Shown in pieces: positions 1 through 64,000 of a stretch of DNA of 64,000 nucleotides (within the stretch, counting starts at the first letter, position 1; every line of letters starts with the position of its first letter). Source of the DNA: Aromatoleum aromaticum EbN1 (lineage in GTDB: Bacteria; Pseudomonadota; Gammaproteobacteria; Burkholderiales; Rhodocyclaceae). The stretch spans positions 2,294,001 through 2,358,000 of the forward strand of contig NC_006513.1 in assembly GCF_000025965.1 (NCBI RefSeq). The letters are read 5' to 3'. Below the pieces are notes generated by a model. That model was not told where the DNA came from. It saw only the letters and a list, made by a program, of their open reading frames with translations, and did not search any database. A program made the position numbers and the translations under genes.

Positions 1-749
1 GCGATGCAGTCGTGCACGACAGTCCGGCTGCGCTCGCCGCGGCGACCGAGGTCGCGTTCACCGTCGTCACCGCAAGCGCGGACGTCGAGCAGCTCGCGCT
101 CGGCGCGGAAGGCTTGATCCACGGCGCACGGCCCGGCTGGGTGCATGTCGACATGAGCACGATCGCTCCGGCCAGCGCGCGTCGCATCGCGGCAGCTTTA
201 GAGGCGCGCGGCGCAGCGATGCTCGATGCCCCGGTATCCGGCGGCGCGCAGGGGGCACAGGACGCGACGCTCGCGATCATGGTCGGCGGCAGTGCCGACG
301 TGCTCGAACGGCTGAGTCCGCTGCTCGCGTGCCTCGGGCGGACTATTGTGCATGTCGGCGGCAGCGGCGCCGGGCAGGTCGCGAAAGCGTGCAACCAGAT
401 GATCATGGTCGCCGCGATCGAAGCCTGCGCCGAAGCGATGCATCTGGCGAACGCGCACGGCGTCGATGTCGCGGCAGTTCGCAGCGCGCTGCTCGGCGGT
501 TCGGCGGCGTCCCGGGTGCTGGAAGTGATGGGCGAGCGGATGGTGCGGCGAGACTTCGCCGCCGGCATCGAATCGCGGCTGCATCACAAGGATTTCGGCA
601 TCCTCATGGGCGAAGCGGCAAGGCTCGGTGCGCCGCTGCCGATCGCTGCGCAGGTGTGGCAGCAGTTGAACGCGCTGATGGCGGGCGGTGGCGCGCGGGA
701 CGACACGTCCGCGCTCCTGCGGGTGCTCGAAGCGACCTCGCGAGCGTGA
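1..749 (+). CDS. 3-hydroxyisobutyrate dehydrogenase-family NAD(P)-dependent oxidoreductase (5' part missing)
   Basis: This beta-hydroxyacid dehydrogenase enters the window already in frame, so the N-terminal Rossmann glycine motif lies outside. Numbering from the GTG at 12, the substrate motif DAPVSGG is near residue 72 and the catalytic-lysine stretch GAGQVAKACNQ is near 117-127, followed by the all-helical C-terminal domain. The family reduces tartronate semialdehyde or oxidises 3-hydroxyisobutyrate or L-threonate with NAD(P). The DAPVSGG and KACNQ signatures fit GarR/LtnD-type enzymes, but the substrate cannot be fixed. It converges on a class II aldolase gene. Family assignment is firm; the exact enzyme is not. 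Confidence 0.85.
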   Translation, partial: DAVVHDSPAALAAATEVAFTVVTASADVEQLALGAEGLIHGARPGWVHVDMSTIAPASARRIAAALEARGAAMLDAPVSGGAQGAQDATLAIMVGGSADVLERLSPLLACLGRTIVHVGGSGAGQVAKACNQMIMVAAIEACAEAMHLANAHGVDVAAVRSALLGGSAASRVLEVMGERMVRRDFAAGIESRLHHKDFGILMGEAARLGAPLPIAAQVWQQLNALMAGGGARDDTSALLRVLEATSRA

Positions 750-767
750 CGTGAGGGTGACGGCGAC

Positions 768-875
768 TTCGGCGCAGCGACCGTAGATACAAGGGCGGAT
801 GGGCCGCAGGCGTTATCCGCCGTGCCCGTGCCCGCGCCCGTTGGCGGAAGGCGCTGCGCTTTTGGCTGCGCCGAA
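768..875. repeat. Nested inverted repeats between convergent genes
   Basis: An 11-bp perfect inverted repeat (TTCGGCGCAGC at 768-778, GCTGCGCCGAA at 865-875) encloses a 7-bp stem (GGCGGAT at 794-800, ATCCGCC at 815-821). It lies between convergent stop codons, so it may act as a bidirectional transcription barrier or be an intergenic repeat. No T-tract follows on either strand, so it is not a classical intrinsic terminator. Confidence 0.5.
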
Positions 876-890
876 ACTTCGTTTCCCGCC

Positions 891-1565
891 CTACGGCTGC
901 TGTTCCGCGGGCCTGCCGTACCAGCGGAAGCGCTCGACGACTTCTTGCATCTCTTCGTTCGACAGCAGCACCGGTTCGCCGAGCTGCCGCGTGCGCCAGT
1001 ATTGCTCGCACAGGCTCTCGAACTCGAGCGCGAGCGCGAGCGCGTTGGCGAGGTTGCGGCCGAACACGAGCATGCCGTGGTTCGCCATCAGGCACGCGCT
1101 GCGTCCTTCCATCGCCACCGAGATGTTGTCCGACAGCGCCTGCGTGCCGAACGTCGCATACGCGGCGCAGCGCACGGTAGGGCCGCCGAAGCGCGCGATC
1201 ATGTAGTGGAACGGCGGGATCTCGAGCCGCTGGCACGCCAGCGCGGTCGCGAACGGCGCGTGTGCGTGGATGATCGCGCCGGCTTCAGGTCGCAGCGCGT
1301 AGAGGTCATGGTGCAGCCGCCATTCGCTCGACGGCGCGAGCCGCCCGGTCGGCGTGCCGTCGGCGGCCCCGGCCACCATGGCGACCATGTCGTCGGCACC
1401 GCATGATTCGGGCGCAAGCCCGCTCGGCGTGATCAGCATGCCGCCGCGCGTGCGCACGCTCGCATTGCCCGAGCTGCCGGTGTTCAGGCGCGCCGCACTC
1501 GTCGCCAGCGCGGTCGCGAGGAGCTCGGCGCGCAGGTCCGCGCCCTGGGTGTCCGGCGGGCTCAT
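891..1565 (-). CDS. Class II aldolase/adducin-family protein, probable 5-(methylthio)ribulose-1-phosphate aldolase (Ald2-like)
   Basis: A 224-residue class II (zinc) aldolase. Visible family features are GSSGNASVR near residue 31 (phosphate binding), LITPSG, the catalytic Glu in SSEWRLHH, and the metal ligands in HAHAPFA and ANHGML. The ATG at 1565 overlaps the mtnA stop in an ATGA tetranucleotide, so the two are translationally coupled. In the oxygen-independent DHAP shunt described in Rhodospirillum rubrum and some E. coli, an FucA-like aldolase encoded with mtnA splits methylthioribulose-1-phosphate to DHAP and methylthioacetaldehyde. MtnB dehydratase belongs to the same superfamily and is the main alternative. 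Fold is certain; substrate is inferred from the neighbour. Confidence 0.8.
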   Translation of the reverse strand: MSPPDTQGADLRAELLATALATSAARLNTGSSGNASVRTRGGMLITPSGLAPESCGADDMVAMVAGAADGTPTGRLAPSSEWRLHHDLYALRPEAGAIIHAHAPFATALACQRLEIPPFHYMIARFGGPTVRCAAYATFGTQALSDNISVAMEGRSACLMANHGMLVFGRNLANALALALEFESLCEQYWRTRQLGEPVLLSNEEMQEVVERFRWYGRPAEQQP

Positions 1566-2641
1566 GGTGCCTCCGGGAACAGGTCGCGCAGCCGGCCCGG
1601 GTGGCTCGCTCCACGCTCGGTGATGATGCTCGTGATCAGGCGGGCAGGCGTCACGTCGAACGCCGGGTTCGCGGCGCCGGTGGTGTCCGGCACGAGCGCG
1701 ACGTTCTGCACGCTGCCGTCGGCGGCAACGCCCTGCACGCTGCGCACTTCGGCCGGGCCCCGGTCTTCGATCGGGATCGCGGTGCCGTCCGGGCAGGCGA
1801 AGTCGATCGTCGACAGCGGCGCGGCGATGTGGAACGGCACGCCGTGTTCGCGCGCTGCGAGCGCTTTCAGGTACGTCCCGACCTTGTTCGCCGAGTCGCC
1901 GTTCGCCGCGACGCGGTCGGCGCCGGTGATCACGAGGTCGACTTCGCCGCGCGCGAGCAGAATTCCTGCGGCGTTGTCCGCGATCACGCTGTGCGGCACG
2001 CCCGCCTCGCGCAGTTCCCACGCGGTCAGCAGCCCCTGGTTGCGCGGGCGCGTTTCGCTGACCCACACATGCACGGCGATGCCAAGAGCATGGGCCGCGT
2101 AGACCGGCGCGAGCGCGGTGCCGGCGCCGCAGGTCGCGAGCCAGCCGGCGTTGCAGTGGGTCATGACGCGCACAAGCCCGTTGCGCCGCGCGACGACGGC
2201 TTCGAGCAGCGCGACGCCGTGGGCGCCGATCGCGGCACAGGTCTCGGCGTCGCCGGCGCGGATCGTCTCGGCTTCGGCCCACGCCGCGTCGAGCCGCGCC
2301 GAAGCGGGCAGCGGGCGCAGCCGCGCCTCCATGCGCCCGAGCGCCCAGTGCAGGTTGACGGCGGTCGGGCGCGTCGCGGCGAGCGTCTTCAGCGCGATGT
2401 CGAGCTGCGCGTCGCTCGTGTCGCTGCCCAGCGCGATCGCGACGCCGAACGCCGCAGTCGCGCCGATCAGCGGCGCGCCGCGCACTTCCATCGACTGAAT
2501 CGCGGTGGCGACCGCGGCGAGCGTGGCCAACCGGCGCTGTTCGGTGCGAAACGGCAGCCGCGTCTGGTCGAGGACCACGATCGCGTCACCGTCGCGAGCC
2601 AGCGTCGGCACGGGTTGAGTGAAAATCGGATGGGTAGGCAT
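1562..2641 (-). CDS. mtnA: S-methyl-5-thioribose-1-phosphate isomerase
   Basis: A 359-residue eIF2B-related isomerase converting methylthioribose-1-phosphate to methylthioribulose-1-phosphate in methylthioadenosine salvage. Diagnostic stretches are MEVRGAPLIG, MTHCNAGWLAT with the catalytic cysteine, the catalytic aspartate in VDLVITGADRVAANGD, and NKVGTYLKAL. The ATG at 2641 matches the usual N-terminus; an in-frame ATG nine bases upstream (2650) is possible. It overlaps the downstream aldolase by 4 bp. No mtnK, mtnP, mtnC or mtnD is visible nearby, which fits a truncated shunt rather than the full oxygen-dependent Met salvage pathway. Confidence 0.96.
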   Translation of the reverse strand: MPTHPIFTQPVPTLARDGDAIVVLDQTRLPFRTEQRRLATLAAVATAIQSMEVRGAPLIGATAAFGVAIALGSDTSDAQLDIALKTLAATRPTAVNLHWALGRMEARLRPLPASARLDAAWAEAETIRAGDAETCAAIGAHGVALLEAVVARRNGLVRVMTHCNAGWLATCGAGTALAPVYAAHALGIAVHVWVSETRPRNQGLLTAWELREAGVPHSVIADNAAGILLARGEVDLVITGADRVAANGDSANKVGTYLKALAAREHGVPFHIAAPLSTIDFACPDGTAIPIEDRGPAEVRSVQGVAADGSVQNVALVPDTTGAANPAFDVTPARLITSIITERGASHPGRLRDLFPEAP

Positions 2642-2777
2642 GAGGCGCATTTTAACGCTTCGCGACGGCAGCGCCGTGCACGGGCTGCCGCGTTGACCCG
2701 GTATTGGGCCCCTCATTGGTCGTTCTCGCGCCATCTGCCAGAATGCGGCGGTCCAGTTCTCGCGCGCGCCGCCTGCC

Positions 2778-3935
2778 ATGCCCACTTTCCCCGCCCGCAT
2801 CGACTCCCGCCTGCCGCAGGTCGGCACGACGATCTTCACGGTGATGTCCCGTCTCGCGCAGGAATGCGGCGCGATCAACCTGTCGCAGGGCTTCCCCGAC
2901 TTCAACGCCGACGACGTGCTGTTCGAGCGCGTCGCGCACTGGATGCGGGCCGGATTCAACCAGTACGCGCCGCTTGCGGGCGTGGCGCCGCTGCGGGAAG
3001 CGATCGCGCACAAGGTCGCGGCACTGTATGGCACTGCGTACGATGCCGAAACCGAGATCACGGTCACTGCGGGGGCGACGCAGGCGCTTTTCACCGCGGT
3101 CGCGGCGCTCGTGCATCCGGGTGACGAAGTCATCGTGTTCGAGCCGGTGTACGACTCGTACGCGCCGGCGATCGAACTGCAGGGCGGACGCGTCGTGCGG
3201 CTGCAGCTGGCCGCCCCGGACTACCGGCCCGACTGGGACGCGGTCGCGGCCGCGATCACGCCACGCACGCGCATGATCATGATCAACAGCCCGCACAACC
3301 CGACCGCGACGGTGTGGTCGGCCGACGACCTGGCGCACCTTGCGGCGCTGACGCGCGGCACCGGCATCGTCATCGTGTCCGACGAAGTCTATGAGCACAT
3401 CGTCTTCGACGGCACGCGGCACGAGAGTTGCGCGCGCGACGCCGAACTCGCGGCGCGCAGCGTCATCGTGTCCAGCTTCGGCAAGACGTATCACATCACC
3501 GGCTGGAAAGTCGGCTACGTCGTCGCGCCGCGCGAGCTGATGGCCGAGTTCCGCAAGGTGCACCAGTTCAACGTGTTCACGGTCAACACGCCGGTGCAGC
3601 TCGCGCTCGCCGATTACATGGCGGACGCGTCGCGACACGAAGGGCTCGCCGCGTTCTACCAGGCCAAGCGCGATTTCTTCCGCACCGCGCTCGGCGGCTC
3701 GCGCTTCGAACTGCTGCCGTCGGCCGGCACGTATTTCCAGCTCGCCCGTTATCGCGCGATCTGCGACGAGCCCGACACCGCTTTCGTCGAACGCCTGACG
3801 CGCGACAGCGGCGTCGCCGCGATTCCGGTCTCCGCGTTCTTCGCCGACGGTCGCGACGAGCGCGTGATCCGCTTCTGTTTCGCCAAGAACGAGGCGACGC
3901 TCGCCGCAGCCTGCGAGCGGCTGTGCCGGGTGTAG
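2778..3935 (+). CDS. ybdL: PLP-dependent methionine aminotransferase, YbdL type
   Basis: A 385-residue class I/II fold-type I aminotransferase. It has NLSQGFPDF near residue 37, the NPTATVW substrate/PLP loop (SPHNPTA), SDEVYEH with the cofactor Asp, and SSFGKTYHITGWKVGY containing the Schiff-base lysine near residue 236. The KVHQFNVFTVNTPVQ stretch is typical of E. coli YbdL, which prefers methionine and aromatic amino acids and can transaminate 4-methylthio-2-oxobutyrate. It is divergent from mtnA across 136 bp that must hold both promoters. Placement beside a methylthioadenosine salvage gene supports a sulfur-amino-acid role, by inference. Confidence 0.9.
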   Translation: MPTFPARIDSRLPQVGTTIFTVMSRLAQECGAINLSQGFPDFNADDVLFERVAHWMRAGFNQYAPLAGVAPLREAIAHKVAALYGTAYDAETEITVTAGATQALFTAVAALVHPGDEVIVFEPVYDSYAPAIELQGGRVVRLQLAAPDYRPDWDAVAAAITPRTRMIMINSPHNPTATVWSADDLAHLAALTRGTGIVIVSDEVYEHIVFDGTRHESCARDAELAARSVIVSSFGKTYHITGWKVGYVVAPRELMAEFRKVHQFNVFTVNTPVQLALADYMADASRHEGLAAFYQAKRDFFRTALGGSRFELLPSAGTYFQLARYRAICDEPDTAFVERLTRDSGVAAIPVSAFFADGRDERVIRFCFAKNEATLAAACERLCRV

Positions 3936-3985
3936 CGCGGGCTGCGTGCTAAACTCGCCGCGCTTCGTTCCTGATAGATCCGCTC

Positions 3986-4231
3986 GTGCGAAACCTGCTC
4001 ATCTTCATTCTCGTCCTCGTCGTCATCTGGTGGGTGCGCCGCGCGTTGAGCAAGCCCCGTGGAGGCGATGCGCGTGCGGGCGGCGGCCGGCGGGGCGGAC
4101 CGAAGAACGCGCCCGAACCGATGCTCGCGTGCGACCAGTGCGGCGTGCATGTGCCGGAGAGCGAAGGCGTGCACGACGACAACGGGTTTTTCTGCTGCGA
4201 GGAACACCGGCGCCTCGGCGTGCGGCGCTGA
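3986..4231 (+). CDS. PP0621-type small membrane-anchored Cys-rich protein
   Basis: An 81-residue protein starting with GTG. It has one N-terminal membrane segment (LLIFILVLVVIWWV), a basic Gly/Arg-rich linker, and a C-terminal metal-binding-looking module with CDQCG, a conserved-type GVHDDNGFFCCEEHRR and several His residues. Proteins of this type are commonly found directly upstream of pilS in betaproteobacteria, as here, with only 6 bp between the genes. Its function is not established. A zinc-ribbon or YHS-like metal site at the cytoplasmic membrane is the most that can be inferred. Confidence 0.85.
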   Translation: MRNLLIFILVLVVIWWVRRALSKPRGGDARAGGGRRGGPKNAPEPMLACDQCGVHVPESEGVHDDNGFFCCEEHRRLGVRR

Positions 4232-4237
4232 CGGCGC

Positions 4238-5815
4238 GTGCGCCCGATGGCTGTGGCGGCATTCCCCGATCCGGACCTGGACCCGTCGCGCTGGGTTCCG
4301 CTGCGCTACCTGAACTTTTTCCGGCTCGTCATCGCCGGGCTGTTCCTCGTCGCCGGCAGCGAGCTGCAGCTCGGTCATGAAGCGCCGAAAGTCCTCGTCG
4401 CGGTCGCGTTCGCCTATATCGCCGCCGTCCTGACGCTGGGGTTCCCGGACGCTGCGCGGCGCATCGGCCTCGATCGGCTGATCATGCTGCAGGTCGTCAT
4501 CGACATCGCCGTGCTCGCGACGATCATGTGGGCGAGCGGCGGCTACCGCAGCGGCATCCCGGTGCTGATGATGGTGATCCTCGCCGGCGCCGGGCTGGTC
4601 GCGCAGGGGCGCGCGGTGCTGTTCTTTGCGTCGCTCGCGACCGTCGTCGTGCTCGCCGAGAACAGCTGGCGGTTTTTCAGCGGACGCTCCTCGGCGGATT
4701 TCCTGCAGGTCGGTTTCGTCTGCATCGGCTTCTTCGGCATCGCGATCGTCGCGCGCCTGCTCGCGCTGCGCGCGAAAGCCAACGAGTCGCTCGCGACGCT
4801 GCGCGGCGTAGCGCTGGCGAAGCAGCAGGCCGTCAATGAACGCATCATCCGCGACATGCAGGACGGCGTATTGGTGCTCGGCGCCGACGGCCGGGTGCGC
4901 CAGGCCAACCCGAGCGCCGCGCTGCTGCTCGGCGTCGATTCGCTCGAAGGCCGGCTGCTCGCCGAACTCGACGAGAGCTTTTCCGATTTCCGCGTCCGCT
5001 GCGCGAGCGCAGACGGCGCGCTGCAGCGGATGCGCGCGTCCGGCAAGTTGCTGCGCTGCCGCGCCGTCGGCGCCGGGGAAGATGGCGAAGGCGGCGGAGG
5101 CGAAGGCGCCACGCTGGTCTATCTGACCGATTTCGAAGAGATCCTGCAGCGCATGCAGCAGATGAAGCTCGCCGCGCTGGGGCGCCTGACGGCGAGCATG
5201 GCGCACGAGATCCGCAACCCGCTGTCCGCGGTGATGCAGGCGGCCGAGCTGCTGACCGAGGAAAAGCGCGCCGACGTCCAGGTCCGGCTGGTGCGCATCA
5301 TCAACGACAATGCGCGACGCATCGAGCGCATGGTGCGCGACGTGCTGGCGCTCGGCCGGCGCGAGGAAGCGCTGCCCGAGGCGCTCATCCTCGCGCCTTT
5401 CGTCGCCTCGCTGATCGAGGAATCGACACTCGGCGGCGCGGCGGGACGGGACGTTTTCCGCGTCGAAATCCCGGCGCGCGCGACGCTCGGCATCGACCGC
5501 GCGCATCTGCACCAGATCCTCGACAACCTCGTCGCGAACGCGCGGCGCTATTGCTCCGGCAAGCCCGGCTCGGTACGCGTGTTCGCTGTCGATGCGGGCG
5601 GGCGCACGGCGCTCCACGTGCTCGACGACGGGCCCGGTATCGACGCCGCCGAGCGGCTGCGCGTCTTCGAACCTTTCTTCACGACCCATCCGAAAGGCAC
5701 CGGCCTCGGGCTTTATATCGCGCGCGAACTCGCCGAAGCGAACGGCGCGACGCTCGAGCTCGCGGACAACGCCCCCGGCGCCCACTTCGTGCTCACTGGA
5801 CGTACCCAGCCATGA
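4238..5815 (+). CDS. pilS: Sensor histidine kinase of the type IV pilus two-component system
   Basis: A 525-residue kinase starting at GTG 4238 (ATG at 4247 is an alternative). The first ~190 residues form about six membrane segments. A PAS-like domain follows (IIRDMQDGVLVLGADGRVRQANPSA begins near 205), then HisKA with the phospho-acceptor in ASMAHEIRNPLSAV, and HATPase with the N box NLVANARRY, DDGPGID and the G2 motif GTGLGLYIARELAE. PilS senses pilin level in the inner membrane and phosphorylates PilR. The stop overlaps the pilR start as ATGA, so the pair is one operon. Confidence 0.95.
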   Translation: MRPMAVAAFPDPDLDPSRWVPLRYLNFFRLVIAGLFLVAGSELQLGHEAPKVLVAVAFAYIAAVLTLGFPDAARRIGLDRLIMLQVVIDIAVLATIMWASGGYRSGIPVLMMVILAGAGLVAQGRAVLFFASLATVVVLAENSWRFFSGRSSADFLQVGFVCIGFFGIAIVARLLALRAKANESLATLRGVALAKQQAVNERIIRDMQDGVLVLGADGRVRQANPSAALLLGVDSLEGRLLAELDESFSDFRVRCASADGALQRMRASGKLLRCRAVGAGEDGEGGGGEGATLVYLTDFEEILQRMQQMKLAALGRLTASMAHEIRNPLSAVMQAAELLTEEKRADVQVRLVRIINDNARRIERMVRDVLALGRREEALPEALILAPFVASLIEESTLGGAAGRDVFRVEIPARATLGIDRAHLHQILDNLVANARRYCSGKPGSVRVFAVDAGGRTALHVLDDGPGIDAAERLRVFEPFFTTHPKGTGLGLYIARELAEANGATLELADNAPGAHFVLTGRTQP

Positions 5816-7182
5816 ACCACCCCGAACGACGCCAACGCCCCCGCATCGACGTCCTCGTCGTCGACGACGAGGAAGACATCCGCGAAGTGCTCGAGCTGTC
5901 GCTGATGCGCATGGGCCTCGGATGCGACACTGTCGGCACGATCGCCGATGCGTGCCGGCTGCTCGGCGACCGGGCTTATCGGCTGTGCCTCACGGACATG
6001 CGCCTGCCCGATGGCGACGGCATCGAGCTCGTTGCCCACATCCAGACCCAGCAGCCAGGCCTGCCGGTCGCGGTCGTCACCGCCTACGGCAGCATCGAAA
6101 CCGCGATCCGCGCGCTCAAGGCCGGCGCTTTCGACTTCGTCACGAAGCCTGTTGAGCTGAAGGCGCTGCGCGAACTCGTCAGTCACGCTCTCCGGCTTGC
6201 GCAGCCGGCCAGGGTCGCCCCTGCCGTCGCGAGCGGCCGCAGCCTGATCGGGTGCTCCGCGGCGCTCGCGCAGTTGCGCGTGCAGGTCGAAAAGCTCGCG
6301 CGCAACCAGGCGCCGGTGTTTATCCACGGGGAATCCGGCACTGGCAAGGAAGTCACCGCGCGCCTGATCCACGAGCTCGGCCCGCGCGCCGCCGGCCCGT
6401 TCGTGCCGGTCAACTGCGGCGCGATCTCGCCGGAGCTGATGGAAAGCGAGTTCTTCGGCCACCGCAAAGGCAGCTTCACCGGCGCGGTGTCGGACAAGGA
6501 TGGCCTGTTCCAGGCGGCGCGCGGCGGCACGCTGTTTCTCGACGAAGTAGCCGACCTGCCGCTGGCGATGCAGGTGAAGCTGCTGCGCGCGATCCAGGAA
6601 CGCGCAGTGCGCCCGGTCGGCGCGCACGCCGAGGAGTCGGTCGATGTGCGCATCCTGTCGGCGTCGCACCGCGACCTCGCGCAGCTCGTCGCTGCAGGCA
6701 AGTTTCGCCAGGACCTGTACTTCCGCATCAACGTCATCACGCTGCGTGTGCCGCCGCTGCGCGAACGCCCCGAAGACATCCCGGAGCTTGCCGCGCACAT
6801 CCTCGCCCGGCTCGCCGAGCGCGAAGGCGGTGCGCCTCGTCGCCTGAGCGCAGGCGCCGCAGCCGAACTCCAGCAGCACGCTTTTCCGGGCAACGTGCGC
6901 GAGCTCGAAAATCTTCTCGAACGCGCGTGCGCGCTGTGCGACGGCGACGAGATCGGCGTCGACGACGTCAGGCTGTACCCGACGACAGGCATCGGCGAGC
7001 CGCTGCGCTTCGACTTCGGCGATCACTCCGACGACGAGCGCGACGGCGACGGCGACGACGAGCGCCTGCGCGTGCTGCGCATGCTCGACGACACCCGTTG
7101 GAACCGTTCTGAAGCCGCGCGCCGGCTCGGCATGACGCTGCGCCAGCTGCGCTACCGGCTGCAGAAGTGGGGGATGGAGTAA
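5812..7182 (+). CDS. pilR: Sigma54-dependent response regulator of type IV pilin transcription
   Basis: A 456-residue NtrC-type activator. The receiver domain (about 12-125) has acidic pocket residues in VVDDEED, the phospho-acceptor D62 in LTDMRLPDGDG and K in TKPVE. The AAA+ domain (about 150-385) has Walker A GESGTGKE, the sigma54 loop as GSFTGA (the variant known in PilR proteins rather than GAFTGA), and Walker B GGTLFLDE. A C-terminal Fis-type helix-turn-helix (NRSEAARRLGMTLRQLRYRL) binds DNA. A textbook sigma54 promoter sits in front of a pilin gene only 2 kb away (9356-9371), making that gene the obvious target. Confidence 0.96.
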   Translation: MNHPERRQRPRIDVLVVDDEEDIREVLELSLMRMGLGCDTVGTIADACRLLGDRAYRLCLTDMRLPDGDGIELVAHIQTQQPGLPVAVVTAYGSIETAIRALKAGAFDFVTKPVELKALRELVSHALRLAQPARVAPAVASGRSLIGCSAALAQLRVQVEKLARNQAPVFIHGESGTGKEVTARLIHELGPRAAGPFVPVNCGAISPELMESEFFGHRKGSFTGAVSDKDGLFQAARGGTLFLDEVADLPLAMQVKLLRAIQERAVRPVGAHAEESVDVRILSASHRDLAQLVAAGKFRQDLYFRINVITLRVPPLRERPEDIPELAAHILARLAEREGGAPRRLSAGAAAELQQHAFPGNVRELENLLERACALCDGDEIGVDDVRLYPTTGIGEPLRFDFGDHSDDERDGDGDDERLRVLRMLDDTRWNRSEAARRLGMTLRQLRYRLQKWGME

Positions 7183-7268
7183 CGGAAAACGGGCGTACGG
7201 AACACGTATGGAACGGATTCGCCGGCGCCGGATCACACCCCACGTCCAGGCAACGACAGGGGGATTCC

Positions 7269-8078
7269 ATGAACGCATCGAAAAGCTGGGGACTTGCCGC
7301 AGTGGTCGCGCTGGCCGCCGTGGCCGGATATTTCGCCCTGCGGGGAACGGCTCCGCAGCCCGATCCGCAGGTCGGGGTCGAAGAGCCGTCCGCGCCCGCA
7401 CCGATCACCGCCGAGCCGTCGGTCCAATACCCGATCGAAGCTGTCATCGACCCCGCCGCCGAAGTGCCCGATGCCGGGCCGCTGCCGGCGCTGGACGAAA
7501 GCGATGCCGTCGTCAGCGCCTCGCTCGACGCACTTCTCGCCGCAGGCGCCCGACCGGACCTGCTGCTGCTTCAGGACGTCATCCGCCGCGTCGTCGTCAC
7601 CGTCGATAACCTGCCCCGCGAGCGCTTCGCGCGGCGCCTGTCGCCGGTCAAATCCGTCGAAGGCAGACTGCTCGTCAGCGGCGACGGCGACGATCGGGTG
7701 ATCAGTGAAGACAACCGGGCACGCTACGCCCCGTATGTCTCGCTCGTCGAAGCCGTCGACATCCGCTATCTCACGGCGCTCTACGCGCGCTTCTATCCGC
7801 TTTTCCAGCAGGCGTACCAGGAACTCGGCTATCCGCAGGGGTACTTCAACGACCGCCTCGTCGCAGTCCTCGACCACCTGCTCGCGACGCCCGAACCCGC
7901 CGGGCCGCTGCGCGTCGTCCAGCCGAAAGTCCTCTACCAGTTTGCCGACCCCGAACTCGAACGGCTGTCGGCCGGGCAGAAGATCCTGGTGCGCATGGGG
8001 CCGGACAATGCGGCGCGGGTCAAGGCGCGGCTGCGGGAATTGCGGCGGCGGGTTGCGGGGGGAGTGAGTGCGCCGTGA
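7269..8078 (+). CDS. DUF3014 domain-containing membrane-anchored protein
   Basis: A 269-residue protein with an N-terminal uncleaved-looking anchor (WGLAAVVALAAVAGYFAL), a Pro-rich linker to about residue 75 and a globular C-terminal DUF3014 domain (VDNLPRERFARRL, YVSLVEAVD, YPLFQQAYQELGYP, NDRLVAVLDHLLATP). ATG 7269 is preceded by the G-rich ribosome-binding site AGGGGG. Function is unknown; it is likely periplasmic and membrane-tethered. It follows pilR by 86 bp in the same direction, so co-transcription is possible but not required. Confidence 0.85.
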   Translation: MNASKSWGLAAVVALAAVAGYFALRGTAPQPDPQVGVEEPSAPAPITAEPSVQYPIEAVIDPAAEVPDAGPLPALDESDAVVSASLDALLAAGARPDLLLLQDVIRRVVVTVDNLPRERFARRLSPVKSVEGRLLVSGDGDDRVISEDNRARYAPYVSLVEAVDIRYLTALYARFYPLFQQAYQELGYPQGYFNDRLVAVLDHLLATPEPAGPLRVVQPKVLYQFADPELERLSAGQKILVRMGPDNAARVKARLRELRRRVAGGVSAP

Positions 8079-8084
8079 AGTTCG

Positions 8085-8471
8085 TTACCAGAGCGTCGCA
8101 GTGCCGAACAAGGCGAAAGCCGGGTCGCAGGTTATCAGCGGCACGGACTCCAACTCGCTCTGTGCCGCGAGCATCCGGTCGAACGGGTCGCGGTGTTCGA
8201 CCGGGTAACTGCCCGCCTTGAGGGCGTGAAAATGACACACGGGTAGATGCTGGAATCCGTCGGCCGCAACCAGTTCGTCGAAACGGCGGACCGCGTCGGC
8301 CGCTTCGTTCAACTTGCCGAGGCGATGTTTGGTAGCGATTTCCCATGCGCTCGCTGCGCTGACGAGGACCGCGTTCGCGTCGTCCGCGATCGCCTCGCGT
8401 GCAATCGGCGACAGTCGCGGGTCGTCGGTGAACCACCACAGCAGAGCGTGGGTATCGAGCAGATATCTCAT
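8085..8471 (-). CDS. PIN-domain toxin, VapC family
   Basis: A 128-residue PIN ribonuclease. The acidic metal-binding set is visible: D in LLDTHALLWW, E in SAASAWEIATK, D in HRDPFDRMLAAQ and D in TCDPAFALF. VapC toxins cleave specific RNAs (initiator tRNA or the sarcin-ricin loop in known cases) unless bound by antitoxin. The ATG at 8471 overlaps the upstream antitoxin stop by ATGA, which favours it over the GTG at 8483. Its tail converges on DUF3014 only 6 bp away, so there is no room for a terminator. Confidence 0.92.
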   Translation of the reverse strand: MRYLLDTHALLWWFTDDPRLSPIAREAIADDANAVLVSAASAWEIATKHRLGKLNEAADAVRRFDELVAADGFQHLPVCHFHALKAGSYPVEHRDPFDRMLAAQSELESVPLITCDPAFALFGTATLW

Positions 8472-8701
8472 CGCCCTTCCCACGCGTCGAGTTCGCTGTC
8501 GGGCAGCGGCTCGAAGAATTCGTCCCCGATGCGTCCCGCGAGGCGTCCCGGCCGGCGGGCCGAAGTTGCCGGAGCCAAGGGCATTAGTCGCGCATACGGC
8601 TTTCCCGCCTTGGCCAGGATGATTTCCTGCCCTGCATGGGCCTGTTCGAGCAATCGGGAAAAGTGCGTCTTGGCTTCATGGACGTTGACCACAACCGGCA
8701 T
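8468..8701 (-). CDS. Phd/YefM-family antitoxin
   Basis: A 77-residue antitoxin. The N-terminal Phd fold is recognisable from VVNVHEAKTHFSRLLEQAHAGQEIILAKAGKPYARLMPL. The C-terminal part (about 48-77, acidic with DEFFEPLPDSELDAWEG) is the typical toxin-binding tail. Members dimerise on operator DNA and autoregulate the operon. It is translationally coupled to the VapC toxin. GGAG lies about 8 bp upstream of ATG 8701, and a candidate operator lies at 8731-8741. Confidence 0.93.
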   Translation of the reverse strand: MPVVVNVHEAKTHFSRLLEQAHAGQEIILAKAGKPYARLMPLAPATSARRPGRLAGRIGDEFFEPLPDSELDAWEGR

Positions 8702-8730
8702 CGGGCACTCCGTTTAATGGTTGAGCTATG

Positions 8731-8741
8731 AGACTAAGTCT
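8731..8741. promoter_or_regulatory. Candidate Phd antitoxin operator
   Basis: The palindrome AGACT-A-AGTCT lies 30 bp upstream of the antitoxin start codon, in the only promoter space of the toxin-antitoxin operon. Phd-type antitoxins bind short palindromes overlapping their promoter, so this is the natural operator candidate. Position and symmetry are seen; function is inferred. Confidence 0.4.
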
Positions 8742-8800
8742 AGAACGAAAACGTGGTCAGGCCAAGTTTCCCGGGGGCTTCGAGAGAGAGGCGGAAAACG

Positions 8801-8826
8801 AAGAAGACCGCCGGAGCGGTCTTCTT
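8801..8826 (-). terminator. Intrinsic terminator of the pilin gene
   Basis: A perfect 10-bp stem (AAGAAGACCG / CGGTCTTCTT) with a 6-nt loop lies 51 bp past the pilin stop. On the minus strand it is followed by CGTTTTCC, a short T-tract. This fits a rho-independent terminator for the strongly expressed pilin transcript. Confidence 0.7.
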
Positions 8827-8876
8827 CGATGTTGCCAGGTCAGGAAATCGAGTCTTACCCCTTTTTTCTGACTTTT

Positions 8877-9311
8877 TTAACGGCAGCTTGCGGGGAGATA
8901 CTTAGCGGGCGCATCGGTTGTAGCACAAACCCATGCCACTCCCTGAGCGCTACCGGTGCCAGTCATCTTGAACTTCTTCCCATTCAGATCCGTGGTTATG
9001 CCGGATGTAAGCGTGACTTCGATTACTCCTACTGTATCGCTCGTCTTCGTATACGCAACGCCATTTACATAACTGCCCAGTGCTCCGGTATTGATACCGG
9101 CAGCGGTCGCGTCGGCTGGCATTACAGCTTCCGAGATGTAGTATTCGGAAACCGACGTTTTCGCGGCCGCCAAAGCACCGACAGCTTCCGTAACCTTTGC
9201 TCGAGCCGTATAGTCGGTGTACGCTGGAATCGCCACCGCAGCCAGAATACCGATGATCGCGACGACAATCATCAGTTCGATCAGCGTGAAACCCTGTTGA
9301 ACCTTCTTCAT
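8877..9311 (-). CDS. pilA: Type IV major pilin (prepilin)
   Basis: A 144-residue type IVa prepilin. The short basic leader MKKVQQG is cut before F8 by the PilD peptidase; Glu12 (position 5 of the mature protein) sits in [24 protein letters not shown]. The C-terminal disulfide loop is bounded by C129 and C143. The strong ribosome-binding site AAAGGGGA precedes ATG. Transcription should start at the sigma54 element just upstream under PilR control. The 144-residue length is usual for the group. Called pilA because of the adjacent pilSR and sigma54 promoter; pilE would be the Neisseria-style name. Confidence 0.95.
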
Positions 9312-9355
9312 GATGTTCCCCTTTAACCAGCGGAAAGCCCGCTTGGCAGGGGTAA

Positions 9356-9371
9356 CGCAATGGCCGTGCCA
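9356..9371 (-). promoter_or_regulatory. Sigma54 (-24/-12) promoter of the pilin gene
   Basis: The minus strand reads TGGCACGGCCATTGCG, matching the sigma54 consensus TGGCACGN4TTGCW at every informative base except the last. The -12 GC lies about 46 bp from the pilin ATG, leaving a leader of roughly 33 nt. PilR is the cognate NtrC-type activator encoded 2 kb away. Confidence 0.9.
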
Positions 9372-9455
9372 GAAAACCTGAGGCCGGAATTACAGGGGCA
9401 TGCCTCCGAAAAACCGCTCCGGAGCGTCAAGGTGTGACGAGAGGACGTGCCGGAT

Positions 9456-9470
9456 TGTCAAAAAATGACA
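9456..9470. promoter_or_regulatory. Candidate PilR upstream activator site
   Basis: The inverted repeat TGTCA-AAAAA-TGACA is centred about 100 bp upstream of the sigma54 element, in the range where NtrC-type activators bind. PilR of Pseudomonas recognises TGTC-containing half-sites, so the match is suggestive. Binding is inferred. Confidence 0.5.
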
Positions 9471-9496
9471 AAAACAAGAATCGCGACGGAAACCGG

Positions 9497-9701
9497 GGGG
9501 ACGGACCACAACTTGGAAGCGATCCATGTCCGGCCCGTGCTCCCTGTCCTCCGCGCGGCGCAACCGGCACCTATAATTTCCAGCATGCGACTCACCGACA
9601 CTCAAGCGACGACGATTCGGCAATTGACTGCGGAACTGGCCGGCCCATCTGCCAGCGGCCACCTTTTCGGCTCGCGGCTCGACGACGGAGCGGGGGGGGG
9701 G
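9497..9701 (+). repeat. Direct repeat copy 1 of MNT 5' module
   Basis: About 200 bp here and at 10468-10669 are near-identical. They begin GGGGACGGAC, run through GCGCGGCGCAACCGGCACCTATAATT and continue into the first ~36 codons of an MNT-type nucleotidyltransferase gene. Similarity ends abruptly at a G-tract (10 G here, 7 G in copy 2). The two copies flank a complete MNT/HEPN pair. Confidence 0.85.
9585..9701 (+). pseudogene. Truncated MNT-type nucleotidyltransferase antitoxin gene
   Basis: The reading frame starting at ATG 9585 (MRLTDTQATTIRQLTAEL) is a broken duplicate of the intact gene at 10554. It matches through HLFGSRLDD, where the intact gene has RLFGSRLDD. It then runs into a 10-G tract and loses all similarity before the GDVD metal-binding motif. 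The frame continues to 9803 without recognisable content. A deletion or recombination at the G-tract, or insertion of the following MNT/HEPN pair, would explain it. It cannot encode an active nucleotidyltransferase. Confidence 0.75.
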
Positions 9702-9805
9702 AGCGCGCGGGCGGTGAAAACGGGAGAGGCAGGCACGGCGAATTCACTGCTAGACTTTCCTTGGTGTCATTTCTGCTTCCACGAACCGAGCAATACGAGC
9801 TGATC

Positions 9806-10090
9806 ATGCATCCTGTCATCGAAACCCACCGCGAGGAGCTTCGCGCGCTTGCACGACGCTACGGCGTACGTTCGATCAAGGTCTTCGGCTCGATGGCCCG
9901 GGACGAAGCGGATGTGGAAAGCGATGTCGATCTGCTGGTAGAGACGACACCGGATATCTCGGGATTCACGCTCGGAGCGCTCCTCATGGATGCGCAGGAC
10001 CTTCTCGGGAGGCGGGTCGATATCGTGACTCCGGCGTCACTCCACCCGGCGATCCGCGCTCGCGTGTTGCGCGAGGCACGGGCGATTTGA
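9806..10090 (+). CDS. MNT-domain nucleotidyltransferase antitoxin (MntA-like)
   Basis: A 94-residue minimal nucleotidyltransferase. The catalytic signature is complete: KVFGSMARDEADVESDVDLLVE, i.e. GS, about ten residues, then DxD, plus the third acidic position in RRVDIVTP. In characterised MntA-HepT pairs the MNT protein polyAMPylates the HEPN toxin and so silences it. The ATG at 9806 is the only start giving a normal-length protein. The HEPN partner follows 9 bp later. Confidence 0.88.
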   Translation: MHPVIETHREELRALARRYGVRSIKVFGSMARDEADVESDVDLLVETTPDISGFTLGALLMDAQDLLGRRVDIVTPASLHPAIRARVLREARAI

Positions 10091-10099
10091 GGCCGCATC

Positions 10100-10468
10100 T
10101 TGAAACCCGGCCCTGACGCCGACCGGGTTTATCTGGCGCATATGCTCGAGTGCATTGCCCGGATCGACGAGTATGTCGAGGGCGACGAGGGCAAGTTCCG
10201 GTCTTCCCGCCTCATCCAGGATGCCGTCATCCGTAACCTCCAGACGCTGGCGGAATCGAGTCAGCGACTCAGCGAGGTCATAAAGGCTGGGGAATCCCAG
10301 GTGCCGTGGCGCGCAATCTCGGGGTTCCGGAACATCCTCGTGCATGACTATCTTGGCGTCGATGTCGATAGCGTCTGGCAGGTCGTGAAGCGGGAATTGC
10401 CACCATTACAGGCTGCGCTTGCCCGGATGCGGGGCGAGAAACAGGGGACGACAGTAGGACAGAAATAG
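10100..10468 (+). CDS. HEPN-domain (DUF86/HepT-like) ribonuclease toxin
   Basis: A 122-residue HEPN protein. The RX4-6H active-site motif is RNILVHDYLG near residue 76, with the following Tyr that is the AMPylation target in characterised HepT proteins. IQDAVIRNLQTLAESSQRLS is the usual preceding helix. The start used is TTG 10100, which gives the normal DUF86 N-terminus (DADRVYLAHMLECI); ATG 10142 would remove part of helix 1. It pairs with the MNT gene just upstream. The stop lies within one base of the second repeat copy. Confidence 0.85.
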   Translation: MKPGPDADRVYLAHMLECIARIDEYVEGDEGKFRSSRLIQDAVIRNLQTLAESSQRLSEVIKAGESQVPWRAISGFRNILVHDYLGVDVDSVWQVVKRELPPLQAALARMRGEKQGTTVGQK

Positions 10469-10669
10469 GGGACGGACTGACCACAGTTTGGAAGCGATCC
10501 GTATCCTGCTCCTTGTCCCCCGCGCGGCGCAACCGGCACCTATAATTCCCACCATGCGACTCACCGACACTCAAGCCGCTGCGATTCGGCAATTGACTGC
10601 GGAACTGGCCGGGCCGTCTGCCAGCGTCCGCCTTTTCGGCTCGCGGCTCGACGATGCAGCGCGGGGGGG
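10468..10669 (+). repeat. Direct repeat copy 2 of MNT 5' module
   Basis: The second copy of the ~200-bp sequence at 9497-9701, here leading into the intact MNT gene. Recombination between the copies would delete the enclosed MNT/HEPN pair (about 970 bp) cleanly. Confidence 0.85.
10541..10546 (+). promoter_or_regulatory. TATAAT -10 element abutting the second MNT gene
   Basis: A perfect TATAAT ends 7 bp before ATG 10554, so transcription would begin at or next to the start codon, implying a leaderless or nearly leaderless mRNA. The same element is kept at the truncated copy. No convincing -35 is seen at 16-18 bp. Confidence 0.4.
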
Positions 10670-10853
10670 CGACGTTGACCTTTTTCTCGAAGTACCGACG
10701 CCGGTCGATGAACCGGCATTGCTCGCTGCAAGGCTCGCCGCCCGCGTGTCCCGGGCGCTGGACGATCGCCGCGTCGACGTGCTGATCGGCGCGCCGAACC
10801 TCGCTCGTTTGCCGATCCATGAACTCGCGTCGAAAACGGGGCAGAGGTTATGA
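10554..10853 (+). CDS. MNT-domain nucleotidyltransferase antitoxin, second pair
   Basis: A 99-residue nucleotidyltransferase with RLFGSRLDDAARGGDVDLFLE (GS...DxD) near residues 31-48 and the third acidic position in DDRRVDVLIG. It is only distantly like the MNT at 9806, so the two pairs were acquired or diverged separately. A 7-G tract lies inside the catalytic loop (10663-10669); slippage there would knock the gene out, and the truncated copy has 10 G at the same place. The stop overlaps the downstream toxin start as ATGA. Confidence 0.88.
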   Translation: MRLTDTQAAAIRQLTAELAGPSASVRLFGSRLDDAARGGDVDLFLEVPTPVDEPALLAARLAARVSRALDDRRVDVLIGAPNLARLPIHELASKTGQRL

Positions 10854-11329
10854 CGATCGATGCTGGGCGTTTGCTTCGACTGCAGTTCCTCGTCCGCGTG
10901 GTGCGCCGCGAATGTGCCCATCTCGCGACGACCGACCGTCGTCTTTTTGATCAGCCATTCACGCCGGACCGCGCACGGCAGCTCGCGACCGATCCGGACC
11001 TTGCGGAACGGGTGGATGCTTTCGTAGGACGCTTTGCCCGGCTTCAGGACACGCTCGGCGACAAGTTGCTGCCGCAGATTCTTGCCGCCCTCGAAGAAAA
11101 GCCGGGCGCCGCGATCGATAACCTGGATCGCGCGGAGCGTTTGGGTTTTATCGAGTCTACCAACGAATGGATCAGCATTCGAAAGCTCAGGAACCAGATG
11201 GTCCACGAGTACGTAGAGGACATGCTCGTCCTGTCGGACGCATTGCAGTCCGGCCACCGGTTCGTTCCGGTGTTGATCGGCGCAGCCGACGCGATGGACG
11301 TTGAAGCGCAGCGTCGCGGGTGGGTCTGA
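10850..11329 (+). CDS. HEPN-like toxin partner of the second MNT pair
   Basis: A 159-residue, mainly helical protein. It is longer than DUF86 proteins and not obviously of that subfamily. It carries the HEPN-type motif RNQMVHEYVED near residue 116, including the His and following Tyr expected of an RNase/AMPylation site. It is translationally coupled (ATGA) to the MNT gene at 10554. A toxin role is inferred from the motif and coupling; the exact HEPN subfamily is not recognised. Confidence 0.75.
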   Translation: MTIDAGRLLRLQFLVRVVRRECAHLATTDRRLFDQPFTPDRARQLATDPDLAERVDAFVGRFARLQDTLGDKLLPQILAALEEKPGAAIDNLDRAERLGFIESTNEWISIRKLRNQMVHEYVEDMLVLSDALQSGHRFVPVLIGAADAMDVEAQRRGWV

Positions 11330-11386
11330 TTGCGGAAAGTCAGAGGGTGAGCGATCGGCGACCTTGCGCGTGTCGACGCGTTTCCG

Positions 11387-12595
11387 TCACTCCGATTTCG
11401 CCGACGCAGCCAGCGCGTCGCGGGCACGCAACCGGGCCACGTGCCGGCCATGCAGCAGATAAAACACGGGCATGCCCAGGACGGCGAGCGCTGCCATGCT
11501 GCCGTACAGGCTGCGGTAGCCTATTTCCGAGATCGCCAGGCCAAGGAGGTACGGGCCGAAGCCCAGACTCGCATCCATCGAAATATAGAAAGTCGATGTC
11601 GCCAGACCCATGCGCTGCGGCGCGACCACTTTGACGGCGACGGCATAGAGTGCGGATTGCAGGTTGCCGAACCCGATGCCGATCAATACCGCCGCCACCA
11701 GCAACCCCATGCCGGTCTGGACATTGGCGAGCACGACCAGGCCGAGAGCGAGGAGCAGGCAGGACGGGAACACCACCATGTTCGAGCCTTTCCGGTCCAG
11801 CAGCCGTCCCGTCAGGGGGCGCGACAAAAGCACCACTGCCGAATACACGATGAAGAAGAAACTCGCCGCGGTGACGAGATTCAGCTCGACGGCGTACCCA
11901 TTGATGAAGGCCAGCACGCTCGCATAGCACAGGCCGTACAGGAAGGTGACGACGGAGATCGGAACCGCGCGGGCCTCGACCAGATTGGCCAACGAGAACT
12001 GGAATCCCCTGAGGCCTGCATGCGATGCCCCTTCCGGCACCTGCGCCCACATCGCCGCAAGCAGCCCGAGGATCGCGACGGCGATGCAAGCGGCGAATAT
12101 CCAGTTGAAGTTCGTGTGCTGCAGCAGCCACACTCCGAGGAACGGACCGATTGCCGCAGACAGCGTCGTGCTGAGGCTGTAGTAACTGATGCCCTCCGCC
12201 CTGCGGTCGCGGGGGATGATATGGGCCACAGCAGTGCCGGCGGCCGTGCTGGCCACGCCGAGCGCGAGGCCGTGCACGAAACGCACGGCAATCAGCGTGG
12301 CTATGGAATCGCTGAGGAAATACAGGCCGCTGGTGATCGTGAAGGCGATCATGCCGATGACCATCGTTTTCTTCCGGCCCAATGCGTCGACGAACTGGCC
12401 GATGATCAGCCGCCCGAGCAAGGTGCCGATGACGAAAATCCCGGCGACCAGTCCTGCCTGGCTGAGCGAGGAACCGTATTCCTGCATCGCATGCGCGCCG
12501 ATCACGACGATCAGCATGTAAAACACCAGGGCCAGAAAAAAATTGACCGCAAAAACGATCACGAAGTCGCGGGTCCAGAGTTTTGTCGGTTGCAT
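11387..12595 (-). CDS. MFS transporter
   Basis: A 402-residue major facilitator with 12 predicted membrane segments. The loop 2-3 motif is GQFVDALGRKKTMVIG near residue 68, and a related signature RPLTGRLLDRKGSN sits in the second half. A cytoplasmic basic tail closes the protein. It is a drug- or metabolite-exporter-like MFS member; the substrate cannot be deduced. It is the second gene of an operon behind a MarR regulator (18 bp gap), an arrangement common for inducible efflux. Confidence 0.9.
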   Translation of the reverse strand: MQPTKLWTRDFVIVFAVNFFLALVFYMLIVVIGAHAMQEYGSSLSQAGLVAGIFVIGTLLGRLIIGQFVDALGRKKTMVIGMIAFTITSGLYFLSDSIATLIAVRFVHGLALGVASTAAGTAVAHIIPRDRRAEGISYYSLSTTLSAAIGPFLGVWLLQHTNFNWIFAACIAVAILGLLAAMWAQVPEGASHAGLRGFQFSLANLVEARAVPISVVTFLYGLCYASVLAFINGYAVELNLVTAASFFFIVYSAVVLLSRPLTGRLLDRKGSNMVVFPSCLLLALGLVVLANVQTGMGLLVAAVLIGIGFGNLQSALYAVAVKVVAPQRMGLATSTFYISMDASLGFGPYLLGLAISEIGYRSLYGSMAALAVLGMPVFYLLHGRHVARLRARDALAASAKSE

Positions 12596-12613
12596 GATGA
12601 GCCCGGGGGAACG

Positions 12614-13021
12614 CTATTTGATGTTGCCGAGCAACTGCTGGAAGACCGTCACTGTCTGTTCCAGCTGCTCGGTGGCGATGCCGGCGGTGACACGTTGCTC
12701 CAGCGCCGTGATCTGCTGGCGGCACTCCGAGTAGATGCGCTGCCCTTCGGCAGTCAGGGCAATCGATTTCTCGCGACGGTCATTGCCGGGCGCACTCGTC
12801 AGATACCCCAGCTCCTCCAGACGCTGCACGCGACGGGTGATGCCGGGCTTTTCGATGCCGTAATAAGCGGAAATTTCCACGAGTGAAGCCTGCTTGTGCT
12901 CGTGCAGATAGAACATCACCTGCCACAGTGAATGGGACAAGTCATACGGATGGAGCAGCTGGTTCAGGGCCTGGATCACGGGCCGGTACAGCGACAGGTA
13001 GTATCTGAAAAAGCCCTGCAT
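12614..13021 (-). CDS. MarR-family transcriptional regulator
   Basis: A 135-residue winged-helix regulator with recognition region ASLVEISAYYGIEKPGITRRVQRLEELGYL and wing SAPGNDRREKSIALTAEGQ. The ATG at 13021 gives the normal MarR N-terminus. It probably represses itself and the following MFS gene. An 8-bp inverted repeat lies directly upstream over an AT-rich promoter region (13032-13062). The ligand is unknown. Confidence 0.92.
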   Translation of the reverse strand: MQGFFRYYLSLYRPVIQALNQLLHPYDLSHSLWQVMFYLHEHKQASLVEISAYYGIEKPGITRRVQRLEELGYLTSAPGNDRREKSIALTAEGQRIYSECRQQITALEQRVTAGIATEQLEQTVTVFQQLLGNIK

Positions 13022-13031
13022 GGCGCAGATG

Positions 13032-13062
13032 GTTGCCTTGAATAATAGTAAACTAAGGCAAC
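13032..13062. promoter_or_regulatory. Candidate MarR operator
   Basis: The perfect 8-bp inverted repeat GTTGCCTT / AAGGCAAC flanks a 15-bp AT-rich spacer. It sits 11-41 bp upstream of the regulator start codon, in the only AT-rich stretch nearby. MarR dimers bind such palindromes at their own promoters; binding here is inferred. Confidence 0.55.
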
Positions 13063-13236
13063 TATATTGGAGCGGCAATTCTGCTGTCAATTGCCCGGCG
13101 CGGGCGGCACGCTTTCGCTCTTTTGAAACTCGAGGGGCGACGGAGAGGGCAGAGGTCGGATAATGAAAACAGGTTCTGCACGTTTTGCAGGGAAAACTTG
13201 GGGAGCGGGAACGCATCCCCGTGAAGGTCGGGAACC

Positions 13237-13902
13237 ATGACGTCGAGTACTGAAGCCGGGCGCCCCGAGGTGCCGGACGAGCGCGGGGCGCGAGATGCGC
13301 TGCCGGTTTTCGCCGACGGCTGGCTCACCGGTACCGAGCGCTGCGTGTCGCCGAATTTCGACCGGCGGCCCGAAGGCTGCGGCGTATCGCTCGTCGTCGT
13401 GCATGCGATCAGCCTGCCGCCGGACGAGTTCGGCGGGCCAGGAGTTTGGCAGCTGTTCACGAACGCGCTCGACCCGGCGGCGCATCCGTATTACGCGACG
13501 ATCCGCGCCCTGCGCGTGTCGGCGCATTTCTTCATCGCGCGCGACGGGCGGCTGATGCAGTTCGTGTCGGCGGACAGGCGCGCGTGGCACGCCGGGGCGT
13601 CGAACTGGCGCGGGCGCAAGCGGTGCAACGATTTTTCGCTCGGCATCGAGCTCGAAGGCTGCGACACGCTGCCGTTCGAGGCGGCGCAGTACGAGCGGCT
13701 CGCGGCTCTCGTGCGCACGCTCTGTGCGCATTACCCGATCGAGGAGGTCGTCGGACATTCGGACATCGCGCCGGGGCGCAAGACCGATCCGGGGCCGTTT
13801 TTCGATTGGGAGCGATTGGGCGCACTGCTCGCCGGGCCGGGGGCAGTTGCCGTCCGCGGGACGCAACCGCCGCGACCGGCGGCAGGTGCCGAGACTGGCT
13901 GA
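13237..13902 (+). CDS. ampD: 1,6-anhydro-N-acetylmuramyl-L-alanine amidase
   Basis: A 221-residue cytoplasmic zinc amidase that removes the stem peptide from anhydro-muropeptides during cell-wall recycling. Zinc ligands are H56 in VVVHAISLPP, H174 and D184 in GHSDIAPGRKTDPGP; the ten-residue spacing of the last two equals E. coli AmpD. FFIARDGRLMQFVS and the WHAG segment are also typical. The protein is ~35 residues longer than E. coli AmpD because of N- and C-terminal extensions. Loss of AmpD derepresses AmpC in bacteria having AmpR; no ampR or ampC is seen here. Confidence 0.95.
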   Translation: MTSSTEAGRPEVPDERGARDALPVFADGWLTGTERCVSPNFDRRPEGCGVSLVVVHAISLPPDEFGGPGVWQLFTNALDPAAHPYYATIRALRVSAHFFIARDGRLMQFVSADRRAWHAGASNWRGRKRCNDFSLGIELEGCDTLPFEAAQYERLAALVRTLCAHYPIEEVVGHSDIAPGRKTDPGPFFDWERLGALLAGPGAVAVRGTQPPRPAAGAETG

Positions 13903-13906
13903 GCGC

Positions 13907-14263
13907 TCAGCGGATCGGGATGACGATCGGCGGGATGCTGACGCCGATGACTACAGCGGGGTCGCGCGAATACACCGGTGCCGGCGGCACGTAGTACGAC
14001 GGACGCTCGCGCTCGTAGTAGCGGTATTCGCGCACGACCGGACGGCGCTCGACGATGCGTTCGCGGATCACGACACGCTCGTGGTCGTGCTTCCAGTGCT
14101 TCTTGTAGTGACCGTGGCGGTGGCCGCGGTCGTGGTCGCGCCATTCGCGGTCATGGTCACGCCATTCGCGGTGGTCGCCGCGGTCGGCGTAGGCCGGTAA
14201 CGCGGTGAGCATTGCGCCGCCGGCGACGAGTGCGGCGAGCAGTTTGAGCGTGTGCGATTTCAT
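13907..14263 (-). CDS. Secreted His/Asp/Arg-rich repeat protein
   Basis: A 118-residue protein with a clear Sec signal peptide (LLAALVAGGAMLTALPAYA, cleavage near 26). It then has a highly charged region with the tandem unit EWRDHDR, a HGHYKKHWKHDHER segment, an Arg/Glu stretch, and a hydrophobic Pro/Ile tail (VIGVSIPPIVIP). AAGGAG precedes ATG 14263. The His and Asp density would suit periplasmic metal binding, but no named family is recognised. It is monocistronic and converges on ampD. Confidence 0.75.
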   Translation of the reverse strand: MKSHTLKLLAALVAGGAMLTALPAYADRGDHREWRDHDREWRDHDRGHRHGHYKKHWKHDHERVVIRERIVERRPVVREYRYYERERPSYYVPPAPVYSRDPAVVIGVSIPPIVIPIR

Positions 14264-14387
14264 GGCTGTCTCCTTGTTGGGCCGGATACGAGCAGCCGGC
14301 GCGTGTCGCACCGGGATCCTCTTGCCAATTAAACGCGAGCCGCAGACGAAAGGTTGGCGTGGAGTTGTAAGTGAATATGGGTATGGC

Positions 14388-15032
14388 TCAGCCGACGAGG
14401 ATCACATGCACGCGGCGCGGGCCGTGCGCGCCGAGCTGGATCGTCTGCTCGACGTCGGCGGTGCGCGACGGGCCGGAGATGAGGTTCGTCGCGCGCGGCA
14501 TGCCTTGCGGGCGGGCGCGCAGCTCGGTCCAGGCGTCCTCGAAGTGGTCGACGATGCGAGCGGTTTCGAGCACGACGACGTGGTCGTCGGGGACGAAGTT
14601 GTGCGTCGTCGGGCTGTCCGGACCCGACGCGAGCATCAGGCTGCCGGTCTCGGCGATGCCGCACAACGCGGGTGACACCGCGAGCGCCTCGGTGATGCCG
14701 GCTGCTTCATGATGGATCAGCCAGCCCTCGGGCCACGCGAGATCCTTCAGCGCGGCGCCCACTGCGGCGCGCTGCGGCAGGCGGTGCGCGAGCCGGTAGG
14801 CTTCGACCGCGGCGGGAACCGCGTCGCGGGAGGCGACGTGCTCGACCGTGCCGGCGCGGCTTTCGAACTTGCGCATGAAGCGCGCGACGAGGTCTTCGTC
14901 GTGCGCCGGGCGGGTGTGCCGCGGCACGCGTGCGTCGAGCGCGGCGACCTGCGTGGCGTCGAGCGGACCGCGCCGCAGCGCGTCGCGGACGGATTGGAGG
15001 ATGGCCGCTCTTGCGTTCTCTCTTGCGTTCAT
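14388..15032 (-). CDS. lutC: Lactate utilisation protein C (LUD domain)
   Basis: A 214-residue LUD/DUF162 protein with characteristic CGIAETGSLMLAS near 127 and VVVLETARIVDHFEDA. It is the third subunit of the LutABC iron-sulfur L-lactate oxidation complex. Its ATG at 15032 overlaps the lutB stop (ATGA). The gene order A-B-C and tight coupling are conserved. No lactate permease or lutR regulator is next to the operon. Confidence 0.93.
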   Translation of the reverse strand: MNARENARAAILQSVRDALRRGPLDATQVAALDARVPRHTRPAHDEDLVARFMRKFESRAGTVEHVASRDAVPAAVEAYRLAHRLPQRAAVGAALKDLAWPEGWLIHHEAAGITEALAVSPALCGIAETGSLMLASGPDSPTTHNFVPDDHVVVLETARIVDHFEDAWTELRARPQGMPRATNLISGPSRTADVEQTIQLGAHGPRRVHVILVG

Positions 15033-16435
15033 TTCTGGCCTCGCTTTCCTTGCCACAGTTCGAGAAAAGTGCGTCCGGGCGGCGCCGGCAGGTCGCGCGA
15101 GTCGGTCCAGCCGCCCGCGAGCGGCAGGCGGCGGATGCGGCCGCGGCGACTGAGGGCCGACAGCGCGCGCGCGGCGACCTGCTCGATCGCGTGGTACAGC
15201 TTCGGCCGCGTCGCGACCCAGCGCCAGACATTGAGCGCGCGCTTCTGCATCACCGGCGTGATGTTCTGTTGGTGCTGCAGGTGGCGCAGCTCGCGCAGCA
15301 GTTCCGGCAGCGGGATCTTGACCGGGCACACCGACTGGCAGCGGCCGTTCAGCGTGCAGGCGTTCGGCAGGTCGTACGCGGCGTCGAGGCCCTTGATCAG
15401 CGGCGTCAGCACCGAGCCCATCGGCCCCGGGTAGACCCAGCCGTACGCGTGACCGCCCACCGCGCCATAGACCGGGCAGTGGTTCATGCACGCGCCGCAG
15501 CGGATGCAGCGCAGCATGTCGCGGAAGCGCCCGGCGAGCATCTTCGAGCGGCCGTTGTCGACCAGCACGACGTGGTATTCCTCGGGCCCGTCGAGGTCGT
15601 CGGCGCGGCGTGGGCCGGTCGAGATCGTCGTATAGGTCTCGGTCTCCTGGCCGGTCGCGCTGCGCGCGAGGAGGCGCAGGAACAGCGTCGCGTCGTCCAA
15701 CGTCGGCACCACGCGCTCGATGCCGGAGGTGACGATATGCACTTTCGCCAGCGTCTGCGTCAGGTCGCCGTTGCCTTCGTTGGTGACGATGATCGACGAG
15801 CCGGTCTCGGCGACGAGGAAGTTGCCGCCGGTGATGCCGACGTCGGCGCGGAAGTATTTGTCGCGCAGCACGCGGCGCGCCTCGTCGACGAGCTCGGGGA
15901 TCTGCGTCTTGCGCGGGCCGCCGTGCGCCGCCTCGAAGAGGTCCGACACCTGGTCCTTCGTCTTGTGCACCGCCGGCGCGATGATGTGCGACGGCGGCTC
16001 GTGCGCGAGCTGGATGATGTATTCGCCCAGATCGGTCTCGACGACTTCCATGCCGTTGTCGATCAGTGCGTCGTTGAGGTCGATTTCCTCGGACACCATC
16101 GACTTGCCTTTCGTGACCGTCCTGGCGCCGACCCGCTTGCAGATGCCGAGGATGATTTCGCGCGCCTCGGCCGCGTCGCGCGCCCAGTGCACGCGCCCGC
16201 CGGCGGCCGTGACCGCCTGCTCGTAGCGCTCGAGATAATGGTCGAGATTGTCGAGGACATGGTTCTTGAGGCTCTTCGCCTCCTCGCGCAGCTGCTCGAA
16301 TTCCGGCAGCTCGGCGACCTGCAGCGCGCGCTTGCCGACGAAGCCGTAGCGCGCGCGCCCGAGCGCGGTCTGCAGGTTCGCGTCGTGGATCGCGAAGACC
16401 GAGCGTTCCTTGAATTCGTTCGAACGGATCTGCAT
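15029..16435 (-). CDS. lutB: Lactate utilisation iron-sulfur protein B
   Basis: A 468-residue protein with an N-terminal LUD domain (TKGKSMVSEEIDLNDAL, GITGGNFLVAETGSS). A C-terminal ferredoxin-type region binds two [4Fe-4S] clusters (CIRCGACMNHCPVYG near 305-319 and CTLNGRCQSVCP near 355). The DUF3390-type tail follows. It transfers electrons during L-lactate oxidation. The start codon shares one base with the lutA stop (TGATG), so the operon is translationally coupled. Confidence 0.95.
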   Translation of the reverse strand: MQIRSNEFKERSVFAIHDANLQTALGRARYGFVGKRALQVAELPEFEQLREEAKSLKNHVLDNLDHYLERYEQAVTAAGGRVHWARDAAEAREIILGICKRVGARTVTKGKSMVSEEIDLNDALIDNGMEVVETDLGEYIIQLAHEPPSHIIAPAVHKTKDQVSDLFEAAHGGPRKTQIPELVDEARRVLRDKYFRADVGITGGNFLVAETGSSIIVTNEGNGDLTQTLAKVHIVTSGIERVVPTLDDATLFLRLLARSATGQETETYTTISTGPRRADDLDGPEEYHVVLVDNGRSKMLAGRFRDMLRCIRCGACMNHCPVYGAVGGHAYGWVYPGPMGSVLTPLIKGLDAAYDLPNACTLNGRCQSVCPVKIPLPELLRELRHLQHQQNITPVMQKRALNVWRWVATRPKLYHAIEQVAARALSALSRRGRIRRLPLAGGWTDSRDLPAPPGRTFLELWQGKRGQK

Positions 16436-17223
16436 CAGCGCGACTCCTTCGGTGCGTCGGCGAGACCTGGCCCGTCGGCGAAGCCGGCGAGCACTTCGGC
16501 GGCGTGGAACACCTTGACCGGAGCGTGGATGCGCTTCAGCCGCCCGGCGATGTTCATCAGGCAGCCCAGATCGCCGCCGAGCAGCGTGTCGGCGCCGGTG
16601 GCGAGGATGTTGCGCACTTTGTCATCGACCATTTTCTCGGAAATTTCCGGGTATTTGACGCAGAACGTGCCGCCGAAGCCGCAGCACACTTCGGCGTCTT
16701 CCATCTCCCTGAGCTTGAGCCCGTCGACGTCGCCGAGCAACGCGCGCGGCTGGCCCTTGATGCCGAGCCCGCGCAGGCCCGAACACGAGTCGTGGTAAGT
16801 CGCGGTGCCCGCGTAGCGCGCATCGAGCGTGACTGCGGCGCCGCGCACGTCGGCGAGGAACGACAGCAGCTCGAAGCTCTTCCCCGACAGCGCTTCGGCG
16901 CGCGGCAGCCACTGCGGGTCGTCGGCGAAGAGCGCCGGGTAGTCGTGGCGGATCGTCGCCATGCACGAGCCGGACGGCCCGACGACGTAGTCGAAATGCT
17001 CGAATGCCTCGATGACCTGCCGCGCCAGCGCACGCGCCGCATCGTAGTCGCCGCTGTTGTAGCCGGGCTGGCCGCAGCACGTCTGGCTCGCCGGCACCTC
17101 GACGCTGCATCCCGCGTCTTCGAGCAGCTTGACCGCGGAAAAACCGACGTTCGGGCGGAACAGGTTCATCAGACACGTGGCGAACAGTCCGACGCGGGGC
17201 CCGGCAGTAGGCGATGAGGTCAT
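16435..17223 (-). CDS. lutA: Lactate utilisation protein A (CCG-domain Fe-S oxidoreductase)
   Basis: A 262-residue protein made of two cysteine-rich CCG domains: SQTCCGQPGYNSGDY near 47-61 and EVCCGFGGTFCVKYPEIS near 179, with YHDSCSGLRGLG between. This is the heterodisulfide-reductase-like subunit of the LutABC/YkgEFG complex oxidising L-lactate to pyruvate. It is the first gene of the operon. Its promoter should lie in 17224-17400; a GGAG ribosome-binding site is near the ATG. Confidence 0.94.
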   Translation of the reverse strand: MTSSPTAGPRVGLFATCLMNLFRPNVGFSAVKLLEDAGCSVEVPASQTCCGQPGYNSGDYDAARALARQVIEAFEHFDYVVGPSGSCMATIRHDYPALFADDPQWLPRAEALSGKSFELLSFLADVRGAAVTLDARYAGTATYHDSCSGLRGLGIKGQPRALLGDVDGLKLREMEDAEVCCGFGGTFCVKYPEISEKMVDDKVRNILATGADTLLGGDLGCLMNIAGRLKRIHAPVKVFHAAEVLAGFADGPGLADAPKESR

Positions 17224-17550
17224 GAAGCGGTCTCCGGTTCTTGTTCTGGGCAGGTGAGCGATGAGGGCAGAGCGATGTTAGCAAGCGCTGCCGCGATGCA
17301 GGGCGAGGGATTTTCAGGCCGGCGATGAGCGCGTTTCATGCCAGCGTCAGCATAGCAGAGGCCCAGGGCGGCGACGGGCCACCGGCCGGGCGCGTTTCCG
17401 CCGGCCGTGGCACACTGCGCCGGTCGCGCCGGCCGGATCGTCCCCACTGGACGATTGTCGGCGGGGCGATGACAATCCCGCTGCGCGCTCGCACGTCCGG
17501 CGTCCGCCGTGGTTGCTGCGCGCGTTCACTGAACGAGAAGATAATCCCGC
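17224..17550. other. Divergent intergenic region between lutA and the RND operon
   Basis: These 327 bp must hold the promoters of both lutABC and the RND pump. A GC-rich hairpin with one bulge is visible (GCCACCGGCC at 17378-17387 against GGCCGTGGC at 17403-17411). No open frame here has coding character, and no clear -35/-10 pair or known operator could be picked out. Confidence 0.5.
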
Positions 17551-18555
17551 ATGAAGCGTCTCCTGTGCCTTGTCTTGATATTGTCGGCGCTGTTGCCCCG
17601 CTTTGCGGCGGCCGTCGAATGGTCGGCCCGCCCGTTGTCCGAAGTCGCGGTGTATCCCGAATTCCGCGCCTCGGCGCACGTGGTGGCGGTCGATGAGGCG
17701 CGCATCGCCGCCGAAGTCTCCGGCCGCATCGAGAGCCTGCCGAAGCGCGTCGGGCAGGCGGTCGCGAAAGGCGCGGAGCTCGCGCGCATCGACGACGCCG
17801 CGTACCGCATCGAGGTGGAGCGCGCCGCGGCGCAGAGCCGGCTGATCGGCGATCGTGTCAAGCTCGCCGAGGCGCAGCTCGACCAGGCTCGCGCGCTCGC
17901 CAACCAGGGCTTCATCAGCGCGGATGCGCTCAGGATCCGGGAAACCGAACTCGCAGTGCTGAAAAGCGAACTCGCCGCGACGCGCCAGGGGGTCGAGGCG
18001 GCGCGCCTGCAGTTCGCGCGCACGACGATCCGCGCGCCCTTCGCCGGCATCGTGCGCGAGCGCATCGCGAGCGTCGGCGACCTCGCCGTGCCCGGCACGC
18101 CGCTACTGGTGCTGTCGGCGACCGACAACATCGAGCTGCGGGCGCGCGTGCCGACGGCGCAGATCGGCAGCCTGCGCGCGGCCGGCAAGTGGGAGCTCGC
18201 GGCCGGCGGCGCGACGCACCCACTGCGCCTGCTGCGCGTGTCGCCGGTCGTCGAGCCGGGCGGGCAGGCCCAGGAGGCGGTGTTCTCGTCGAACGCAGCG
18301 CTCGCGCCGGGGCTCGCCGGCGAGGTGCGCTGGCGCAGCCAGGTGCCGCATCTGCCGCCGGCCTTCCTGCAGCAACGCGCTGATGGGCTCGGCGCCTACG
18401 TCGAGCGTGACGGCAAGCCGGTGTTCGTTGCGCTGCCCGACGCCGAGGCAGGGCGGCCGGCGGCCGTCGACTGGCCGGCCGATACTGCGGTGATCGACGA
18501 GGGGCGCTTTGCGATCGGCCTGAGCGCCAACGGCGCGGCAGGAAACGGCAAATGA
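17551..18555 (+). CDS. RND efflux periplasmic adaptor (membrane fusion) protein
   Basis: A 334-residue HlyD/AcrA-type adaptor. It has a signal peptide (CLVLILSALLPRFAAA), a first lipoyl half (AAEVSGRIESLPKRVGQAVAKGAELARID), a helical hairpin around residues 90-150, and a second lipoyl half with the typical RTTIRAPFAGIVRERIASVGDLAVPGTPL. It bridges the inner-membrane pump to an outer-membrane channel. The stop overlaps the permease start (ATGA). No outer-membrane factor gene is adjacent, so a channel encoded elsewhere must be used. Confidence 0.93.
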   Translation: MKRLLCLVLILSALLPRFAAAVEWSARPLSEVAVYPEFRASAHVVAVDEARIAAEVSGRIESLPKRVGQAVAKGAELARIDDAAYRIEVERAAAQSRLIGDRVKLAEAQLDQARALANQGFISADALRIRETELAVLKSELAATRQGVEAARLQFARTTIRAPFAGIVRERIASVGDLAVPGTPLLVLSATDNIELRARVPTAQIGSLRAAGKWELAAGGATHPLRLLRVSPVVEPGGQAQEAVFSSNAALAPGLAGEVRWRSQVPHLPPAFLQQRADGLGAYVERDGKPVFVALPDAEAGRPAAVDWPADTAVIDEGRFAIGLSANGAAGNGK

Positions 18556-21500
18556 GCGGCTGGTACCGGCGGCTGATCGACAATCACCCGCTCGCGAACA
18601 TCGCGTTCGCCTTGGTGCTGCTCGGCGGCATCACGACCTACCTGACGATGCCGCGCGCGCAGGACCCGGAGATCAATTTCAACTGGGTCAACATCATCAC
18701 GACCTTGCCGGGAGCCTCCGCCGAGGATATCGAGCGCGAACTCACCGGTCCGCTCGAAGACGCGATCAAGCAGGTCAAGGACATCAAGTTCGTGTCGTCG
18801 TCGAGCCGCGAGGGTGTGTCATCGCTGCTGGTGCGTTTCGAGGAGATCGGCGAGCAGGAGTTCGACAAGCGCGTGAACGACCTGCGCCGCGAGGTGCAGA
18901 ACAAGGCCGAGGCCGAACTGCCAGCGGAGGCGACCGAGCCGGTGATCGTCGAGATCACGACGTCGAATGGCTTCCCGACGGCGATACTGGTGCTCTACGG
19001 CGCCGGCGGCGGCGAGACGCTGCGCAGCGCGGCGTTCGGCATCAAGAAGGATCTGGAACGGCTCGCCGACGTCGATCAGGTTATCGCGGTCGGTTTCGAT
19101 GAGCCGGAGCTGCACGTCGACTTCGACCCGGATCGCGTCGCTGCGGCGGGCCTGTCGCCGGTGCAGGTGTCGGACAGCGTCGCGGCGTGGTTCCGCAACA
19201 CGCTCGGCGGGCGCATGCGGGTGCAGGACCGCGAGTGGCTGGTGCGCCTCGAAGGCAAGACGCCGGACCCGGAAGTGCTCGCGCAGGCGGCGGTCGTGAC
19301 GCCCGATGGGCGGGTCGCGCTCGGCGAAGTCGCGCGGGTCGCGCGCGGCCACGAGCGCACCGGCCAGCTCGTCAGCTACAACGGCCAGCCGGCGGTGATG
19401 ATGTCGATCACGAAGCAGGCCGGCAGCAACACGCTCGAGCTCGTCGACCGGTTGAAGCGCTTTGCCGCCGAGCGCAATCCGCTGTTGCTCGGCGAAGGCG
19501 TGCAGCTGGTGATGGTCGACGACCAGACGCACATGACGCGCGACGCGATCGGCGTCATGGAGTCGAACGCGCTGTTCGGCCTGGTGCTGGTGCTCGGCCT
19601 GTGCTGGCTGTTCCTCGGCCCGCGGCTCGCGCTGCTGGTCGGGCTCGGCGTGCCGTTCGCGCTCGCCGGCACGTTCCTGCTCGTCGATCTGATCGGCTCG
19701 ACGCTGAACCTCACGGTGCTGCTCGGCGTCGTCATTGCGCTTGGCATGCTCGTCGACGACGCGGTGGTGATCGTCGAGGCGATCTATTACCGGCTGCAGC
19801 GCGGTGACCCGGCGGAGGTCGCCATCGTCGAAGGGGTGCGCGAAGTGGCGCTGCCGGTGATCTCGTCGGTGCTGACGACGATCGCCGCGTTCCTGCCGCT
19901 GATGCTGCTGCCGGGCATCCTCGGCAAGTTCATGTTCCTCGTGCCGTTCGTGGTCACCGCGGGCCTGGCGGTCAGTCTCGTCGAGGCGTTCTGGATGATC
20001 CCCGCGCACATCCTCGCGCTGCGCCCGGACTTCATGCAGCGCCGCAGCCGCATGCAGGCGCGGCGCGAGTACTTCACGCACTGGCTGCGCGTAAAGTACT
20101 CGCGCCTGCTCGTGCGCGTTTTCCGTCGGCCGAAAACCGCGCTCGCGGCGCTGGCGCTGGTGATGGCCGGCGCGGTCGGGGCGCTGGCGGGAGGGCTCGT
20201 GAAGATCCAGTTTTTCGCCTTCGACCCGGTGCGCCTGTTCTATGTCAGTTTGGACATGCCGGCTGGGGTCACGCTGCAGCGCACGCTGGCCGAGGCCGAG
20301 CGGGCGGCGCAGGTCGTGCAGCAGACGCTCGACCCGGCCGAGGTGCGTTCGGTGACCGCGTATGCGGGTATCAAGTTCACCGACACCGAACCGCTGTACG
20401 GCGACCAGTATGGCCAGGTGATCGTGTCGCTGAATCCGCGCCGGGGCGAACTGCGCAACACCGCCGAGGTGATCGCCGCGGTGCGCGAGCCGGTGCTGGC
20501 GCTGCAGGGCGAAGGGAAGTTCTCGTTCCTCGAGCTGAAGGGAGGGCCGCCGACGGCGCGGCCGATCAGCGTCAAGGTCAAGGCCGACAACTACGAGGAA
20601 TTGCGCGCCGCCGCCGACGCGCTGTTCGCCGAAGTCGCGAAGATCCCCGGCGTGAAGGACCTCACCGACGACGACGTGGCGGGCCGCGCCGAACTGCGGC
20701 TGGTGTTGAACCGCGAGAAGCTTGCGCGGGCCGGCGTCGCGCCGGGCGAAGTCGCGCGCCTGCTGCGCCTGTATGGCGAAGGCGAGATGGTCGCGACGAC
20801 GCGCGACGAGGGCGAGAAAGTCGAAGTCGTCGTGCGCGCGCGCCCCGAGACGCTGACCGATGTCGGGGAACTGTTGCAGCGGCCGGTGCCGCTGCCACGC
20901 GACGCAGGGGATGTGCGGCGCAGCGTGCAGCTCGGTTCGCTCGTCGACGCGGAAACGCGCATCTCGAAGGGCTACATACGGCACTATCAGCTGACGCGCG
21001 CGATCACGATCGAGGCCGGCCTCGACCAGGACGAGATCGATACGCTGACGGCGAACAACCGGTTGAAGGCGGCCTGGGCCGAGCTGCAGCCGCGCTTCCC
21101 GAACGTCGAGCTCGATTTCTCGGGCGAACTCGACGACATCCAGGAAAGCCTGGACTCGATGGCAGCGCTGTTCTCGCTGGGCGTCGGCCTGATCTACCTG
21201 ATCCTCGCGACGCAGTTCCGTAGCTATTGGCAGCCGCTGATGGTCCTCGTCACCGTGCCGCTCGCGTTCACCGGCGTGCTGCTCGGCCTTCTCGTATCGG
21301 GCAACCCGCTGTCGCTGTACACGATGTACGGCGTCATCGCGCTCGCCGGCATCGCGGTGAACTCCGCGATCGTGCTGATCGACGCGGCGAACGAGCGGCG
21401 CGTGGCCGGCATGACGGTGCAGCACGCGGCCATTTATGCGGCGAGGCGGCGCGTGGTGCCGATCCTGATCACGTCGACGACGACCATCGCCGGCCTGTTC

Positions 21501-21695
21501 TCGCTCGCCATCGGCCTCGGCGGCAAGTCGCTGATGTGGGGGCCGGTCGCGGCGAGCATCGTGTGGGGGCTCGGGTTCTCGACCTTGCTGACCTTGTTCG
21601 CGATCCCGCTGATCTACCGCCTGGCGATGGGACGGTTGCGGCGGGACCACGGCGTTCCCGTCGCCCGCCTCGCGCCGCCCCGCTCGCCGCGCTGA
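18552..21695 (+). CDS. RND efflux permease
   Basis: A 1047-residue AcrB-superfamily pump with 12 membrane segments and two large periplasmic loops. The proton-relay aspartates are D402-D403 in ALGMLVDDAVVIVEA. ATQFRSYWQPLMVLVTVPLAFTG and GIAVNSAIVLIDAANE are the second-half signatures. It exports hydrophobic compounds or drugs; the substrate is not predictable, and it is not of the metal-exporting CusA type by eye. It is translationally coupled to its adaptor. A 13-bp stem spans the stop codon. Confidence 0.93.
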   Translation: MSGWYRRLIDNHPLANIAFALVLLGGITTYLTMPRAQDPEINFNWVNIITTLPGASAEDIERELTGPLEDAIKQVKDIKFVSSSSREGVSSLLVRFEEIGEQEFDKRVNDLRREVQNKAEAELPAEATEPVIVEITTSNGFPTAILVLYGAGGGETLRSAAFGIKKDLERLADVDQVIAVGFDEPELHVDFDPDRVAAAGLSPVQVSDSVAAWFRNTLGGRMRVQDREWLVRLEGKTPDPEVLAQAAVVTPDGRVALGEVARVARGHERTGQLVSYNGQPAVMMSITKQAGSNTLELVDRLKRFAAERNPLLLGEGVQLVMVDDQTHMTRDAIGVMESNALFGLVLVLGLCWLFLGPRLALLVGLGVPFALAGTFLLVDLIGSTLNLTVLLGVVIALGMLVDDAVVIVEAIYYRLQRGDPAEVAIVEGVREVALPVISSVLTTIAAFLPLMLLPGILGKFMFLVPFVVTAGLAVSLVEAFWMIPAHILALRPDFMQRRSRMQARREYFTHWLRVKYSRLLVRVFRRPKTALAALALVMAGAVGALAGGLVKIQFFAFDPVRLFYVSLDMPAGVTLQRTLAEAERAAQVVQQTLDPAEVRSVTAYAGIKFTDTEPLYGDQYGQVIVSLNPRRGELRNTAEVIAAVREPVLALQGEGKFSFLELKGGPPTARPISVKVKADNYEELRAAADALFAEVAKIPGVKDLTDDDVAGRAELRLVLNREKLARAGVAPGEVARLLRLYGEGEMVATTRDEGEKVEVVVRARPETLTDVGELLQRPVPLPRDAGDVRRSVQLGSLVDAETRISKGYIRHYQLTRAITIEAGLDQDEIDTLTANNRLKAAWAELQPRFPNVELDFSGELDDIQESLDSMAALFSLGVGLIYLILATQFRSYWQPLMVLVTVPLAFTGVLLGLLVSGNPLSLYTMYGVIALAGIAVNSAIVLIDAANERRVAGMTVQHAAIYAARRRVVPILITSTTTIAGLFSLAIGLGGKSLMWGPVAASIVWGLGFSTLLTLFAIPLIYRLAMGRLRRDHGVPVARLAPPRSPR

Positions 21696-21709
21696 GCGAG
21701 CGGGGCGGC
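21674..21709. promoter_or_regulatory. Stop-codon hairpin between RND permease and DUF2784 gene
   Basis: A perfect 13-bp inverted repeat (GCCGCCCCGCTCG / CGAGCGGGGCGGC) with a 10-nt loop. The permease TGA (21693-21695) lies in the loop and the stem ends 7 bp before the downstream ribosome-binding site. No T-tract follows. It may be a mRNA 3' stabiliser or attenuate read-through into the next gene. Confidence 0.55.
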
Positions 21710-21726
21710 ACTTGCCGGAGGAGCGA

Positions 21727-22134
21727 ATGCTCGCGGGTTTCGCTGCCGATTTCGTCGTCCTGGCCCATTTCGCGTTCATCCTGTTCGTCGTCGCGGGCGG
21801 CGCGCTGGTGCTGCGCTGGCCGCGCCTCGCGTGGCTGCACATGCCGGTCGTCGCGTGGGGGGCGGGGATCGAGCTGATCGGTGGCGTGTGCCCGCTGACG
21901 CCGCTCGAAAACTCGTTGCGCGGCGCAGCCGGCGAAGCGGGCTATACGGAAGGTTTCATCGAGCATTACCTGCTGCCGCTGATCTATCCCGCAGGGCTGA
22001 CGCCGGCGATCGGCACGGTGCTCGGCGTTTTCGTGCTCGCGGTCAATGCGGTGTTCTATGCGGTGCTGTGGCGCCGTCGCCGGCGACGGGTCGCGCGGAG
22101 CGCATCGGACGCCCGGCCGGGTGCCGGCGATTGA
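21727..22134 (+). CDS. DUF2784 membrane protein
   Basis: A 135-residue integral membrane protein with about four membrane segments and the family pattern [41 protein letters not shown] and [13 protein letters not shown]. Function is unknown. A TTG is available at 21712, but GGAGGAG at 21717-21723 lies within that extension and ideally spaced for ATG 21727, which is therefore the start. It ends with a run of arginines in the cytosolic tail. Confidence 0.88.
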
Positions 22135-22165
22135 ACCGAAGCGCGGCTCGGAGCGTCCCAGTACA

Positions 22166-24373
22166 ATGCCCGTCACCATGCCTGCCGCTCCCGTCCCCAG
22201 CATTTTCGCCCGCGCCCGCCCGCCGGCCAGTCCCGCTCCGTTCCTGCCGATGTCGCGCGCCGAGATGCGTGAGCTCGGCTGGGACGAGTGCGATGTCGTG
22301 CTCGTCACCGGCGACGCGTACCTCGACCACCCGAGCTTCGGCATGGCGCTCGTCGGGCGGCTGCTCGAAGCGCAGGGCTTTCGCGTCGGCATCATCAGCC
22401 AGCCGGACTGGAAGAGCGCCGAGCCTTTCCGCGCGCTGGGGCGCCCGCGGCTGTTCTTCGGCATCACCGCGGGGAACATGGATTCGCTCATCAACCGCTA
22501 CACCGCCGAGCGCAAGATCCGCTCGGACGACGCCTATACCCCGGACGCGGAGGCCGGCCGCCGGCCCGACCGCGCAGTGACCGTCTACGCCCAGCGTGCG
22601 CGCGAAGCTTTCCCCGGCGCGAATGTCGTCCTCGGCAGCATCGAAGCGTCGCTGCGCCGCATCGCGCATTACGACTACTGGTCGGACAAGGTGCGCCGGT
22701 CGGTGCTCGCGGACTCGAAAGCCGACCTGCTGCTGTTCGGCAGCGCCGAGCGCGCGCTGGTCGCGCTCGCGCACCGGCTCGACGCCGGCGAGCCGATCGA
22801 CGCGATCCGCGACTTGCGTGGTACCGCCTTCCTCGCGAAGCCCGGGTGGCTGCCGGACGCCGACTGGTGCGAGCAGGACTCGACCGCGCTCGACCGTCCG
22901 GGCCGCGTCGAGCCGCATCCCGACCCATACGCGATGGAGCCCGAAAAGCCGGCGGCGGCCGGCGAAGGCGGCGCCCAGCCGGTGCGCATCGTCCCGGCCG
23001 AGGAACGTGCCGCGGCGCGGCGCCAGGCGCGCGGCAGGACGGTCGTGCGCCTGCCGTCGTATGAGACGGTCGCCATAGATCCGGTGATGTACGCGCACGC
23101 TTCGCGCGTGTTCCACCTTGAATCGAACCCCGGCAACGCGCGCGCGCTCGTCCAGGCGCACGGCGACGGGCCGGGACGGCGCGACGTGTGGCTCAACCCG
23201 CCGCCGATCCCGCTTTCCACGCCCGAAATGGATTTCGTCTTCGGCCTGCCGTACGCGCGCCGGCCGCACCCGTCGTACGGCGACGCGCGAATTCCCGCGT
23301 GGGACATGATCAAGTTCTCGATCAACATCATGCGCGGCTGCTTCGGCGGCTGTACGTTCTGCTCGATCACCGAGCACGAAGGCCGCATCATCCAGAGCCG
23401 TTCGGAGGCATCGATCCTGCACGAAATCGAGGAGATTCGCGACCGGACGCCGGATTTCAAGGGGCACATCACCGACCTCGGCGGCCCGACCGCGAACATG
23501 TACCGCATGGCGTGCAAGGACAAGCAGATCGAGTCCTCGTGCCGGCGCCTGTCGTGCGTCTATCCCGGCATCTGCGAGAACCTCCAGACCGACCACGCGC
23601 CGCTGATCTCGCTGTATCGCAAGGCGCGTGCGATTCCGGGTGTCAAGCGCGTGACGATCGGCTCGGGGCTGCGCTACGACCTCGCGGTGCGCTCGCCGGA
23701 GTACGTCAGGGAACTCGTCACCCACCACGTCAGCGGCCTGCTGAAGATCGCGCCCGAGCATACCGAGGAAGGGCCGCTGTCGAAGATGATGAAGCCCGGC
23801 ATCGGCACGTACGAGAAGTTTGCCGCGATGTTCGAGAAATACTCGCGCGAGGCCGGCAAGAAGCAGCACCTCGTGCCGTACTTCATCGCCGCGCACCCGG
23901 GCACGACCGACGAGGATATGCTGAACCTGGCGCTGTGGCTGAAGAAGAACGGCTTCAGGCCCGACCAGGTGCAGACGTTCATGCCGACGCCGATGGCGAT
24001 GGCGACGACGATGTACCACAGCCGCCGCAATCCGCTGCGCAAGGTGTCCGCCGACTCGGAGATCGTCGAGACCGCGCGCGCGGGCAAGCTCAGGAAGCTG
24101 CACAAGGCGCTGCTGCGCTGGCACGACCCGGAGAACTGGCCGCTGATCCGCGAAGCGCTGCTCGGCATGGGCCGTGCGGAGCTGATCGGCAGCGGGCCGA
24201 ACTGCCTCGTGCCGCGGCATCAGCCGGGCGTGCCGCTCGCCGTCGACCGCCCGGGACGTCGTCCCGCCTCGCGTTCCGGTGGCGAGTGCCGTGCGGCGCC
24301 GGCCCGCAAGGGCAGCGGTAGCGGGGCGGCTGCCGCGCCGGCGGTATCGAACCGGCGCAAGGCCCGCTCCTGA
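22166..24373 (+). CDS. ygiQ: YgiQ-family radical SAM protein
   Basis: A 735-residue protein, close to E. coli YgiQ (739). The N-terminal domain ([21 protein letters not shown]) resembles cobalamin-binding folds. The radical SAM cluster motif is C392-x3-C396-x2-C399 in [17 protein letters not shown]. The C-terminal part ([19 protein letters not shown]) is family-specific, followed by a basic Ser/Gly-rich tail. It probably performs radical chemistry on an unknown substrate; the family function is unestablished. ATG 22178 is an alternative start. Confidence 0.92.
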
Positions 24374-24526
24374 CGGGGGCGGAACGCCCTGCGACGTTTG
24401 TCGCTGCTCAAGGCCGATCGCTGCGTCCGTGGAGACAATGGCACGAACGGCAACGTGAATCGCGAAGCCTTCACGGCAACGGTCGCGGCGCCGGAAATAT
24501 TTCACCCCTCTGCAACAGGAGTCGAT

Positions 24527-24982
24527 ATGAACACCCGTCCCGCCTTCCTCCGTCTTGTTTCCGCCCTCGGCCTGGTCGCTGCATTCGCGGGCGGACCGGT
24601 TTTCGCAGCCGGCGAGGAAGTCGTCATGTACAAGGATCCGAATTGCGGCTGCTGCGGCAAGTGGGCCGAGCACATGCGCGCGAGCGGATTCGCTGTGAAG
24701 GAAGTCCGCAGCACCGCGATGAGCGCGGTCAAGCGCGAAGCCGGAGTGCCGCAGGCGCTCGCTTCGTGCCACACGGCGAAGATCGGCGGCTATGTCGTCG
24801 AAGGCCACGTGCCTGCAGCGGACGTGCGGCGCCTGCTCGCCGAAAAGCCGAAAGTGGCCGGCATCGCGGCGCCGGGAATGCCGGCGGGCTCGCCGGGCAT
24901 GGAAGGGGCGTATCCTTCCGAGCGTTACGATGTCGTCAGCTTCGATGCGGACGGCAAGCACCGGACGTTCGCGTCGCACTGA
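24527..24982 (+). CDS. DUF411 periplasmic metal-binding-type protein
   Basis: A 151-residue protein with a Sec signal (LVAAFAGGPVFAAG) and a DUF411 thioredoxin-like domain beginning VVMYKDPNCGCCGKWAEHM, where the CxCC cluster sits near residue 40. SCHTAKIGGYVVEGHVPAADV contains a second conserved Cys/His. DUF411 proteins often sit beside copper-resistance genes and are thought to bind metal, but no copper gene is adjacent here. ACAGGAG precedes ATG 24527. Probably co-transcribed with the small gene 33 bp downstream. Confidence 0.88.
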   Translation: MNTRPAFLRLVSALGLVAAFAGGPVFAAGEEVVMYKDPNCGCCGKWAEHMRASGFAVKEVRSTAMSAVKREAGVPQALASCHTAKIGGYVVEGHVPAADVRRLLAEKPKVAGIAAPGMPAGSPGMEGAYPSERYDVVSFDADGKHRTFASH

Positions 24983-25015
24983 CGCCGGCGGCGGAAGTTG
25001 ACCAGGGAGTCAGTC

Positions 25016-25339
25016 ATGAAAAAACTGTTCATCGCGAGCCTGGCGGCAGGCTTTCTGTGCTCGTCGAGCCCGGCGTTCGCGCAGGCCGATGACGCAGTGC
25101 TCGGCGACCGGGGGAGCGGCATGATCGTCGATCTCGTCCTCGTGCGACCGCTGACTTTCGTTGGTTCGGTAGTCGGGATCGCCGCTTTCATTGTTTCGCT
25201 GCCGTTCACCGCGCCGACCGGCTCGGCTGACGAGGCTGCGCGCGAGCTGGTCGGCAAGCCGCTCGAGTACACCTTCAACCGGCCGCTCGGCGATTTCCGC
25301 AACTGCGGCGCGGACCGCCACCCTTGCGGCGGGCGGTGA
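25016..25339 (+). CDS. Small exported membrane protein of unknown function
   Basis: A 107-residue protein with an N-terminal signal (KKLFIASLAAGFLCSSSPAFA), one hydrophobic segment (LTFVGSVVGIAAFIVSLPFTAP) and a short tail YTFNRPLGDF followed by two cysteines. Similar small proteins are often labelled multidrug transporter in databases without evidence. At this size with one or two membrane spans that label should not be taken as function. AGGGAG precedes ATG 25016, which is preferred over the upstream GTG. Confidence 0.75.
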   Translation: MKKLFIASLAAGFLCSSSPAFAQADDAVLGDRGSGMIVDLVLVRPLTFVGSVVGIAAFIVSLPFTAPTGSADEAARELVGKPLEYTFNRPLGDFRNCGADRHPCGGR

Positions 25340-25402
25340 CCGGGTCGCGGGAACAGCGGTCCTGCGTCACGCAAGCAGGAAGTTCTCAGAAAAAATCTGT
25401 GC

Positions 25403-26044
25403 CTACCCGGCGAGCCAGGCGAGCGTGCCGGTGAGGACGAGCCCGGCGCTCGCGAGCAGCGTGAGCTTGCGCCGCGAGCCGTGCAGCCGTCCCCACAACC
25501 AGAAGCCCGACAGGCCGAGGAACGCGAGGCCGAGCGCGGCGGCATCGGATAGCAGGATCCACGTCGGCCCGGTGCCGATCGACATATGCAGCCGTGCCAG
25601 GTACAGCCACAGGTTCGGCTTCGTCCGCTTCACCTCGGCTTGGCCGCTGCCGAGCCAGTATTCGACCTGCACGGTTTCGGAAGGGGTGTCGGCGCGCAGC
25701 GTCCAGCGCTCGGGCTGGCGCACCTCGCCATTTCCCCAGCTCACGGCGCGAGGAGGCTCGATGCGCGGCTTGAGCGCCGCGGCCTCGATGCCGAGCGCCG
25801 GCGCGAGCGCCGTGGCGAGCGCCTGCGGATCAGCGGGCCCGGCTTCGAGCGGCAGTATCTGCGTCACCTCCTTGCGGTCGAGCGCCGGGATCTTCATCAC
25901 CGCCCGATGGTTCAGCAGGAAGCCGGTCACCGCGAACAGCAGCAGCATCGCTGCGATTGCGAGGCCGAACCACGCGTGAACGCGGCGCAGGCACTTTTGC
26001 ACGTTGCCGCGCTGCGTCGCCGGGCGGGGATGAAGGTGGATCAC
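25403..26044 (-). CDS. PepSY-associated membrane protein of an iron-uptake operon
   Basis: A protein of about 213 residues. An N-terminal membrane segment follows the typical CLRRVHAWFGLAIAAMLLLFAVTGFLLNHRAV. A periplasmic stretch and a second segment pair (WILLSDAAALGLAFLGLSGFWLWGR) follow. PepSY_TM proteins next to TonB receptors are thought to act in reductive iron release from siderophores. The start is taken as GTG 26044, which gives the family N-terminus; upstream in-frame starts would overlap the TonB receptor gene. Confidence 0.8.
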   Translation of the reverse strand: MIHLHPRPATQRGNVQKCLRRVHAWFGLAIAAMLLLFAVTGFLLNHRAVMKIPALDRKEVTQILPLEAGPADPQALATALAPALGIEAAALKPRIEPPRAVSWGNGEVRQPERWTLRADTPSETVQVEYWLGSGQAEVKRTKPNLWLYLARLHMSIGTGPTWILLSDAAALGLAFLGLSGFWLWGRLHGSRRKLTLLASAGLVLTGTLAWLAG

Positions 26045-26081
26045 GAAACGCTCTCTGGCAACAGGGATCGGTGAGGAGGGA

Positions 26082-28181
26082 TCAGAACGAGAGTTTCGCG
26101 GACAGCCGCAGCGTGCGCGGCATGCCGACTGCGAGGAGGGCACTGTTCGAGTTGACCTTGCTGTCGCCGGCAGCCGCCCAGTAGCGCTTGTCGGTCACGT
26201 TCTCCACGGTCGCGACGAGGTCGAGCTGGTTGCTCGCGACCTTGGTACGGTAGCGGGCGCCGACGTCGTAACGGGTATAGGCGTTGACTTCGGCCTGGTT
26301 CTGCGGATTCACTTCGCGCTCACCCGTGTAGTAGGCACCCGCGGACAGCGCGAGGCCCGGGATCGCCGCCAGGCGATGTTCGACGAAGAGGCTCGCCGTG
26401 ACCTCGGGCGTGTTCGCCGGCCGGTTGCCGACGATGCTCTGGTCGTTCTCGGCCTTCGTGAACTCGGCGTCGATCCACTGCATCGACGAGAAGATGCCCC
26501 AGCGCGGCGAGATCTGGCCGCCGGCCGACAGCTCGACGCCGCGCAGGCGAGCTTCGCCGAGGCGCTGGTAGATGTTGTTGATCTCGCCGTTCATCGGCCG
26601 TTCGATCTGGAACAACGCCGCGTTGGTCTGCACACCGCCCCAATCGGTCTTGACGCCGCCTTCCCATTGGCGCGTCACCAGCGGCTCAAGCGAAGTGCCG
26701 GCGTTCAGGGCAGTAGGGCGCGCGATGCCGCCATCTTCCAGGCCTTCGAGGTAGCCGGCGTAGAGGTTGGTCGCGGGCGTGAGCTTCCACACCGCTGCGA
26801 CGGTCGGGCTGACCTTGCGCTTGGTGTAGTCCTGGCGGTTGTCCGTCGCATGCTCGAACTCGAATTCGCTGCCACGGGCGCCCGCGATCAGCAGCCAGTC
26901 GCCGAGCGCCGCCCGGTCGAAGACGTACCAGCCGCGGTCGTAGGTGTGGGAATGGCGAGCATTCGCACCGTGGGTCACCGGGGTGTCGGGGATGTCGCGC
27001 GGATTGTAGAGATTCTGCGCGACGTTGACCGTGACCGTGTTGCCGAGCGACTGGCTGAGGACGTTGCGGGCATAACCGACGGTGAGATCGTGTCTGACCG
27101 GCCCGGTCTCGACCCGGCCGGCAAGTTCGGTGCGCGCATTGCGGTTGATGAACTCCTGATCCTGGCCACGGAAGATCTGCAGCGTGCCCTCGCCGGTCGC
27201 CACGTCGTAGTTGAGCATCTGCGAGAAGTTGCGGTCCCGCTCGAGCCTCGAACGTCCCGCTTCCACCGTCCAGATCCAGTTGTCGTTGAGCGCGAAGTCG
27301 CTGCGCAGCTGAACGTTCTGCTCCTCCGCGTCGTAGTTCGCCCAGTCGGGCGCGATCAGCTTCTCCGGGTTCGGGATGCGCGGCAGCGGGATTTCCCCGT
27401 TGACGGGCCGCAGGGCGAGGATGCTCGACTGCTCGACGACGTCCTTGGTGATGTCCTCGACGTCGAGCTTCAGCAGCCAGCGGTCGGTGACGTTCCAGTC
27501 GAACGCACCGGCCACCAGGCGGCGGTCGCCGTCGGCATCTTCGACGGCGCTTTCGAGCTCGCCGCCGACGATGTTCACGCGTGCGCCGAACTGGCCCTCG
27601 GAGCCGAAGCGCCGGCCGACGTCGAGACCGACGACTGCACTGCCGTTGTCATCGGTCGACAGTTGAACTGCGGTGACCGGCGTGCTGTCGGCGCGCTTCG
27701 TGACGAGGTTGATGATTCCGGAAGGCGGCACGAAACCGTAATACAGGCCGCCGACCCCTTTCAGTACTTCGACACGTTCCTTGTTCTCGAGCGGCAGGTC
27801 GATGAGGTTGACGATCGGCAGGCCGCCGTTGAGGCGGTAGTTCGAGCGGTTCTCGACGAGCAGGCCGCGGATCGACAGGTTGTCGTAGGCGGTCGCGCCG
27901 AGCTGCGCGCGCGTGACGCCGGCCGTGTTCTTCAGCGCCTCGTACAGGCTGTTGGCCTGCTGCGCATCGAGAAGGTCGCGATCGACGATGTTTACCGTCA
28001 TCGGCACTTCCTTCGCCGGAGTGTCGCGGAAAGTGCCGACGCCGATGCTGCCGGCGCGCCAGGCGGAATCGCTGGCGAAGACTTCAACCGCTTCGAGCTG
28101 CTGGTCGGCGGCGAGGACGGAGCCGTGGGTGGCGAACAGCGCCGCGGCGGGAATCAGGCGGGCGAGGGGCTTGAGCCGCAT
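26082..28181 (-). CDS. TonB-dependent siderophore receptor (FhuE/FpvA-like)
   Basis: A 699-residue outer-membrane receptor. Signal peptide (IPAAALFATHGSVLA), plug domain (about 40-190, with PMTVNIVDRDLLDAQQ, LSIRGLLVENRSNYRLNG and VEVLKGVGGLYYG), then a 22-strand barrel ending in the aromatic terminal SAKLSF. It lacks an N-terminal signalling extension, so no cell-surface signalling is expected. The plug signature is of ferric-siderophore receptors such as FhuE. It is second in an operon after a FecA-like receptor and before the PepSY gene. Confidence 0.93.
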   Translation of the reverse strand: MRLKPLARLIPAAALFATHGSVLAADQQLEAVEVFASDSAWRAGSIGVGTFRDTPAKEVPMTVNIVDRDLLDAQQANSLYEALKNTAGVTRAQLGATAYDNLSIRGLLVENRSNYRLNGGLPIVNLIDLPLENKERVEVLKGVGGLYYGFVPPSGIINLVTKRADSTPVTAVQLSTDDNGSAVVGLDVGRRFGSEGQFGARVNIVGGELESAVEDADGDRRLVAGAFDWNVTDRWLLKLDVEDITKDVVEQSSILALRPVNGEIPLPRIPNPEKLIAPDWANYDAEEQNVQLRSDFALNDNWIWTVEAGRSRLERDRNFSQMLNYDVATGEGTLQIFRGQDQEFINRNARTELAGRVETGPVRHDLTVGYARNVLSQSLGNTVTVNVAQNLYNPRDIPDTPVTHGANARHSHTYDRGWYVFDRAALGDWLLIAGARGSEFEFEHATDNRQDYTKRKVSPTVAAVWKLTPATNLYAGYLEGLEDGGIARPTALNAGTSLEPLVTRQWEGGVKTDWGGVQTNAALFQIERPMNGEINNIYQRLGEARLRGVELSAGGQISPRWGIFSSMQWIDAEFTKAENDQSIVGNRPANTPEVTASLFVEHRLAAIPGLALSAGAYYTGEREVNPQNQAEVNAYTRYDVGARYRTKVASNQLDLVATVENVTDKRYWAAAGDSKVNSNSALLAVGMPRTLRLSAKLSF

Positions 28182-28240
28182 GGATATGCTCCGAAAAGTA
28201 GGACGGGAAGGTTTTGAAGGGGCGCGGCCTTTCTGGCCCC

Positions 28241-28268
28241 TGCGCGGCGCCCGGCCGGGCGCCGCGCA
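28241..28268. repeat. 28-bp perfect palindrome between two TonB receptor genes
   Basis: The arm TGCGCGGCGCCCGG is followed immediately by its exact reverse complement, with no spacer. It lies 8 bp beyond the FecA-like receptor stop and 60 bp before the next start. No T-tract follows on the minus strand. It may trim or stabilise mRNA and set the ratio of the two receptors. Confidence 0.6.
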
Positions 28269-28275
28269 ACGCGGA

Positions 28276-30363
28276 TCAGAAGTTCAGCTGCCCTTCGAGG
28301 ATGAAGCTGCGGCCAGGGCCGGGCACGCGGCCGACAGGGCTCACGTCGACGCCGCGGAAGTAGTATTCCTCGTCGAACAGGTTGTTCACCGCGAGGCCGA
28401 TGGTGGCGTCGAGCCCTTGGCCGAGCTTGAGCTCGCGGCCGATGCGAGCATTGACGACGACATAGTCGGGCAGTCTTCCAGCTGAACCGTTCGCCGTCTC
28501 CTTGCGCGTGTTCGCCGCGTCGCTGTAGCTCTCGGCTGCGTAGCTCGCGCTGCCGCTGAACGCCCACGGCCCGAGCGTGTGGTCCGCGGTGAGGCTGACG
28601 CGGTGGTGGGGCGCATTCTGGAGCTGTTTGCCTGCATTCGGCCCGTTCAGCTGCTCGGTGTCGAGATAGGTGTAGGTCGCGGACAACCGGGTGTTCGCGC
28701 CGACTTCCCAGATCGCCTGCAGTTCGGCGCCCTCCAGGCGGGTTTCGCCGAGATTCTCGAAACGCGCGGCGCCGGCGTTGAACTGGATCTGGTCCTCGTA
28801 ATCGATGCGGAACAGCGTCGCCTGCGTCGACACGTCCGGGCGTGGATCGAAACGGGCGCCGACCTCGTAGTTCCACGCGGTCTCGTTCGCGACGTCGCCG
28901 TCGCGGGTGGCCTGTGCGGTCTGCACCGGCACGAGCGAGCGTTGCGCGTTCGTGAAGAGGAACACGCGGTCGGTCGTCTGGTAGCCGACGGTCAAGCCCG
29001 GCAGGACTTCTTCGGCGTGATTGTCGCCTGCGGCCCCGCTCCGCTCGTCGTGGAAGTCCATGCGCACGTCCTCATAGCGCAGGCCGGGCGTGATCGCGAG
29101 GCGGTCGTCGAGGAAGCGCATCGTGTCGCTCGCATAGACGGCGACCGCGTCGGTGTCGAAGTCCCACGCGCGCACCGCGCTGTATGCGCCGGTCGCGAGG
29201 GCGGTCCGGTTGACGTCGAACTGGACCTCTTCCTTCACGTAGCGCGCACCGAGCGTGAAAGTGTGCCGTCCGATGCGATGGCTCAGCCGCGGCTCGGTGC
29301 CGTAGACCTTGAACAGTCGCGGCGAGTCGGCGACGTGGGTCTCGGGAAGCGCCGGATCGAACGCGTTGCCGGTCCCGCTGAGGTTCTGTCCGAAAAAGAA
29401 CGTGCGGTCGGCGTCGTGCGCGAAGTTGCGCCATTCGAACTGCGTGTCGGCGCTCGGCGTGAAGACCCAGGTCAGGGTGCCGCGCAACATGTCCGCGTCG
29501 AAACCGTCGTTCGGACGCTGCGACTGCGTCCGGTCGTCGCGGTACGCCGCCGGGCTGAGCGCGCCGGGAAGGTCCGCATCGACCTCGTAGTACTGCAGCT
29601 GCGCGCGGATTTCGTTGCGCGCGTCGGCGAAATAGATGCCGTCGAGGATGAAGTTGTTGACCTTCGTGCTCGAATGCTCGCGCGAGCCGTCGCCGCGCAG
29701 CGTGTTGGCCTGCAGCTGCAGGCCGAGGTCGTCGTTGAGGAAGCCGCCGGCACGGTAATACGTGTCGCTCAGCATGTTGCCGGTTTCCTCGGCGACCGTG
29801 ACGCGTTGCGCGAGCGTCTGGCTGAACTCGCCCGGGATCGGGCGCGTGACGAAGTTCAGCACGCCGCCGAGGTTGTTCGGCCCGTAGTGCACCGCCGCGC
29901 CGCCGCGCACGACATCGATCGACTCGACGCTCGCCATCGTGATCGGAAACAGCGACAGGCCGATGTTGCTGTAGGGGCCGATCGCGATCGGGTACCCGTC
30001 GAGCAGGATCTGCGCGCGCTCGCTGCGCAGCGGGTTCAGGCCGCGCACGCTGATGTTCGGCAGGATGCCGGTGCCGGTTTCGTCGAGCACATGCACGCCC
30101 GGGACGACGCGCAATGCGTCTTCGACGTTCAGCGCGCCGCGCTCGTGGAGCTGTTCTTCGGAGACGACACTGCGCGCGCCGCTGTACGTGCGGACCTGCT
30201 CGGGCGTCGCCGGGCCCAGCCAGTCGGCCTTGACTTCGACGGACTGCAGCACCTGCTCGTCGGCGGGGGCGTTCTGCGCGTAGGCATGCGGGGCGGCCAC
30301 GAGGCAGGCGGCCACGGCCAGGCGTCGCGCGACGAATGGCGCGCCGGGAGGGGGAGAGGACAT
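28276..30363 (-). CDS. TonB-dependent receptor, FecA-like
   Basis: A 695-residue outer-membrane receptor. Signal peptide (LAVAACLVAAPHAYA), plug (about 45-170, with VVSEEQLHERGALNVEDALRVVPGV, ISVRGLNPLRSERAQILLDGYPIAI and VDVVRGGAAVHYGPNNLGGVLNFV), a barrel, and the C-terminal ILEGQLNF. The plug wording resembles ferric-dicitrate receptors, but the FecA signalling domain is absent and no fecIR genes are seen. It is the first gene behind a Fur-box-like element, so it is iron-repressed by inference. Confidence 0.92.
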   Translation of the reverse strand: MSSPPPGAPFVARRLAVAACLVAAPHAYAQNAPADEQVLQSVEVKADWLGPATPEQVRTYSGARSVVSEEQLHERGALNVEDALRVVPGVHVLDETGTGILPNISVRGLNPLRSERAQILLDGYPIAIGPYSNIGLSLFPITMASVESIDVVRGGAAVHYGPNNLGGVLNFVTRPIPGEFSQTLAQRVTVAEETGNMLSDTYYRAGGFLNDDLGLQLQANTLRGDGSREHSSTKVNNFILDGIYFADARNEIRAQLQYYEVDADLPGALSPAAYRDDRTQSQRPNDGFDADMLRGTLTWVFTPSADTQFEWRNFAHDADRTFFFGQNLSGTGNAFDPALPETHVADSPRLFKVYGTEPRLSHRIGRHTFTLGARYVKEEVQFDVNRTALATGAYSAVRAWDFDTDAVAVYASDTMRFLDDRLAITPGLRYEDVRMDFHDERSGAAGDNHAEEVLPGLTVGYQTTDRVFLFTNAQRSLVPVQTAQATRDGDVANETAWNYEVGARFDPRPDVSTQATLFRIDYEDQIQFNAGAARFENLGETRLEGAELQAIWEVGANTRLSATYTYLDTEQLNGPNAGKQLQNAPHHRVSLTADHTLGPWAFSGSASYAAESYSDAANTRKETANGSAGRLPDYVVVNARIGRELKLGQGLDATIGLAVNNLFDEEYYFRGVDVSPVGRVPGPGRSFILEGQLNF

Positions 30364-30442
30364 CGGAACTCCGGTCGGAAGCGTGGCTGGCTGGCGATCC
30401 GGCTGGAGAGGGCGGAGTGGCTGGCTGTGAGGGGGAGAATTG

Positions 30443-30478
30443 TATTTCTATATGCTAATGCGAATCAATATTATTATT
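30443..30478 (-). promoter_or_regulatory. Fur-box-containing promoter of the iron-uptake operon
   Basis: The plus strand GCTAATGCGAATCAATATT (30454-30472) matches 14 of 19 positions of the Fur consensus GATAATGATAATCATTATC. On the minus strand the -35 TTGATT and -10 TACAAT are separated by 18 bp and the Fur site overlaps both. This is the arrangement for Fur repression of the receptor operon. The remaining intergenic sequence to 30582 shows nothing else. Confidence 0.7.
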
Positions 30479-30582
30479 GTGGGCGGTCAATGCAGGATTT
30501 CCCCGCCATGGCGGACCGGGGAGAGCGGGAGCGCAGTGTCGCGCCCCCGCGGCGACCGTCAACTGCCGTGCAGCGAAGCAGG

Positions 30583-31749
30583 CTAAAGGCCTGCGTCGGC
30601 CCGCAGCGCTGCCGCCTTGTCGGTTGCTTCCCACGTGAATTCTGGCTCGTCGCGGCCGAAGTGGCCGTACGCGGCAGTCTTGCCGTAGATCGGGCGCAGC
30701 AGGTTGAGCTCCTGGATGATCGCCTTCGGACGCAGGTCGAAGTGGCGCTGCACGAGCTCGACGATCTTCTCGTCGGTGATCCTGCCGGTGCCGAAGGTCT
30801 CGATCATCATCGACACTGGCCGGGCGACGCCGATCGCATAGGCGACCTGCACTTCGCAGCGATCGGCGAGCCCTGCTGCGACGATGTTCTTCGCCACCCA
30901 GCGCCCGGCATACGCGGCGGAGCGGTCGACTTTCGACGGGTCCTTGCCGGAGAACGCGCCGCCGCCGTGGTGCGCCGCGCCGCCGTAGGTGTCGACGATG
31001 ATCTTGCGCCCGGTCAGGCCGCAGTCGCCGTGCGGGCCGCCGATGACGAAGCGTCCGGTCGGGTTGATCAGGTAGCGCACTTCGCCCTGCATCAGCGCCG
31101 AAGGCAGCACCGGCTTGATGATCTCCTCGATGACGAGCTCGGTGATCTGCGCGTGTGAGACTTCCGGGCTGTGCTGCGTCGACACGACCACGGTGTCGAT
31201 CGCGACCGGCTTGCCGTCGACGTATCGGACCGTCAGCTGGCTCTTCGCGTCCGGGCGCAGCCAGTTCAGCCGACCGTCCTTCCTCAGTTCGGACTGGCGC
31301 TGCATGATGCGGTGCGCATAATAGATCGGCAGCGGTATCAGCGACGGCGTCTCGTTACAGGCGTAGCCGAACATCAGTCCCTGGTCGCCCGCGCCCTGGT
31401 CGAGGTCGAGGCCTTCGCCTTCATTGACGCCTTGGGCGATGTCCGCGGACTGGCGGTTGATCGCGGCCAGCACCGCGCAACTCTTGTAGTCGAAGCCGAT
31501 GTCGGAGTTGTCGTAGCCGATGCGGCGGATCACTTCCTGCGCGATCTCGCGGTAGTTCGGGTGGGCGGTGGTCGTGATCTCGCCGGAGATGACCACGAGG
31601 CCCGTCGATACCAGGGTTTCACATGCGACCCGCGCCTGGGGGTCGGTGGCGAGGATCGCGTCGAGGACGCCATCGGAAACCTGGTCGGCAACCTTGTCGG
31701 GATGGCCTTCGGACACCGATTCCGAGGTGAAGAGGTATTCCTTGCTCAT
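30583..31749 (-). CDS. metK: S-adenosylmethionine synthetase
   Basis: A 388-residue MAT enzyme making SAM from methionine and ATP. It begins with [19 protein letters not shown] (His of the triphosphatase site) and contains [12 protein letters not shown] near 118 and [26 protein letters not shown] near 258-283, with [17 protein letters not shown] before it. AGGAG precedes ATG 31749. Transcription starts about 160 nt upstream, and the leader ends in a terminator-like hairpin just before the ribosome-binding site, so the gene is probably controlled by premature termination. Confidence 0.98.
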
Positions 31750-31909
31750 GCACTGCTCCTGAAAACGAAAAATCCCCAAAGCTGTCCGGCGTGGCCGGCT
31801 CCGGGGATTTCGTCGAGCAGGCGACGCTTTAGCAGTACTTGTGTGCCACGACCGGTTAGGTGCGTTCGCGGCGCCGCCCTGCAAGTTGTCGTATTAACTC
31901 GGCGGCTGG
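31750..31909 (-). promoter_or_regulatory. Structured metK leader with intrinsic terminator (candidate SAM-responsive attenuator)
   Basis: Read on the minus strand, a helix GCCGCC / GGCGGC (31906-31901 with 31878-31873) has a loop containing ACTTG (31886-31882) complementary to CAAGT (31841-31837), so a pseudoknot is possible. Then a stem AAATCCCC / GGGGATTT (31810-31803, 31777-31770), with an inner CCGGC/GCCGG hairpin, is followed by TT and CGTTTT. That terminator ends about 18 nt before the start codon. The leader contains CTAACCG and GCTAAA stretches faintly like pseudoknotted SAM aptamers, but I could not align it to a known class. Confidence 0.6.
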
Positions 31910-31915
31910 GCGATA

Positions 31916-31943
31916 ATTATATGCTTTGTGATCCGGCGGTCAA
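31916..31943 (-). promoter_or_regulatory. Sigma70 promoter of metK
   Basis: TTGACC and a perfect TATAAT are separated by 16 bp on the minus strand. This places the start point near 31909 and defines a 5' leader of about 160 nt. It is the best sigma70 promoter in the window by eye. Confidence 0.75.
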
Positions 31944-32035
31944 ATGTGCGGGGTCCGGAGCGGGCGCTTGCGCCTGTGTCCGGGCCTGTGCCCATTCGAC
32001 CGGCGCCGATGCTCTCCTCGATGTGACCTCTTCGC

Positions 32036-32908
32036 GTGACCTTCCTCGTCAATCTGTCATTCCGCATTCTTGCCGGCCTGCCGCTGTCATGGCTGCATCG
32101 GCTCGGCGGCTGGGCCGGCTGGGCCATCTGGCGCTGTTCACCGTCATACCGTCGTCGCCTGGAGGACAATCTCGCCCAGGCGACCGGGCGCCGCGATGCC
32201 ACGCTACGCGACGCGGCGGTCGCCGAAGCGGGGCGGCAGGCGCTCGAACTGCCTTTCGTATGGCTGCGTCCGCAGGACGAGGTGTTGGGGCGCATCGTGC
32301 GGGTCGAAGGGCAGGAGCTGATCGCCTGGGCGCAGGCCGAGGGCGCCAGCGTGCTGCTGCTGACTGCGCACCTCGGCTGCTTCGAGATGTGCGCGCAGTA
32401 TTGTTCGACGCACGGACCGATCACGGTGCTGTTCCGCCCGCCGCGCAAGACGGCGCTGCGCCCGCTGATGGAAGCCGGGCGTGCGCGCGGCGCGATCCGT
32501 GTTGCCCCGGCGGATGTGTCCGGTGTGCGCCGTCTGGTCAAGGCGCTGCGCAGCGGCGAGATGGTCGGCATGCTGCCGGATCAGGCGCCAGCCGAAGGCG
32601 AAGGCGTGTGGGCGCCGTTCTTCGGCCGGCCGGCGTGGACGATGACGCTCGCGGCGCGCCTGTCCGAAGTGAAAGGCGTCAAGGTGGTGATGGTGTGGAC
32701 CGAGCGGCTGCCGCACGGGGCAGGCTATGTGTTGCGGCTTTCCGAACCCGTGGAACCGATCGCGGGCTCGCTCGAAGAGCGCTGCGCGGCGATCAATCGC
32801 GAGATCGAACGTCTCGTGCTTGCATGCCCGGCGCAGTACCTGTGGGGCTACAACCGCTACAAGCGTCCTTCGGGCGTGCCGCTTCCGCCGGGTGACGCGC
32901 AATGCTGA
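32036..32908 (+). CDS. Lipid A acyltransferase-family protein (LpxL/HtrB type), first copy
   Basis: A 290-residue inner-membrane acyltransferase with an N-terminal anchor and the catalytic H-x4-E motif HLGCFEM near residue 112. Later motifs include the GMLPDQAP substrate loop, VWAPFFGRPA, and the C-terminal WGYNRYKRP. The start is GTG 32036. Family enzymes add secondary acyl chains to Kdo-lipid A using acyl-ACP. It overlaps the second acyltransferase gene by 7 bp, so the pair would supply two late acylations. It is divergent from metK. Confidence 0.9.
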   Translation: MTFLVNLSFRILAGLPLSWLHRLGGWAGWAIWRCSPSYRRRLEDNLAQATGRRDATLRDAAVAEAGRQALELPFVWLRPQDEVLGRIVRVEGQELIAWAQAEGASVLLLTAHLGCFEMCAQYCSTHGPITVLFRPPRKTALRPLMEAGRARGAIRVAPADVSGVRRLVKALRSGEMVGMLPDQAPAEGEGVWAPFFGRPAWTMTLAARLSEVKGVKVVMVWTERLPHGAGYVLRLSEPVEPIAGSLEERCAAINREIERLVLACPAQYLWGYNRYKRPSGVPLPPGDAQC

Positions 32909-33801
32909 GCAATGCACTGAGCCGCATTGCGAGTCATGCCGCAGTCGCCGGGTTCTGGCTGCTGCACTGGCTGCCGCTGCCGGTGCTGGCATTCCTCGGC
33001 CAGGCGGTCGGCGAGGTGCTGTACCGGCTGGCGCGCTCGCGGCGGCATATCGTCGCGGTCAACCTCGGGTTGTGCTTTCCGGAACTCGACGACGCGGCAA
33101 GGCGCCGGCTCGCGCGCGCGCATTTTCGCGCGGTCGGGCGCAGCCTGCTCGAGCGCGGCCTGCTGTGGTGGGGGAGCCAGCGGCGGCTGATGAACCTCAT
33201 CCGGCTCGACGGCGCCGAGCGGGTCAGGGCGCTGCTCGACGAGGGACGACCGGTGATCCTGCTCGCGCCGCACTTCGTCGGCCTCGACACCGGCGGCTCG
33301 CGCGTCGCGATGGATTTCGATTCCGTCAGCATCTATGCGCAGCAGAACAACCCGGTGTTCGACCGCTGGCTGTTCCACGGCCGCAGCCGCTTCGGCGACC
33401 AGCGCCTGCTGTCGCGCCAGGACGGCGTGCGCGGCACGGTCAAGGCGATGAAGGCCGGGCGCCCTTTCTACTATCTGCCCGACATGGACTATGGCCGCAA
33501 GGACGCGGTGTTCGTGCCGTTCTTCGGCGTGCCGGCGGCGACGATCACCGGGCTGTCGCGGCTTGCGCGGCTCGCCGGTGCGGCGGTGGTGCCGTGCGTG
33601 ACGCGGATGCTGCCCGGCGGGCGCGGCTATGTCGTCGAGTTCGGCGAGCCGTGGCAGGATTTTCCGACGACGGACGCCGAAGCGGATACCGCAGCGATGA
33701 ACCGCTGGATCGAATCCGTGGTGCGGACGATGCCCGAGCAGTATTACTGGGTGCACCGGCGCTTCAAGACACGCCCGCCGGGCGAGGCGCGACCGTACTG
33801 A
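32902..33801 (+). CDS. Lipid A acyltransferase-family protein (LpxL type), second copy
   Basis: A 299-residue LpxL/LpxP-like enzyme: N-terminal membrane segment (GFWLLHWLPLPVLAFLGQAVGEVLYRL), the catalytic H-x4-D motif HFVGLD near 132, YYLPDMDYGRKDAVFVPFFG near 191-210, and the terminal QYYWVHRRFKTRP. It is clearly related to, but diverged from, the preceding gene, which has Glu instead of Asp in the catalytic motif. That suggests different acyl-acceptor positions on lipid A. Confidence 0.92.
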   Translation: MLSNALSRIASHAAVAGFWLLHWLPLPVLAFLGQAVGEVLYRLARSRRHIVAVNLGLCFPELDDAARRRLARAHFRAVGRSLLERGLLWWGSQRRLMNLIRLDGAERVRALLDEGRPVILLAPHFVGLDTGGSRVAMDFDSVSIYAQQNNPVFDRWLFHGRSRFGDQRLLSRQDGVRGTVKAMKAGRPFYYLPDMDYGRKDAVFVPFFGVPAATITGLSRLARLAGAAVVPCVTRMLPGGRGYVVEFGEPWQDFPTTDAEADTAAMNRWIESVVRTMPEQYYWVHRRFKTRPPGEARPY

Positions 33802-33900
33802 GAATGCGTACAGCGTGCTGTCGCTGGACGTCCCGCGGCGGCTGAGCCAGAATTCGGCGAACCACCGCTTCCCCTGCATCCACCCGAGCTGCGATTTCCC

Positions 33901-34734
33901 ATGTCTCTGCGCTTCACGAAAATGCACGGCCTTGGCAACGATTTCGTCGTTATCGACGCCATCCGCCAGTCTGTCGACCTGACGCCCGAGCAGGTCCGCC
34001 GTCTTGCCGATCGCCATTTCGGCATCGGCTGCGACCAGCTGCTGGTGGTCGAGGAAGCGACCCGCCCGGACGTGGATTTCCGCTACCGGATATTCAACGC
34101 CGATGGCGGCGAAGTCGAGCAGTGCGGCAATGGCGCGCGCTGTTTCGTGCGTTTCGTGCATGAGCAGGGGCTCACCGCGAAGCGTCGCATCCGCGTCGAG
34201 ACGCGCTCCGGCATCATTGCGCCGCAACTCGAAGACGATGGTCTCGTGACGGTCGATATGGGCGTGCCGGTGCTCGAGCCCGCGCGCGTGCCGTTCGTGT
34301 CGGACTCCGATGCGATCGTGCAGCCACTCGACGTCGGCGGGGAAACTGTTGCGATCACCGCGGTGTCGATGGGCAACCCGCACGCAGTGCAGGTCGTCGC
34401 CGATGTCGACGCCGCACCTGTCGCGGCGCAGGGAGCGCTGATCGAACGCCATCCGCGCTTTCCCGCGCGCGTCAATGCCGGCTTCGTGCAGGTCGTCGAT
34501 GCCCACCGCATCCGCCTGCGCGTGTTCGAGCGCGGTGCGGGAGAAACGCTTGCTTGCGGCACCGGCGCCTGCGCGGCAGTCGTGACCGTGATCCTGCGCG
34601 AACTCGCACAGTCGCCGGTGCGCGTCGAGACGCGGGGCGGAGAACTCGATATCGCGTGGGAAGGGCCGGGGCAGCCGGTGCTGATGACAGGCCCGGCGGT
34701 GACTGTTTTCGCGGGTGAAATCGACGTCGACTGA
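33901..34734 (+). CDS. dapF: Diaminopimelate epimerase
   Basis: A 277-residue cofactor-free epimerase turning LL- into meso-diaminopimelate for lysine and peptidoglycan. It begins [14 protein letters not shown]. The two catalytic cysteines are C75 in [16 protein letters not shown] and C219 in [12 protein letters not shown]. Full length. It is followed by DUF484, as usual in proteobacteria, but the xerC that normally completes the dapF-DUF484-xerC cluster is missing here. Confidence 0.98.
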
Positions 34735-34786
34735 GCGACTTCGACCGAACGGTTTTGCTCATTGCAACGAATACGAGGAGGCGCGC

Positions 34787-35464
34787 ATGTGCCTCACGGG
34801 GAGCAGCTTTTCCATGAATGCCGCTGATGTCGCACGCTATCTGAAGGAACATCCGGACTTTCTCGCCGACCATGGCGAACTGTTCACGCAGCTGACCGTT
34901 CCGCATCCGCACGGCGGACAGGCCATCTCGCTGGCCGAGCGGCAGCTGCATGCGCTGCGCGACAAGATCCGGCAACTCGAAAGCAAGCTCGCCGAACTGA
35001 TTCGCTACGGCGAGGAAAACGACGAGATCGGCGAAAAAGTCCATCGCCTGGCGCTGGCGCTGGTCGAAGCCGAAGATTACGACACCCTGCGTTTTGCGTT
35101 GCTCGAAAATGTGCGTGACAACTTTTCGGTGCCGAACGTTGCGCTGCGGGTATGGGCCAACGCGCAGTCGCACGAAGGCGAGGATTTTTCGCCGGTGACC
35201 GAAGAGCTGCGCTTTTTCGCCACCGACCTGAGCCACCCGTATTGCGGCGCGCCGGCGAATCTCGAAGTAATCGACTGGTTCGGCCCCGCTGCCTGTCATA
35301 TCCGTTCGGTGGCGCTGGTGCCGCTGCGCCGCGGCGACCAGGTGCTCGGCCTGCTCGCGTTCGGCAGCGAAGAGGCCGAGCGCTTCTACCCCGGGATGGG
35401 AACGCTGTACCTTGCGCGCATCGGCGACTTGGTCGTGGCCGCTCTGCGGCACCAGCTCGGCTGA
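34787..35464 (+). CDS. DUF484 (GAF-like) protein
   Basis: A 225-residue protein with N-terminal helical DUF484 signature VARYLKEHPDFLADHGELFTQL, a coiled-coil-like stretch (AERQLHALRDKIRQLESKLAEL) and a GAF-like C-terminal part ending in IGDLVVAALRHQLG. GAGGAGG at 34775-34781 selects ATG 34787 over ATG 34814. Function is unknown; it is conserved downstream of dapF. Confidence 0.92.
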   Translation: MCLTGSSFSMNAADVARYLKEHPDFLADHGELFTQLTVPHPHGGQAISLAERQLHALRDKIRQLESKLAELIRYGEENDEIGEKVHRLALALVEAEDYDTLRFALLENVRDNFSVPNVALRVWANAQSHEGEDFSPVTEELRFFATDLSHPYCGAPANLEVIDWFGPAACHIRSVALVPLRRGDQVLGLLAFGSEEAERFYPGMGTLYLARIGDLVVAALRHQLG

Positions 35465-35812
35465 AGGTGAGCGCCGCGGGCCGGAGAGGCCCGGCGCCGC
35501 AGGAACGATCCGGACCCCGCGAGCCTCCGCAGCTCGCCGATTCTCCATGCGTCCCCTTCCGCATCGGGTCGAGGTACACGACGGGGCACACCGCCGCGCG
35601 AGGAAGCACCGAACCTGCGACGGGCTGAATGGGCGTCCCGGAGGCCACCGCTGCAACGGGTGCCGCATGGGGAATCAACAGTCGTTCGTGACTTTTTACC
35701 CAAACCGGGCAGCGAGATCTCGGATCGTTTGCGGCCGTTCAGTTATCCTGAAACATCTCTTAACAAATCCTCCCTCGGGCCCGGTGCTGCAGGCTGTGGG
35801 AGCAAGGCAGCA
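35465..35812. other. Intergenic region after DUF484
   Basis: This 348-bp stretch sits where xerC would be expected. It holds a short GC hairpin (CGGGCC at 35477-35482, GGCCCG at 35488-35493) without T-tract, and from about 35690 an AT-richer segment that probably carries the promoter of the next gene. I see no xerC remnant and no coding signal. Confidence 0.5.
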
Positions 35813-36364
35813 ATGCCAGACATTCCTGATCCTGAAACTCCTGGCGCCGATGCGCCCGACAGCCCTGACGAGGGGTCCGTGCGGACCCGCGTTTCCATGC
35901 TGCGCAATGCCGCGATCCTGCTCGCCCGCTACCAGATTCGCAGCCTCAGGCGCCTGTTCGAGGAGTTCGAGCGAGACATCCTCCTGCCGATCCTGTTGGG
36001 CGAGATCGCGCTGCACAACATCGGCGCGCTCGAACACGACGATGAAAGCGATCGCCTCACGGCAGACGAGACCGAGGGCGAATCCGACGAGGCGCATATG
36101 TCCCGGCTGCGGCCGTGCAACGCCTATTCGATCGCTGCTGCCACCGGCTTGCCGCGCGAGACGGTCCGGCGCAAGATCGGGCGCCTCGTCGAGCTGGGCT
36201 GGATCCGCAAGCAGCAGAACGGGCACCTGTACCTCACGCCGCAGGCACTGAAGCATTTCGGCTCGCTCCTGTGCTCGCGCGATCTGCCGGAGTTCCTCGA
36301 AACCGCGGATCGCGTGCGGAGGCTGAAGCACGCCTGGGACCGGACAGACCCCGACAAGACCTGA
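35813..36364 (+). CDS. Winged-helix DNA-binding protein of unknown role
   Basis: A 183-residue protein. It has an acidic, Pro-rich N-terminus (PDIPDPETPGADAPDSPDEG), a helical middle (NAAILLARYQIRSLRRLFEEFERDILLPILLGEIALHN), a second acidic linker (HDDESDRLTADETEGESDE) and a winged-helix segment NAYSIAAATGLPRETVRRKIGRLVELGWI near 110-140. The DNA-binding part resembles MarR/IclR-type helices, but the whole is not a family I recognise. ATG 35813 is favoured because the upstream extension lacks coding character. A transcription regulator is the likely role. Confidence 0.7.
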   Translation: MPDIPDPETPGADAPDSPDEGSVRTRVSMLRNAAILLARYQIRSLRRLFEEFERDILLPILLGEIALHNIGALEHDDESDRLTADETEGESDEAHMSRLRPCNAYSIAAATGLPRETVRRKIGRLVELGWIRKQQNGHLYLTPQALKHFGSLLCSRDLPEFLETADRVRRLKHAWDRTDPDKT

Positions 36365-36441
36365 GGCGGTGGCGCTGGCGAGCCGGCGCCGCTCGCCTTA
36401 CACTCTCACGCCTGACTCATCTCCCTGCGGTCCGCCTTCCG

Positions 36442-37632
36442 ATGTCCAAGCTCGTCCTCAATCCCGGCAAGGAGCGTTCGCTCCTGCGTCGTCATCCATG
36501 GGTTTTCGCCGGTTCGGTGGCCCGCCTCGACGGGCGCGCGCGGCCGGGCGACACCGTCGAGGTCGTCGCCGCTGACGGCCGGTTCCTCGGTCGCGCGGCG
36601 TGGTCGCCGGAATCGCAGATCCGCGCCCGGATGTGGTCGTTCGCTGTCGACATCACGATCGACCATGCGTTCTTCAAGCGCCGCGTCGCCGAATCGGTCG
36701 CGCGCCGGGCGACGCATCCGCTGCTCGCCGACGAGAGCGGAGTGCGGCTGATCCATGGCGAGTCGGATGGCCTGCCCGGCGTCATCGCGGACCGCTTCGG
36801 CGACGTCGCTGTCGTGCAGCTGACGAGCGCCGGCGCCGAGAAATGGCGCGATGCGATCGTTGCCGGGCTGGTGCAGGCGACCGGTTGCACAGCGGTATAC
36901 GAGCGCTCCGATTCCGACGTGCGCGGCCTCGAAGGGCTCGGGCCGAAGACCGGCTGCGTGCACGGCGAGCTGCCGCAGGACGTGTTGACGATCGTCGAGA
37001 ACGGCGTGTGCATGGAAGTCGATGTCATCAGTGGCCACAAGACCGGTTTCTACCTCGACCAGCGCGACAACCGCCGCCTGACGGGTCTGTTCGCGGCCGG
37101 GCGCAGCGTGCTGAACTGCTTCTGCTACACCGGGGGATTCTCGCTGCAGGCGCTGGCCGGCGGCGCGACGTCTGTGCTGTCGATCGACTCGTCCGGCCCG
37201 GCGCTCGACGCGGGGCGACGCAATCTTGCGATGAATCCGCAACTCGACGCGAGCCGCGCCGAATGGCTGCAGGCCGATGTGTTCGAGGCCTTGCGCGTAC
37301 TGAAAAGCGAGGGGCGGCGTTTCGACCTGATCGTGCTCGATCCGCCGAAGTTCGCACCGTCCGCGGCGCACGCTGACCGGGCGTCGCGCGCGTACAAGGA
37401 CATCAACCTGTTCGGTTTGCGCCTGCTCAATCCCGGCGGGATACTGATGACGTACTCCTGTTCGGGCGGCATCGGCCTCGAACTGTTCCAGAAAATCGTC
37501 GCCGGCGCGGCGAGCGACGCTGGCGTCGATGCGCGTATCCTGCATCGCCTGTCCGCGTCCGCCGATCACCCGGTCGGCCTTGCAGCGCCCGAAGGCGAAT
37601 ACCTCAAGGGGCTCGCGATTCAGGTCGGCTGA
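36442..37632 (+). CDS. rlmI: 23S rRNA (cytosine1962-C5)-methyltransferase, RlmI family
   Basis: A 396-residue protein, the same length as E. coli RlmI. N-terminal PUA domain (LNPGKERSLLRRHPWVFAGSV, RPGDTVEVVAADGRFLGRA), EEHEB-type linker (SDSDVRGLEGL), and a SAM-dependent methyltransferase domain with NCFCYTGGFSLQALAGGA (SAM loop), VLSIDSS, the motif IV segment LDPPKF and the catalytic cysteine in TYSCSGGIG. It methylates C1962 of 23S rRNA. The end overlaps the convergent small gene by 13 bp. Confidence 0.94.
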   Translation: MSKLVLNPGKERSLLRRHPWVFAGSVARLDGRARPGDTVEVVAADGRFLGRAAWSPESQIRARMWSFAVDITIDHAFFKRRVAESVARRATHPLLADESGVRLIHGESDGLPGVIADRFGDVAVVQLTSAGAEKWRDAIVAGLVQATGCTAVYERSDSDVRGLEGLGPKTGCVHGELPQDVLTIVENGVCMEVDVISGHKTGFYLDQRDNRRLTGLFAAGRSVLNCFCYTGGFSLQALAGGATSVLSIDSSGPALDAGRRNLAMNPQLDASRAEWLQADVFEALRVLKSEGRRFDLIVLDPPKFAPSAAHADRASRAYKDINLFGLRLLNPGGILMTYSCSGGIGLELFQKIVAGAASDAGVDARILHRLSASADHPVGLAAPEGEYLKGLAIQVG

Positions 37633-37916
37633 GCGCGTTCGCCGGGTGGCGCGCGCCAGTCCGGGTTCGGTCCGCGCTCGCCCGTCGTGAAGGCAGCGCT
37701 GACCAGACCCAGCGCGAGCACGACCAGCAGGAAATACCGCCCCTGCCAGCGACGCGGCGCAGGCCGGCCGCCGCCGAGCAGCCGCGACGACAGGCCGCCG
37801 AGAAGCACGCCGCGGGACGGATCGAAGCGATCGGGCCAGAAGAACGTCGGCCCTTGCAGCAGGTGGATCGCGCCGAACACGCACAGCACGATCGCCAGAG
37901 CCTGGAACGTGCGCAT
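37620..37916 (-). CDS. Small membrane protein downstream of ruvB
   Basis: A 98-residue protein with two hydrophobic segments (FQALAIVLCVFGAIHLL and YFLLVVLALGLVSAAF) around a basic Gly-rich loop (RLLGGGRPAPRRWQ). It starts 9 bp after the ruvB stop and so belongs to the ruvAB transcript. No family is recognised. The spacing and the membrane-protein pattern support a real gene. Confidence 0.65.
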   Translation of the reverse strand: MRTFQALAIVLCVFGAIHLLQGPTFFWPDRFDPSRGVLLGGLSSRLLGGGRPAPRRWQGRYFLLVVLALGLVSAAFTTGERGPNPDWRAPPGERAQPT

Positions 37917-37925
37917 TGCGAGCGT

Positions 37926-38987
37926 TCAGGGAGCGGAAAACAGCTCCGCGCTTTCGTCGCCGGCGCGGCGGGGAAAGGCGAGGCCGAAATGCTGCCAGAT
38001 CGATGCGCTCGCGATGCGCCCGCGCGGCGTGCGCTGCAGGTAGCCCTGCTGGATCAGGTACGGTTCGAGCACGTCCTCGATTGTGTCGGACGACTCGCCG
38101 ATCGCGGCCGCGAGGTTGTCGAGGCCGACCGGGCCGCCGCCGAACTTCTCGAGCATCGCGCCGAGCAGCTTGCGGTCCATCAGGTCGAGCCCGAGGTGAT
38201 CGACGTCGAGCATCAGCAGCGCGGCGTCGGCGACGGGGGCGGTGATGTCGCCGTCGGCTTTGACTTGCGCATAGTCGCGGACGCGGCGCAGCAGCCGGTT
38301 CGCGATCCGCGGCGTGCCGCGGGCGCGCCGCGCGATCTCGACCGCTCCGGCGTCGTCGATCGCGACATCGAGCAGGCCGGCGGAGCGCCCGACGATGTAT
38401 GCGAGCTCGTGCGGCGTGTAGAACTCGAGCCGCGCCACGATGCCGAAACGGTCGCGCAGCGGGTTCGTCAGCATCCCGGCGCGCGTCGTCGCGCCGACCA
38501 GCGTGAAAGGCGGCAGGTCGAGCTTGACCGAGCGCGCCGCAGGCCCTTCGCCGATCATGATGTCGATCTGGAAATCCTCGAGTGCCGGATAAAGGATTTC
38601 CTCGACGACCGGCGACAGGCGGTGGATCTCGTCGATGAACAGCACGTCGTGCGGTTCGAGGTTCGTCAGCAGTGCGGCGAGGTCGCCTGCCCGTTCGAGC
38701 ACCGGCCCCGAAGTCTGGCGCAGGTTCACGCCCATCTCGGCAGCGACGATGTGCGCGAGCGTCGTCTTGCCCAGGCCCGGTGGGCCGAACAGCAGCACGT
38801 GGTCGAGCGCCTCGTGGCGGTTCTTCGCCGCCTGGATGAAGATTTCGAGCTGTTCGCGGATCTTTGCCTGGCCGACATATTCGGCCAGCCGCTTCGGCCG
38901 CAGCGCGCGCTCGACGACGTCTTCCTGGCGGTCGGCAGTCTGCGCCGAAATCACCCGCGGGGCCTGCAGTTTGTCGGTTTCGATCAT
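37926..38987 (-). CDS. ruvB: Holliday junction branch-migration ATPase
   Basis: A 353-residue AAA+ motor. It has the RuvB N-terminal [12 protein letters not shown], Walker [15 protein letters not shown] near 66-79, Walker [10 protein letters not shown], sensor 1 [18 protein letters not shown], the arginine-finger region, and a C-terminal winged helix ([17 protein letters not shown]). With RuvA it drives branch migration. It is preceded by ruvA; ruvC is not adjacent and must be elsewhere. Confidence 0.98.
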
Positions 38988-39000
38988 CGCGAGAGTTTAG

Positions 39001-39047
39001 CCTGAGCGGCCCGTGCGGCGAAACTCGCGTGGTTTCGCCGCCTCAGG
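39001..39047. promoter_or_regulatory. Hairpin overlapping the ruvA stop, before ruvB
   Basis: A 10-bp stem (GCGGCGAAAC at 39015-39024, GTTTCGCCGC at 39032-39041) with a 7-nt loop, extended by CCTGAG/CTCAGG (39001-39006, 39042-39047) with an 8-nt bulge. It covers the ruvA stop codon and ends 13 bp before ruvB. It may modulate ruvB translation or partially terminate; no T-tract is present. Confidence 0.45.
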
Positions 39048-39642
39048 CTTTCGACAGCAGCTTCAGCGCCTGGCGGATGCCGTCGGAGACGCCCGTCTCC
39101 GGCGGGATCGCTTTCAGCGCCGATTGCGCTTCCTTGTCGCTGTAGCCGAGCGCGAGCAGCGCGTTGAGGATGTCGCTGCGGCTATCCGCGGGCTGCGCTG
39201 CGGCGCCGGGAACCGTGCTCGCGCCGAAGCCTGGCAGCGCCCTGCCGAGCTTGTCGCGTAGTTCGAGCAGCAGGCGCTCGGCGGTTTTCTTGCCGATGCC
39301 GGGAATTTTCACGAGGCGGCCGGTTTCCTGCAGCGCGACCGCTTGGGCGAGGTCGCTGACCGACAGGCCGGAGAGCACCGACAGCGCGGTGCGCGCGCCG
39401 ATGCCGGAGACTTTCAGCAGCTGGCGAAATGCCGCGCGTTCGTCGGCGCTCGCGAAGCCGTACAGGAAATGCCCGTCCTCGCGGATCGCCAGATGCGTGA
39501 ACAGCGAGAGCGACTCGCCGGTCGCCGGCAGGCCGTAGAACGTGCTCATCGGCACGTCGATTTCGTAGCCGACGCCGTGCGTGTCGACGACGATCTGCGG
39601 CGGGTTCTTTTCCAGCAGGATGCCGGTGATGCGTCCGATCAT
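39043..39642 (-). CDS. ruvA: Holliday junction-binding protein RuvA
   Basis: A 199-residue protein. It has the OB-fold domain I ([27 protein letters not shown]), two helix-hairpin-helix motifs ([18 protein letters not shown] and [23 protein letters not shown]), and the C-terminal RuvB-contacting domain ([23 protein letters not shown]). Tetramers hold the junction for RuvB. First gene of ruvAB; the usual upstream ruvC is replaced by a UbiA-family gene 35 bp away. Confidence 0.98.
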
Positions 39643-39677
39643 GGGTGGAGGTCCGGATATCTGGGAGTTGTACCCGG

Positions 39678-40637
39678 TCAGCCGCGGGCGCCGAACGCGA
39701 GCGTTGCGGCGAGTACCAGGCCGTGCAGGTTCGTCGCGGCAATCGTCAGCCTGATCGCCGGGGCGAGTGCGCCAGGCTCTGCAGCGTGCTCGCGCAGCAG
39801 CCGCGCGGCGTTCAGCGACAGTACGAGCGTCAGGGCTGCGGCCGCGCACGCCTGGGGCAGGTTGTTGCGCCCGATCTGCAGCACGAGCCAGCCGTAGGCG
39901 ACCAGCGCGATGGCGAAATAGCCCCATTTCGCGGTGTCGGCGCCGAGGCGCACGACGAGCGTGCGCTTGCCTGCTGCGGCGTCTGCGGCGCAGTCGGGGA
40001 ACTGGTTGATGTAGAGGAGGTTCGCGACCAGCAGCGCGAACGACACGCCGGCCGCGACCGGCGTCCAGGCGAACGCGCCGCGCTGGACGAAATCGGCGCC
40101 GACCACGACGAGCAGCCAGCACGCCGCGACGGCGAATTCGCCCACTCCGCGGCTCGCGAGCTTGAGCGGCGGCGCCGAATACGCCCAGCCGAGCACAAGT
40201 CCGGCCAATCCGATCGCAATCAGGCCGGCGCCCGCGCCGAGCGCGAGCCACAGTCCGGGCGGGATCACCAGTGCGAACAGCGCGTAGCCGAATGCCGCTG
40301 TCTCGCGCAGCGTGAGCACGCCGTTCTGGATGAAGCGGCTGCCGCCGGTGAACGGATAGATGCGCTCCGAGTTCGCCGCGTCGGCGCCGGTGACCGCGTC
40401 GTGATAGTCGTTGAGCACGTTCGCGCCGGCATGCGCGAGCAGCGCGAACAGCACCGTGACCACTGCGCGCAGCCCATCCAGCGCGACGCCGTCGGCATGC
40501 GCCGCGGCAAGCCCGATCAGGCAACCGGCGAGCGTGACGCTGAGGAAGGCCGGGCGCGTCGCCGCGAAGTAGCGCCGCAGTGCGCTCGCGTAGCGTTGCG
40601 GTGTCGGCTCGGCGGCCGGAGGCGCAGCACGACTCAC
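39678..40637 (-). CDS. UbiA-superfamily prenyltransferase (MenA-like)
   Basis: A 319-residue membrane prenyltransferase with about eight segments. The two Asp-rich diphosphate-Mg motifs are [11 protein letters not shown] near 76 and [18 protein letters not shown] near 200. It resembles 1,4-dihydroxy-2-naphthoate prenyltransferase (MenA) more than 4-hydroxybenzoate prenyltransferase. No other menaquinone genes are near, so the acceptor is unproven. Its ATG overlaps the rng stop (ATGA). Confidence 0.85.
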
Positions 40638-42088
40638 AGCAGCACGATGTCGAACTGTTCCTGAGAGTAGCTCGCTTCCGGATGCAGCGAGATCTGCTTG
40701 CCGATGAAGTCCGACAGCATCGCGAGCGACTGGGATTCCTCGTCGAGGAAGAGGTCGATGACGTTCGGTGCGGCGAGCACGCGGAACTCGCGCGCGTTGA
40801 ATTGGCGCGCCTCGCGCAGCAGTTCGCGCAGGATTTCATAGCACACGGTGCGCGCGGTCTTGACTTCGCCGCGGCCGTCGCAGGTCGGGCAGGGTTCGCA
40901 CAGGAGATGGGCGAGCGACTCGCGTGTGCGCTTTCTCGTCATTTCGACGAGGCCGAGCGCGGTGAAGCCGTTTACCGTCATCTTGGTGTGGTCGCGCGCG
41001 AGCGCCTTCTGGAACTCGTCGAGCACCATGTCGCGATGCTCGACGTTTTCCATGTCGATGAAGTCGATGATGATGATGCCGCCGAGGTTTCGCAGGCGCA
41101 GCTGGCGGGCGATCGTCTGCGCCGCCTCGAGGTTGGTCTTGAAGATCGTGTCGTCGAAGTTGCGCGCGCCGACGAAACCGCCGGTGTTGACGTCGATGGT
41201 CGTCATCGCTTCGGTCTGGTCGATGATGAGGTAGCCGCCGGACTTGAGACTGACCCGCCGCGCAAGCGCTTTCTGGATCTCGTCCTCGACGTTGTGCAGG
41301 TCGAACAGCGGCCGCTCGCCGCTGTAGTGCTCGAGCAGCGGCAGCACCTTGGGGCTGTACTCGGCGGCGAAAGCGGTGAGTTTCTGGTGGTTCTCGCGCG
41401 AATCGACGAGGATGCGCGAAGTGTCGTCATCGACGAGGTCGCGCAGCACGCGCTGGCCGAGGCCGAGGTCTTCGTACAGCAGGCTCGGCGGAAAACGCCC
41501 GGTCGCGCTGTTGCGGATCTCGCTCCACAGCTTGCGCAGGTACCCGATGTCGGCACCGAGTTCGTCGTCGGAAGCCGATTCGGCCATCGTGCGGACAATG
41601 AAGCCGCCGGCTTCGTCCGCCGGCACGAGTCGCGTCAGGCGCTCGCGCAGCGCCTCGCGCTCGGATTCGTCCTCGATGCGCTGCGAGATGCCGATGTGCT
41701 TTTCCTGCGGCAGGTACACGAGCAACCGCCCGGCGATGCTGATCTGCGTCGACAGGCGCGCGCCTTTGGTGCCGATCGGGTCCTTCAGCACCTGTACCGT
41801 AAGGTTCTGACCTTCGGCGAGGATGCGCTCGATCGGCCGCCCGGCGTCGCCGTTGTGGCGATCGCTCCAGATGTCGGCGACATGAAGAAAGGCGGTGCGC
41901 TCGAGGCCGATGTCGATGAACGCGGACTGCATGCCGGGCAGCACCCGCACGACCCGGCCGAGGTAGATGTTGCCGACGATGCCGCGGCTGGCAGTGCGCT
42001 CGACGTGCAGTTCCTGAACGACGCCCTGCTCGACGATCGCGACGCGCGTCTCCTGCGGCGTGAAGTTGATGAGAAATTCGATGCTCAT
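40634..42088 (-). CDS. rng: Ribonuclease G
   Basis: A 484-residue RNase E/G endonuclease. It has the S1 domain ([32 protein letters not shown]), 5' sensor and DNase-I-like catalytic regions (DVNTGGFVG with the metal-binding Asp and [11 protein letters not shown]), and the Zn-link CPTCDGRG. It lacks the long RNase E tail. It matures 16S rRNA 5' ends and starts mRNA decay. ATG 42088 gives the canonical start [15 protein letters not shown]; an upstream in-frame start lies in an inverted repeat and is rejected. Confidence 0.97.
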
Positions 42089-42102
42089 TGGGAAAACCGG
42101 TA

Positions 42103-42154
42103 ATGGGGAATGCGCAATCGATGATCGCAGCGTCATCGATTGCGCATTGCCCAT
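42103..42154. repeat. Near-perfect 22-bp inverted repeat upstream of rng
   Basis: Arms 42103-42124 and 42133-42154 pair at 21 of 22 positions (single mismatch G42108/G42149) around an 8-nt loop. The stem begins ATGGGGAATGCGCAATCG. It lies between maf and rng, ending 15 bp before the rng start codon, so it forms a strong hairpin in the rng 5' region. The pattern could be an RNA control element or a small mobile palindrome. Confidence 0.8.
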
Positions 42155-42181
42155 CGCGCCCCGCAGGCGAGCCGCCGGCGG

Positions 42182-42802
42182 CTACAAAGGATAGCCGAAG
42201 CTTTCGAGCAGCTGGGCGGTTTCGAACAGCGGCAGGCCCATGATTCCAGTGTAGCTGCCGCGGATCTCCTCGATGAACAGCGCCGCCCGCCCCTGGATGC
42301 CGTATGCGCCGGCCTTGTCCATGGGTTCGCCGGTGGCGACGTAGTGGCGTATCTCGTCGTCGTCGAGGGGACGAAAACGCACTTCGCTGATGCTCGTCCG
42401 GCTGCGCGTGCGACTGCCGTCGCTCAGCGCGACCGCGGTCAGCACACGGTGCGTGCGTCCCGACAGCTGGTGCAGGATCGCCGCGGCGTCGGAGGCGTCC
42501 ACCGGTTTACCGATGATTTGGCCCTCCAGCTCGAGCGTCGTGTCGGCGCCCAGGACGGCGTGATGCGGCAGCGAACGCCATTGCAGGCGCCGACATCCCG
42601 CTTCGGCCTTGGTCAGCGCGAGGCGCTCGACGTAACGTTCGACGGGCTCGCCGGGGTGCGGGGTTTCGTCGACATCCGCGTCCTTGCCGCGCTCGCCGCC
42701 GCGAAACGCCAACAGCTCGAATTGAACACCGATCTGGCGCAGCAGTTCGCGCCGGCGCGGGCTGCGCGATGCAAGGTAGATACGGGCTTGAATGGGCTTC
42801 AT
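42182..42802 (-). CDS. maf: Maf-family nucleotide pyrophosphatase
   Basis: A 206-residue Maf protein with the substrate motif LASRSPRRRELL near the N-terminus, ADTTLELEGQIIGKP near 87-101, and AGAYGIQGRAALFIEEIRGSYTGIMGLPL near 164-192. The family hydrolyses dTTP, UTP or modified nucleotides. The second motif places it among the YceF/YhdE-type enzymes. It lies 86 bp downstream of rlmH in the conserved nadD-rsfS-rlmH-maf-rng order. Confidence 0.95.
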   Translation of the reverse strand: MKPIQARIYLASRSPRRRELLRQIGVQFELLAFRGGERGKDADVDETPHPGEPVERYVERLALTKAEAGCRRLQWRSLPHHAVLGADTTLELEGQIIGKPVDASDAAAILHQLSGRTHRVLTAVALSDGSRTRSRTSISEVRFRPLDDDEIRHYVATGEPMDKAGAYGIQGRAALFIEEIRGSYTGIMGLPLFETAQLLESFGYPL

Positions 42803-42888
42803 TGGTGTCGGAGCGCCGGGTATATGCAGGTGGGCGGAAATTCTACCGCGCGCAGCCCCGCCGGGCGGCGCGGCAATCGTTCACGCGG

Positions 42889-43359
42889 CTACTCGCGATG
42901 ATAGGGATGGTTCTTCAGCACGCTCCACGCGCGATACAAGGCTTCGGCAAGGAGCGGGCGGACCAGCGCATGCGGAAGCGTCAGGCTCGACAGACGCAGG
43001 CGTTCGTGCGCCGTCGCCTTCAACGCGGGCGACAATCCGTCCGGGCCGCCGACGATCAGCGTGACGTCCTCGCCGCCGGCCTGCCAGGCTTCGAGGCGGC
43101 GTGCGAGTGCCATCGTCGTCAGGTCGGCGCCGTGCTCGTCGAGGATCACGCGCCGGCAGCGCGCCGGCAGCGCCGCTTCGATGCGTGTCGCTTCGGCCGC
43201 CATCATCGCCTCGACGGTCTTGCCGGTCGTGCGCGGCTCGGCCTTCACTTCGACGAGCTGCAGCGGCAATTCGCGCGGCATCCGTCGCGCGAACTCGCCG
43301 AAACCGGCCTCGACCCACGCCGGCATGCGCGTGCCGACGGCGACGATCAGCAACTTCAT
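42889..43359 (-). CDS. rlmH: 23S rRNA (pseudouridine1915-N3)-methyltransferase
   Basis: A 156-residue SPOUT methyltransferase, the usual RlmH length. It has [23 protein letters not shown], the SAM knot [10 protein letters not shown] and the C-terminal [29 protein letters not shown]. It methylates pseudouridine 1915 in helix 69 of 23S rRNA. It follows rsfS by 49 bp. Confidence 0.97.
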
Positions 43360-43408
43360 CGGCGACGGCAGCTGCGCCAGGCGGTGGCGTCGCGCCGCGG
43401 CCCGCAGT

Positions 43409-43780
43409 TCATTCGGACGCCAAGTGCGCCGTGCCCGCGGCGACGCGCGAGCGTTTCGGCGTCGTCGCCCACAGTTCCTCGAGGTTGTAGAAGTCGCGGG
43501 TAGCCGGCTGCATGATATGCACGACGATGTCGCCGAGATCGACCAGCACCCATTCGCCGGTCTCCTCGCCTTCGACGCTGACGACGTGGCCGCCCGCTTC
43601 CCGGACCTTGTCCTGCACGTTGCGCGACAGCGCCCGTGTCTGCCGGTTCGAGTCGCCGCTGGCGACGACGATGCGGTCGAACAGCGACGTGAGCTTGGTG
43701 GTGTTGATGACCTCGATGTCCTTGGCCTTGATGTCCTCGAGGGCGTCGACGACGGTTTTCTGCAGTTTGCGTATGTCCAT
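43409..43780 (-). CDS. rsfS: Ribosome silencing factor
   Basis: A 123-residue RsfS/Iojap protein with [33 protein letters not shown] and the conserved [29 protein letters not shown]. It binds ribosomal protein uL14 and blocks subunit joining in stationary phase. The ATG at 43780 shares one base with the nadD stop (TGATG). Confidence 0.97.
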
Positions 43781-44475
43781 CAGCTTCCGTGATAAAGGTG
43801 GTGTCGCTCGATGTAGTTGAGGACCGGATCGGGCAACAGATAGCGGGCACTGCGTCCCGCCTGGATCAGGCCGCGCACTTGCGATGCAGAGATCGCGAGC
43901 GGCGTCATGTCGAAGGGAACGATCCGGCCGGCGGGTGATTCGCGCACGGCTCCCGGATCGTTGCTCATGTGATCGCTGCACACGGCGTCGAGTTCCGGCG
44001 ACAGTGCGCCCGACTTGCGATCGTCGTGCGGCGCATAGCCCGGGCGGTTCGCCACGGCGACATGCGCGAGTTGCAGGATGTCGCGCCAGCGGTGCCAGGT
44101 CGGCAGGCCCTGGAACGCATCGGCGCCGAGGATCAGCACCAGCGGGCGCCGTGCGCCGAGTGCCGCGCGCAGGCGCTCGAGCGTTAGCGCGGTGTAGCTC
44201 TTGCCTTGCGCAAACACTTCGCCGTCATCGACCATGAAGGCCGGATTGCGGGCCGTCGCCAGCCGCACCATCGCCAGCCGGTCGGCGGCGCGGGAACGCG
44301 GCGCGCCGCGGTGAGGGGGGTCGCCGGCAGGAACGAAGCTGACCTGGCTGAGCCGCAATGTTTCGTGCGCCTCCTGCGCGAGGCGCAGGTGACCGATGTG
44401 GATCGGGTCGAAGGTGCCGCCGAAGATGCCGAGCGGCCCGGACTCAGGGTTCGCGGCGCTCATCGAGGGCGTCAC
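43780..44475 (-). CDS. nadD: Nicotinate-nucleotide adenylyltransferase
   Basis: A 231-residue nucleotidyltransferase of NAD synthesis. The HxGH-type site is GIFGGTFDPIHIGHLRLA near 16-33; SFVPAGDPPHR and the ISAS-type motif LAISASQVRGLIQAGRSARYLLPDPVLNYI are also present. GTG/ATG choices at the start are close; ATG at 44463 is an alternative. The start overlaps the end of the upstream membrane-protein gene, so the run is one operon. Confidence 0.95.
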   Translation of the reverse strand: MTPSMSAANPESGPLGIFGGTFDPIHIGHLRLAQEAHETLRLSQVSFVPAGDPPHRGAPRSRAADRLAMVRLATARNPAFMVDDGEVFAQGKSYTALTLERLRAALGARRPLVLILGADAFQGLPTWHRWRDILQLAHVAVANRPGYAPHDDRKSGALSPELDAVCSDHMSNDPGAVRESPAGRIVPFDMTPLAISASQVRGLIQAGRSARYLLPDPVLNYIERHHLYHGS

Positions 44476-45220
44476 GGAAGACGTCGCGCGCGTTGGCGTA
44501 GAAGCTCGCGAACACGATCGGGATCAGCAGTACCGGCAGCGGCACCGAAAACAGCGTCGCGAGCGTCGGCGAGACGAGCCCCAGCATGCCGATGACGAGG
44601 CCCGGCAGGAGCACGCAGAAGATCATCAGCGCGACCGAATAGGCGAGGAACGGGCGCCAGTTGCGCAGGCACGCGATGAAGCTGAAGAACATCGCTTTCT
44701 GCGGCGCAATGTTCCACCAGCCGGCGAGGATCGGCGCGAACCAGTAGGCCATCATCACCGGCGTCGACAATGCGATCGCGATCAGCAGCGCGGACGTGAA
44801 GCCGGGCGCGTCGGCCGCCGCTTCCGGATCGACTTTCTCGCCGCCGGTCATGATCTGCAGCAGCGTGCCGCCATCGGCGAGCGAGGTCAGGAACAGCACC
44901 AGCAGGCTGCCGGCGAGGTACAGCGCGCCGATCGTGACGAGCCCGCGCAGGTTCTGCTGGAAGCCGGAGAACAGCACGTCCGGCCCGGCCTTGCGGCCCT
45001 CGTCGATCTCGCGGCAGGTGTTGAGCACGCCCAGCGAGAACACCGGCATCAGCAGCGATGCGAGCGGCTGGCCGATCAGCGGCACGACGCTGAGCACAAC
45101 CAGCATCAGCAGGTAGCCGAGCGAAGCGAAGGTCAGCAGCGCCGGGTTGCGGCGCCAGATCACGAGGCCTTCGCCGAGCCAGGCGAAGCCGCGGGCGAGC
45201 GGCAGTTGTCGTACTTGCAT
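44444..45220 (-). CDS. BPSS1780-type integral membrane protein
   Basis: A 258-residue protein with about six membrane segments. It starts QVRQLPLARGFAWLGEGLVIWRRNPALLTFASLGYLL; the WRRNP and later GWWNIAPQKAMFFSFIACLRNWRPFLAY segments are typical of the family. Function is unknown. It is a distant paralogue of the gene just upstream, 5 bp away. It overlaps nadD by 32 bp. Confidence 0.8.
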   Translation of the reverse strand: MQVRQLPLARGFAWLGEGLVIWRRNPALLTFASLGYLLMLVVLSVVPLIGQPLASLLMPVFSLGVLNTCREIDEGRKAGPDVLFSGFQQNLRGLVTIGALYLAGSLLVLFLTSLADGGTLLQIMTGGEKVDPEAAADAPGFTSALLIAIALSTPVMMAYWFAPILAGWWNIAPQKAMFFSFIACLRNWRPFLAYSVALMIFCVLLPGLVIGMLGLVSPTLATLFSVPLPVLLIPIVFASFYANARDVFRDALDERREP

Positions 45221-45225
45221 GCGGT

Positions 45226-46053
45226 CTATGACTCGTGGTCGGTGTCGGACGCCGGAGCGGGGGCCAGCGCCGAAGCGGGTGGGGCGGGCAGCGGCAGCGC
45301 GGGGCGCTCGGCGAACGTGTCCTGCCAGGCGGCGTAGAGCGCACCGGCGAGCACCGGGACGAGGACCAGCATGCCCAGTCCGGCGGGAAGCATCGCGACC
45401 CACGTCAGGACGTACAGGATGACGCCGAGGATGATGAAAGTCAGCATGTTGGACAGGCACGCCTGCGCCGACAGCTTCATCGCGTCGAGCGGCGACACGT
45501 CCTGCAGCATCACCAGCGCTGGCGCGAACCACAGCGCCATCACGAGCAGCACCCACAGCACGGTGAACACGACGACCGCCAGCATCATGCCGCCGGCGGC
45601 CAGCCCCATCCCGGCGAATGCGCCGACGAGCATGCCGGTGAGCGCCGCGCTGCCGCCGACGGCCGCCGCGATCAGCGCCGCGAGCAGCGCGCCGAACAGG
45701 TGGAATGCGCCGATCATCAGCAGGTTGCCGGCGTGACGGCGCAGCCCGTCGAAGAGATGGTCGATGCGCAGAGGCTGGCCGCGGTCCACCGCCTGCGCCC
45801 CGGCGAGCATGCCGGCGACCAGCACCGGGAAGGCCAGCGGCGCCACTGCCCAGCCGAGGAACGGCACGAAGCCGAGCGCGCTGAGGATGACGATCAGGAT
45901 CACGGTCTGGATCATCCATACGCCGGGTCGCGCGGTGAACATTCGCCAGCCGGCGGCAAGCCACTGCAGGGTCTGTCCCGGCGCGACGTGGCTCGGTTCG
46001 GGTAGCGGATGGCGTCGCCGCGAAGCGCCGGCGCCGGGATGCGGATCGGTCAT
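45226..46053 (-). CDS. BPSS1780-type integral membrane protein, paralogue
   Basis: A 275-residue protein with six or so hydrophobic segments. It contains LQWLAAGWRMFTARPGVWMIQTVILIV (matching the paralogue's WLGEGLVIWRRNP layout) and FAPALVMLQDVSPLDAMKLSAQACLSNM, with a Pro/Ala-rich C-terminal tail. The role is unknown. It starts 3 bp after the thrB stop. Confidence 0.82.
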   Translation of the reverse strand: MTDPHPGAGASRRRHPLPEPSHVAPGQTLQWLAAGWRMFTARPGVWMIQTVILIVILSALGFVPFLGWAVAPLAFPVLVAGMLAGAQAVDRGQPLRIDHLFDGLRRHAGNLLMIGAFHLFGALLAALIAAAVGGSAALTGMLVGAFAGMGLAAGGMMLAVVVFTVLWVLLVMALWFAPALVMLQDVSPLDAMKLSAQACLSNMLTFIILGVILYVLTWVAMLPAGLGMLVLVPVLAGALYAAWQDTFAERPALPLPAPPASALAPAPASDTDHES

Positions 46054-46056
46054 CGT

Positions 46057-46998
46057 TCAGACAGGGAGGGAGTGGGGGGCGGCAATGTGCCGCCGCAGGA
46101 TGTCGCGGTACTCGGCAGGCGGCTTGACGAGCACCATTTCGCCCGCTTTCGGCAGATGGAAGTCCTCGGCGCGCGACAGCCAGAACCGCAGCGCTGCGCC
46201 GCGCAGCATCGCCGGCCACGCGTCGCGCTCCGCGGCTTCGAACGGGCGCTCGGCGTGGTAGGCGGCGAGCAGCGCTTCGGCGCGGGACGGGTCGAGTTCG
46301 CCGCCAGGCGTTGTGCACCAGTCATTGACGGTGACGGCGACGTCGAACAGCAGCGCGTCATGGCCGGCGAAATAGAAATCGATGACGCCGCCGATCAGGC
46401 CGTCGTCCCACAGCACGTTGTCGCGGAAGAGATCGGCGTGGATCACGCCCTGCGGCAGGCGGTCGTCCGCGACGCCCTCCTGGAATGCGAGTTCGGCGTC
46501 GAGCAGCGCCTGCTCGTCGGCCGGCAGGAACGGACGCACGCGTGCCGCCGCAACATCGCGCCAGGCTGCGCCGCGCGGGTTGTCCTGCCTGCGGCCGTAC
46601 GAAAGGCCCGCCAGGTGCAGCCCGGCGAGCATCGCGCCGACGCGGGCGCAGTGGTCCGCGCCGGGCGTCATCTCGGAATGCCCGGAGAGCCTTCTCACGA
46701 GCGCGGCCGGACGGCCGCTGAGGGTGCCGAGGTATTCGTTGTCGCGGTCGGCGATCGGCGCCGGCACCGGCAGGCCGTGACGCGCGAGGTGGGCCATCAG
46801 GTGCAGGTAGAACGGCAGCTCGGCGCGCGGGATACCCTCGAACAGCGTCAGCACGTAGCGGCCGAGCGTCGTCGTGACGAAGAAGTTGCTGTTCTGCACG
46901 CCCGCCGAGATGCCCTGCAGCCCGACCAGCCGGCCGACCGCATAGCGGCCGAGCCACGGGGACAGCTCCTCGGTCGAGACGGGAGTGAAGACGGACAT
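46057..46998 (-). CDS. thrB: Homoserine kinase, ChoK-like (ThrB2 type)
   Basis: A 313-residue kinase of the aminoglycoside-phosphotransferase fold, not the GHMP fold of E. coli ThrB. It has GISAGVQNSNFFVTTTLGRYVLTLFE at the nucleotide site, the catalytic loop VIHADLFRDNVLWDD near 186-200, and VIDFYFAGHD with the metal-binding Asp. It phosphorylates homoserine in threonine synthesis. It sits between DUF2782 and the BPSS1780 pair, with polA close by, as in other betaproteobacteria. Confidence 0.93.
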   Translation of the reverse strand: MSVFTPVSTEELSPWLGRYAVGRLVGLQGISAGVQNSNFFVTTTLGRYVLTLFEGIPRAELPFYLHLMAHLARHGLPVPAPIADRDNEYLGTLSGRPAALVRRLSGHSEMTPGADHCARVGAMLAGLHLAGLSYGRRQDNPRGAAWRDVAAARVRPFLPADEQALLDAELAFQEGVADDRLPQGVIHADLFRDNVLWDDGLIGGVIDFYFAGHDALLFDVAVTVNDWCTTPGGELDPSRAEALLAAYHAERPFEAAERDAWPAMLRGAALRFWLSRAEDFHLPKAGEMVLVKPPAEYRDILRRHIAAPHSLPV

Positions 46999-47031
46999 GG
47001 GCTGGTCGCGGCCCGGTTCAGCGGACGGGCG

Positions 47032-47358
47032 TCACCAGGACTTGATGACCCACATCGGCACCGACAGCGTCGGCATGACGTCCTGGCGCGCCATGACGCC
47101 GTTGCCTTCGTGGTCGACGAGGTAGTAGGGCACGCCGTGCGGCGGCGTCACCTTGACCATATAGAGCCGGCCGCGGATGCGGTATTCCTGCACCGTGTCT
47201 TCGCCACGCTTGAGGATGGTGACTTCCGGTTCGAGCGATTCGTCGCTCATGCCCGGCGGAATCGGTGGCGGTTCGGGAATCGGTTCGAGTTGCGGCGGCC
47301 GCTGGGCGGCAACCGGGGCGGCGACGGCCATCAGCAGGACGATCAGGGTGCGGCGCAT
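47032..47358 (-). CDS. DUF2782 secreted protein
   Basis: A 108-residue protein with a signal peptide (TLIVLLMAVAAPVAA), a Pro-rich segment (PQLEPIPEPPPIPPG) and a DUF2782 domain (EPEVTILKRGEDTVQEYRIRGRLYMVKVTPPHGVPYYLVD). Function is unknown. It is conserved upstream of thrB; the gap is 33 bp. GGAGAG precedes ATG 47358. Confidence 0.9.
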   Translation of the reverse strand: MRRTLIVLLMAVAAPVAAQRPPQLEPIPEPPPIPPGMSDESLEPEVTILKRGEDTVQEYRIRGRLYMVKVTPPHGVPYYLVDHEGNGVMARQDVMPTLSVPMWVIKSW

Positions 47359-47521
47359 GGAGCTCTCCTTGGATGACGACGATTCTAGCAGAGGCGCGCC
47401 GAAACGCCCGTCGCCAAAGGCGCTCGCGCCGGCGAAGGGTTCGCAGGGCATGCCGAAGGCAAGAGCCGGCGGCGCCGGCACGGGATTCCGTCGTCACCCG
47501 TCTGCCCGGGCGGAAGGACGG

Positions 47522-48247
47522 TCACAGGTTCAGCATCAGCTCGTGCTCTTCGGGCAGCGGCAGGAAGCCGCGGGTTTCGTAATGCTTGAAGATCGCCTCG
47601 ACGACGTCTTCGGGCTTGTCGATCAGCTGGATGAGGTCGAGGTCCGCCGGGTTGATCATGCGTTCGGCAATGAGGCGGTCGCGGAACCAGTCGAGCAACC
47701 CTCTCCAGAACGGTTCATGAACGAGGATGATCGGGATGTTGCGGCTTTTTCCCGTCTGGATCAGCGTCATCGCTTCCATCAGCTCGTCGAGCGTGCCGAA
47801 GCCGCCGGGCAGCACGACGTAGGCCGAGGCGAACTTGACGAACATGAACTTGCGCGCGAAGAAGTGCTGGAAAGTCTGCGAGATGTCCTGGTACGGATTC
47901 GCCGCCTGTTCCAGCGGCAGCTGGATGTTGAGCCCGATCGACGGGCTCTTGCCGAAATACGCGCCCTTGTTCGCTGCTTCCATGATGCCCGGGCCGCCCC
48001 CGGAGATCACCGCGAAGCCCGCGTCCGACAGCAGCCGGCTGATGCGCTCGGTGAGCATGTAGTACATGTGGTCGGGCGGCGTGCGCGCGCTGCCGAAGAT
48101 CGACACCGCCGGGCGGATCGCGTTGAGGCGTTCGGTCGCCTCGACGAACTCTGCCATAATTCCGAAGATTCGCCACGACTCGCGCGCATTGAAGCGCGGG
48201 ACTGTGCTGCTCGGGGCACTGATGGGGATTTTTTCTTTCGCCGTCAT
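47522..48247 (-). CDS. LOG-family protein (cytokinin riboside 5'-monophosphate phosphoribohydrolase type)
   Basis: A 241-residue LOG/TIGR00730 protein with VSIFGSARTPPDH, the nucleotide motif SGGGPGIMEAANKGAY near 86-101, and the catalytic PGGFGTLDELMEAMTLIQ near 151-168. Members hydrolyse nucleotide 5'-monophosphates to base plus ribose-5-phosphate. The bacterial role is mostly nucleotide salvage; no cytokinin-related genes are nearby. ATG 48247 is chosen because upstream in-frame sequence lies in the promoter region shared with polA. Confidence 0.92.
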   Translation of the reverse strand: MTAKEKIPISAPSSTVPRFNARESWRIFGIMAEFVEATERLNAIRPAVSIFGSARTPPDHMYYMLTERISRLLSDAGFAVISGGGPGIMEAANKGAYFGKSPSIGLNIQLPLEQAANPYQDISQTFQHFFARKFMFVKFASAYVVLPGGFGTLDELMEAMTLIQTGKSRNIPIILVHEPFWRGLLDWFRDRLIAERMINPADLDLIQLIDKPEDVVEAIFKHYETRGFLPLPEEHELMLNL

Positions 48248-48337
48248 GTTGTTCTCGATTCTCGTCTCACGGGATTTGCCCGGGTATCGGTTTGATTCCC
48301 GCCGCATCGGCCCCGTTCTCCGAAGGATGTTTTTCCG

Positions 48338-51064
48338 ATGCCCGTCCTGCTGCTCGTCGATGGTTCCAGCTATCTTTACCGCGCGTTCCATGCCTTGCCG
48401 GACCTGCGGACGTCGAAAGGGGAGCCGACGGGGGCGATTCGGGGTGTGCTGTCGATGCTACGTCGCCTCGAAAGCGACTACAAGGCGGAGTTCCGCGCCT
48501 GCGTGTTCGATGCGAAAGGCAAGACTTTCCGCGACGACTGGTATCCGCAATACAAGGCGAACCGGCCGTCGATGCCGGACGACCTGCGCGCCCAGGTCGG
48601 ACCGCTGCACGAGGCGGTCAAGGCCGAAGGCTGGCCGCTGCTGTGCGTCGACGGCGTCGAGGCGGACGACGTCATCGGCACGCTGACGCGCCGCGCCCTC
48701 GAGCGCGGCTGGGAAGTCGTGATCTCGACCGGTGACAAGGATCTCACGCAGCTCGTGCGCCCCGGCGTGCGCTGGGTCAATACGATGAGCGACGAAGTGC
48801 TCGACGAAGCTGGCGTCGCCGCGAAGTTCGGCGTGCCTCCGGCGCTCATCGTGGACTACCTCGCGCTCGTCGGCGACACCGTCGACAACGTCCCCGGTGT
48901 CGAGAAATGCGGCCCGAAGACGGCAGTGAAATGGCTCACCGAATACGGCACGCTCGACAACCTCGTCGCGAACGCGGACAAGGTCGGCGGCAAGGTCGGC
49001 GAGAACCTCAGGAAGCATCTCGAATTCCTGCCGCTCGGCAAGCGGCTCGTGACCGTCGCGACCGACCTCGCGCTGCCGATCCAGCTGGAGGACCTGCCGG
49101 CGCGCGACGACGACAAGGCCGCACTGCGCGCGCTGTACGAGCGCTTCGAATTCCGCGGCTGGCTGCAGGCGATCGACGATGCCGCGAAGTCGGACGCTGG
49201 TGTCGATTTCGCGGGAAAAAACGATGGCCTGTCTCCGGTTTCCGAGCCCGGCGCGCATCGCGCCGGCTACGAAAGCATCCTCGACTGGTCGACGTTCGAC
49301 CGCTGGCTGGCGAAGCTCGAAGCCGCCGACCTCGTCGCATTCGACACCGAGACGACCAGCCTCGACCAGATGGCCGCCAAGCTCGTCGGCATGTCGTTCG
49401 CGATCGTCGAGGGCGAGGCCGCGTACCTGCCGCTCGCGCACATCTATCCGGCGGCGCCGGCGCAGCTGCCGCTCGCCGAAGTGCTCGCGAAGCTCAAGCC
49501 GTGGCTCGAGTCCGACGCGCACCCGAAGCTCGGCCAGAACCTCAAGTACGACGCCCACGTGCTGGCGAACCACGGCCTGCGGCTCGGCGGCATCGCGCAC
49601 GACACGCTGCTGCAGTCGTACGTGCTCGAGAGCGACAGGCCGCACGACATGGATTCGCTGGCGAAGCGCCACCTCGGCATCGACACGATTCCCTACACTG
49701 CGGTGTGCGGCAAGGGCGTCGGCCAGATCTGCTTCGACCAGGTCGCGATCGAGCGTGCGACCGAATATGCCGCCGAGGACGCCGACATCACGTTGCGGCT
49801 GCATCGCAAGCTGTGGCCGCAGCTGGAGGCGGCGCCTGCGCTCGCCGCGCTGTACCGCGACATCGAAATGCCGGCGATGGCCGTGCTGTTCGACATGGAG
49901 CGCACCGGTGTGCTGATCGACGCGTTCCTGCTCGCACAGCAGAGCGAGGAGCTCGGCCGCCGGCTGATGACGCTCGAGCGCGAGGCGCACGATCTCGCCG
50001 GCCAGCCGTTCAACCTCGGCTCGCCGAAACAGCTCGGCGAGATCCTGTTCGGCAAGCTCGGGCTGCCGGTCGTCAAGAAGACTGCCACCGGCCAGCCGTC
50101 GACCGACGAGGAAGTGCTCGCCCAGCTCGCCGACGACTACCCGTTGCCGAAGCTGCTGCTCGAGCACCGGGGACTGTCGAAGCTGAAAAGCACTTACACC
50201 GACAAGCTGCCGCGCATGGTCAATGCGAAGACCGGCCGCGTGCACACGAGCTTCTCGCAGGCCGTCGCGGTCACCGGCCGGCTTGCGAGCTCGGAACCGA
50301 ACCTGCAGAACATCCCGATCCGCACTGCGGAAGGACGCCGCATCCGCGCTGCGTTCATCGCGCCGCGCGACCACGTGATCGTGTCGGCCGACTATTCGCA
50401 GATCGAGCTGCGCATCATGGCGCACCTGTCGAGCGATGCACGGCTGCTGCAGTCGTTCGCCGAAGGGGAGGACGTGCACCGCGCGACCGCCGCGGAGATT
50501 TTCGGCATGACGCCCGGCGAGGTCACGAGCGAGCAGCGCCGCTACGCGAAAGTCATCAACTTCGGCCTGATCTACGGCATGAGCGCGCACGGGCTGGCGA
50601 AGAACCTGGGTCTCGAACGCGCCGCGGCCGCGGCCTACATCGACCGCTACTTCGCGCGCTACCCCGGCGTTGCCGCGTACATGGAACGGACCCGCAGCGA
50701 AGCGCGGGCGCGCGGCTACGTCGAGACGGTGTACGGACGACGGCTCTATCTGCCGGAGATCCGCGCGAGCCAGGCAGGGCGGCGACAGGCCGCCGAGCGC
50801 GCCGCGATCAACGCGCCGATGCAGGGCACGGCCGCCGACCTGATCAAGAAGGCGATGATCGCGACGCGGCGCTGGCTGGCCGACGCCGCGCTGCGTTCGC
50901 GGCTCGTGCTGCAGGTGCATGACGAACTCGTGCTCGAAGTGCCGCGCGACGAGCTTGAAACGGTCAGGGCGACGCTGCCCGGTCTGATGACCGGTATCGC
51001 CGACCTGTCGGTGCCGCTGCTCGTCGAAGTCGGCCACGGCGAGAACTGGGACGAGGCGCACTGA
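48338..51064 (+). CDS. polA: DNA polymerase I
   Basis: A 908-residue family A polymerase with all three domains. The 5'-3' exonuclease is at about 1-290 (VDGSSYLYRAFHALP, VEADDVIGTL, STGDKDLTQLV, VGDTVDNVPGV). A 3'-5' exonuclease at about 310-500 has intact D336 and E338 in FDTETTS. The polymerase follows, with D685 in DYSQIELR, the O-helix RRYAKVINFGLIYG and D862 in VHDELVLEV. It fills gaps in repair and Okazaki maturation. Proofreading residues are present, so the enzyme should edit. It is divergent from the LOG gene. Confidence 0.98.
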   Translation: MPVLLLVDGSSYLYRAFHALPDLRTSKGEPTGAIRGVLSMLRRLESDYKAEFRACVFDAKGKTFRDDWYPQYKANRPSMPDDLRAQVGPLHEAVKAEGWPLLCVDGVEADDVIGTLTRRALERGWEVVISTGDKDLTQLVRPGVRWVNTMSDEVLDEAGVAAKFGVPPALIVDYLALVGDTVDNVPGVEKCGPKTAVKWLTEYGTLDNLVANADKVGGKVGENLRKHLEFLPLGKRLVTVATDLALPIQLEDLPARDDDKAALRALYERFEFRGWLQAIDDAAKSDAGVDFAGKNDGLSPVSEPGAHRAGYESILDWSTFDRWLAKLEAADLVAFDTETTSLDQMAAKLVGMSFAIVEGEAAYLPLAHIYPAAPAQLPLAEVLAKLKPWLESDAHPKLGQNLKYDAHVLANHGLRLGGIAHDTLLQSYVLESDRPHDMDSLAKRHLGIDTIPYTAVCGKGVGQICFDQVAIERATEYAAEDADITLRLHRKLWPQLEAAPALAALYRDIEMPAMAVLFDMERTGVLIDAFLLAQQSEELGRRLMTLEREAHDLAGQPFNLGSPKQLGEILFGKLGLPVVKKTATGQPSTDEEVLAQLADDYPLPKLLLEHRGLSKLKSTYTDKLPRMVNAKTGRVHTSFSQAVAVTGRLASSEPNLQNIPIRTAEGRRIRAAFIAPRDHVIVSADYSQIELRIMAHLSSDARLLQSFAEGEDVHRATAAEIFGMTPGEVTSEQRRYAKVINFGLIYGMSAHGLAKNLGLERAAAAAYIDRYFARYPGVAAYMERTRSEARARGYVETVYGRRLYLPEIRASQAGRRQAAERAAINAPMQGTAADLIKKAMIATRRWLADAALRSRLVLQVHDELVLEVPRDELETVRATLPGLMTGIADLSVPLLVEVGHGENWDEAH

Positions 51065-51094
51065 AGGCGGTCTGTTTCCGCGGTTTTCGGTGCG

Positions 51095-52522
51095 TCACTT
51101 CTTCCAGTAGTCGGCGTTGCGGATGCCGAGCTTTTCAGGGTCGAACGTCGGATCGAGGCCTGCCTTTTTCTGCCGCTCGTAGTCGCGCAGCGCGACGAGC
51201 GCCGGCTTCTGCAGGATCAGGATCGCGATGATGTTGAGCCACGCCATGACGCCGACGCCGATGTCGCCGAGATCCCAAGCCGCGCTCGCCGTCCTGACCG
51301 CGCCGTACGTGACTGCGCACAGCATCAGCAGCCGCAGCGCGAACACCAGCCATGGACGGTGCGCCTTGCGGTTGATGTACGTGAGGTTGGTCTCGGCGAT
51401 GTAGTAGTACGCGACGATCGTCGTGAACGCGAACAGCGCCAGCGCCAGCGCGACGAAAATGCTGCCGAAGCCGGGCATCACCGATTCGACCGCCGCCTGC
51501 GTGTAGCCCGGGCCGGCCTCGACCCCCGGCAGCGCATTGACGAGCATCGAGCCGTCCGGATGCCTGACGTTGTACATCCCCGTTGCGAGCAGCATGAACG
51601 CGGTCGCCGAGCACACCAGCCACGTGTCGATATACACCGAGAACGCCTGCACGTAGCCCTGCTTCGCCGGGTGCGCGACTTCCGCCGCCGCCGCCGCGTG
51701 CGCACCCGAGCCCTGGCCGGCCTCGTTCGAATACACGCCGCGTTTGACGCCCCATTGCACCGCGAGGCCGAGCACCGCGCCGAAGCCTGCTTCGAGCCCG
51801 AACGCGCTCGCGAAGATCAGCCGGAACATCTCCGGCACGCGGTCGACATTGAGCAGCACGATCACGAGCGCGACCAGGACGTACGCCAGCGCCATGAACG
51901 GCACGACGAATTCGGCGAAATGCGCGATCCGCTTGACGCCGCCGAAGATGATGAAGCCGAGCGTGATGACGATCAGCGCCGCCGTCACCGCCGGCGCGAT
52001 GCCCCACGCGGTGGTCAGGCCGGAGGCGATGCTGTTGGCCTGCACGCCGGGCAGCAGCACGCCCATCGCGATCACGGTGGCAACGGCGAAGATCCACGCA
52101 TACCAGCGCTGGCCCATTGCCTTCTCGATGTAGTACGCGGGGCCGCCGCGGTACTGGCCGTTGTCGTCCTTTTCCTTGTAGATCTGCGCGAGCGTCGACT
52201 CGACGTATGCGGTCGACGCGCCGAGGAACGCGACCATCCACATCCAGAACACCGCGCCCGGCCCGCCAAACGTGATTGCGGTCGCGACGCCGGCAATGTT
52301 GCCGGTGCCGACGCGCCCGGACAGCGCGATCGCGAGCGCCTGGAACGACGACACGCCGGCGTCCGAACTTTTGCCCTGGAACATCAATCGGATCATCTCG
52401 CCGACGCTGCGCACCTGCATGAAGCGCGTGCGGATCGAGAAATACAGGCCGACGCCGAGGCACAGGTACACGAGCGCCGGGCTCCAGACGTAGCTGTTGA
52501 TCGTGGATATCAGGCCGTCCAT
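51095..52522 (-). CDS. Alanine/glycine:cation symporter (AGCS family)
   Basis: A 475-residue sodium:amino-acid symporter with about eleven membrane segments. It has the family signature around GRVGTGNIAGVATAITFGGPGAVFWMW near 69-95, GGPAYYIEKAMG and RGVYSNEAGQGSGAHAAAAAEVAHPAKQG near 290. It imports alanine or glycine with Na+. It is monocistronic and converges on polA. Its upstream region contains a GGTGC tandem repeat. Confidence 0.95.
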   Translation of the reverse strand: MDGLISTINSYVWSPALVYLCLGVGLYFSIRTRFMQVRSVGEMIRLMFQGKSSDAGVSSFQALAIALSGRVGTGNIAGVATAITFGGPGAVFWMWMVAFLGASTAYVESTLAQIYKEKDDNGQYRGGPAYYIEKAMGQRWYAWIFAVATVIAMGVLLPGVQANSIASGLTTAWGIAPAVTAALIVITLGFIIFGGVKRIAHFAEFVVPFMALAYVLVALVIVLLNVDRVPEMFRLIFASAFGLEAGFGAVLGLAVQWGVKRGVYSNEAGQGSGAHAAAAAEVAHPAKQGYVQAFSVYIDTWLVCSATAFMLLATGMYNVRHPDGSMLVNALPGVEAGPGYTQAAVESVMPGFGSIFVALALALFAFTTIVAYYYIAETNLTYINRKAHRPWLVFALRLLMLCAVTYGAVRTASAAWDLGDIGVGVMAWLNIIAILILQKPALVALRDYERQKKAGLDPTFDPEKLGIRNADYWKK

Positions 52523-52540
52523 GGTTTTCCCTCGCCGTTC

Positions 52541-52572
52541 GGTGCGGTGCGGTGCGGTGCCGGTGCCGGTGC
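52541..52572. repeat. GGTGC/CGGTGC tandem repeat
   Basis: Four perfect GGTGC pentamers (52541-52560) are followed by two CGGTGC hexamers. They lie 19 bp upstream of the symporter start, in its 5' region. Short tandem repeats in such a position can change length by slippage and alter promoter or leader spacing. Confidence 0.6.
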
Positions 52573-52740
52573 GGGGGATTATCACGGCAACGGACGCACA
52601 AGCCAATTTGATGCCCCCTGAACGGCGCGGGGACCGTCGGCTTCGGCGATTGGCGCCGGGAAGGTATACTCCTGCGCTTTCCGGCTGCGCGTCGCCCTTC
52701 CCGCTGCGACCGGGCGTTTGCGAACGATGAGACTCCACCT

Positions 52741-54498
52741 TTGGCTCTGACCCTACTCGGATTGTCCGGCGCGCTGACCCACGACCCTTCGGCGGCGCTC
52801 TATATCGGCGGCCAGCTCGTGGCCGCAGCCGAAGAAGAGCGCTTCGTGCGCGACAAGCACGCGAAGAACCGGATGCCGTACGAAGCGGCGAAGTTCTGCC
52901 TCGAGTTCGCCGGCATCGGGCCGGACGACGTCGACGCGGTCGCGATCCCGTTTGCGCCGATCAGCATCATGGAGCCGGCGCGCTGGCACTACGCGAAGCG
53001 CTACTGGTACGCGCCCGACCGCGGGCTCGATGCCATTTTGGCTGGCAACCGCCGCTTCCATCGCTATAAAAAGCGCATCGAATGGTGCCTGCAGCAGCTC
53101 GGCTTCGATCTGAAGAAGACGAAGATCGTGCCGGTCGAGCATCACCTCGCGCACGCATCGAGCGCCTATCACTGCTCCGGCTTCAAGGAGAAGACCGCGA
53201 TCCTCGGCATCGACGGCAAAGGCGAATACGCGACGACGTTCTTCGGCTACGGCGAGAACGGCCGCATCCACAAGATCAAGGAATTCTACGACCCGGATTC
53301 GCTCGGCGGCCTGTACGGCGCGATCACCGAGTACCTCGGTTTCGAGATGCTCGACGGCGAATACAAGGTCATGGGCATGGCGCCGTACGGCGACGCGGGC
53401 AAGTACGACTTCTCGCGACTCGCGAAATTCGTCGACGGCGAGCTGGTCGTCGATACCGACTACGCGAACGTGATCGGCTTCCGGCGCTACAAGGAGAACG
53501 GCAAGGGCTATTACTTCTCGCCCAAGCTCATCGACTGGCTCGGCCCGAAGCGCGCCGGCGACATCGCCGACGAGCCGTACATCCACTACGCCGCGAGCAT
53601 GCAGAAGCTGTTCGAGGACCTCGCGCTGCAGATGATCGACTACTACCTCGGCGACATCCTGCGCGACACCGGCCGCCTCGCGTTCTCCGGCGGCGGCGCG
53701 TTGAACGTCAAGCTGAACCAGAAAATCATCGCGCGCCCCGACGTGCGCGAACTGTTCGTGCAGCCGGCGTCCGGCGATTCGGGTACCGCGATCGGCGCCG
53801 CATCGTATGTATCGGTCGCGCGTGGCGTCCCGGTCGAAAAGATGGAACACGTCTATCTCGGTCCGCGCTACACGAACGAGGACGTCATCGCCGCGTGCGC
53901 GAAGCACCCCTCGCAGCCGCAGTGGCAGCAGATCGCCAACGGCGACGCCGAGGTGCCTGCCCGCATCGCGCAAATCCTCGCCGACGGCCACCCGGTCGCG
54001 TGGTTCCAGGGGCGCATGGAATTCGGCCCGCGCGCGCTCGGCGGGCGCTCGATCCTCGGCTGCCCGAGCGCCGCAGGCGTCGCCGACCGCATCAACGAGC
54101 AGATCAAGTTCCGCGAGCGCTGGCGCCCGTTCTGCCCGAGCATGCTCGACACCGTCGGCCCGCAGATGCTGCAGACCGATCACCCGGCGCCGTTCATGAC
54201 GTTCACGTTCGAAGTCGCCGACGAATGGAAGACGCGCGTGCCCGAAGTCGTGCATGAGGACGGCACGTCGCGCGCGCAGGTCTTGAAGCGCGAGCACAAC
54301 CCGCGCTACTACGACCTGATGCTCGAACTCGAAAAGCTCACCGGCAACGGCGTCGTGCTGAACACATCGCTGAACCGCCGCGGCGAACCGATGATCTGCT
54401 CGCCGACGGATGCGCTGAACATGTTCTACGGGTCGGACCTGCAGTACCTGGTGATGGAGGATGTGCTGGTCGTGAAGGGAGTGGATGTGCCGACATGA
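52741..54498 (+). CDS. Carbamoyltransferase (NodU/CmcH/TobZ family), LPS-core type
   Basis: A 585-residue O-carbamoyltransferase. The Kae1-like N-terminal domain has GLSGALTHDPSAALYIGGQLVAAAEEERF and the metal-His cluster VEHHLAHASSAYHCSGF near 132-148. GGGALNVKLNQ and the C-terminal FQGRMEFGPRALGGRSIL near 422-439 are also family features. It transfers carbamoyl phosphate to a sugar hydroxyl. Pseudomonas aeruginosa has a similar gene in its LPS-core cluster, and here glycosyltransferases, ligase, msbA and kinases follow. The start is TTG 52741; no good ribosome-binding site is visible. It is coupled to the next gene by ATGA. Confidence 0.9.
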   Translation: MALTLLGLSGALTHDPSAALYIGGQLVAAAEEERFVRDKHAKNRMPYEAAKFCLEFAGIGPDDVDAVAIPFAPISIMEPARWHYAKRYWYAPDRGLDAILAGNRRFHRYKKRIEWCLQQLGFDLKKTKIVPVEHHLAHASSAYHCSGFKEKTAILGIDGKGEYATTFFGYGENGRIHKIKEFYDPDSLGGLYGAITEYLGFEMLDGEYKVMGMAPYGDAGKYDFSRLAKFVDGELVVDTDYANVIGFRRYKENGKGYYFSPKLIDWLGPKRAGDIADEPYIHYAASMQKLFEDLALQMIDYYLGDILRDTGRLAFSGGGALNVKLNQKIIARPDVRELFVQPASGDSGTAIGAASYVSVARGVPVEKMEHVYLGPRYTNEDVIAACAKHPSQPQWQQIANGDAEVPARIAQILADGHPVAWFQGRMEFGPRALGGRSILGCPSAAGVADRINEQIKFRERWRPFCPSMLDTVGPQMLQTDHPAPFMTFTFEVADEWKTRVPEVVHEDGTSRAQVLKREHNPRYYDLMLELEKLTGNGVVLNTSLNRRGEPMICSPTDALNMFYGSDLQYLVMEDVLVVKGVDVPT

Positions 54499-55415
54499 CA
54501 GCGTCGGCCGATTTGACCGTCAGCGTCGTCATCCCTGCGTACAACTATGCCGCAACGCTGCCGCGTGCAGTCGAATCTGTCGTGAACCAGCTCGGTCCGG
54601 CGCATGAGCTGATCGTGATCGACGACGGTTCGACCGATGCCACTCCCGAAGTCCTCGCGGAACTCGCTCGCCGCCACCCACATGCCTTTCGCTCCGTGCG
54701 CAAGGAAAACGGCGGCCTTTCGTCAGTCCGCAATAGGGGCATACGTGAAGCTCGGGGGCGCTTTCTGATATTTCTCGATGCCGACGACGAGTTGCTGCCC
54801 GGCGCACTTGCGGCACTGGACGAGCACATCGCCGCACACCCGGACACCCGCATGGTGATCGGCGGGCACATCAGCGCATGGCCCGATGGAAAACGCCGCG
54901 AAGACATCCCTCCGGACCTGCCCGACCGGCCGCTCGATCGTCTGCGTGCCTACCTGCTCGACAAGCGGCTCGCACTTTCGAACGGCGCCTGCGCGATGCA
55001 CCGTGAGGTGTTTTCGCGCGGCGGCTACCCGGAGCAGTTCCGTAGTGCCGAAGACATTCCGGTATTCGCGCAGGTGCTGGCCAACTATCCGTGCAGCGCG
55101 CTCAAGAGGCTGCTCGCATGCATCCACAAACATGACGACAGCCTTCGACATCAATTCACTCATGCGAAGGCGGGCGGACTGGCGCTGGTTGACGAAATCT
55201 TCTCGCCAACACGACTGGGGAGGGAATTCCAGCACCTGAAGAAGCGCGTGTATGTGCAGCGCTGTTTATCGCTGTTTCGAAGTGCCTACATGGCTGGGGA
55301 TGCTGCTGCCGCCAAAGGATACTTTCGCGCTGCGCTGAAACAGGATCGGCGCGTCATTTTCGCTGGCGCTTATGTTCGAAAAGCCCTGCGCCTGTGGATC
55401 TGCGGCAGCCGCTGA
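54495..55415 (+). CDS. Family 2 glycosyltransferase, LPS core
   Basis: A 306-residue GT-A enzyme. It has SVVIPAYNYAATLPRAVESVVNQ, IVIDDGSTDATPEVL near 40, the donor metal motif as FLDADDE near 97, and SNGACAMHREVFSRGGYPE with the putative catalytic acidic region RSAEDIPVF. It adds one sugar to the growing core. The C-terminal third (CIHKHDDSLRHQF, YVQRCLSLFRSAYMAGD) is typical of single-sugar LPS transferases. The gene overlaps its neighbours at both ends (ATGA and TGATG). Confidence 0.9.
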   Translation: MTASADLTVSVVIPAYNYAATLPRAVESVVNQLGPAHELIVIDDGSTDATPEVLAELARRHPHAFRSVRKENGGLSSVRNRGIREARGRFLIFLDADDELLPGALAALDEHIAAHPDTRMVIGGHISAWPDGKRREDIPPDLPDRPLDRLRAYLLDKRLALSNGACAMHREVFSRGGYPEQFRSAEDIPVFAQVLANYPCSALKRLLACIHKHDDSLRHQFTHAKAGGLALVDEIFSPTRLGREFQHLKKRVYVQRCLSLFRSAYMAGDAAAAKGYFRAALKQDRRVIFAGAYVRKALRLWICGSR

Positions 55416-56662
55416 TGCAAGGGTGCAGCCGGACGACGATGGACCCATACCCAAGACTCCTGGCGCTTCAGGATTTCGTCATCGGCAAATCCCGTCGCCG
55501 CGACCGCGGCGTGGCAGGGCGCCTGAAACTCCGGGCGAGGCTGTTCCTGAAAGCGCTTCTGTCCGTGGTGTTCCAGCGGCGGAGGGCTATCGAGGCGGTC
55601 GATTGCGACGTCCTGCTGGTTCATCCGTCGAGAAAATCGTTTCGCCTCGGCAGAAAACAGGCTTTGCTGGCCGCGTTGCGAGGCCGGGGCCTCGTCGTCG
55701 AGGAGTTTGTCGAAGAGGGCGATTTCGATCTTGTCAGGAGCAAGCAGTTCGTGGCGCCCGCGTCGGGAGTACCCACTTTGCTGCGCTGGGATGCAGCGCA
55801 CGCTGCGTATCTGCTTTCACGGTACAGGGCAAAGGTCATCATCACGGAAAGAAACGGCTGGATAATCCCGAGCCTCATCAAATTGCAGCGAAAGACGGGC
55901 GCCAGGATCGTCCACCTTGCACACTCGATACCTTCCGACGAGTCCAGTCGCTACGATTATTTCGATTACGATTACTACCTGCTGTTCGGGAAAAGCTCCC
56001 TCGAATATCTCTCGGCTCTCGGGGGCGCGTTCGGCGAGTGCATCGTAAAATTCGCCGGACCCTATTTTTTCGCGGATCGCGAAGATCCATTGCCAGCGAA
56101 CGCGCGAAAAGAGGGCGAGGGCGTCAAATGCCTGTTTCTCGGATCAGGGCCGGATTACGAGGTCTCCGAGCTTTACCGTGACTATTGCGGCTGGATTACG
56201 ACGTGGTTGAGCGCGCAGCCGGCTGCGGAGCTATGGGTGAAAGTACACCCGCGAGGTTCGGGCGAGCCGTGGCGGTCGCAGGCGGTGAGCAATTCGGGAA
56301 TAAGAATACTGCCTCCAGACAGCGTGCTCGACGAGTGCGTCGGAGACTTCGATTTCGTGCTTTCAGGCTATACGAACGCGGTCCTGGATGTTTCGCGTTT
56401 CGGCACGCCATTCATTCTGCTCGGAGAGGGAGCCGATCATTTCTCCATCGAACGTTTCGGCATTCCCCGGGCGCGATCGGGTATGGAACTCGCGGACTGT
56501 ATTGACGTGCTGCTCGCCGATGTCTGGAGAGCCAGTGAGGCCGCGTCGGAATTTTTCGATTTTCATGTGCAGGAGAAGTACCTGCCGCTGACTTCCATCG
56601 TGAATGTCATCGAGGAGCTGGCGGCAGGGAGTGAAGTGAAAGGTCTGCCGCTGTCATCGTAG
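55415..56662 (+). CDS. Putative GT-B-like LPS/polysaccharide transferase, unassigned
   Basis: A protein of about 415 residues. ATG 55415 overlaps the previous stop as TGATG; GTG 55394 and ATG 55439 are alternatives. Visible pieces are CDVLLVHPSRKSFRLGRKQALLAALRGRGLVVEE (Rossmann-like), RIVHLAHSIPSDESSRYDYFDYDYYLLFGKSSLEYL, LWVKVHPRGSGEPW and SVLDECVGDFDFVLSGYTNAVLDVSRFGTPFI. The late HP...D...S pattern recalls CDP-glycerol, sialyl and capsule GT-B transferases. No named family is recognised. Position argues for core or O-unit assembly. Base composition is lower in GC than the flanks. Confidence 0.7.
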   Translation: MQGCSRTTMDPYPRLLALQDFVIGKSRRRDRGVAGRLKLRARLFLKALLSVVFQRRRAIEAVDCDVLLVHPSRKSFRLGRKQALLAALRGRGLVVEEFVEEGDFDLVRSKQFVAPASGVPTLLRWDAAHAAYLLSRYRAKVIITERNGWIIPSLIKLQRKTGARIVHLAHSIPSDESSRYDYFDYDYYLLFGKSSLEYLSALGGAFGECIVKFAGPYFFADREDPLPANARKEGEGVKCLFLGSGPDYEVSELYRDYCGWITTWLSAQPAAELWVKVHPRGSGEPWRSQAVSNSGIRILPPDSVLDECVGDFDFVLSGYTNAVLDVSRFGTPFILLGEGADHFSIERFGIPRARSGMELADCIDVLLADVWRASEAASEFFDFHVQEKYLPLTSIVNVIEELAAGSEVKGLPLSS

Positions 56663-56687
56663 TCCGCTGAACTTGCATGCAGTTCAG

Positions 56688-56697
56688 GGGTTTTCGA
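56688..56697. repeat. IS target-site duplication, left
   Basis: GGGTTTTCGA, identical to 57980-57989. The 10-bp length suits ISAs1 elements. Confidence 0.92.
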
Positions 56698-57979
56698 CAG
56701 GGCAATCGCACCTAAAATGCATAACCGATACAGGTAAACCGTTTACGATCATGCGCTTAGCGAGCCCCTGTTCACAACGTCATATTTTGTGTAGCTTACT
56801 GTCTTTTTGGGACGCCCATGAAGACAGGCCAGTTGATGCCCGTGAGCGAAGTGTTCGTGTCGGTACCCGACCCGCGCAGCAAGCGTCAGGCCCGGCACGA
56901 TCTGTCCGAGTTGCTGACGGTGGCGGTGTGCGCGGTGCTGTGCGGGGCGAACGATTTCGTGGATGTGGCGCTGTGGGGCAAGTCCAACCTGGCCTGGCTG
57001 CGCAAGTTCCTGAAGCTCAAGGCGGGCGTGCCCTCGCATGACACGTTCTGCCGGGTGCTCGCGATGATCGATCCCGCGGCCTTCGAGGCGGCCTTTCTGC
57101 GCTGGGTGGGCGTGCTGGTGCCGGCGCTGGCGCCGGACAGCGTGGTGGCCATCGATGGCAAGACCAGTCGGCGCAGTGGCGGCAAGGATACGTCGGGGCC
57201 GTTGCACATGGTCAGCGCCTTTGCCGCCGGGATGGGTCTGGTGCTGGGGCAGCGCGCCATCGATCAGAAGAGCAACGAGATCACGGCGATTCCCGAGTTG
57301 CTCGCCATGCTGGCGCTCGAAGGCACCATCGTCACGATCGATGCGATGGGCACCCAGGCAGCGATTGCCCGCACCATCCGTAGTCGTGGCGCAGACTACG
57401 TGTTGTGCGTCAAAGACAACCACCCCACGCTGACCGACTCGATTCTGCTCACCCTGGCCGGCGTGGCGGAAAAGATCGCGCCGGCTTCGCATTTCGAAGA
57501 ACAAACCAAGGGCCACGGCCGCGTGGAGGTGCGCCGCTGCTGGGCCTATGATGCGGTCAGCCAGTTGTACAAGTCCGAGCAGTGGGCCGGGCTGCAATCG
57601 TTTGCGCTCGTCGAGCGCGAACGCACCGTCGACGGCAAGACCAGCGTCGAGCGCCATTACTACATCAGTTCCCTGCCCGCAGATGCCGCCAGAATCGCGC
57701 AGGCCGTGCGCAGCCACTGGGCGGTCGAAAATCAGCTTCACTGGTCGCTCGATGTGCAGTTCAACGATGATCAGTCCCGTGTGCGCCGAGGCTATGCGGC
57801 CAACAACTTCGTGGTGCTGCGCCACATCGTACTGAACCTGCTGCGCCACAACACCACCCGCAAGGCCAGCATCAAGTCCAAGCGACTGCTCGCCTGCATG
57901 GAGGATGACTTTCGCGAAGAGTTACTTGGGTTGGCCATTTGAGCGCCTCGGGTTATGACAAGACGGTGCAATTGCCCTG
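56698..57979 (+). mobile_element. ISAs1-family insertion sequence, complete
   Basis: The 1282-bp element has terminal inverted repeats CAGGGCAATCGCACC (56698-56712) and, on the other strand, CAGGGCAATTGCACC (57979-57965); similarity resumes inward at CATAACC. It encodes one intact transposase. Flanking 10-bp direct repeats GGGTTTTCGA at 56688-56697 and 57980-57989 are perfect target duplications, so the insertion is recent and was not rearranged. It lies between the GT-B-like gene and the O-antigen-ligase gene and so interrupts the LPS-core operon. Confidence 0.95.
56818..57942 (+). CDS. ISAs1-family DDE transposase
   Basis: A 374-residue transposase. The DDE triad is D113 in VVAIDGKTSRRS, D175 in IVTIDAMGTQ, and E304 in HWAVENQLHWSLDV, all intact, and the signature Y/W-rich C-terminal block follows (NDDQSRVRRGYAANNFVVLRH). 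The N-terminal H-repeat-type domain (DLSELLTVAVCAVLCGANDFVDVALWG) is present. No frameshift is seen, so the element should be active. Confidence 0.96.
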   Translation: MKTGQLMPVSEVFVSVPDPRSKRQARHDLSELLTVAVCAVLCGANDFVDVALWGKSNLAWLRKFLKLKAGVPSHDTFCRVLAMIDPAAFEAAFLRWVGVLVPALAPDSVVAIDGKTSRRSGGKDTSGPLHMVSAFAAGMGLVLGQRAIDQKSNEITAIPELLAMLALEGTIVTIDAMGTQAAIARTIRSRGADYVLCVKDNHPTLTDSILLTLAGVAEKIAPASHFEEQTKGHGRVEVRRCWAYDAVSQLYKSEQWAGLQSFALVERERTVDGKTSVERHYYISSLPADAARIAQAVRSHWAVENQLHWSLDVQFNDDQSRVRRGYAANNFVVLRHIVLNLLRHNTTRKASIKSKRLLACMEDDFREELLGLAI

Positions 57980-58002
57980 GGGTTTTCGAGTGCATCTATA
58001 AT
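57973..58002 (+). promoter_or_regulatory. Possible IS-derived hybrid promoter for the ligase gene
   Basis: TTGCCC inside the right terminal repeat (57973-57978) is 18 bp from a perfect TATAAT (57997-58002) in the flanking DNA. The -35 comes from the IS and the -10 from the host. Before insertion the corresponding -35 would have been a poor GTTCAG/TTCAGG. This could restore or raise transcription of the downstream ligase and msbA; it is inferred from sequence only. Confidence 0.45.
57980..57989. repeat. IS target-site duplication, right
   Basis: GGGTTTTCGA, the second copy of the 10-bp target duplication. Confidence 0.92.
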
Positions 58003-58011
58003 GGATCAGGC

Positions 58012-59229
58012 GTGATTATCGGGAAAAAACATTTCTTGCTGGTTGAAAATGCCGCGCGCCATCTTATTGTCGCGGGGCTTTTCCTGTATCTCGGGGCGCT
58101 TTATTTCGTCGATACGAACCGGCAGAACACCATTTTCTATTTGTCGGTCGCGCTGCCGGGACTGCTTTTGCTGGGGACGTCGAAGGATGTGCTGTCGGTC
58201 GGATTCAAGGAGGTCCGGTTCGTCTTTGTGTTCCTGCTATACCTGGTCGCAAGCTCCCTGTGGTCGGGTATGGGCATCGCGAATTTTTTTGTCGCGTTGA
58301 AGTACAGTTTTTATCTCGCCTGCCTGATGCTGAGCATCCACCTGTTCGTGTCCCGTACGCCGGCCGGCGAGCAGGCGATGACCCGATTTTTTGTCCTGAT
58401 CGGATTTTTGGCTTCCCTGGTTTATTTGTTTTTTGCGTTTCGATCGGCCTTCAGTGGGGCAAACCCGCTGGTGGGAAGATATTCGCTGAATGACCTCAGC
58501 GGGTGGGGAGAAAATAACCCGATAACGTCCGCCGTGTTTTTCGGCCTGCCTGTGTTGGCGGCGTGGTGGCGCTACCCGGACGAAAAGCTGGCGTCGAGGA
58601 TCGGCCTTTTGTTCCTAATGGTCGCCTGTATGGGAGTCATGTTCCTCACCAAGAGTCGCGGACCATTCCTGTCGTTGGCGATAACGTTGCTGTTCGTCAC
58701 GGTCTACAGACGAAACTGGAGCGATATCGTGCTGTGGGCGGTCTATGGAATCGTCGGACTGGGTTTCGTGCTGGCTCTCGATCTTCATTCGGTCATCGCC
58801 GATCGAGTGAGCGCCCCGGACTACCGGATGGAAATCTGGTCGCAGGCCCTGGGGCTGATCTCCGAACGGCTGCTATGGGGGTACGGATACGGTTCCGTGG
58901 TGGCCCTGTCGTTTGGGGCCGGCGACCTCGCCACTCACTCTCATTCCTCCATCCTGGAGGTGCTCAGAGTGGGAGGTATTGCGGGCGGGGCGCTTTTTCT
59001 TGCGATGGTGTTCCTCGCAGTGCGTAAGTGTCTTTCGGGAAATGCCGGCGCCAAATTCTTCCTGTTCTGGCTGATTTACGGTGTCATGTGTCTCTCGACC
59101 AACGGGCGCCTGCTGTTGAGCAGACCTTCCGTCGAATGGGTCGCGTTCTGGATTCCGCTTTTTTTCATGCTGATCGCCTCGGGCAACAGCCGCGAGCCGG
59201 GCCGGAGGGATGGAGCTTTCAGTACGTAG
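58012..59229 (+). CDS. O-antigen ligase-type (WaaL/Wzy_C) membrane protein
   Basis: A protein of about 405 residues with around eleven membrane segments and the Wzy_C-type periplasmic loop. The region LTKSRGPFLSLAITLLF (conserved Arg) and RLLWGYGYGSVV followed by HSHSSILEVLRVGGI (conserved His) are the ligase signatures. It joins O-antigen to the lipid A-core on the periplasmic face. The start is uncertain: GTG 58012 is the first candidate not generated by the IS right end. GC content drops relative to neighbours, as is common for this gene class. Confidence 0.82.
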   Translation: MIIGKKHFLLVENAARHLIVAGLFLYLGALYFVDTNRQNTIFYLSVALPGLLLLGTSKDVLSVGFKEVRFVFVFLLYLVASSLWSGMGIANFFVALKYSFYLACLMLSIHLFVSRTPAGEQAMTRFFVLIGFLASLVYLFFAFRSAFSGANPLVGRYSLNDLSGWGENNPITSAVFFGLPVLAAWWRYPDEKLASRIGLLFLMVACMGVMFLTKSRGPFLSLAITLLFVTVYRRNWSDIVLWAVYGIVGLGFVLALDLHSVIADRVSAPDYRMEIWSQALGLISERLLWGYGYGSVVALSFGAGDLATHSHSSILEVLRVGGIAGGALFLAMVFLAVRKCLSGNAGAKFFLFWLIYGVMCLSTNGRLLLSRPSVEWVAFWIPLFFMLIASGNSREPGRRDGAFST

Positions 59230-59288
59230 GGTCCGGGCGTTCCGGCAGCTCGTGGTAACATCCGGCGTCCTATTGCCGCCCCCGCGCC

Positions 59289-61094
59289 ATGCACCGTTCC
59301 GATGCGGCTCCTGCCTCCAGCATCAGGATCTACTTCCGTCTGCTGAGCTACGTCCGGCCCTATGTCGGGCTGTTCGCAGTCAGCATCCTGGGCTACGTCA
59401 TCTTCGCTTCGTCTCAGCCGATGCTCGCCGGCGTGCTGAAGTATTTTGTCGATGGCCTGACGCATCCCGACGCGGCGCTGGTTACCGGCGTGCCGCTGCT
59501 CGACGGCATGGAGCTGATGCACGGCGTGCCGCTGATGATCGTGCTAATCGCCGCTTGGCAGGGGTTGGGCGGCTATCTCGGCAATTATTTCCTTGCGAGA
59601 GTTTCGCTGGGACTCGTGCACGACCTGCGCCAGACGCTGTTCGACAGCCTGTTGCGCCTGCCGAACACCTATTTCGACCAGCACAGCTCCGGACACCTGA
59701 TATCGCGCATCACTTTCAACGTGACGATGGTCACCGGCGCGGCGACCGATGCGATCAAGATCGTGATCCGCGAGGGGCTTACCGTGGTGTTCCTCTTCGC
59801 GTACCTGCTGTGGATGAACTGGCGGCTCACGCTGGTGATGGTCGCGATCCTGCCGTTGATCAGCCTGATGGTCCGGAACGCAAGCGGCAAGTTCCGCAAG
59901 CAGAGCAGGAAGATCCAGGTCGCAATGGGGGACGTGACCCACGTCGCGTCCGAAACGATTCAGGGTTACCGGGTTGTGCGCAGCTTCGGCGGCGAGCACT
60001 ACGAGCGGGAGCGTTTTCGCGCTGCGAGCGAGGACAACACACGCAAGCAGCTGAAAATGGTCAAGACTTCGGCGGTCTATACGCCGACGTTGCAGCTCGT
60101 CACGTACAGCGCGATGGCCGTGGTGCTGTTTCTCGTACTGCGGCTGCGCGGCGAGGCGTCGGTGGGTGATCTCGTCGCCTACATTACCGCCGCCGGGCTG
60201 CTGCCCAAACCGATCCGCCAGCTCTCCGAAGTCAGCTCGACGATCCAGCGCGGGGTGGCGGGCGCCGAGAGCATTTTCGAACAGCTCGACGACAAGCCGG
60301 AAGTGGACCACGGGCGCATCGAACGCGAGCGTGTCAGCGGTCGCATCGAGGTGCGCGACCTGTCGTTCCGCTATCCAGGCTCCGACCGCGAAGTGCTCGA
60401 CAGCGTGAGCTTCACGGTCGAGCCGGGGCAGATGATCGCACTCGTTGGCCGTTCCGGCAGCGGGAAGTCGACGCTCGCGAACCTGATTCCGCGTTTCTAT
60501 CACCACGACCGCGGCCAGATCCTCATCGACGGTGTCGATGTCGAGGACTACACGCTGAAGAACCTGCGTCGCCACATCGCGCTGGTAACGCAGCAGGTGA
60601 CCCTGTTCAATGACACGGTGGCGAACAACATCGCCTACGGTGACCTGGCCGGCCTCCCGCGCGCCGCTGTCGAGGCCGCGGCGGAAGCCGGGTATGCGAA
60701 GGAGTTCATCGACCGGCTCCCGCAGGGTTTCGACACGCTGATCGGCGAAAACGGCGTGACCCTGTCGGGCGGCCAGCGCCAGCGCCTCGCAATCGCCCGC
60801 GCGCTGCTCAAAAACGCCCCGATCCTGATCCTCGACGAGGCGACGAGCGCGCTCGACACCGAATCGGAACGACATATCCAGGCGGCGCTCCACCGCGTGA
60901 TGCAGGCGCGCACGACGCTCGTGATCGCGCACCGGTTGTCCACCATCGAACAGGCGGACGTCATCATGGTGATGGATCATGGACGCATCGTCGAACGCGG
61001 CAGCCATGCCGAACTCCTCGCCGCCGGCGGGCACTACGCCAGGCTGCACGCGATGCAGTTTCGCGAGGAACCCGCGGTCGCAGAGGGTCGCTAG
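59289..61094 (+). CDS. msbA: Lipid A-core flippase, ABC transporter
   Basis: A 601-residue half-transporter. It has six membrane segments (about 15-310) and a nucleotide-binding domain with Walker A GRSGSGKST near 387-395, Q-loop ALVTQQVTLF, signature LSGGQRQRLAIARAL near 492, Walker B ILILDEATSALD and switch His in IAHRLST. It flips lipid A-core across the inner membrane. Genomic context beside the ligase matches the Pseudomonas core cluster. It converges on the kinase operon. Confidence 0.95.
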   Translation: MHRSDAAPASSIRIYFRLLSYVRPYVGLFAVSILGYVIFASSQPMLAGVLKYFVDGLTHPDAALVTGVPLLDGMELMHGVPLMIVLIAAWQGLGGYLGNYFLARVSLGLVHDLRQTLFDSLLRLPNTYFDQHSSGHLISRITFNVTMVTGAATDAIKIVIREGLTVVFLFAYLLWMNWRLTLVMVAILPLISLMVRNASGKFRKQSRKIQVAMGDVTHVASETIQGYRVVRSFGGEHYERERFRAASEDNTRKQLKMVKTSAVYTPTLQLVTYSAMAVVLFLVLRLRGEASVGDLVAYITAAGLLPKPIRQLSEVSSTIQRGVAGAESIFEQLDDKPEVDHGRIERERVSGRIEVRDLSFRYPGSDREVLDSVSFTVEPGQMIALVGRSGSGKSTLANLIPRFYHHDRGQILIDGVDVEDYTLKNLRRHIALVTQQVTLFNDTVANNIAYGDLAGLPRAAVEAAAEAGYAKEFIDRLPQGFDTLIGENGVTLSGGQRQRLAIARALLKNAPILILDEATSALDTESERHIQAALHRVMQARTTLVIAHRLSTIEQADVIMVMDHGRIVERGSHAELLAAGGHYARLHAMQFREEPAVAEGR

Positions 61095-61145
61095 CTGCTC
61101 CAGTCGGCTTCTTGAGCGGGGCGGTAGGCCAGCCTCAGGGCGAAG

Positions 61146-62651
61146 TCAGATCGAAGAGAGTCGCTGCGGCCTCTGGGTTGCGGGAGGAACGTTCGCTTCG
61201 AACCAGCCACGCAGCGCACAGCCCTCCGGCCAGTTGCGCAGCAGCCGTGCGCGGTCCTTCTGCCACGCCCGGGCGTGCGCGGCGACGCTGGCGTGCTGGC
61301 GCATCGCGTCGAGGTCGATCAGTTTCACCGCTCCCTGGTCCCACAGCAGGTTCGTCGCCTTGAGGTCGCCATGGCTGATGCGCTCGCGATGCAGCGCGGC
61401 GAAAAGCTCGCGCAGCGCTCGCGCCTCGGCGGGCGGCGGTTCGCGTCCGGCGTCGAGATGCTGCAGCAGGTGGGGCCCGTCGCAGGAATCGGTGACGAGC
61501 CACGCACGGCCGCGCAATGGCCCGAAGCGGCGCTCGATCAGCGCCAGCGGCTGCGGCGTTGCGATGCCGAGAAAAGCGAGGCGGTGCCCTTCGATCCACG
61601 AATGCCAGGCGCGGCTCGGCCGCCAGAAGCGCGACAGTGCGTGCGCCACGTCCTTGATGTTGTAGCGCTTGATGACGAGCTTGCGGGCGCCGATGTCGAT
61701 CCGCGCGACGGTGCTGCTGCCGCCGTCCTTCAGCAAGCTTCCGGCGGCGAGGGTGAGGTCGGGGTCGGCGATGACGGGAGCGAGCCGCTCGGCTTCCTGA
61801 CGGACGACCGAAACGAAGCGGTCGCGGCGCTGCTCGACGTGGAACAGGCTGCAGTCGCGCAGCGTCTTCGCGAGGTAGTCGCGCAGACGCCAGTTCCGCA
61901 CGCGGGCGATTTCCCGCTGAAGCAAGGCGGGATCGAGGGATGTGTCCGGATTCCCCGTGCGGTAGTCGGCAAGGAGGTCCGGCAGCCGCGCATCCGCGTC
62001 GCGTGGCAACTGCGCGAGCAGGATCGCGAGGTTGCGCAGTGCGTCGTCGGCGCCGAGAGGATGACCTGGGCGGCGCGCACGGATCGCATCGCCGTCGATC
62101 GCATAGAGCACCCCGCGATGGCGCAGGAAGTTGCCCAGATGCAGGTCGGACTGCGCGAGCCCGCGCGCATGCATGCGGCCGAGCGTCTCGAGTGCGGGAG
62201 CCAGCATGCCGAGTGCGGCGCCGATGTCGTCGGGGTGCGTGGCGAGCGCTACGTGCCAGCCCTCGGCGAGATCTTCGGCCCCGTCGAGGAACTCCGTCAG
62301 CAGGTAATGCCCGCCGTCGAGCGTGCCGGCGCCGAGCAGCCGCGGCGTTGCGATCGCCTGCGCCGCAAGCGCCGCGAGCCCCTGCCGCTCTTGCTCGAAG
62401 TGCCGTATGCAGCCCCTGCGGGCGATGAAAAACTTCGCCAGCACTGCCTGCCCGCCGACTTCCGCTTCGCCCACCAGGCGCTTGCCGGGCAACACGCGCA
62501 GCAGCCGCTTGACGGTTGCGACACGTCCGTCGTCGAGCGCAATGCGAAACGGCACGGCCGGGTGCCGCCCGGCTTGGCGCAGGGTCGCGGCAGTTTCGAA
62601 CGGGGCGTTCACTTGCCGAGGGGTCGGTCCGTCGAGTGGCCGCACGCTCAA
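61146..62651 (-). CDS. Double-domain LPS-core kinase (PA5006-like)
   Basis: A 501-residue protein with two tandem eukaryotic-like kinase domains. In domain 1, K73 (AVLAKFF), the catalytic loop SDLHLGNFL with D169 and N174, and AIDGD near 184-188 are visible. In domain 2, K328 (LVIKRY), SHGDLKATNLL with D429 and N434, and LIDLDA with D446 are visible. Both have a full catalytic set. Similar long kinases adjoin waaP in Pseudomonas, where they phosphorylate core heptose. It is coupled by ATGA to waaP. Phosphorylation of LPS sugar is inferred. Confidence 0.85.
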   Translation of the reverse strand: MSVRPLDGPTPRQVNAPFETAATLRQAGRHPAVPFRIALDDGRVATVKRLLRVLPGKRLVGEAEVGGQAVLAKFFIARRGCIRHFEQERQGLAALAAQAIATPRLLGAGTLDGGHYLLTEFLDGAEDLAEGWHVALATHPDDIGAALGMLAPALETLGRMHARGLAQSDLHLGNFLRHRGVLYAIDGDAIRARRPGHPLGADDALRNLAILLAQLPRDADARLPDLLADYRTGNPDTSLDPALLQREIARVRNWRLRDYLAKTLRDCSLFHVEQRRDRFVSVVRQEAERLAPVIADPDLTLAAGSLLKDGGSSTVARIDIGARKLVIKRYNIKDVAHALSRFWRPSRAWHSWIEGHRLAFLGIATPQPLALIERRFGPLRGRAWLVTDSCDGPHLLQHLDAGREPPPAEARALRELFAALHRERISHGDLKATNLLWDQGAVKLIDLDAMRQHASVAAHARAWQKDRARLLRNWPEGCALRGWFEANVPPATQRPQRLSSI

Positions 62652-63475
62652 AGTGCGGCCTCGGGCGCGTATTTGCGCAGATAGCGGGCGTGCAGGCGTC
62701 CGGCTTGCGCTTCGAGACGGGCAAGCAGGACCGCTTCGTCGCGCAGCACTTCGCGCAGCGGTCGGCCGAAGTACCGCCGCACGAAGCGCAGCTTGTCACG
62801 CCGCGTGAGGCCGATGCCGAGCGCCGAGAAATACAGCGCCGCGAGATCCTTGTCGCGCCAGCGCCGCGGCGTGCGGGTGCGGATCTGCGAACGGTGCAGG
62901 TCGATCAGCGACAGGCGCAGCGCGGCCGGCGTGGGCGCCGGCTCGAGGTGCAGCAGGAAATGACAGATATAGAGGTCGCGGTGATTCATTCCGCCTTCGT
63001 GCATCCGCCGCACCATGTCGGCGACCCGCTCGATCAGCGCGCGCTTCAGCGCGCTGTCGGGAGGGCACCTCGCCCAGTCGCGGCAGTAATCCTCGAGGCT
63101 CACCGTCGGCGCGAGTTCCTCGGTGACGATGAAGGAATGCTGTCGCGCCGGGTTGCGTCCGCGCTCTCCATAGGCGACCGCTTTCATCGTCGCCACGCCG
63201 AGTTTGTCGAGCTGGCGTATCGCCTGCCACTCGTTGCGCGCTCCGAGCACCGGCAGTCGTGCCGACAGCAGGTTCTTGAAGATTTCGCGCCAGCCGACGC
63301 CGCGGTGGATCTTGACGAAATAACCGCGCCCGCCGGCTTCGACGCGCAGCGTGCGGCGCCCCTCGAGTTCGCGGAACACTTCACCCTGCAGCGCTTCGAC
63401 CATGTCGAATGGGTCCCGTCCGGCCCACAGCGAGCGGAACGGTTCATCGACGGAGAGCGGGGTCGGCGCGCTCAT
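62648..63475 (-). CDS. waaP: LPS core heptose(I) kinase
   Basis: A 275-residue WaaP/RfaP kinase. It has the catalytic lysine K55 in GYFVKIHRGVGWREIFKNLL, the family's NHRDLYICHFLLH with D167 near 163-176 (E. coli WaaP D162), and the metal-binding LIDLHRSQIR with D192. It phosphorylates heptose I of the inner core, a modification essential in some bacteria for membrane stability. It lies between waaG and the double kinase, overlapping both by 4 bp. Confidence 0.95.
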   Translation of the reverse strand: MSAPTPLSVDEPFRSLWAGRDPFDMVEALQGEVFRELEGRRTLRVEAGGRGYFVKIHRGVGWREIFKNLLSARLPVLGARNEWQAIRQLDKLGVATMKAVAYGERGRNPARQHSFIVTEELAPTVSLEDYCRDWARCPPDSALKRALIERVADMVRRMHEGGMNHRDLYICHFLLHLEPAPTPAALRLSLIDLHRSQIRTRTPRRWRDKDLAALYFSALGIGLTRRDKLRFVRRYFGRPLREVLRDEAVLLARLEAQAGRLHARYLRKYAPEAAL

Positions 63476-64000
63476 CCGCGTCCCTGCAGGATCACGTCCG
63501 CAGCGCGCTCGGGCAGGCTGTAGAGGTCGGCGTGCTCCGCGAACGCGAGGCCGTTGGCGCTCCAGCGTGCGCGGTTTTCGCTGTCCGCGAGCATCGCGGC
63601 GAGCAGGCGGTCGAGCGCGGCCTGCTCGAACGGTGCCGGGACGACTTCTCCGGCATCGGCGTCGGCGATGTAGTGCGCGTAGCCGCAGGCGGCGCTTGCG
63701 AGCACCGGCAGGCCGGCGACGATCGCTTCGAGCAGCACTGTCCCGGTGTTCTCGTTGTAGGCAGGGTGAATCAAGAGGTCGGCGCCGAGCAGGAAGCGCG
63801 GGATGTCGTCGCGTCCCTGCAGGATGCTGACGCGGTTCCCAAGGCCGAGCGTGTGCAGCTGCACGAGGAACGGCTTGGGGTCGTCCTGTCCGATCGCAAT
63901 CAGCCGCGTGCGCTCTTTCAGCATTTCGGGCAGCGCCGCGAGCGCCCGCAGGCTGCGGTCGAGGCCTTTGGTCTTGAAGCCGGAGCCGATCTGCACGACC
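63472..64000 (-). CDS. waaG: LPS core glucosyltransferase I (3' part only)
   Basis: The gene runs in from beyond the right edge; about 176 codons are visible. The C-terminal GT4 domain matches WaaG: QIGSGFKTKGLDRSLRALAALP, AIGQDDPKPF, GRDDIPRFLLGADLLIHPAYNENTGTVLLEAIVAGLPVLASAACGYAHYIADAD with the donor-binding E-x7-E segment. It adds the first glucose to heptose II of the core. The visible stop overlaps the waaP start as ATGA. The in-frame GTG at 63996 is internal, not the true start. Confidence 0.95.
   Translation of the reverse strand, partial: VVQIGSGFKTKGLDRSLRALAALPEMLKERTRLIAIGQDDPKPFLVQLHTLGLGNRVSILQGRDDIPRFLLGADLLIHPAYNENTGTVLLEAIVAGLPVLASAACGYAHYIADADAGEVVPAPFEQAALDRLLAAMLADSENRARWSANGLAFAEHADLYSLPERAADVILQGRG

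Follow-up and report, generated by a model that had tools for sequence, protein, structure and literature searches.

The window analysed here, a stretch of 64,000 nucleotides from Aromatoleum aromaticum EbN1 (NC_006513.1, positions 2,294,001 to 2,358,000), carries on its minus strand the gene metK (30583-31749), which encodes a methionine adenosyltransferase of 388 amino acids and is recognised by NCBIfam TIGR01034 with 601.6 bits (cut-off 309.4) as well as by PDB sequence matches. MetK is the synthetase of S-adenosylmethionine (SAM), the main methyl donor. The start codon ATG occupies 31749-31747, the ribosome-binding site AGGAGCAG lies at 31753-31760, and a sigma-70-like promoter is found further upstream on the same strand (31916-31943), with TTGACC at 31943-31938, a spacer of 16 nt and TATAAT at 31921-31916 (11 of 12 matches; shuffles average 0.1). 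From this promoter-like site, an RNA start near 31909 and hence a metK leader of about 160 nt are plausible, in agreement with the initial annotation, which had described a promoter, a leader of this length and metK downstream of it. The 160-nt leader folds better than its shuffles (z -3.3), only 1 of 200 shuffles being equally good, and the part of it discussed below spans 31906-31750 on the minus strand.

The leader begins with a helix, P1, formed by GCCGCC (31901-31906) and GGCGGC (31873-31878), all features being given on the minus strand. The loop of this hairpin can pair with a stretch some 45 nt further downstream, as had been noticed from the sequence at the outset (then placed at 40 nt), through GCAG at 31882-31879 and CUGC at 31835-31832; a second loop pairing joins GAC (31890-31888) to GUC (31825-31823). 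Following the 5' strand of P1, a third strand, L1 (GAGUUAAUAC, 31891-31900), can be numbered by hand alignment with SAM-II, in which G31898 occupies the place of U10 while U31897 and U31896 correspond to U11 and U12. It is followed by the 5' strand of P2a, GAC (31888-31890, partner 31825-31823), in which two of the three pairs are changed on both sides among relatives, and by the 5' strand of P2b, UUGCAG (31879-31884), which comprises U20 U21 G22 C23 and two further nucleotides, pairs with 31829-31835 around the bulged U31831, and covaries in its outer two pairs. The 3' strand of P2, CUGC-U-AA-AGC-GUC (31823-31835), includes U31831, equivalent to U44 of SAM-II, and A31830-A31828, equivalent to A45-A47. 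Between P1 and this strand runs a linker (31836-31872) whose length and sequence vary among relatives, some of which may form a hairpin there (by eye) that can be compared to P3 of SAM-V. Comparative sequence analysis shows the metK leader to hold a P1 hairpin whose loop pairs with CUGCUAAAGCGUC as an H-type pseudoknot, P2.

Copies of this motif were extracted from related loci (n = 155); six were dropped for a wrong or ambiguous register, and the 149 kept comprise 131 copies of the metK-leader subtype, which we name type B (103 of them at metK), and 18 SAM-II-like copies of the same layout, named type A. The GCTAAA sites of L047, L120 and L126 gave no extraction, L002 and L028 were omitted as duplicates of L035 and L048, and among the 93 distinct cores that of the window (L035) is represented by the identical L003. 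Since P1 pairing was an extraction requirement, full P1 pairing in the extracted copies holds by construction, while P2 pairing was not used. Similarly, GCUAAA served as the extraction anchor, yet it is independently present upstream of metK in 80 of 80 metK loci, and its columns are invariant in alignment A2. The latter gathers 68 of the 80 compact type B cores, all within the 93, long-linker copies being excluded. In A2, P1 and the pseudoknot are paired in 96.8% of cells, and 9 of the 15 pairs are changed on both sides. The initial annotation had proposed a search with covariance models and a look for covariation across relatives, and such covariation was found, with a score of 0.261 in the 68 cores against 0.096 in shuffles (0 of 500 as high) and at most 0.079 when the alignment was slid; the number of pair types in A2 is not unusual (66 of 500). 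The third pair of P2a changes from GC to AU in 6 of the 68 cores and the second from AU to UA in one, a non-standard P2a pair occurs in 8 of the 93 distinct cores, and the first outer pair of P2b is seen as GC, AU, CG and GU in A2. Within the pocket, the four inner pairs, of UUGC with GC-U-AA, are invariant in A2 and contribute no covariation evidence. Covariation was not clear in the close alignment A1 of 16 sequences (0.044 against 0.039 shuffled, 46 of 500), because the pairs vary too little in such a close set.

The gene metK was found in 59 of the 61 genomes examined, four of which (G002, G012, G017 and G024) have a second metK-like match. For 58 of the 59, the region upstream of metK was read (30 initial loci and 28 fetched later), G042 being left out since its metK lies at a contig end. 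The element precedes metK in 42 of these 58 regions: the motif is present in 26 of the 30 initial loci, with nothing significant found in the other four by the covariance model R2, and R2 detects it in 16 of the 28 later regions with 51.8 to 78.6 bits. Within the same family, the element stands before metK in 35 of 35 genomes (own genome included), against 7 of 23 genomes from other families of the order, the remaining 16 having no element at metK. On a larger scale, a covariance model built from 16 leaders (R1) matches 229 of 399 genomes of the order at E<=0.1. Of the R1 loci, 110 were read, namely the 30 top-ranking ones plus 80 chosen manually among the matches listed, and 80 of these 110 adjoin metK directly downstream whereas 30 do not. 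At E<=0.001, R2 has a match in 161 of the 369 genomes searched from the class and in 34 of the 299 from the phylum, tallies that are not counts of type B as R2 also detects SAM-II-like type A copies; thus, it scores the type A leader of metX in the own genome at 44.4 bits, and many of the loci in the class precede metZ. Finally, a pattern scan of named genomes, whose species overlap with the genome sets searched by the models so that the two are not independent, returned at least 118 stretches; among the 118 listed, 94 have a metK start within 330 nt downstream, 17 do not and 7 end too soon. The loci listed include Thauera, Cupriavidus, Bordetella and Polynucleobacter. We take all the genus and family names that we recognised among these listed matches to be betaproteobacterial, one unfamiliar genus having been confirmed by look-up; for some listed records the label goes no further than Proteobacteria, uncultured bacterium or, in one case, Gammaproteobacteria.

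Searches with Rfam 15 assigned the leader to no known class: there was no match in the whole window at the gathering threshold, only two chance matches to eukaryotic families in the leader at E<=10, and none in the aptamer region at the same value. Type B in six relatives likewise gave no Rfam match at E<=10. The SAM-V model of Rfam, presumably RF01826, had no match in the window, the relatives or the loci searched, and the SAH riboswitch model (RF01057) had none in the metK leader, whereas two SAH riboswitches score above the Rfam cut-off elsewhere in the same genome (L033, G000:C1:1900922-1901003, and L034, 1088383-1088448; the next genes are, by eye, metH and ahcY). The SAM-II model (SAM_alpha, RF00521) found no type B copy at E<=1 in further sets of related loci searched. 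No type B copy reaches its gathering cut-off of 36 bits, and the single one with any match is that of a relative, which is aligned in the register of our hand alignment with 10.3 bits (E 2.4), a score not significant by itself. The SAM/SAH riboswitch (RF01727) is also a small pseudoknot before metK, but its reports are confined to Rhodobacterales (PMC2864571 and PMC4239095, in extract), and no Rfam match to it occurs in the metK leader here. The initial annotation, which could match the leader to none of SAM-I, SAM-II/V or SAH, was therefore right as far as the models go; the hand alignment nonetheless gives the SAM-II/SAM-V topology and nearly all of the pocket nucleotides.

The nucleotides around SAM described as completely conserved in SAM-II are U10-U12, U20 U21 G22 C23, G42 C43 U44 and A45-A47 (PMC3764141, in extract), and their SAM-V equivalents are given in the part consulted of PMC6061858. 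In the hand alignment, type B keeps all of these listed contact positions except position 10: U11 U12, U20 U21 G22 C23, G42 C43 U44 and A45-A47 are all present in the window, as is the H-type P1/P2 pseudoknot with its covariation, but G stands there in place of the conserved U10. The equivalents of the U:A.U triple positions of the superfamily, U11, U21 and A45, of the bulged U44 (adenine) and of A47 (amino acid end) are kept at the level of sequence. Of the 93 distinct cores, 70 have G and 23 have U at position 10 (62 and 9 of the 71 distinct metK cores), while U11 U12 is found in all 93 and UUGC in 91. The two other cores (L082 and L085) carry UUUC and precede ORFs of 60 to 65 amino acids, that of L082 without Pfam match. 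In type A, position 10 is U in 16 of 16 distinct cores, and the joiner is AGC in 15 of 16. Type B shares with SAM-II the pseudoknot, U11 U12, UUGC, GCUAAA and the A-rich end of the linker, but differs in its L1 (GAGUUAA against the SAM_alpha consensus GAUUUGA), in the prevailing G at position 10, in its joiner (AAC against the AGC of type A), in a P2a of 3 bp (GAC/GUC) and in its output, an anti-ribosome-binding-site strand, and has no Rfam match above cut-off. With SAM-V it has in common the pocket positions, the pseudoknot, a predicted translational output and a tandem position behind SAM-II (PMC6061858 and PMC9481103, both in extract). However, the Shine-Dalgarno sequence lies inside P2a of SAM-V according to the same part of PMC6061858, whereas in type B P2a is GAC/GUC and the site pairs with a separate strand that follows; the gene context differs as well, being metY or bhmT in Pelagibacter for SAM-V and betaproteobacterial metK for type B. 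As these defining features are lacking, type B is placed neither in SAM-II nor in SAM-V proper.

The strand 3' of GCUAAAGCGUC, immediately behind the pseudoknot, is complementary to the metK ribosome-binding site; in the window it reads CCUGCUC (31815-31821, minus strand), of which CUGCUC pairs with the GAGCAG of the site. Over 71 distinct metK leaders, the mean energy of the duplex between an anti-site strand and its own site is -14.74 kcal/mol; with partners exchanged it is -10.79 (sd 0.34), and 0 of 2000 permutations were as good. A shorter anti-site window in 69 leaders also gave 0 of 2000, and three other leader windows showed no partner effect (266, 851 and 903 of 1000), two short leaders having been left out of these control windows and of the site-opening test below (69 of 71 used). 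The swap leaves relatedness in, and the control windows share that same relatedness. The paired sequences vary widely, as in CCUGCUC/GAGCAGG, GCAUUCC/GGAAUGU and GCUUCAGACUCCAA/UUGGAGUCUGAAGC. Taken singly, 24% of the swapped duplexes are no less stable than the own duplex, which has a median rank of 10 of 70 partners; the longest anti-site helix has just 4 to 5 bp in 17 of the 71 leaders and in some leaders forms with P4, the hairpin that lies before the site, instead of with the site. In the leader of the window, the fold with the aptamer strands blocked pairs CUGCUC with GAGCAG, and the unconstrained fold also pairs the ribosome-binding site. Nested folding gives no switching direction, the unpaired probability of the site being 0.23 free against 0.21 with the aptamer blocked, and lower in 41 of 69 leaders. 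Three further candidates were rejected. A decoy ribosome-binding site in P4 that would compete for the anti-site strand is weak (73 of 2000 permutations as good). A fold-back hairpin AGC..GCU exceeds in length those of shuffled sequences (0 of 200); this result is confounded, however, since any strand able to pair with a site containing AGC will necessarily contain GCU. As to a leader peptide, the only candidate frame, a short one spotted by eye, falls within the linker, a part that varies among relatives.

Between the pseudoknot and the ribosome-binding site, P4 (AAAUCCCC..GGGGAUUU, 31770-31810, minus strand) is followed by a U-run and is terminator-like in this genus, where GGG(G)AUUUUU occurs in 17 of 17 loci. 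The intrinsic terminator announced by the initial annotation is thus there as a hairpin with its U's, although a simple terminator scan allowing loops of 3-8 only listed no terminator in the leader. However, a run of at least five U between the pseudoknot and the site is found in just 18 of the 71 distinct metK leaders, and the terminator-like hairpin, though real, is therefore not the widely conserved output among the leaders; that role falls to the predicted anti-site helix.

Besides metK, the element is found in other contexts and in tandem arrangements. Among the 30 non-metK loci, 18 have a type A copy upstream of type B (in 17 both were extracted, and in L126 type B was recognised by eye), and in three loci type A copies score above the SAM_alpha cut-off (38.4, 36.9 and 36.8 bits). 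Tandems of types A and B precede ORFs of about 100 amino acids that start with MYDC or MFDC in L084, L088, L093, L094, L095, L114 and L116, and the same arrangement is seen in L123 (type A by eye only), L131, L133, L135, L140 and L142; the two such ORFs tested had no Pfam match, and the frame that follows them resembles a MATE transporter (by eye). In L076, a SAM-I/IV aptamer (1056-1179, minus strand; 44.6 bits, cut-off 41.1) lies upstream of a type B element (957-1022, minus strand), and this tandem precedes a frame similar to an AAA/MoxR-type ATPase, so named by Pfam in L078, a locus similar to L076. In another family of the class (f210; L297, L312, L315-L317 and L319-L322), type-B-like elements whose P2a is AGC/GCU precede a small ORF; the two of these ORFs that were searched showed a weak similarity to methyltransferases below the cut-off (E 0.02-0.16). 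Below-cut-off matches of the Bp2_287 sRNA model (RF02424) overlap type A copies on either strand (L116, L144, L123, L127, L142, L088, L271 and L286), a hint that terminated SAM-II leaders, or the complement of such leaders, may be among the members of this sRNA family. In the own genome, the metX leader (L032:1329-1402, G000:C1) is a type A copy followed by a hairpin and a T-run, with a SAM_alpha score of 19.3 bits (cut-off 36). By its gene and layout, this leader probably corresponds to the metXZ element that Leyn et al. described (2014; PMC4239095, in extract), which resembles the metK element in being a betaproteobacterial pseudoknot of methionine genes with a terminator, but which sits before metX or metZ and not before metK. 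The consulted portion of PMC9481103 reports 44 tandem SAM-II cases, some combining a terminator with subsequent control of the ribosome-binding site, and these may include some of the type A/B tandems found here.

The reading we favour, with a probability of about three in four, is that the metK leader belongs to the SAM-II/SAM-V superfamily as a subtype missed by Rfam 15 and acts as a translational OFF switch. The pocket, the metK context and the tandems point to SAM as the ligand, and the OFF direction would follow from the analogy with SAM-V and from the role of metK as the gene of the SAM synthetase. Binding of SAM would lock the third strand and P2; with P2 locked, the anti-site strand would pair with the ribosome-binding site and metK translation would go down. 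When SAM is lacking, P2 would be loose, or the anti-site strand would fold onto the AGC of CUAAAGC, so that the site would be open. In this genus, the intervening hairpin may also terminate transcription. The undescribed SAM-sensing RNA of the initial annotation would then stand as a probable SAM sensor, but as a divergent relative of SAM-II/V and not as an unrelated class. More tentatively, and with clearly less confidence than the subtype reading, type B could constitute a SAM riboswitch class of its own, of the same standing as SAM-V, and be the common metK SAM sensor of Betaproteobacteria. Such a class would be characterized by a third-strand G mostly replacing the U that contacts the adenine-pairing uridine, with altered affinity or selectivity, by its own anti-site output, and by recurrent two-mechanism tandems behind SAM-II.

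The same aptamer might instead govern the terminator-like hairpin at 31810-31770 as a transcription attenuator. Control of a terminator is ascribed to most SAM-II riboswitches (PMC6061858, in extract), the hairpin and its U-run are constant within the genus, and stretches with a hairpin and T-run follow the type A copies (by eye); nevertheless, the scarcity of U-runs among metK leaders, the lack, by eye, of an anti-terminator kept across the genus, and the partner specificity, which belongs to the anti-site helix, make attenuation unlikely. Slightly less likely still is that the RNA shares the SAM-II fold but not its ligand, and senses another molecule (e.g., S-adenosylhomocysteine, methionine or a polyamine) or a protein such as MetK. 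The G at position 10 in most copies would fit such a change, given that U8, its SAM-V equivalent, touches the uridine pairing with the adenine of SAM (PMC6061858, in extract). A precedent exists in variants of SAM-I, including one at a metK gene, that sense spermidine and reject SAM according to the part of PMC10853860 available, and the metK context alone therefore proves nothing. Against another ligand stand the remaining listed contact positions, which are kept, the occurrence of both U and G at position 10 before metK, the tandems with SAM-II-type and SAM-I/IV aptamers, and the presence of SAH riboswitches elsewhere in the genome. Lastly, a conserved ribosome-binding-site hairpin and pseudoknot without any ligand control would agree with nested folds, in which the site is paired whether or not the aptamer strands take part, but a plain hairpin needs neither the invariant loop and CUAAAGC nucleotides nor the covarying pseudoknot, which resemble a ligand pocket, and we give this explanation hardly any weight.

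SAM-II in Beta- and Gammaproteobacteria and tandems of SAM-II are already known (PMC2704228 and PMC9481103, in extract), and no report of the present metK element turned up in searches of openly licensed PubMed Central papers. The divergent SAM-II/V relative described here as type B would add an RNA subtype missed by current models, and would represent a natural test of the effect of one pocket change, from U to G, on SAM recognition. The regulator of metK in Betaproteobacteria had been sought without success, according to the part consulted of Leyn et al. (2014; PMC4239095), and the element, if our reading is true, would answer this question for a good part of the Betaproteobacteria.
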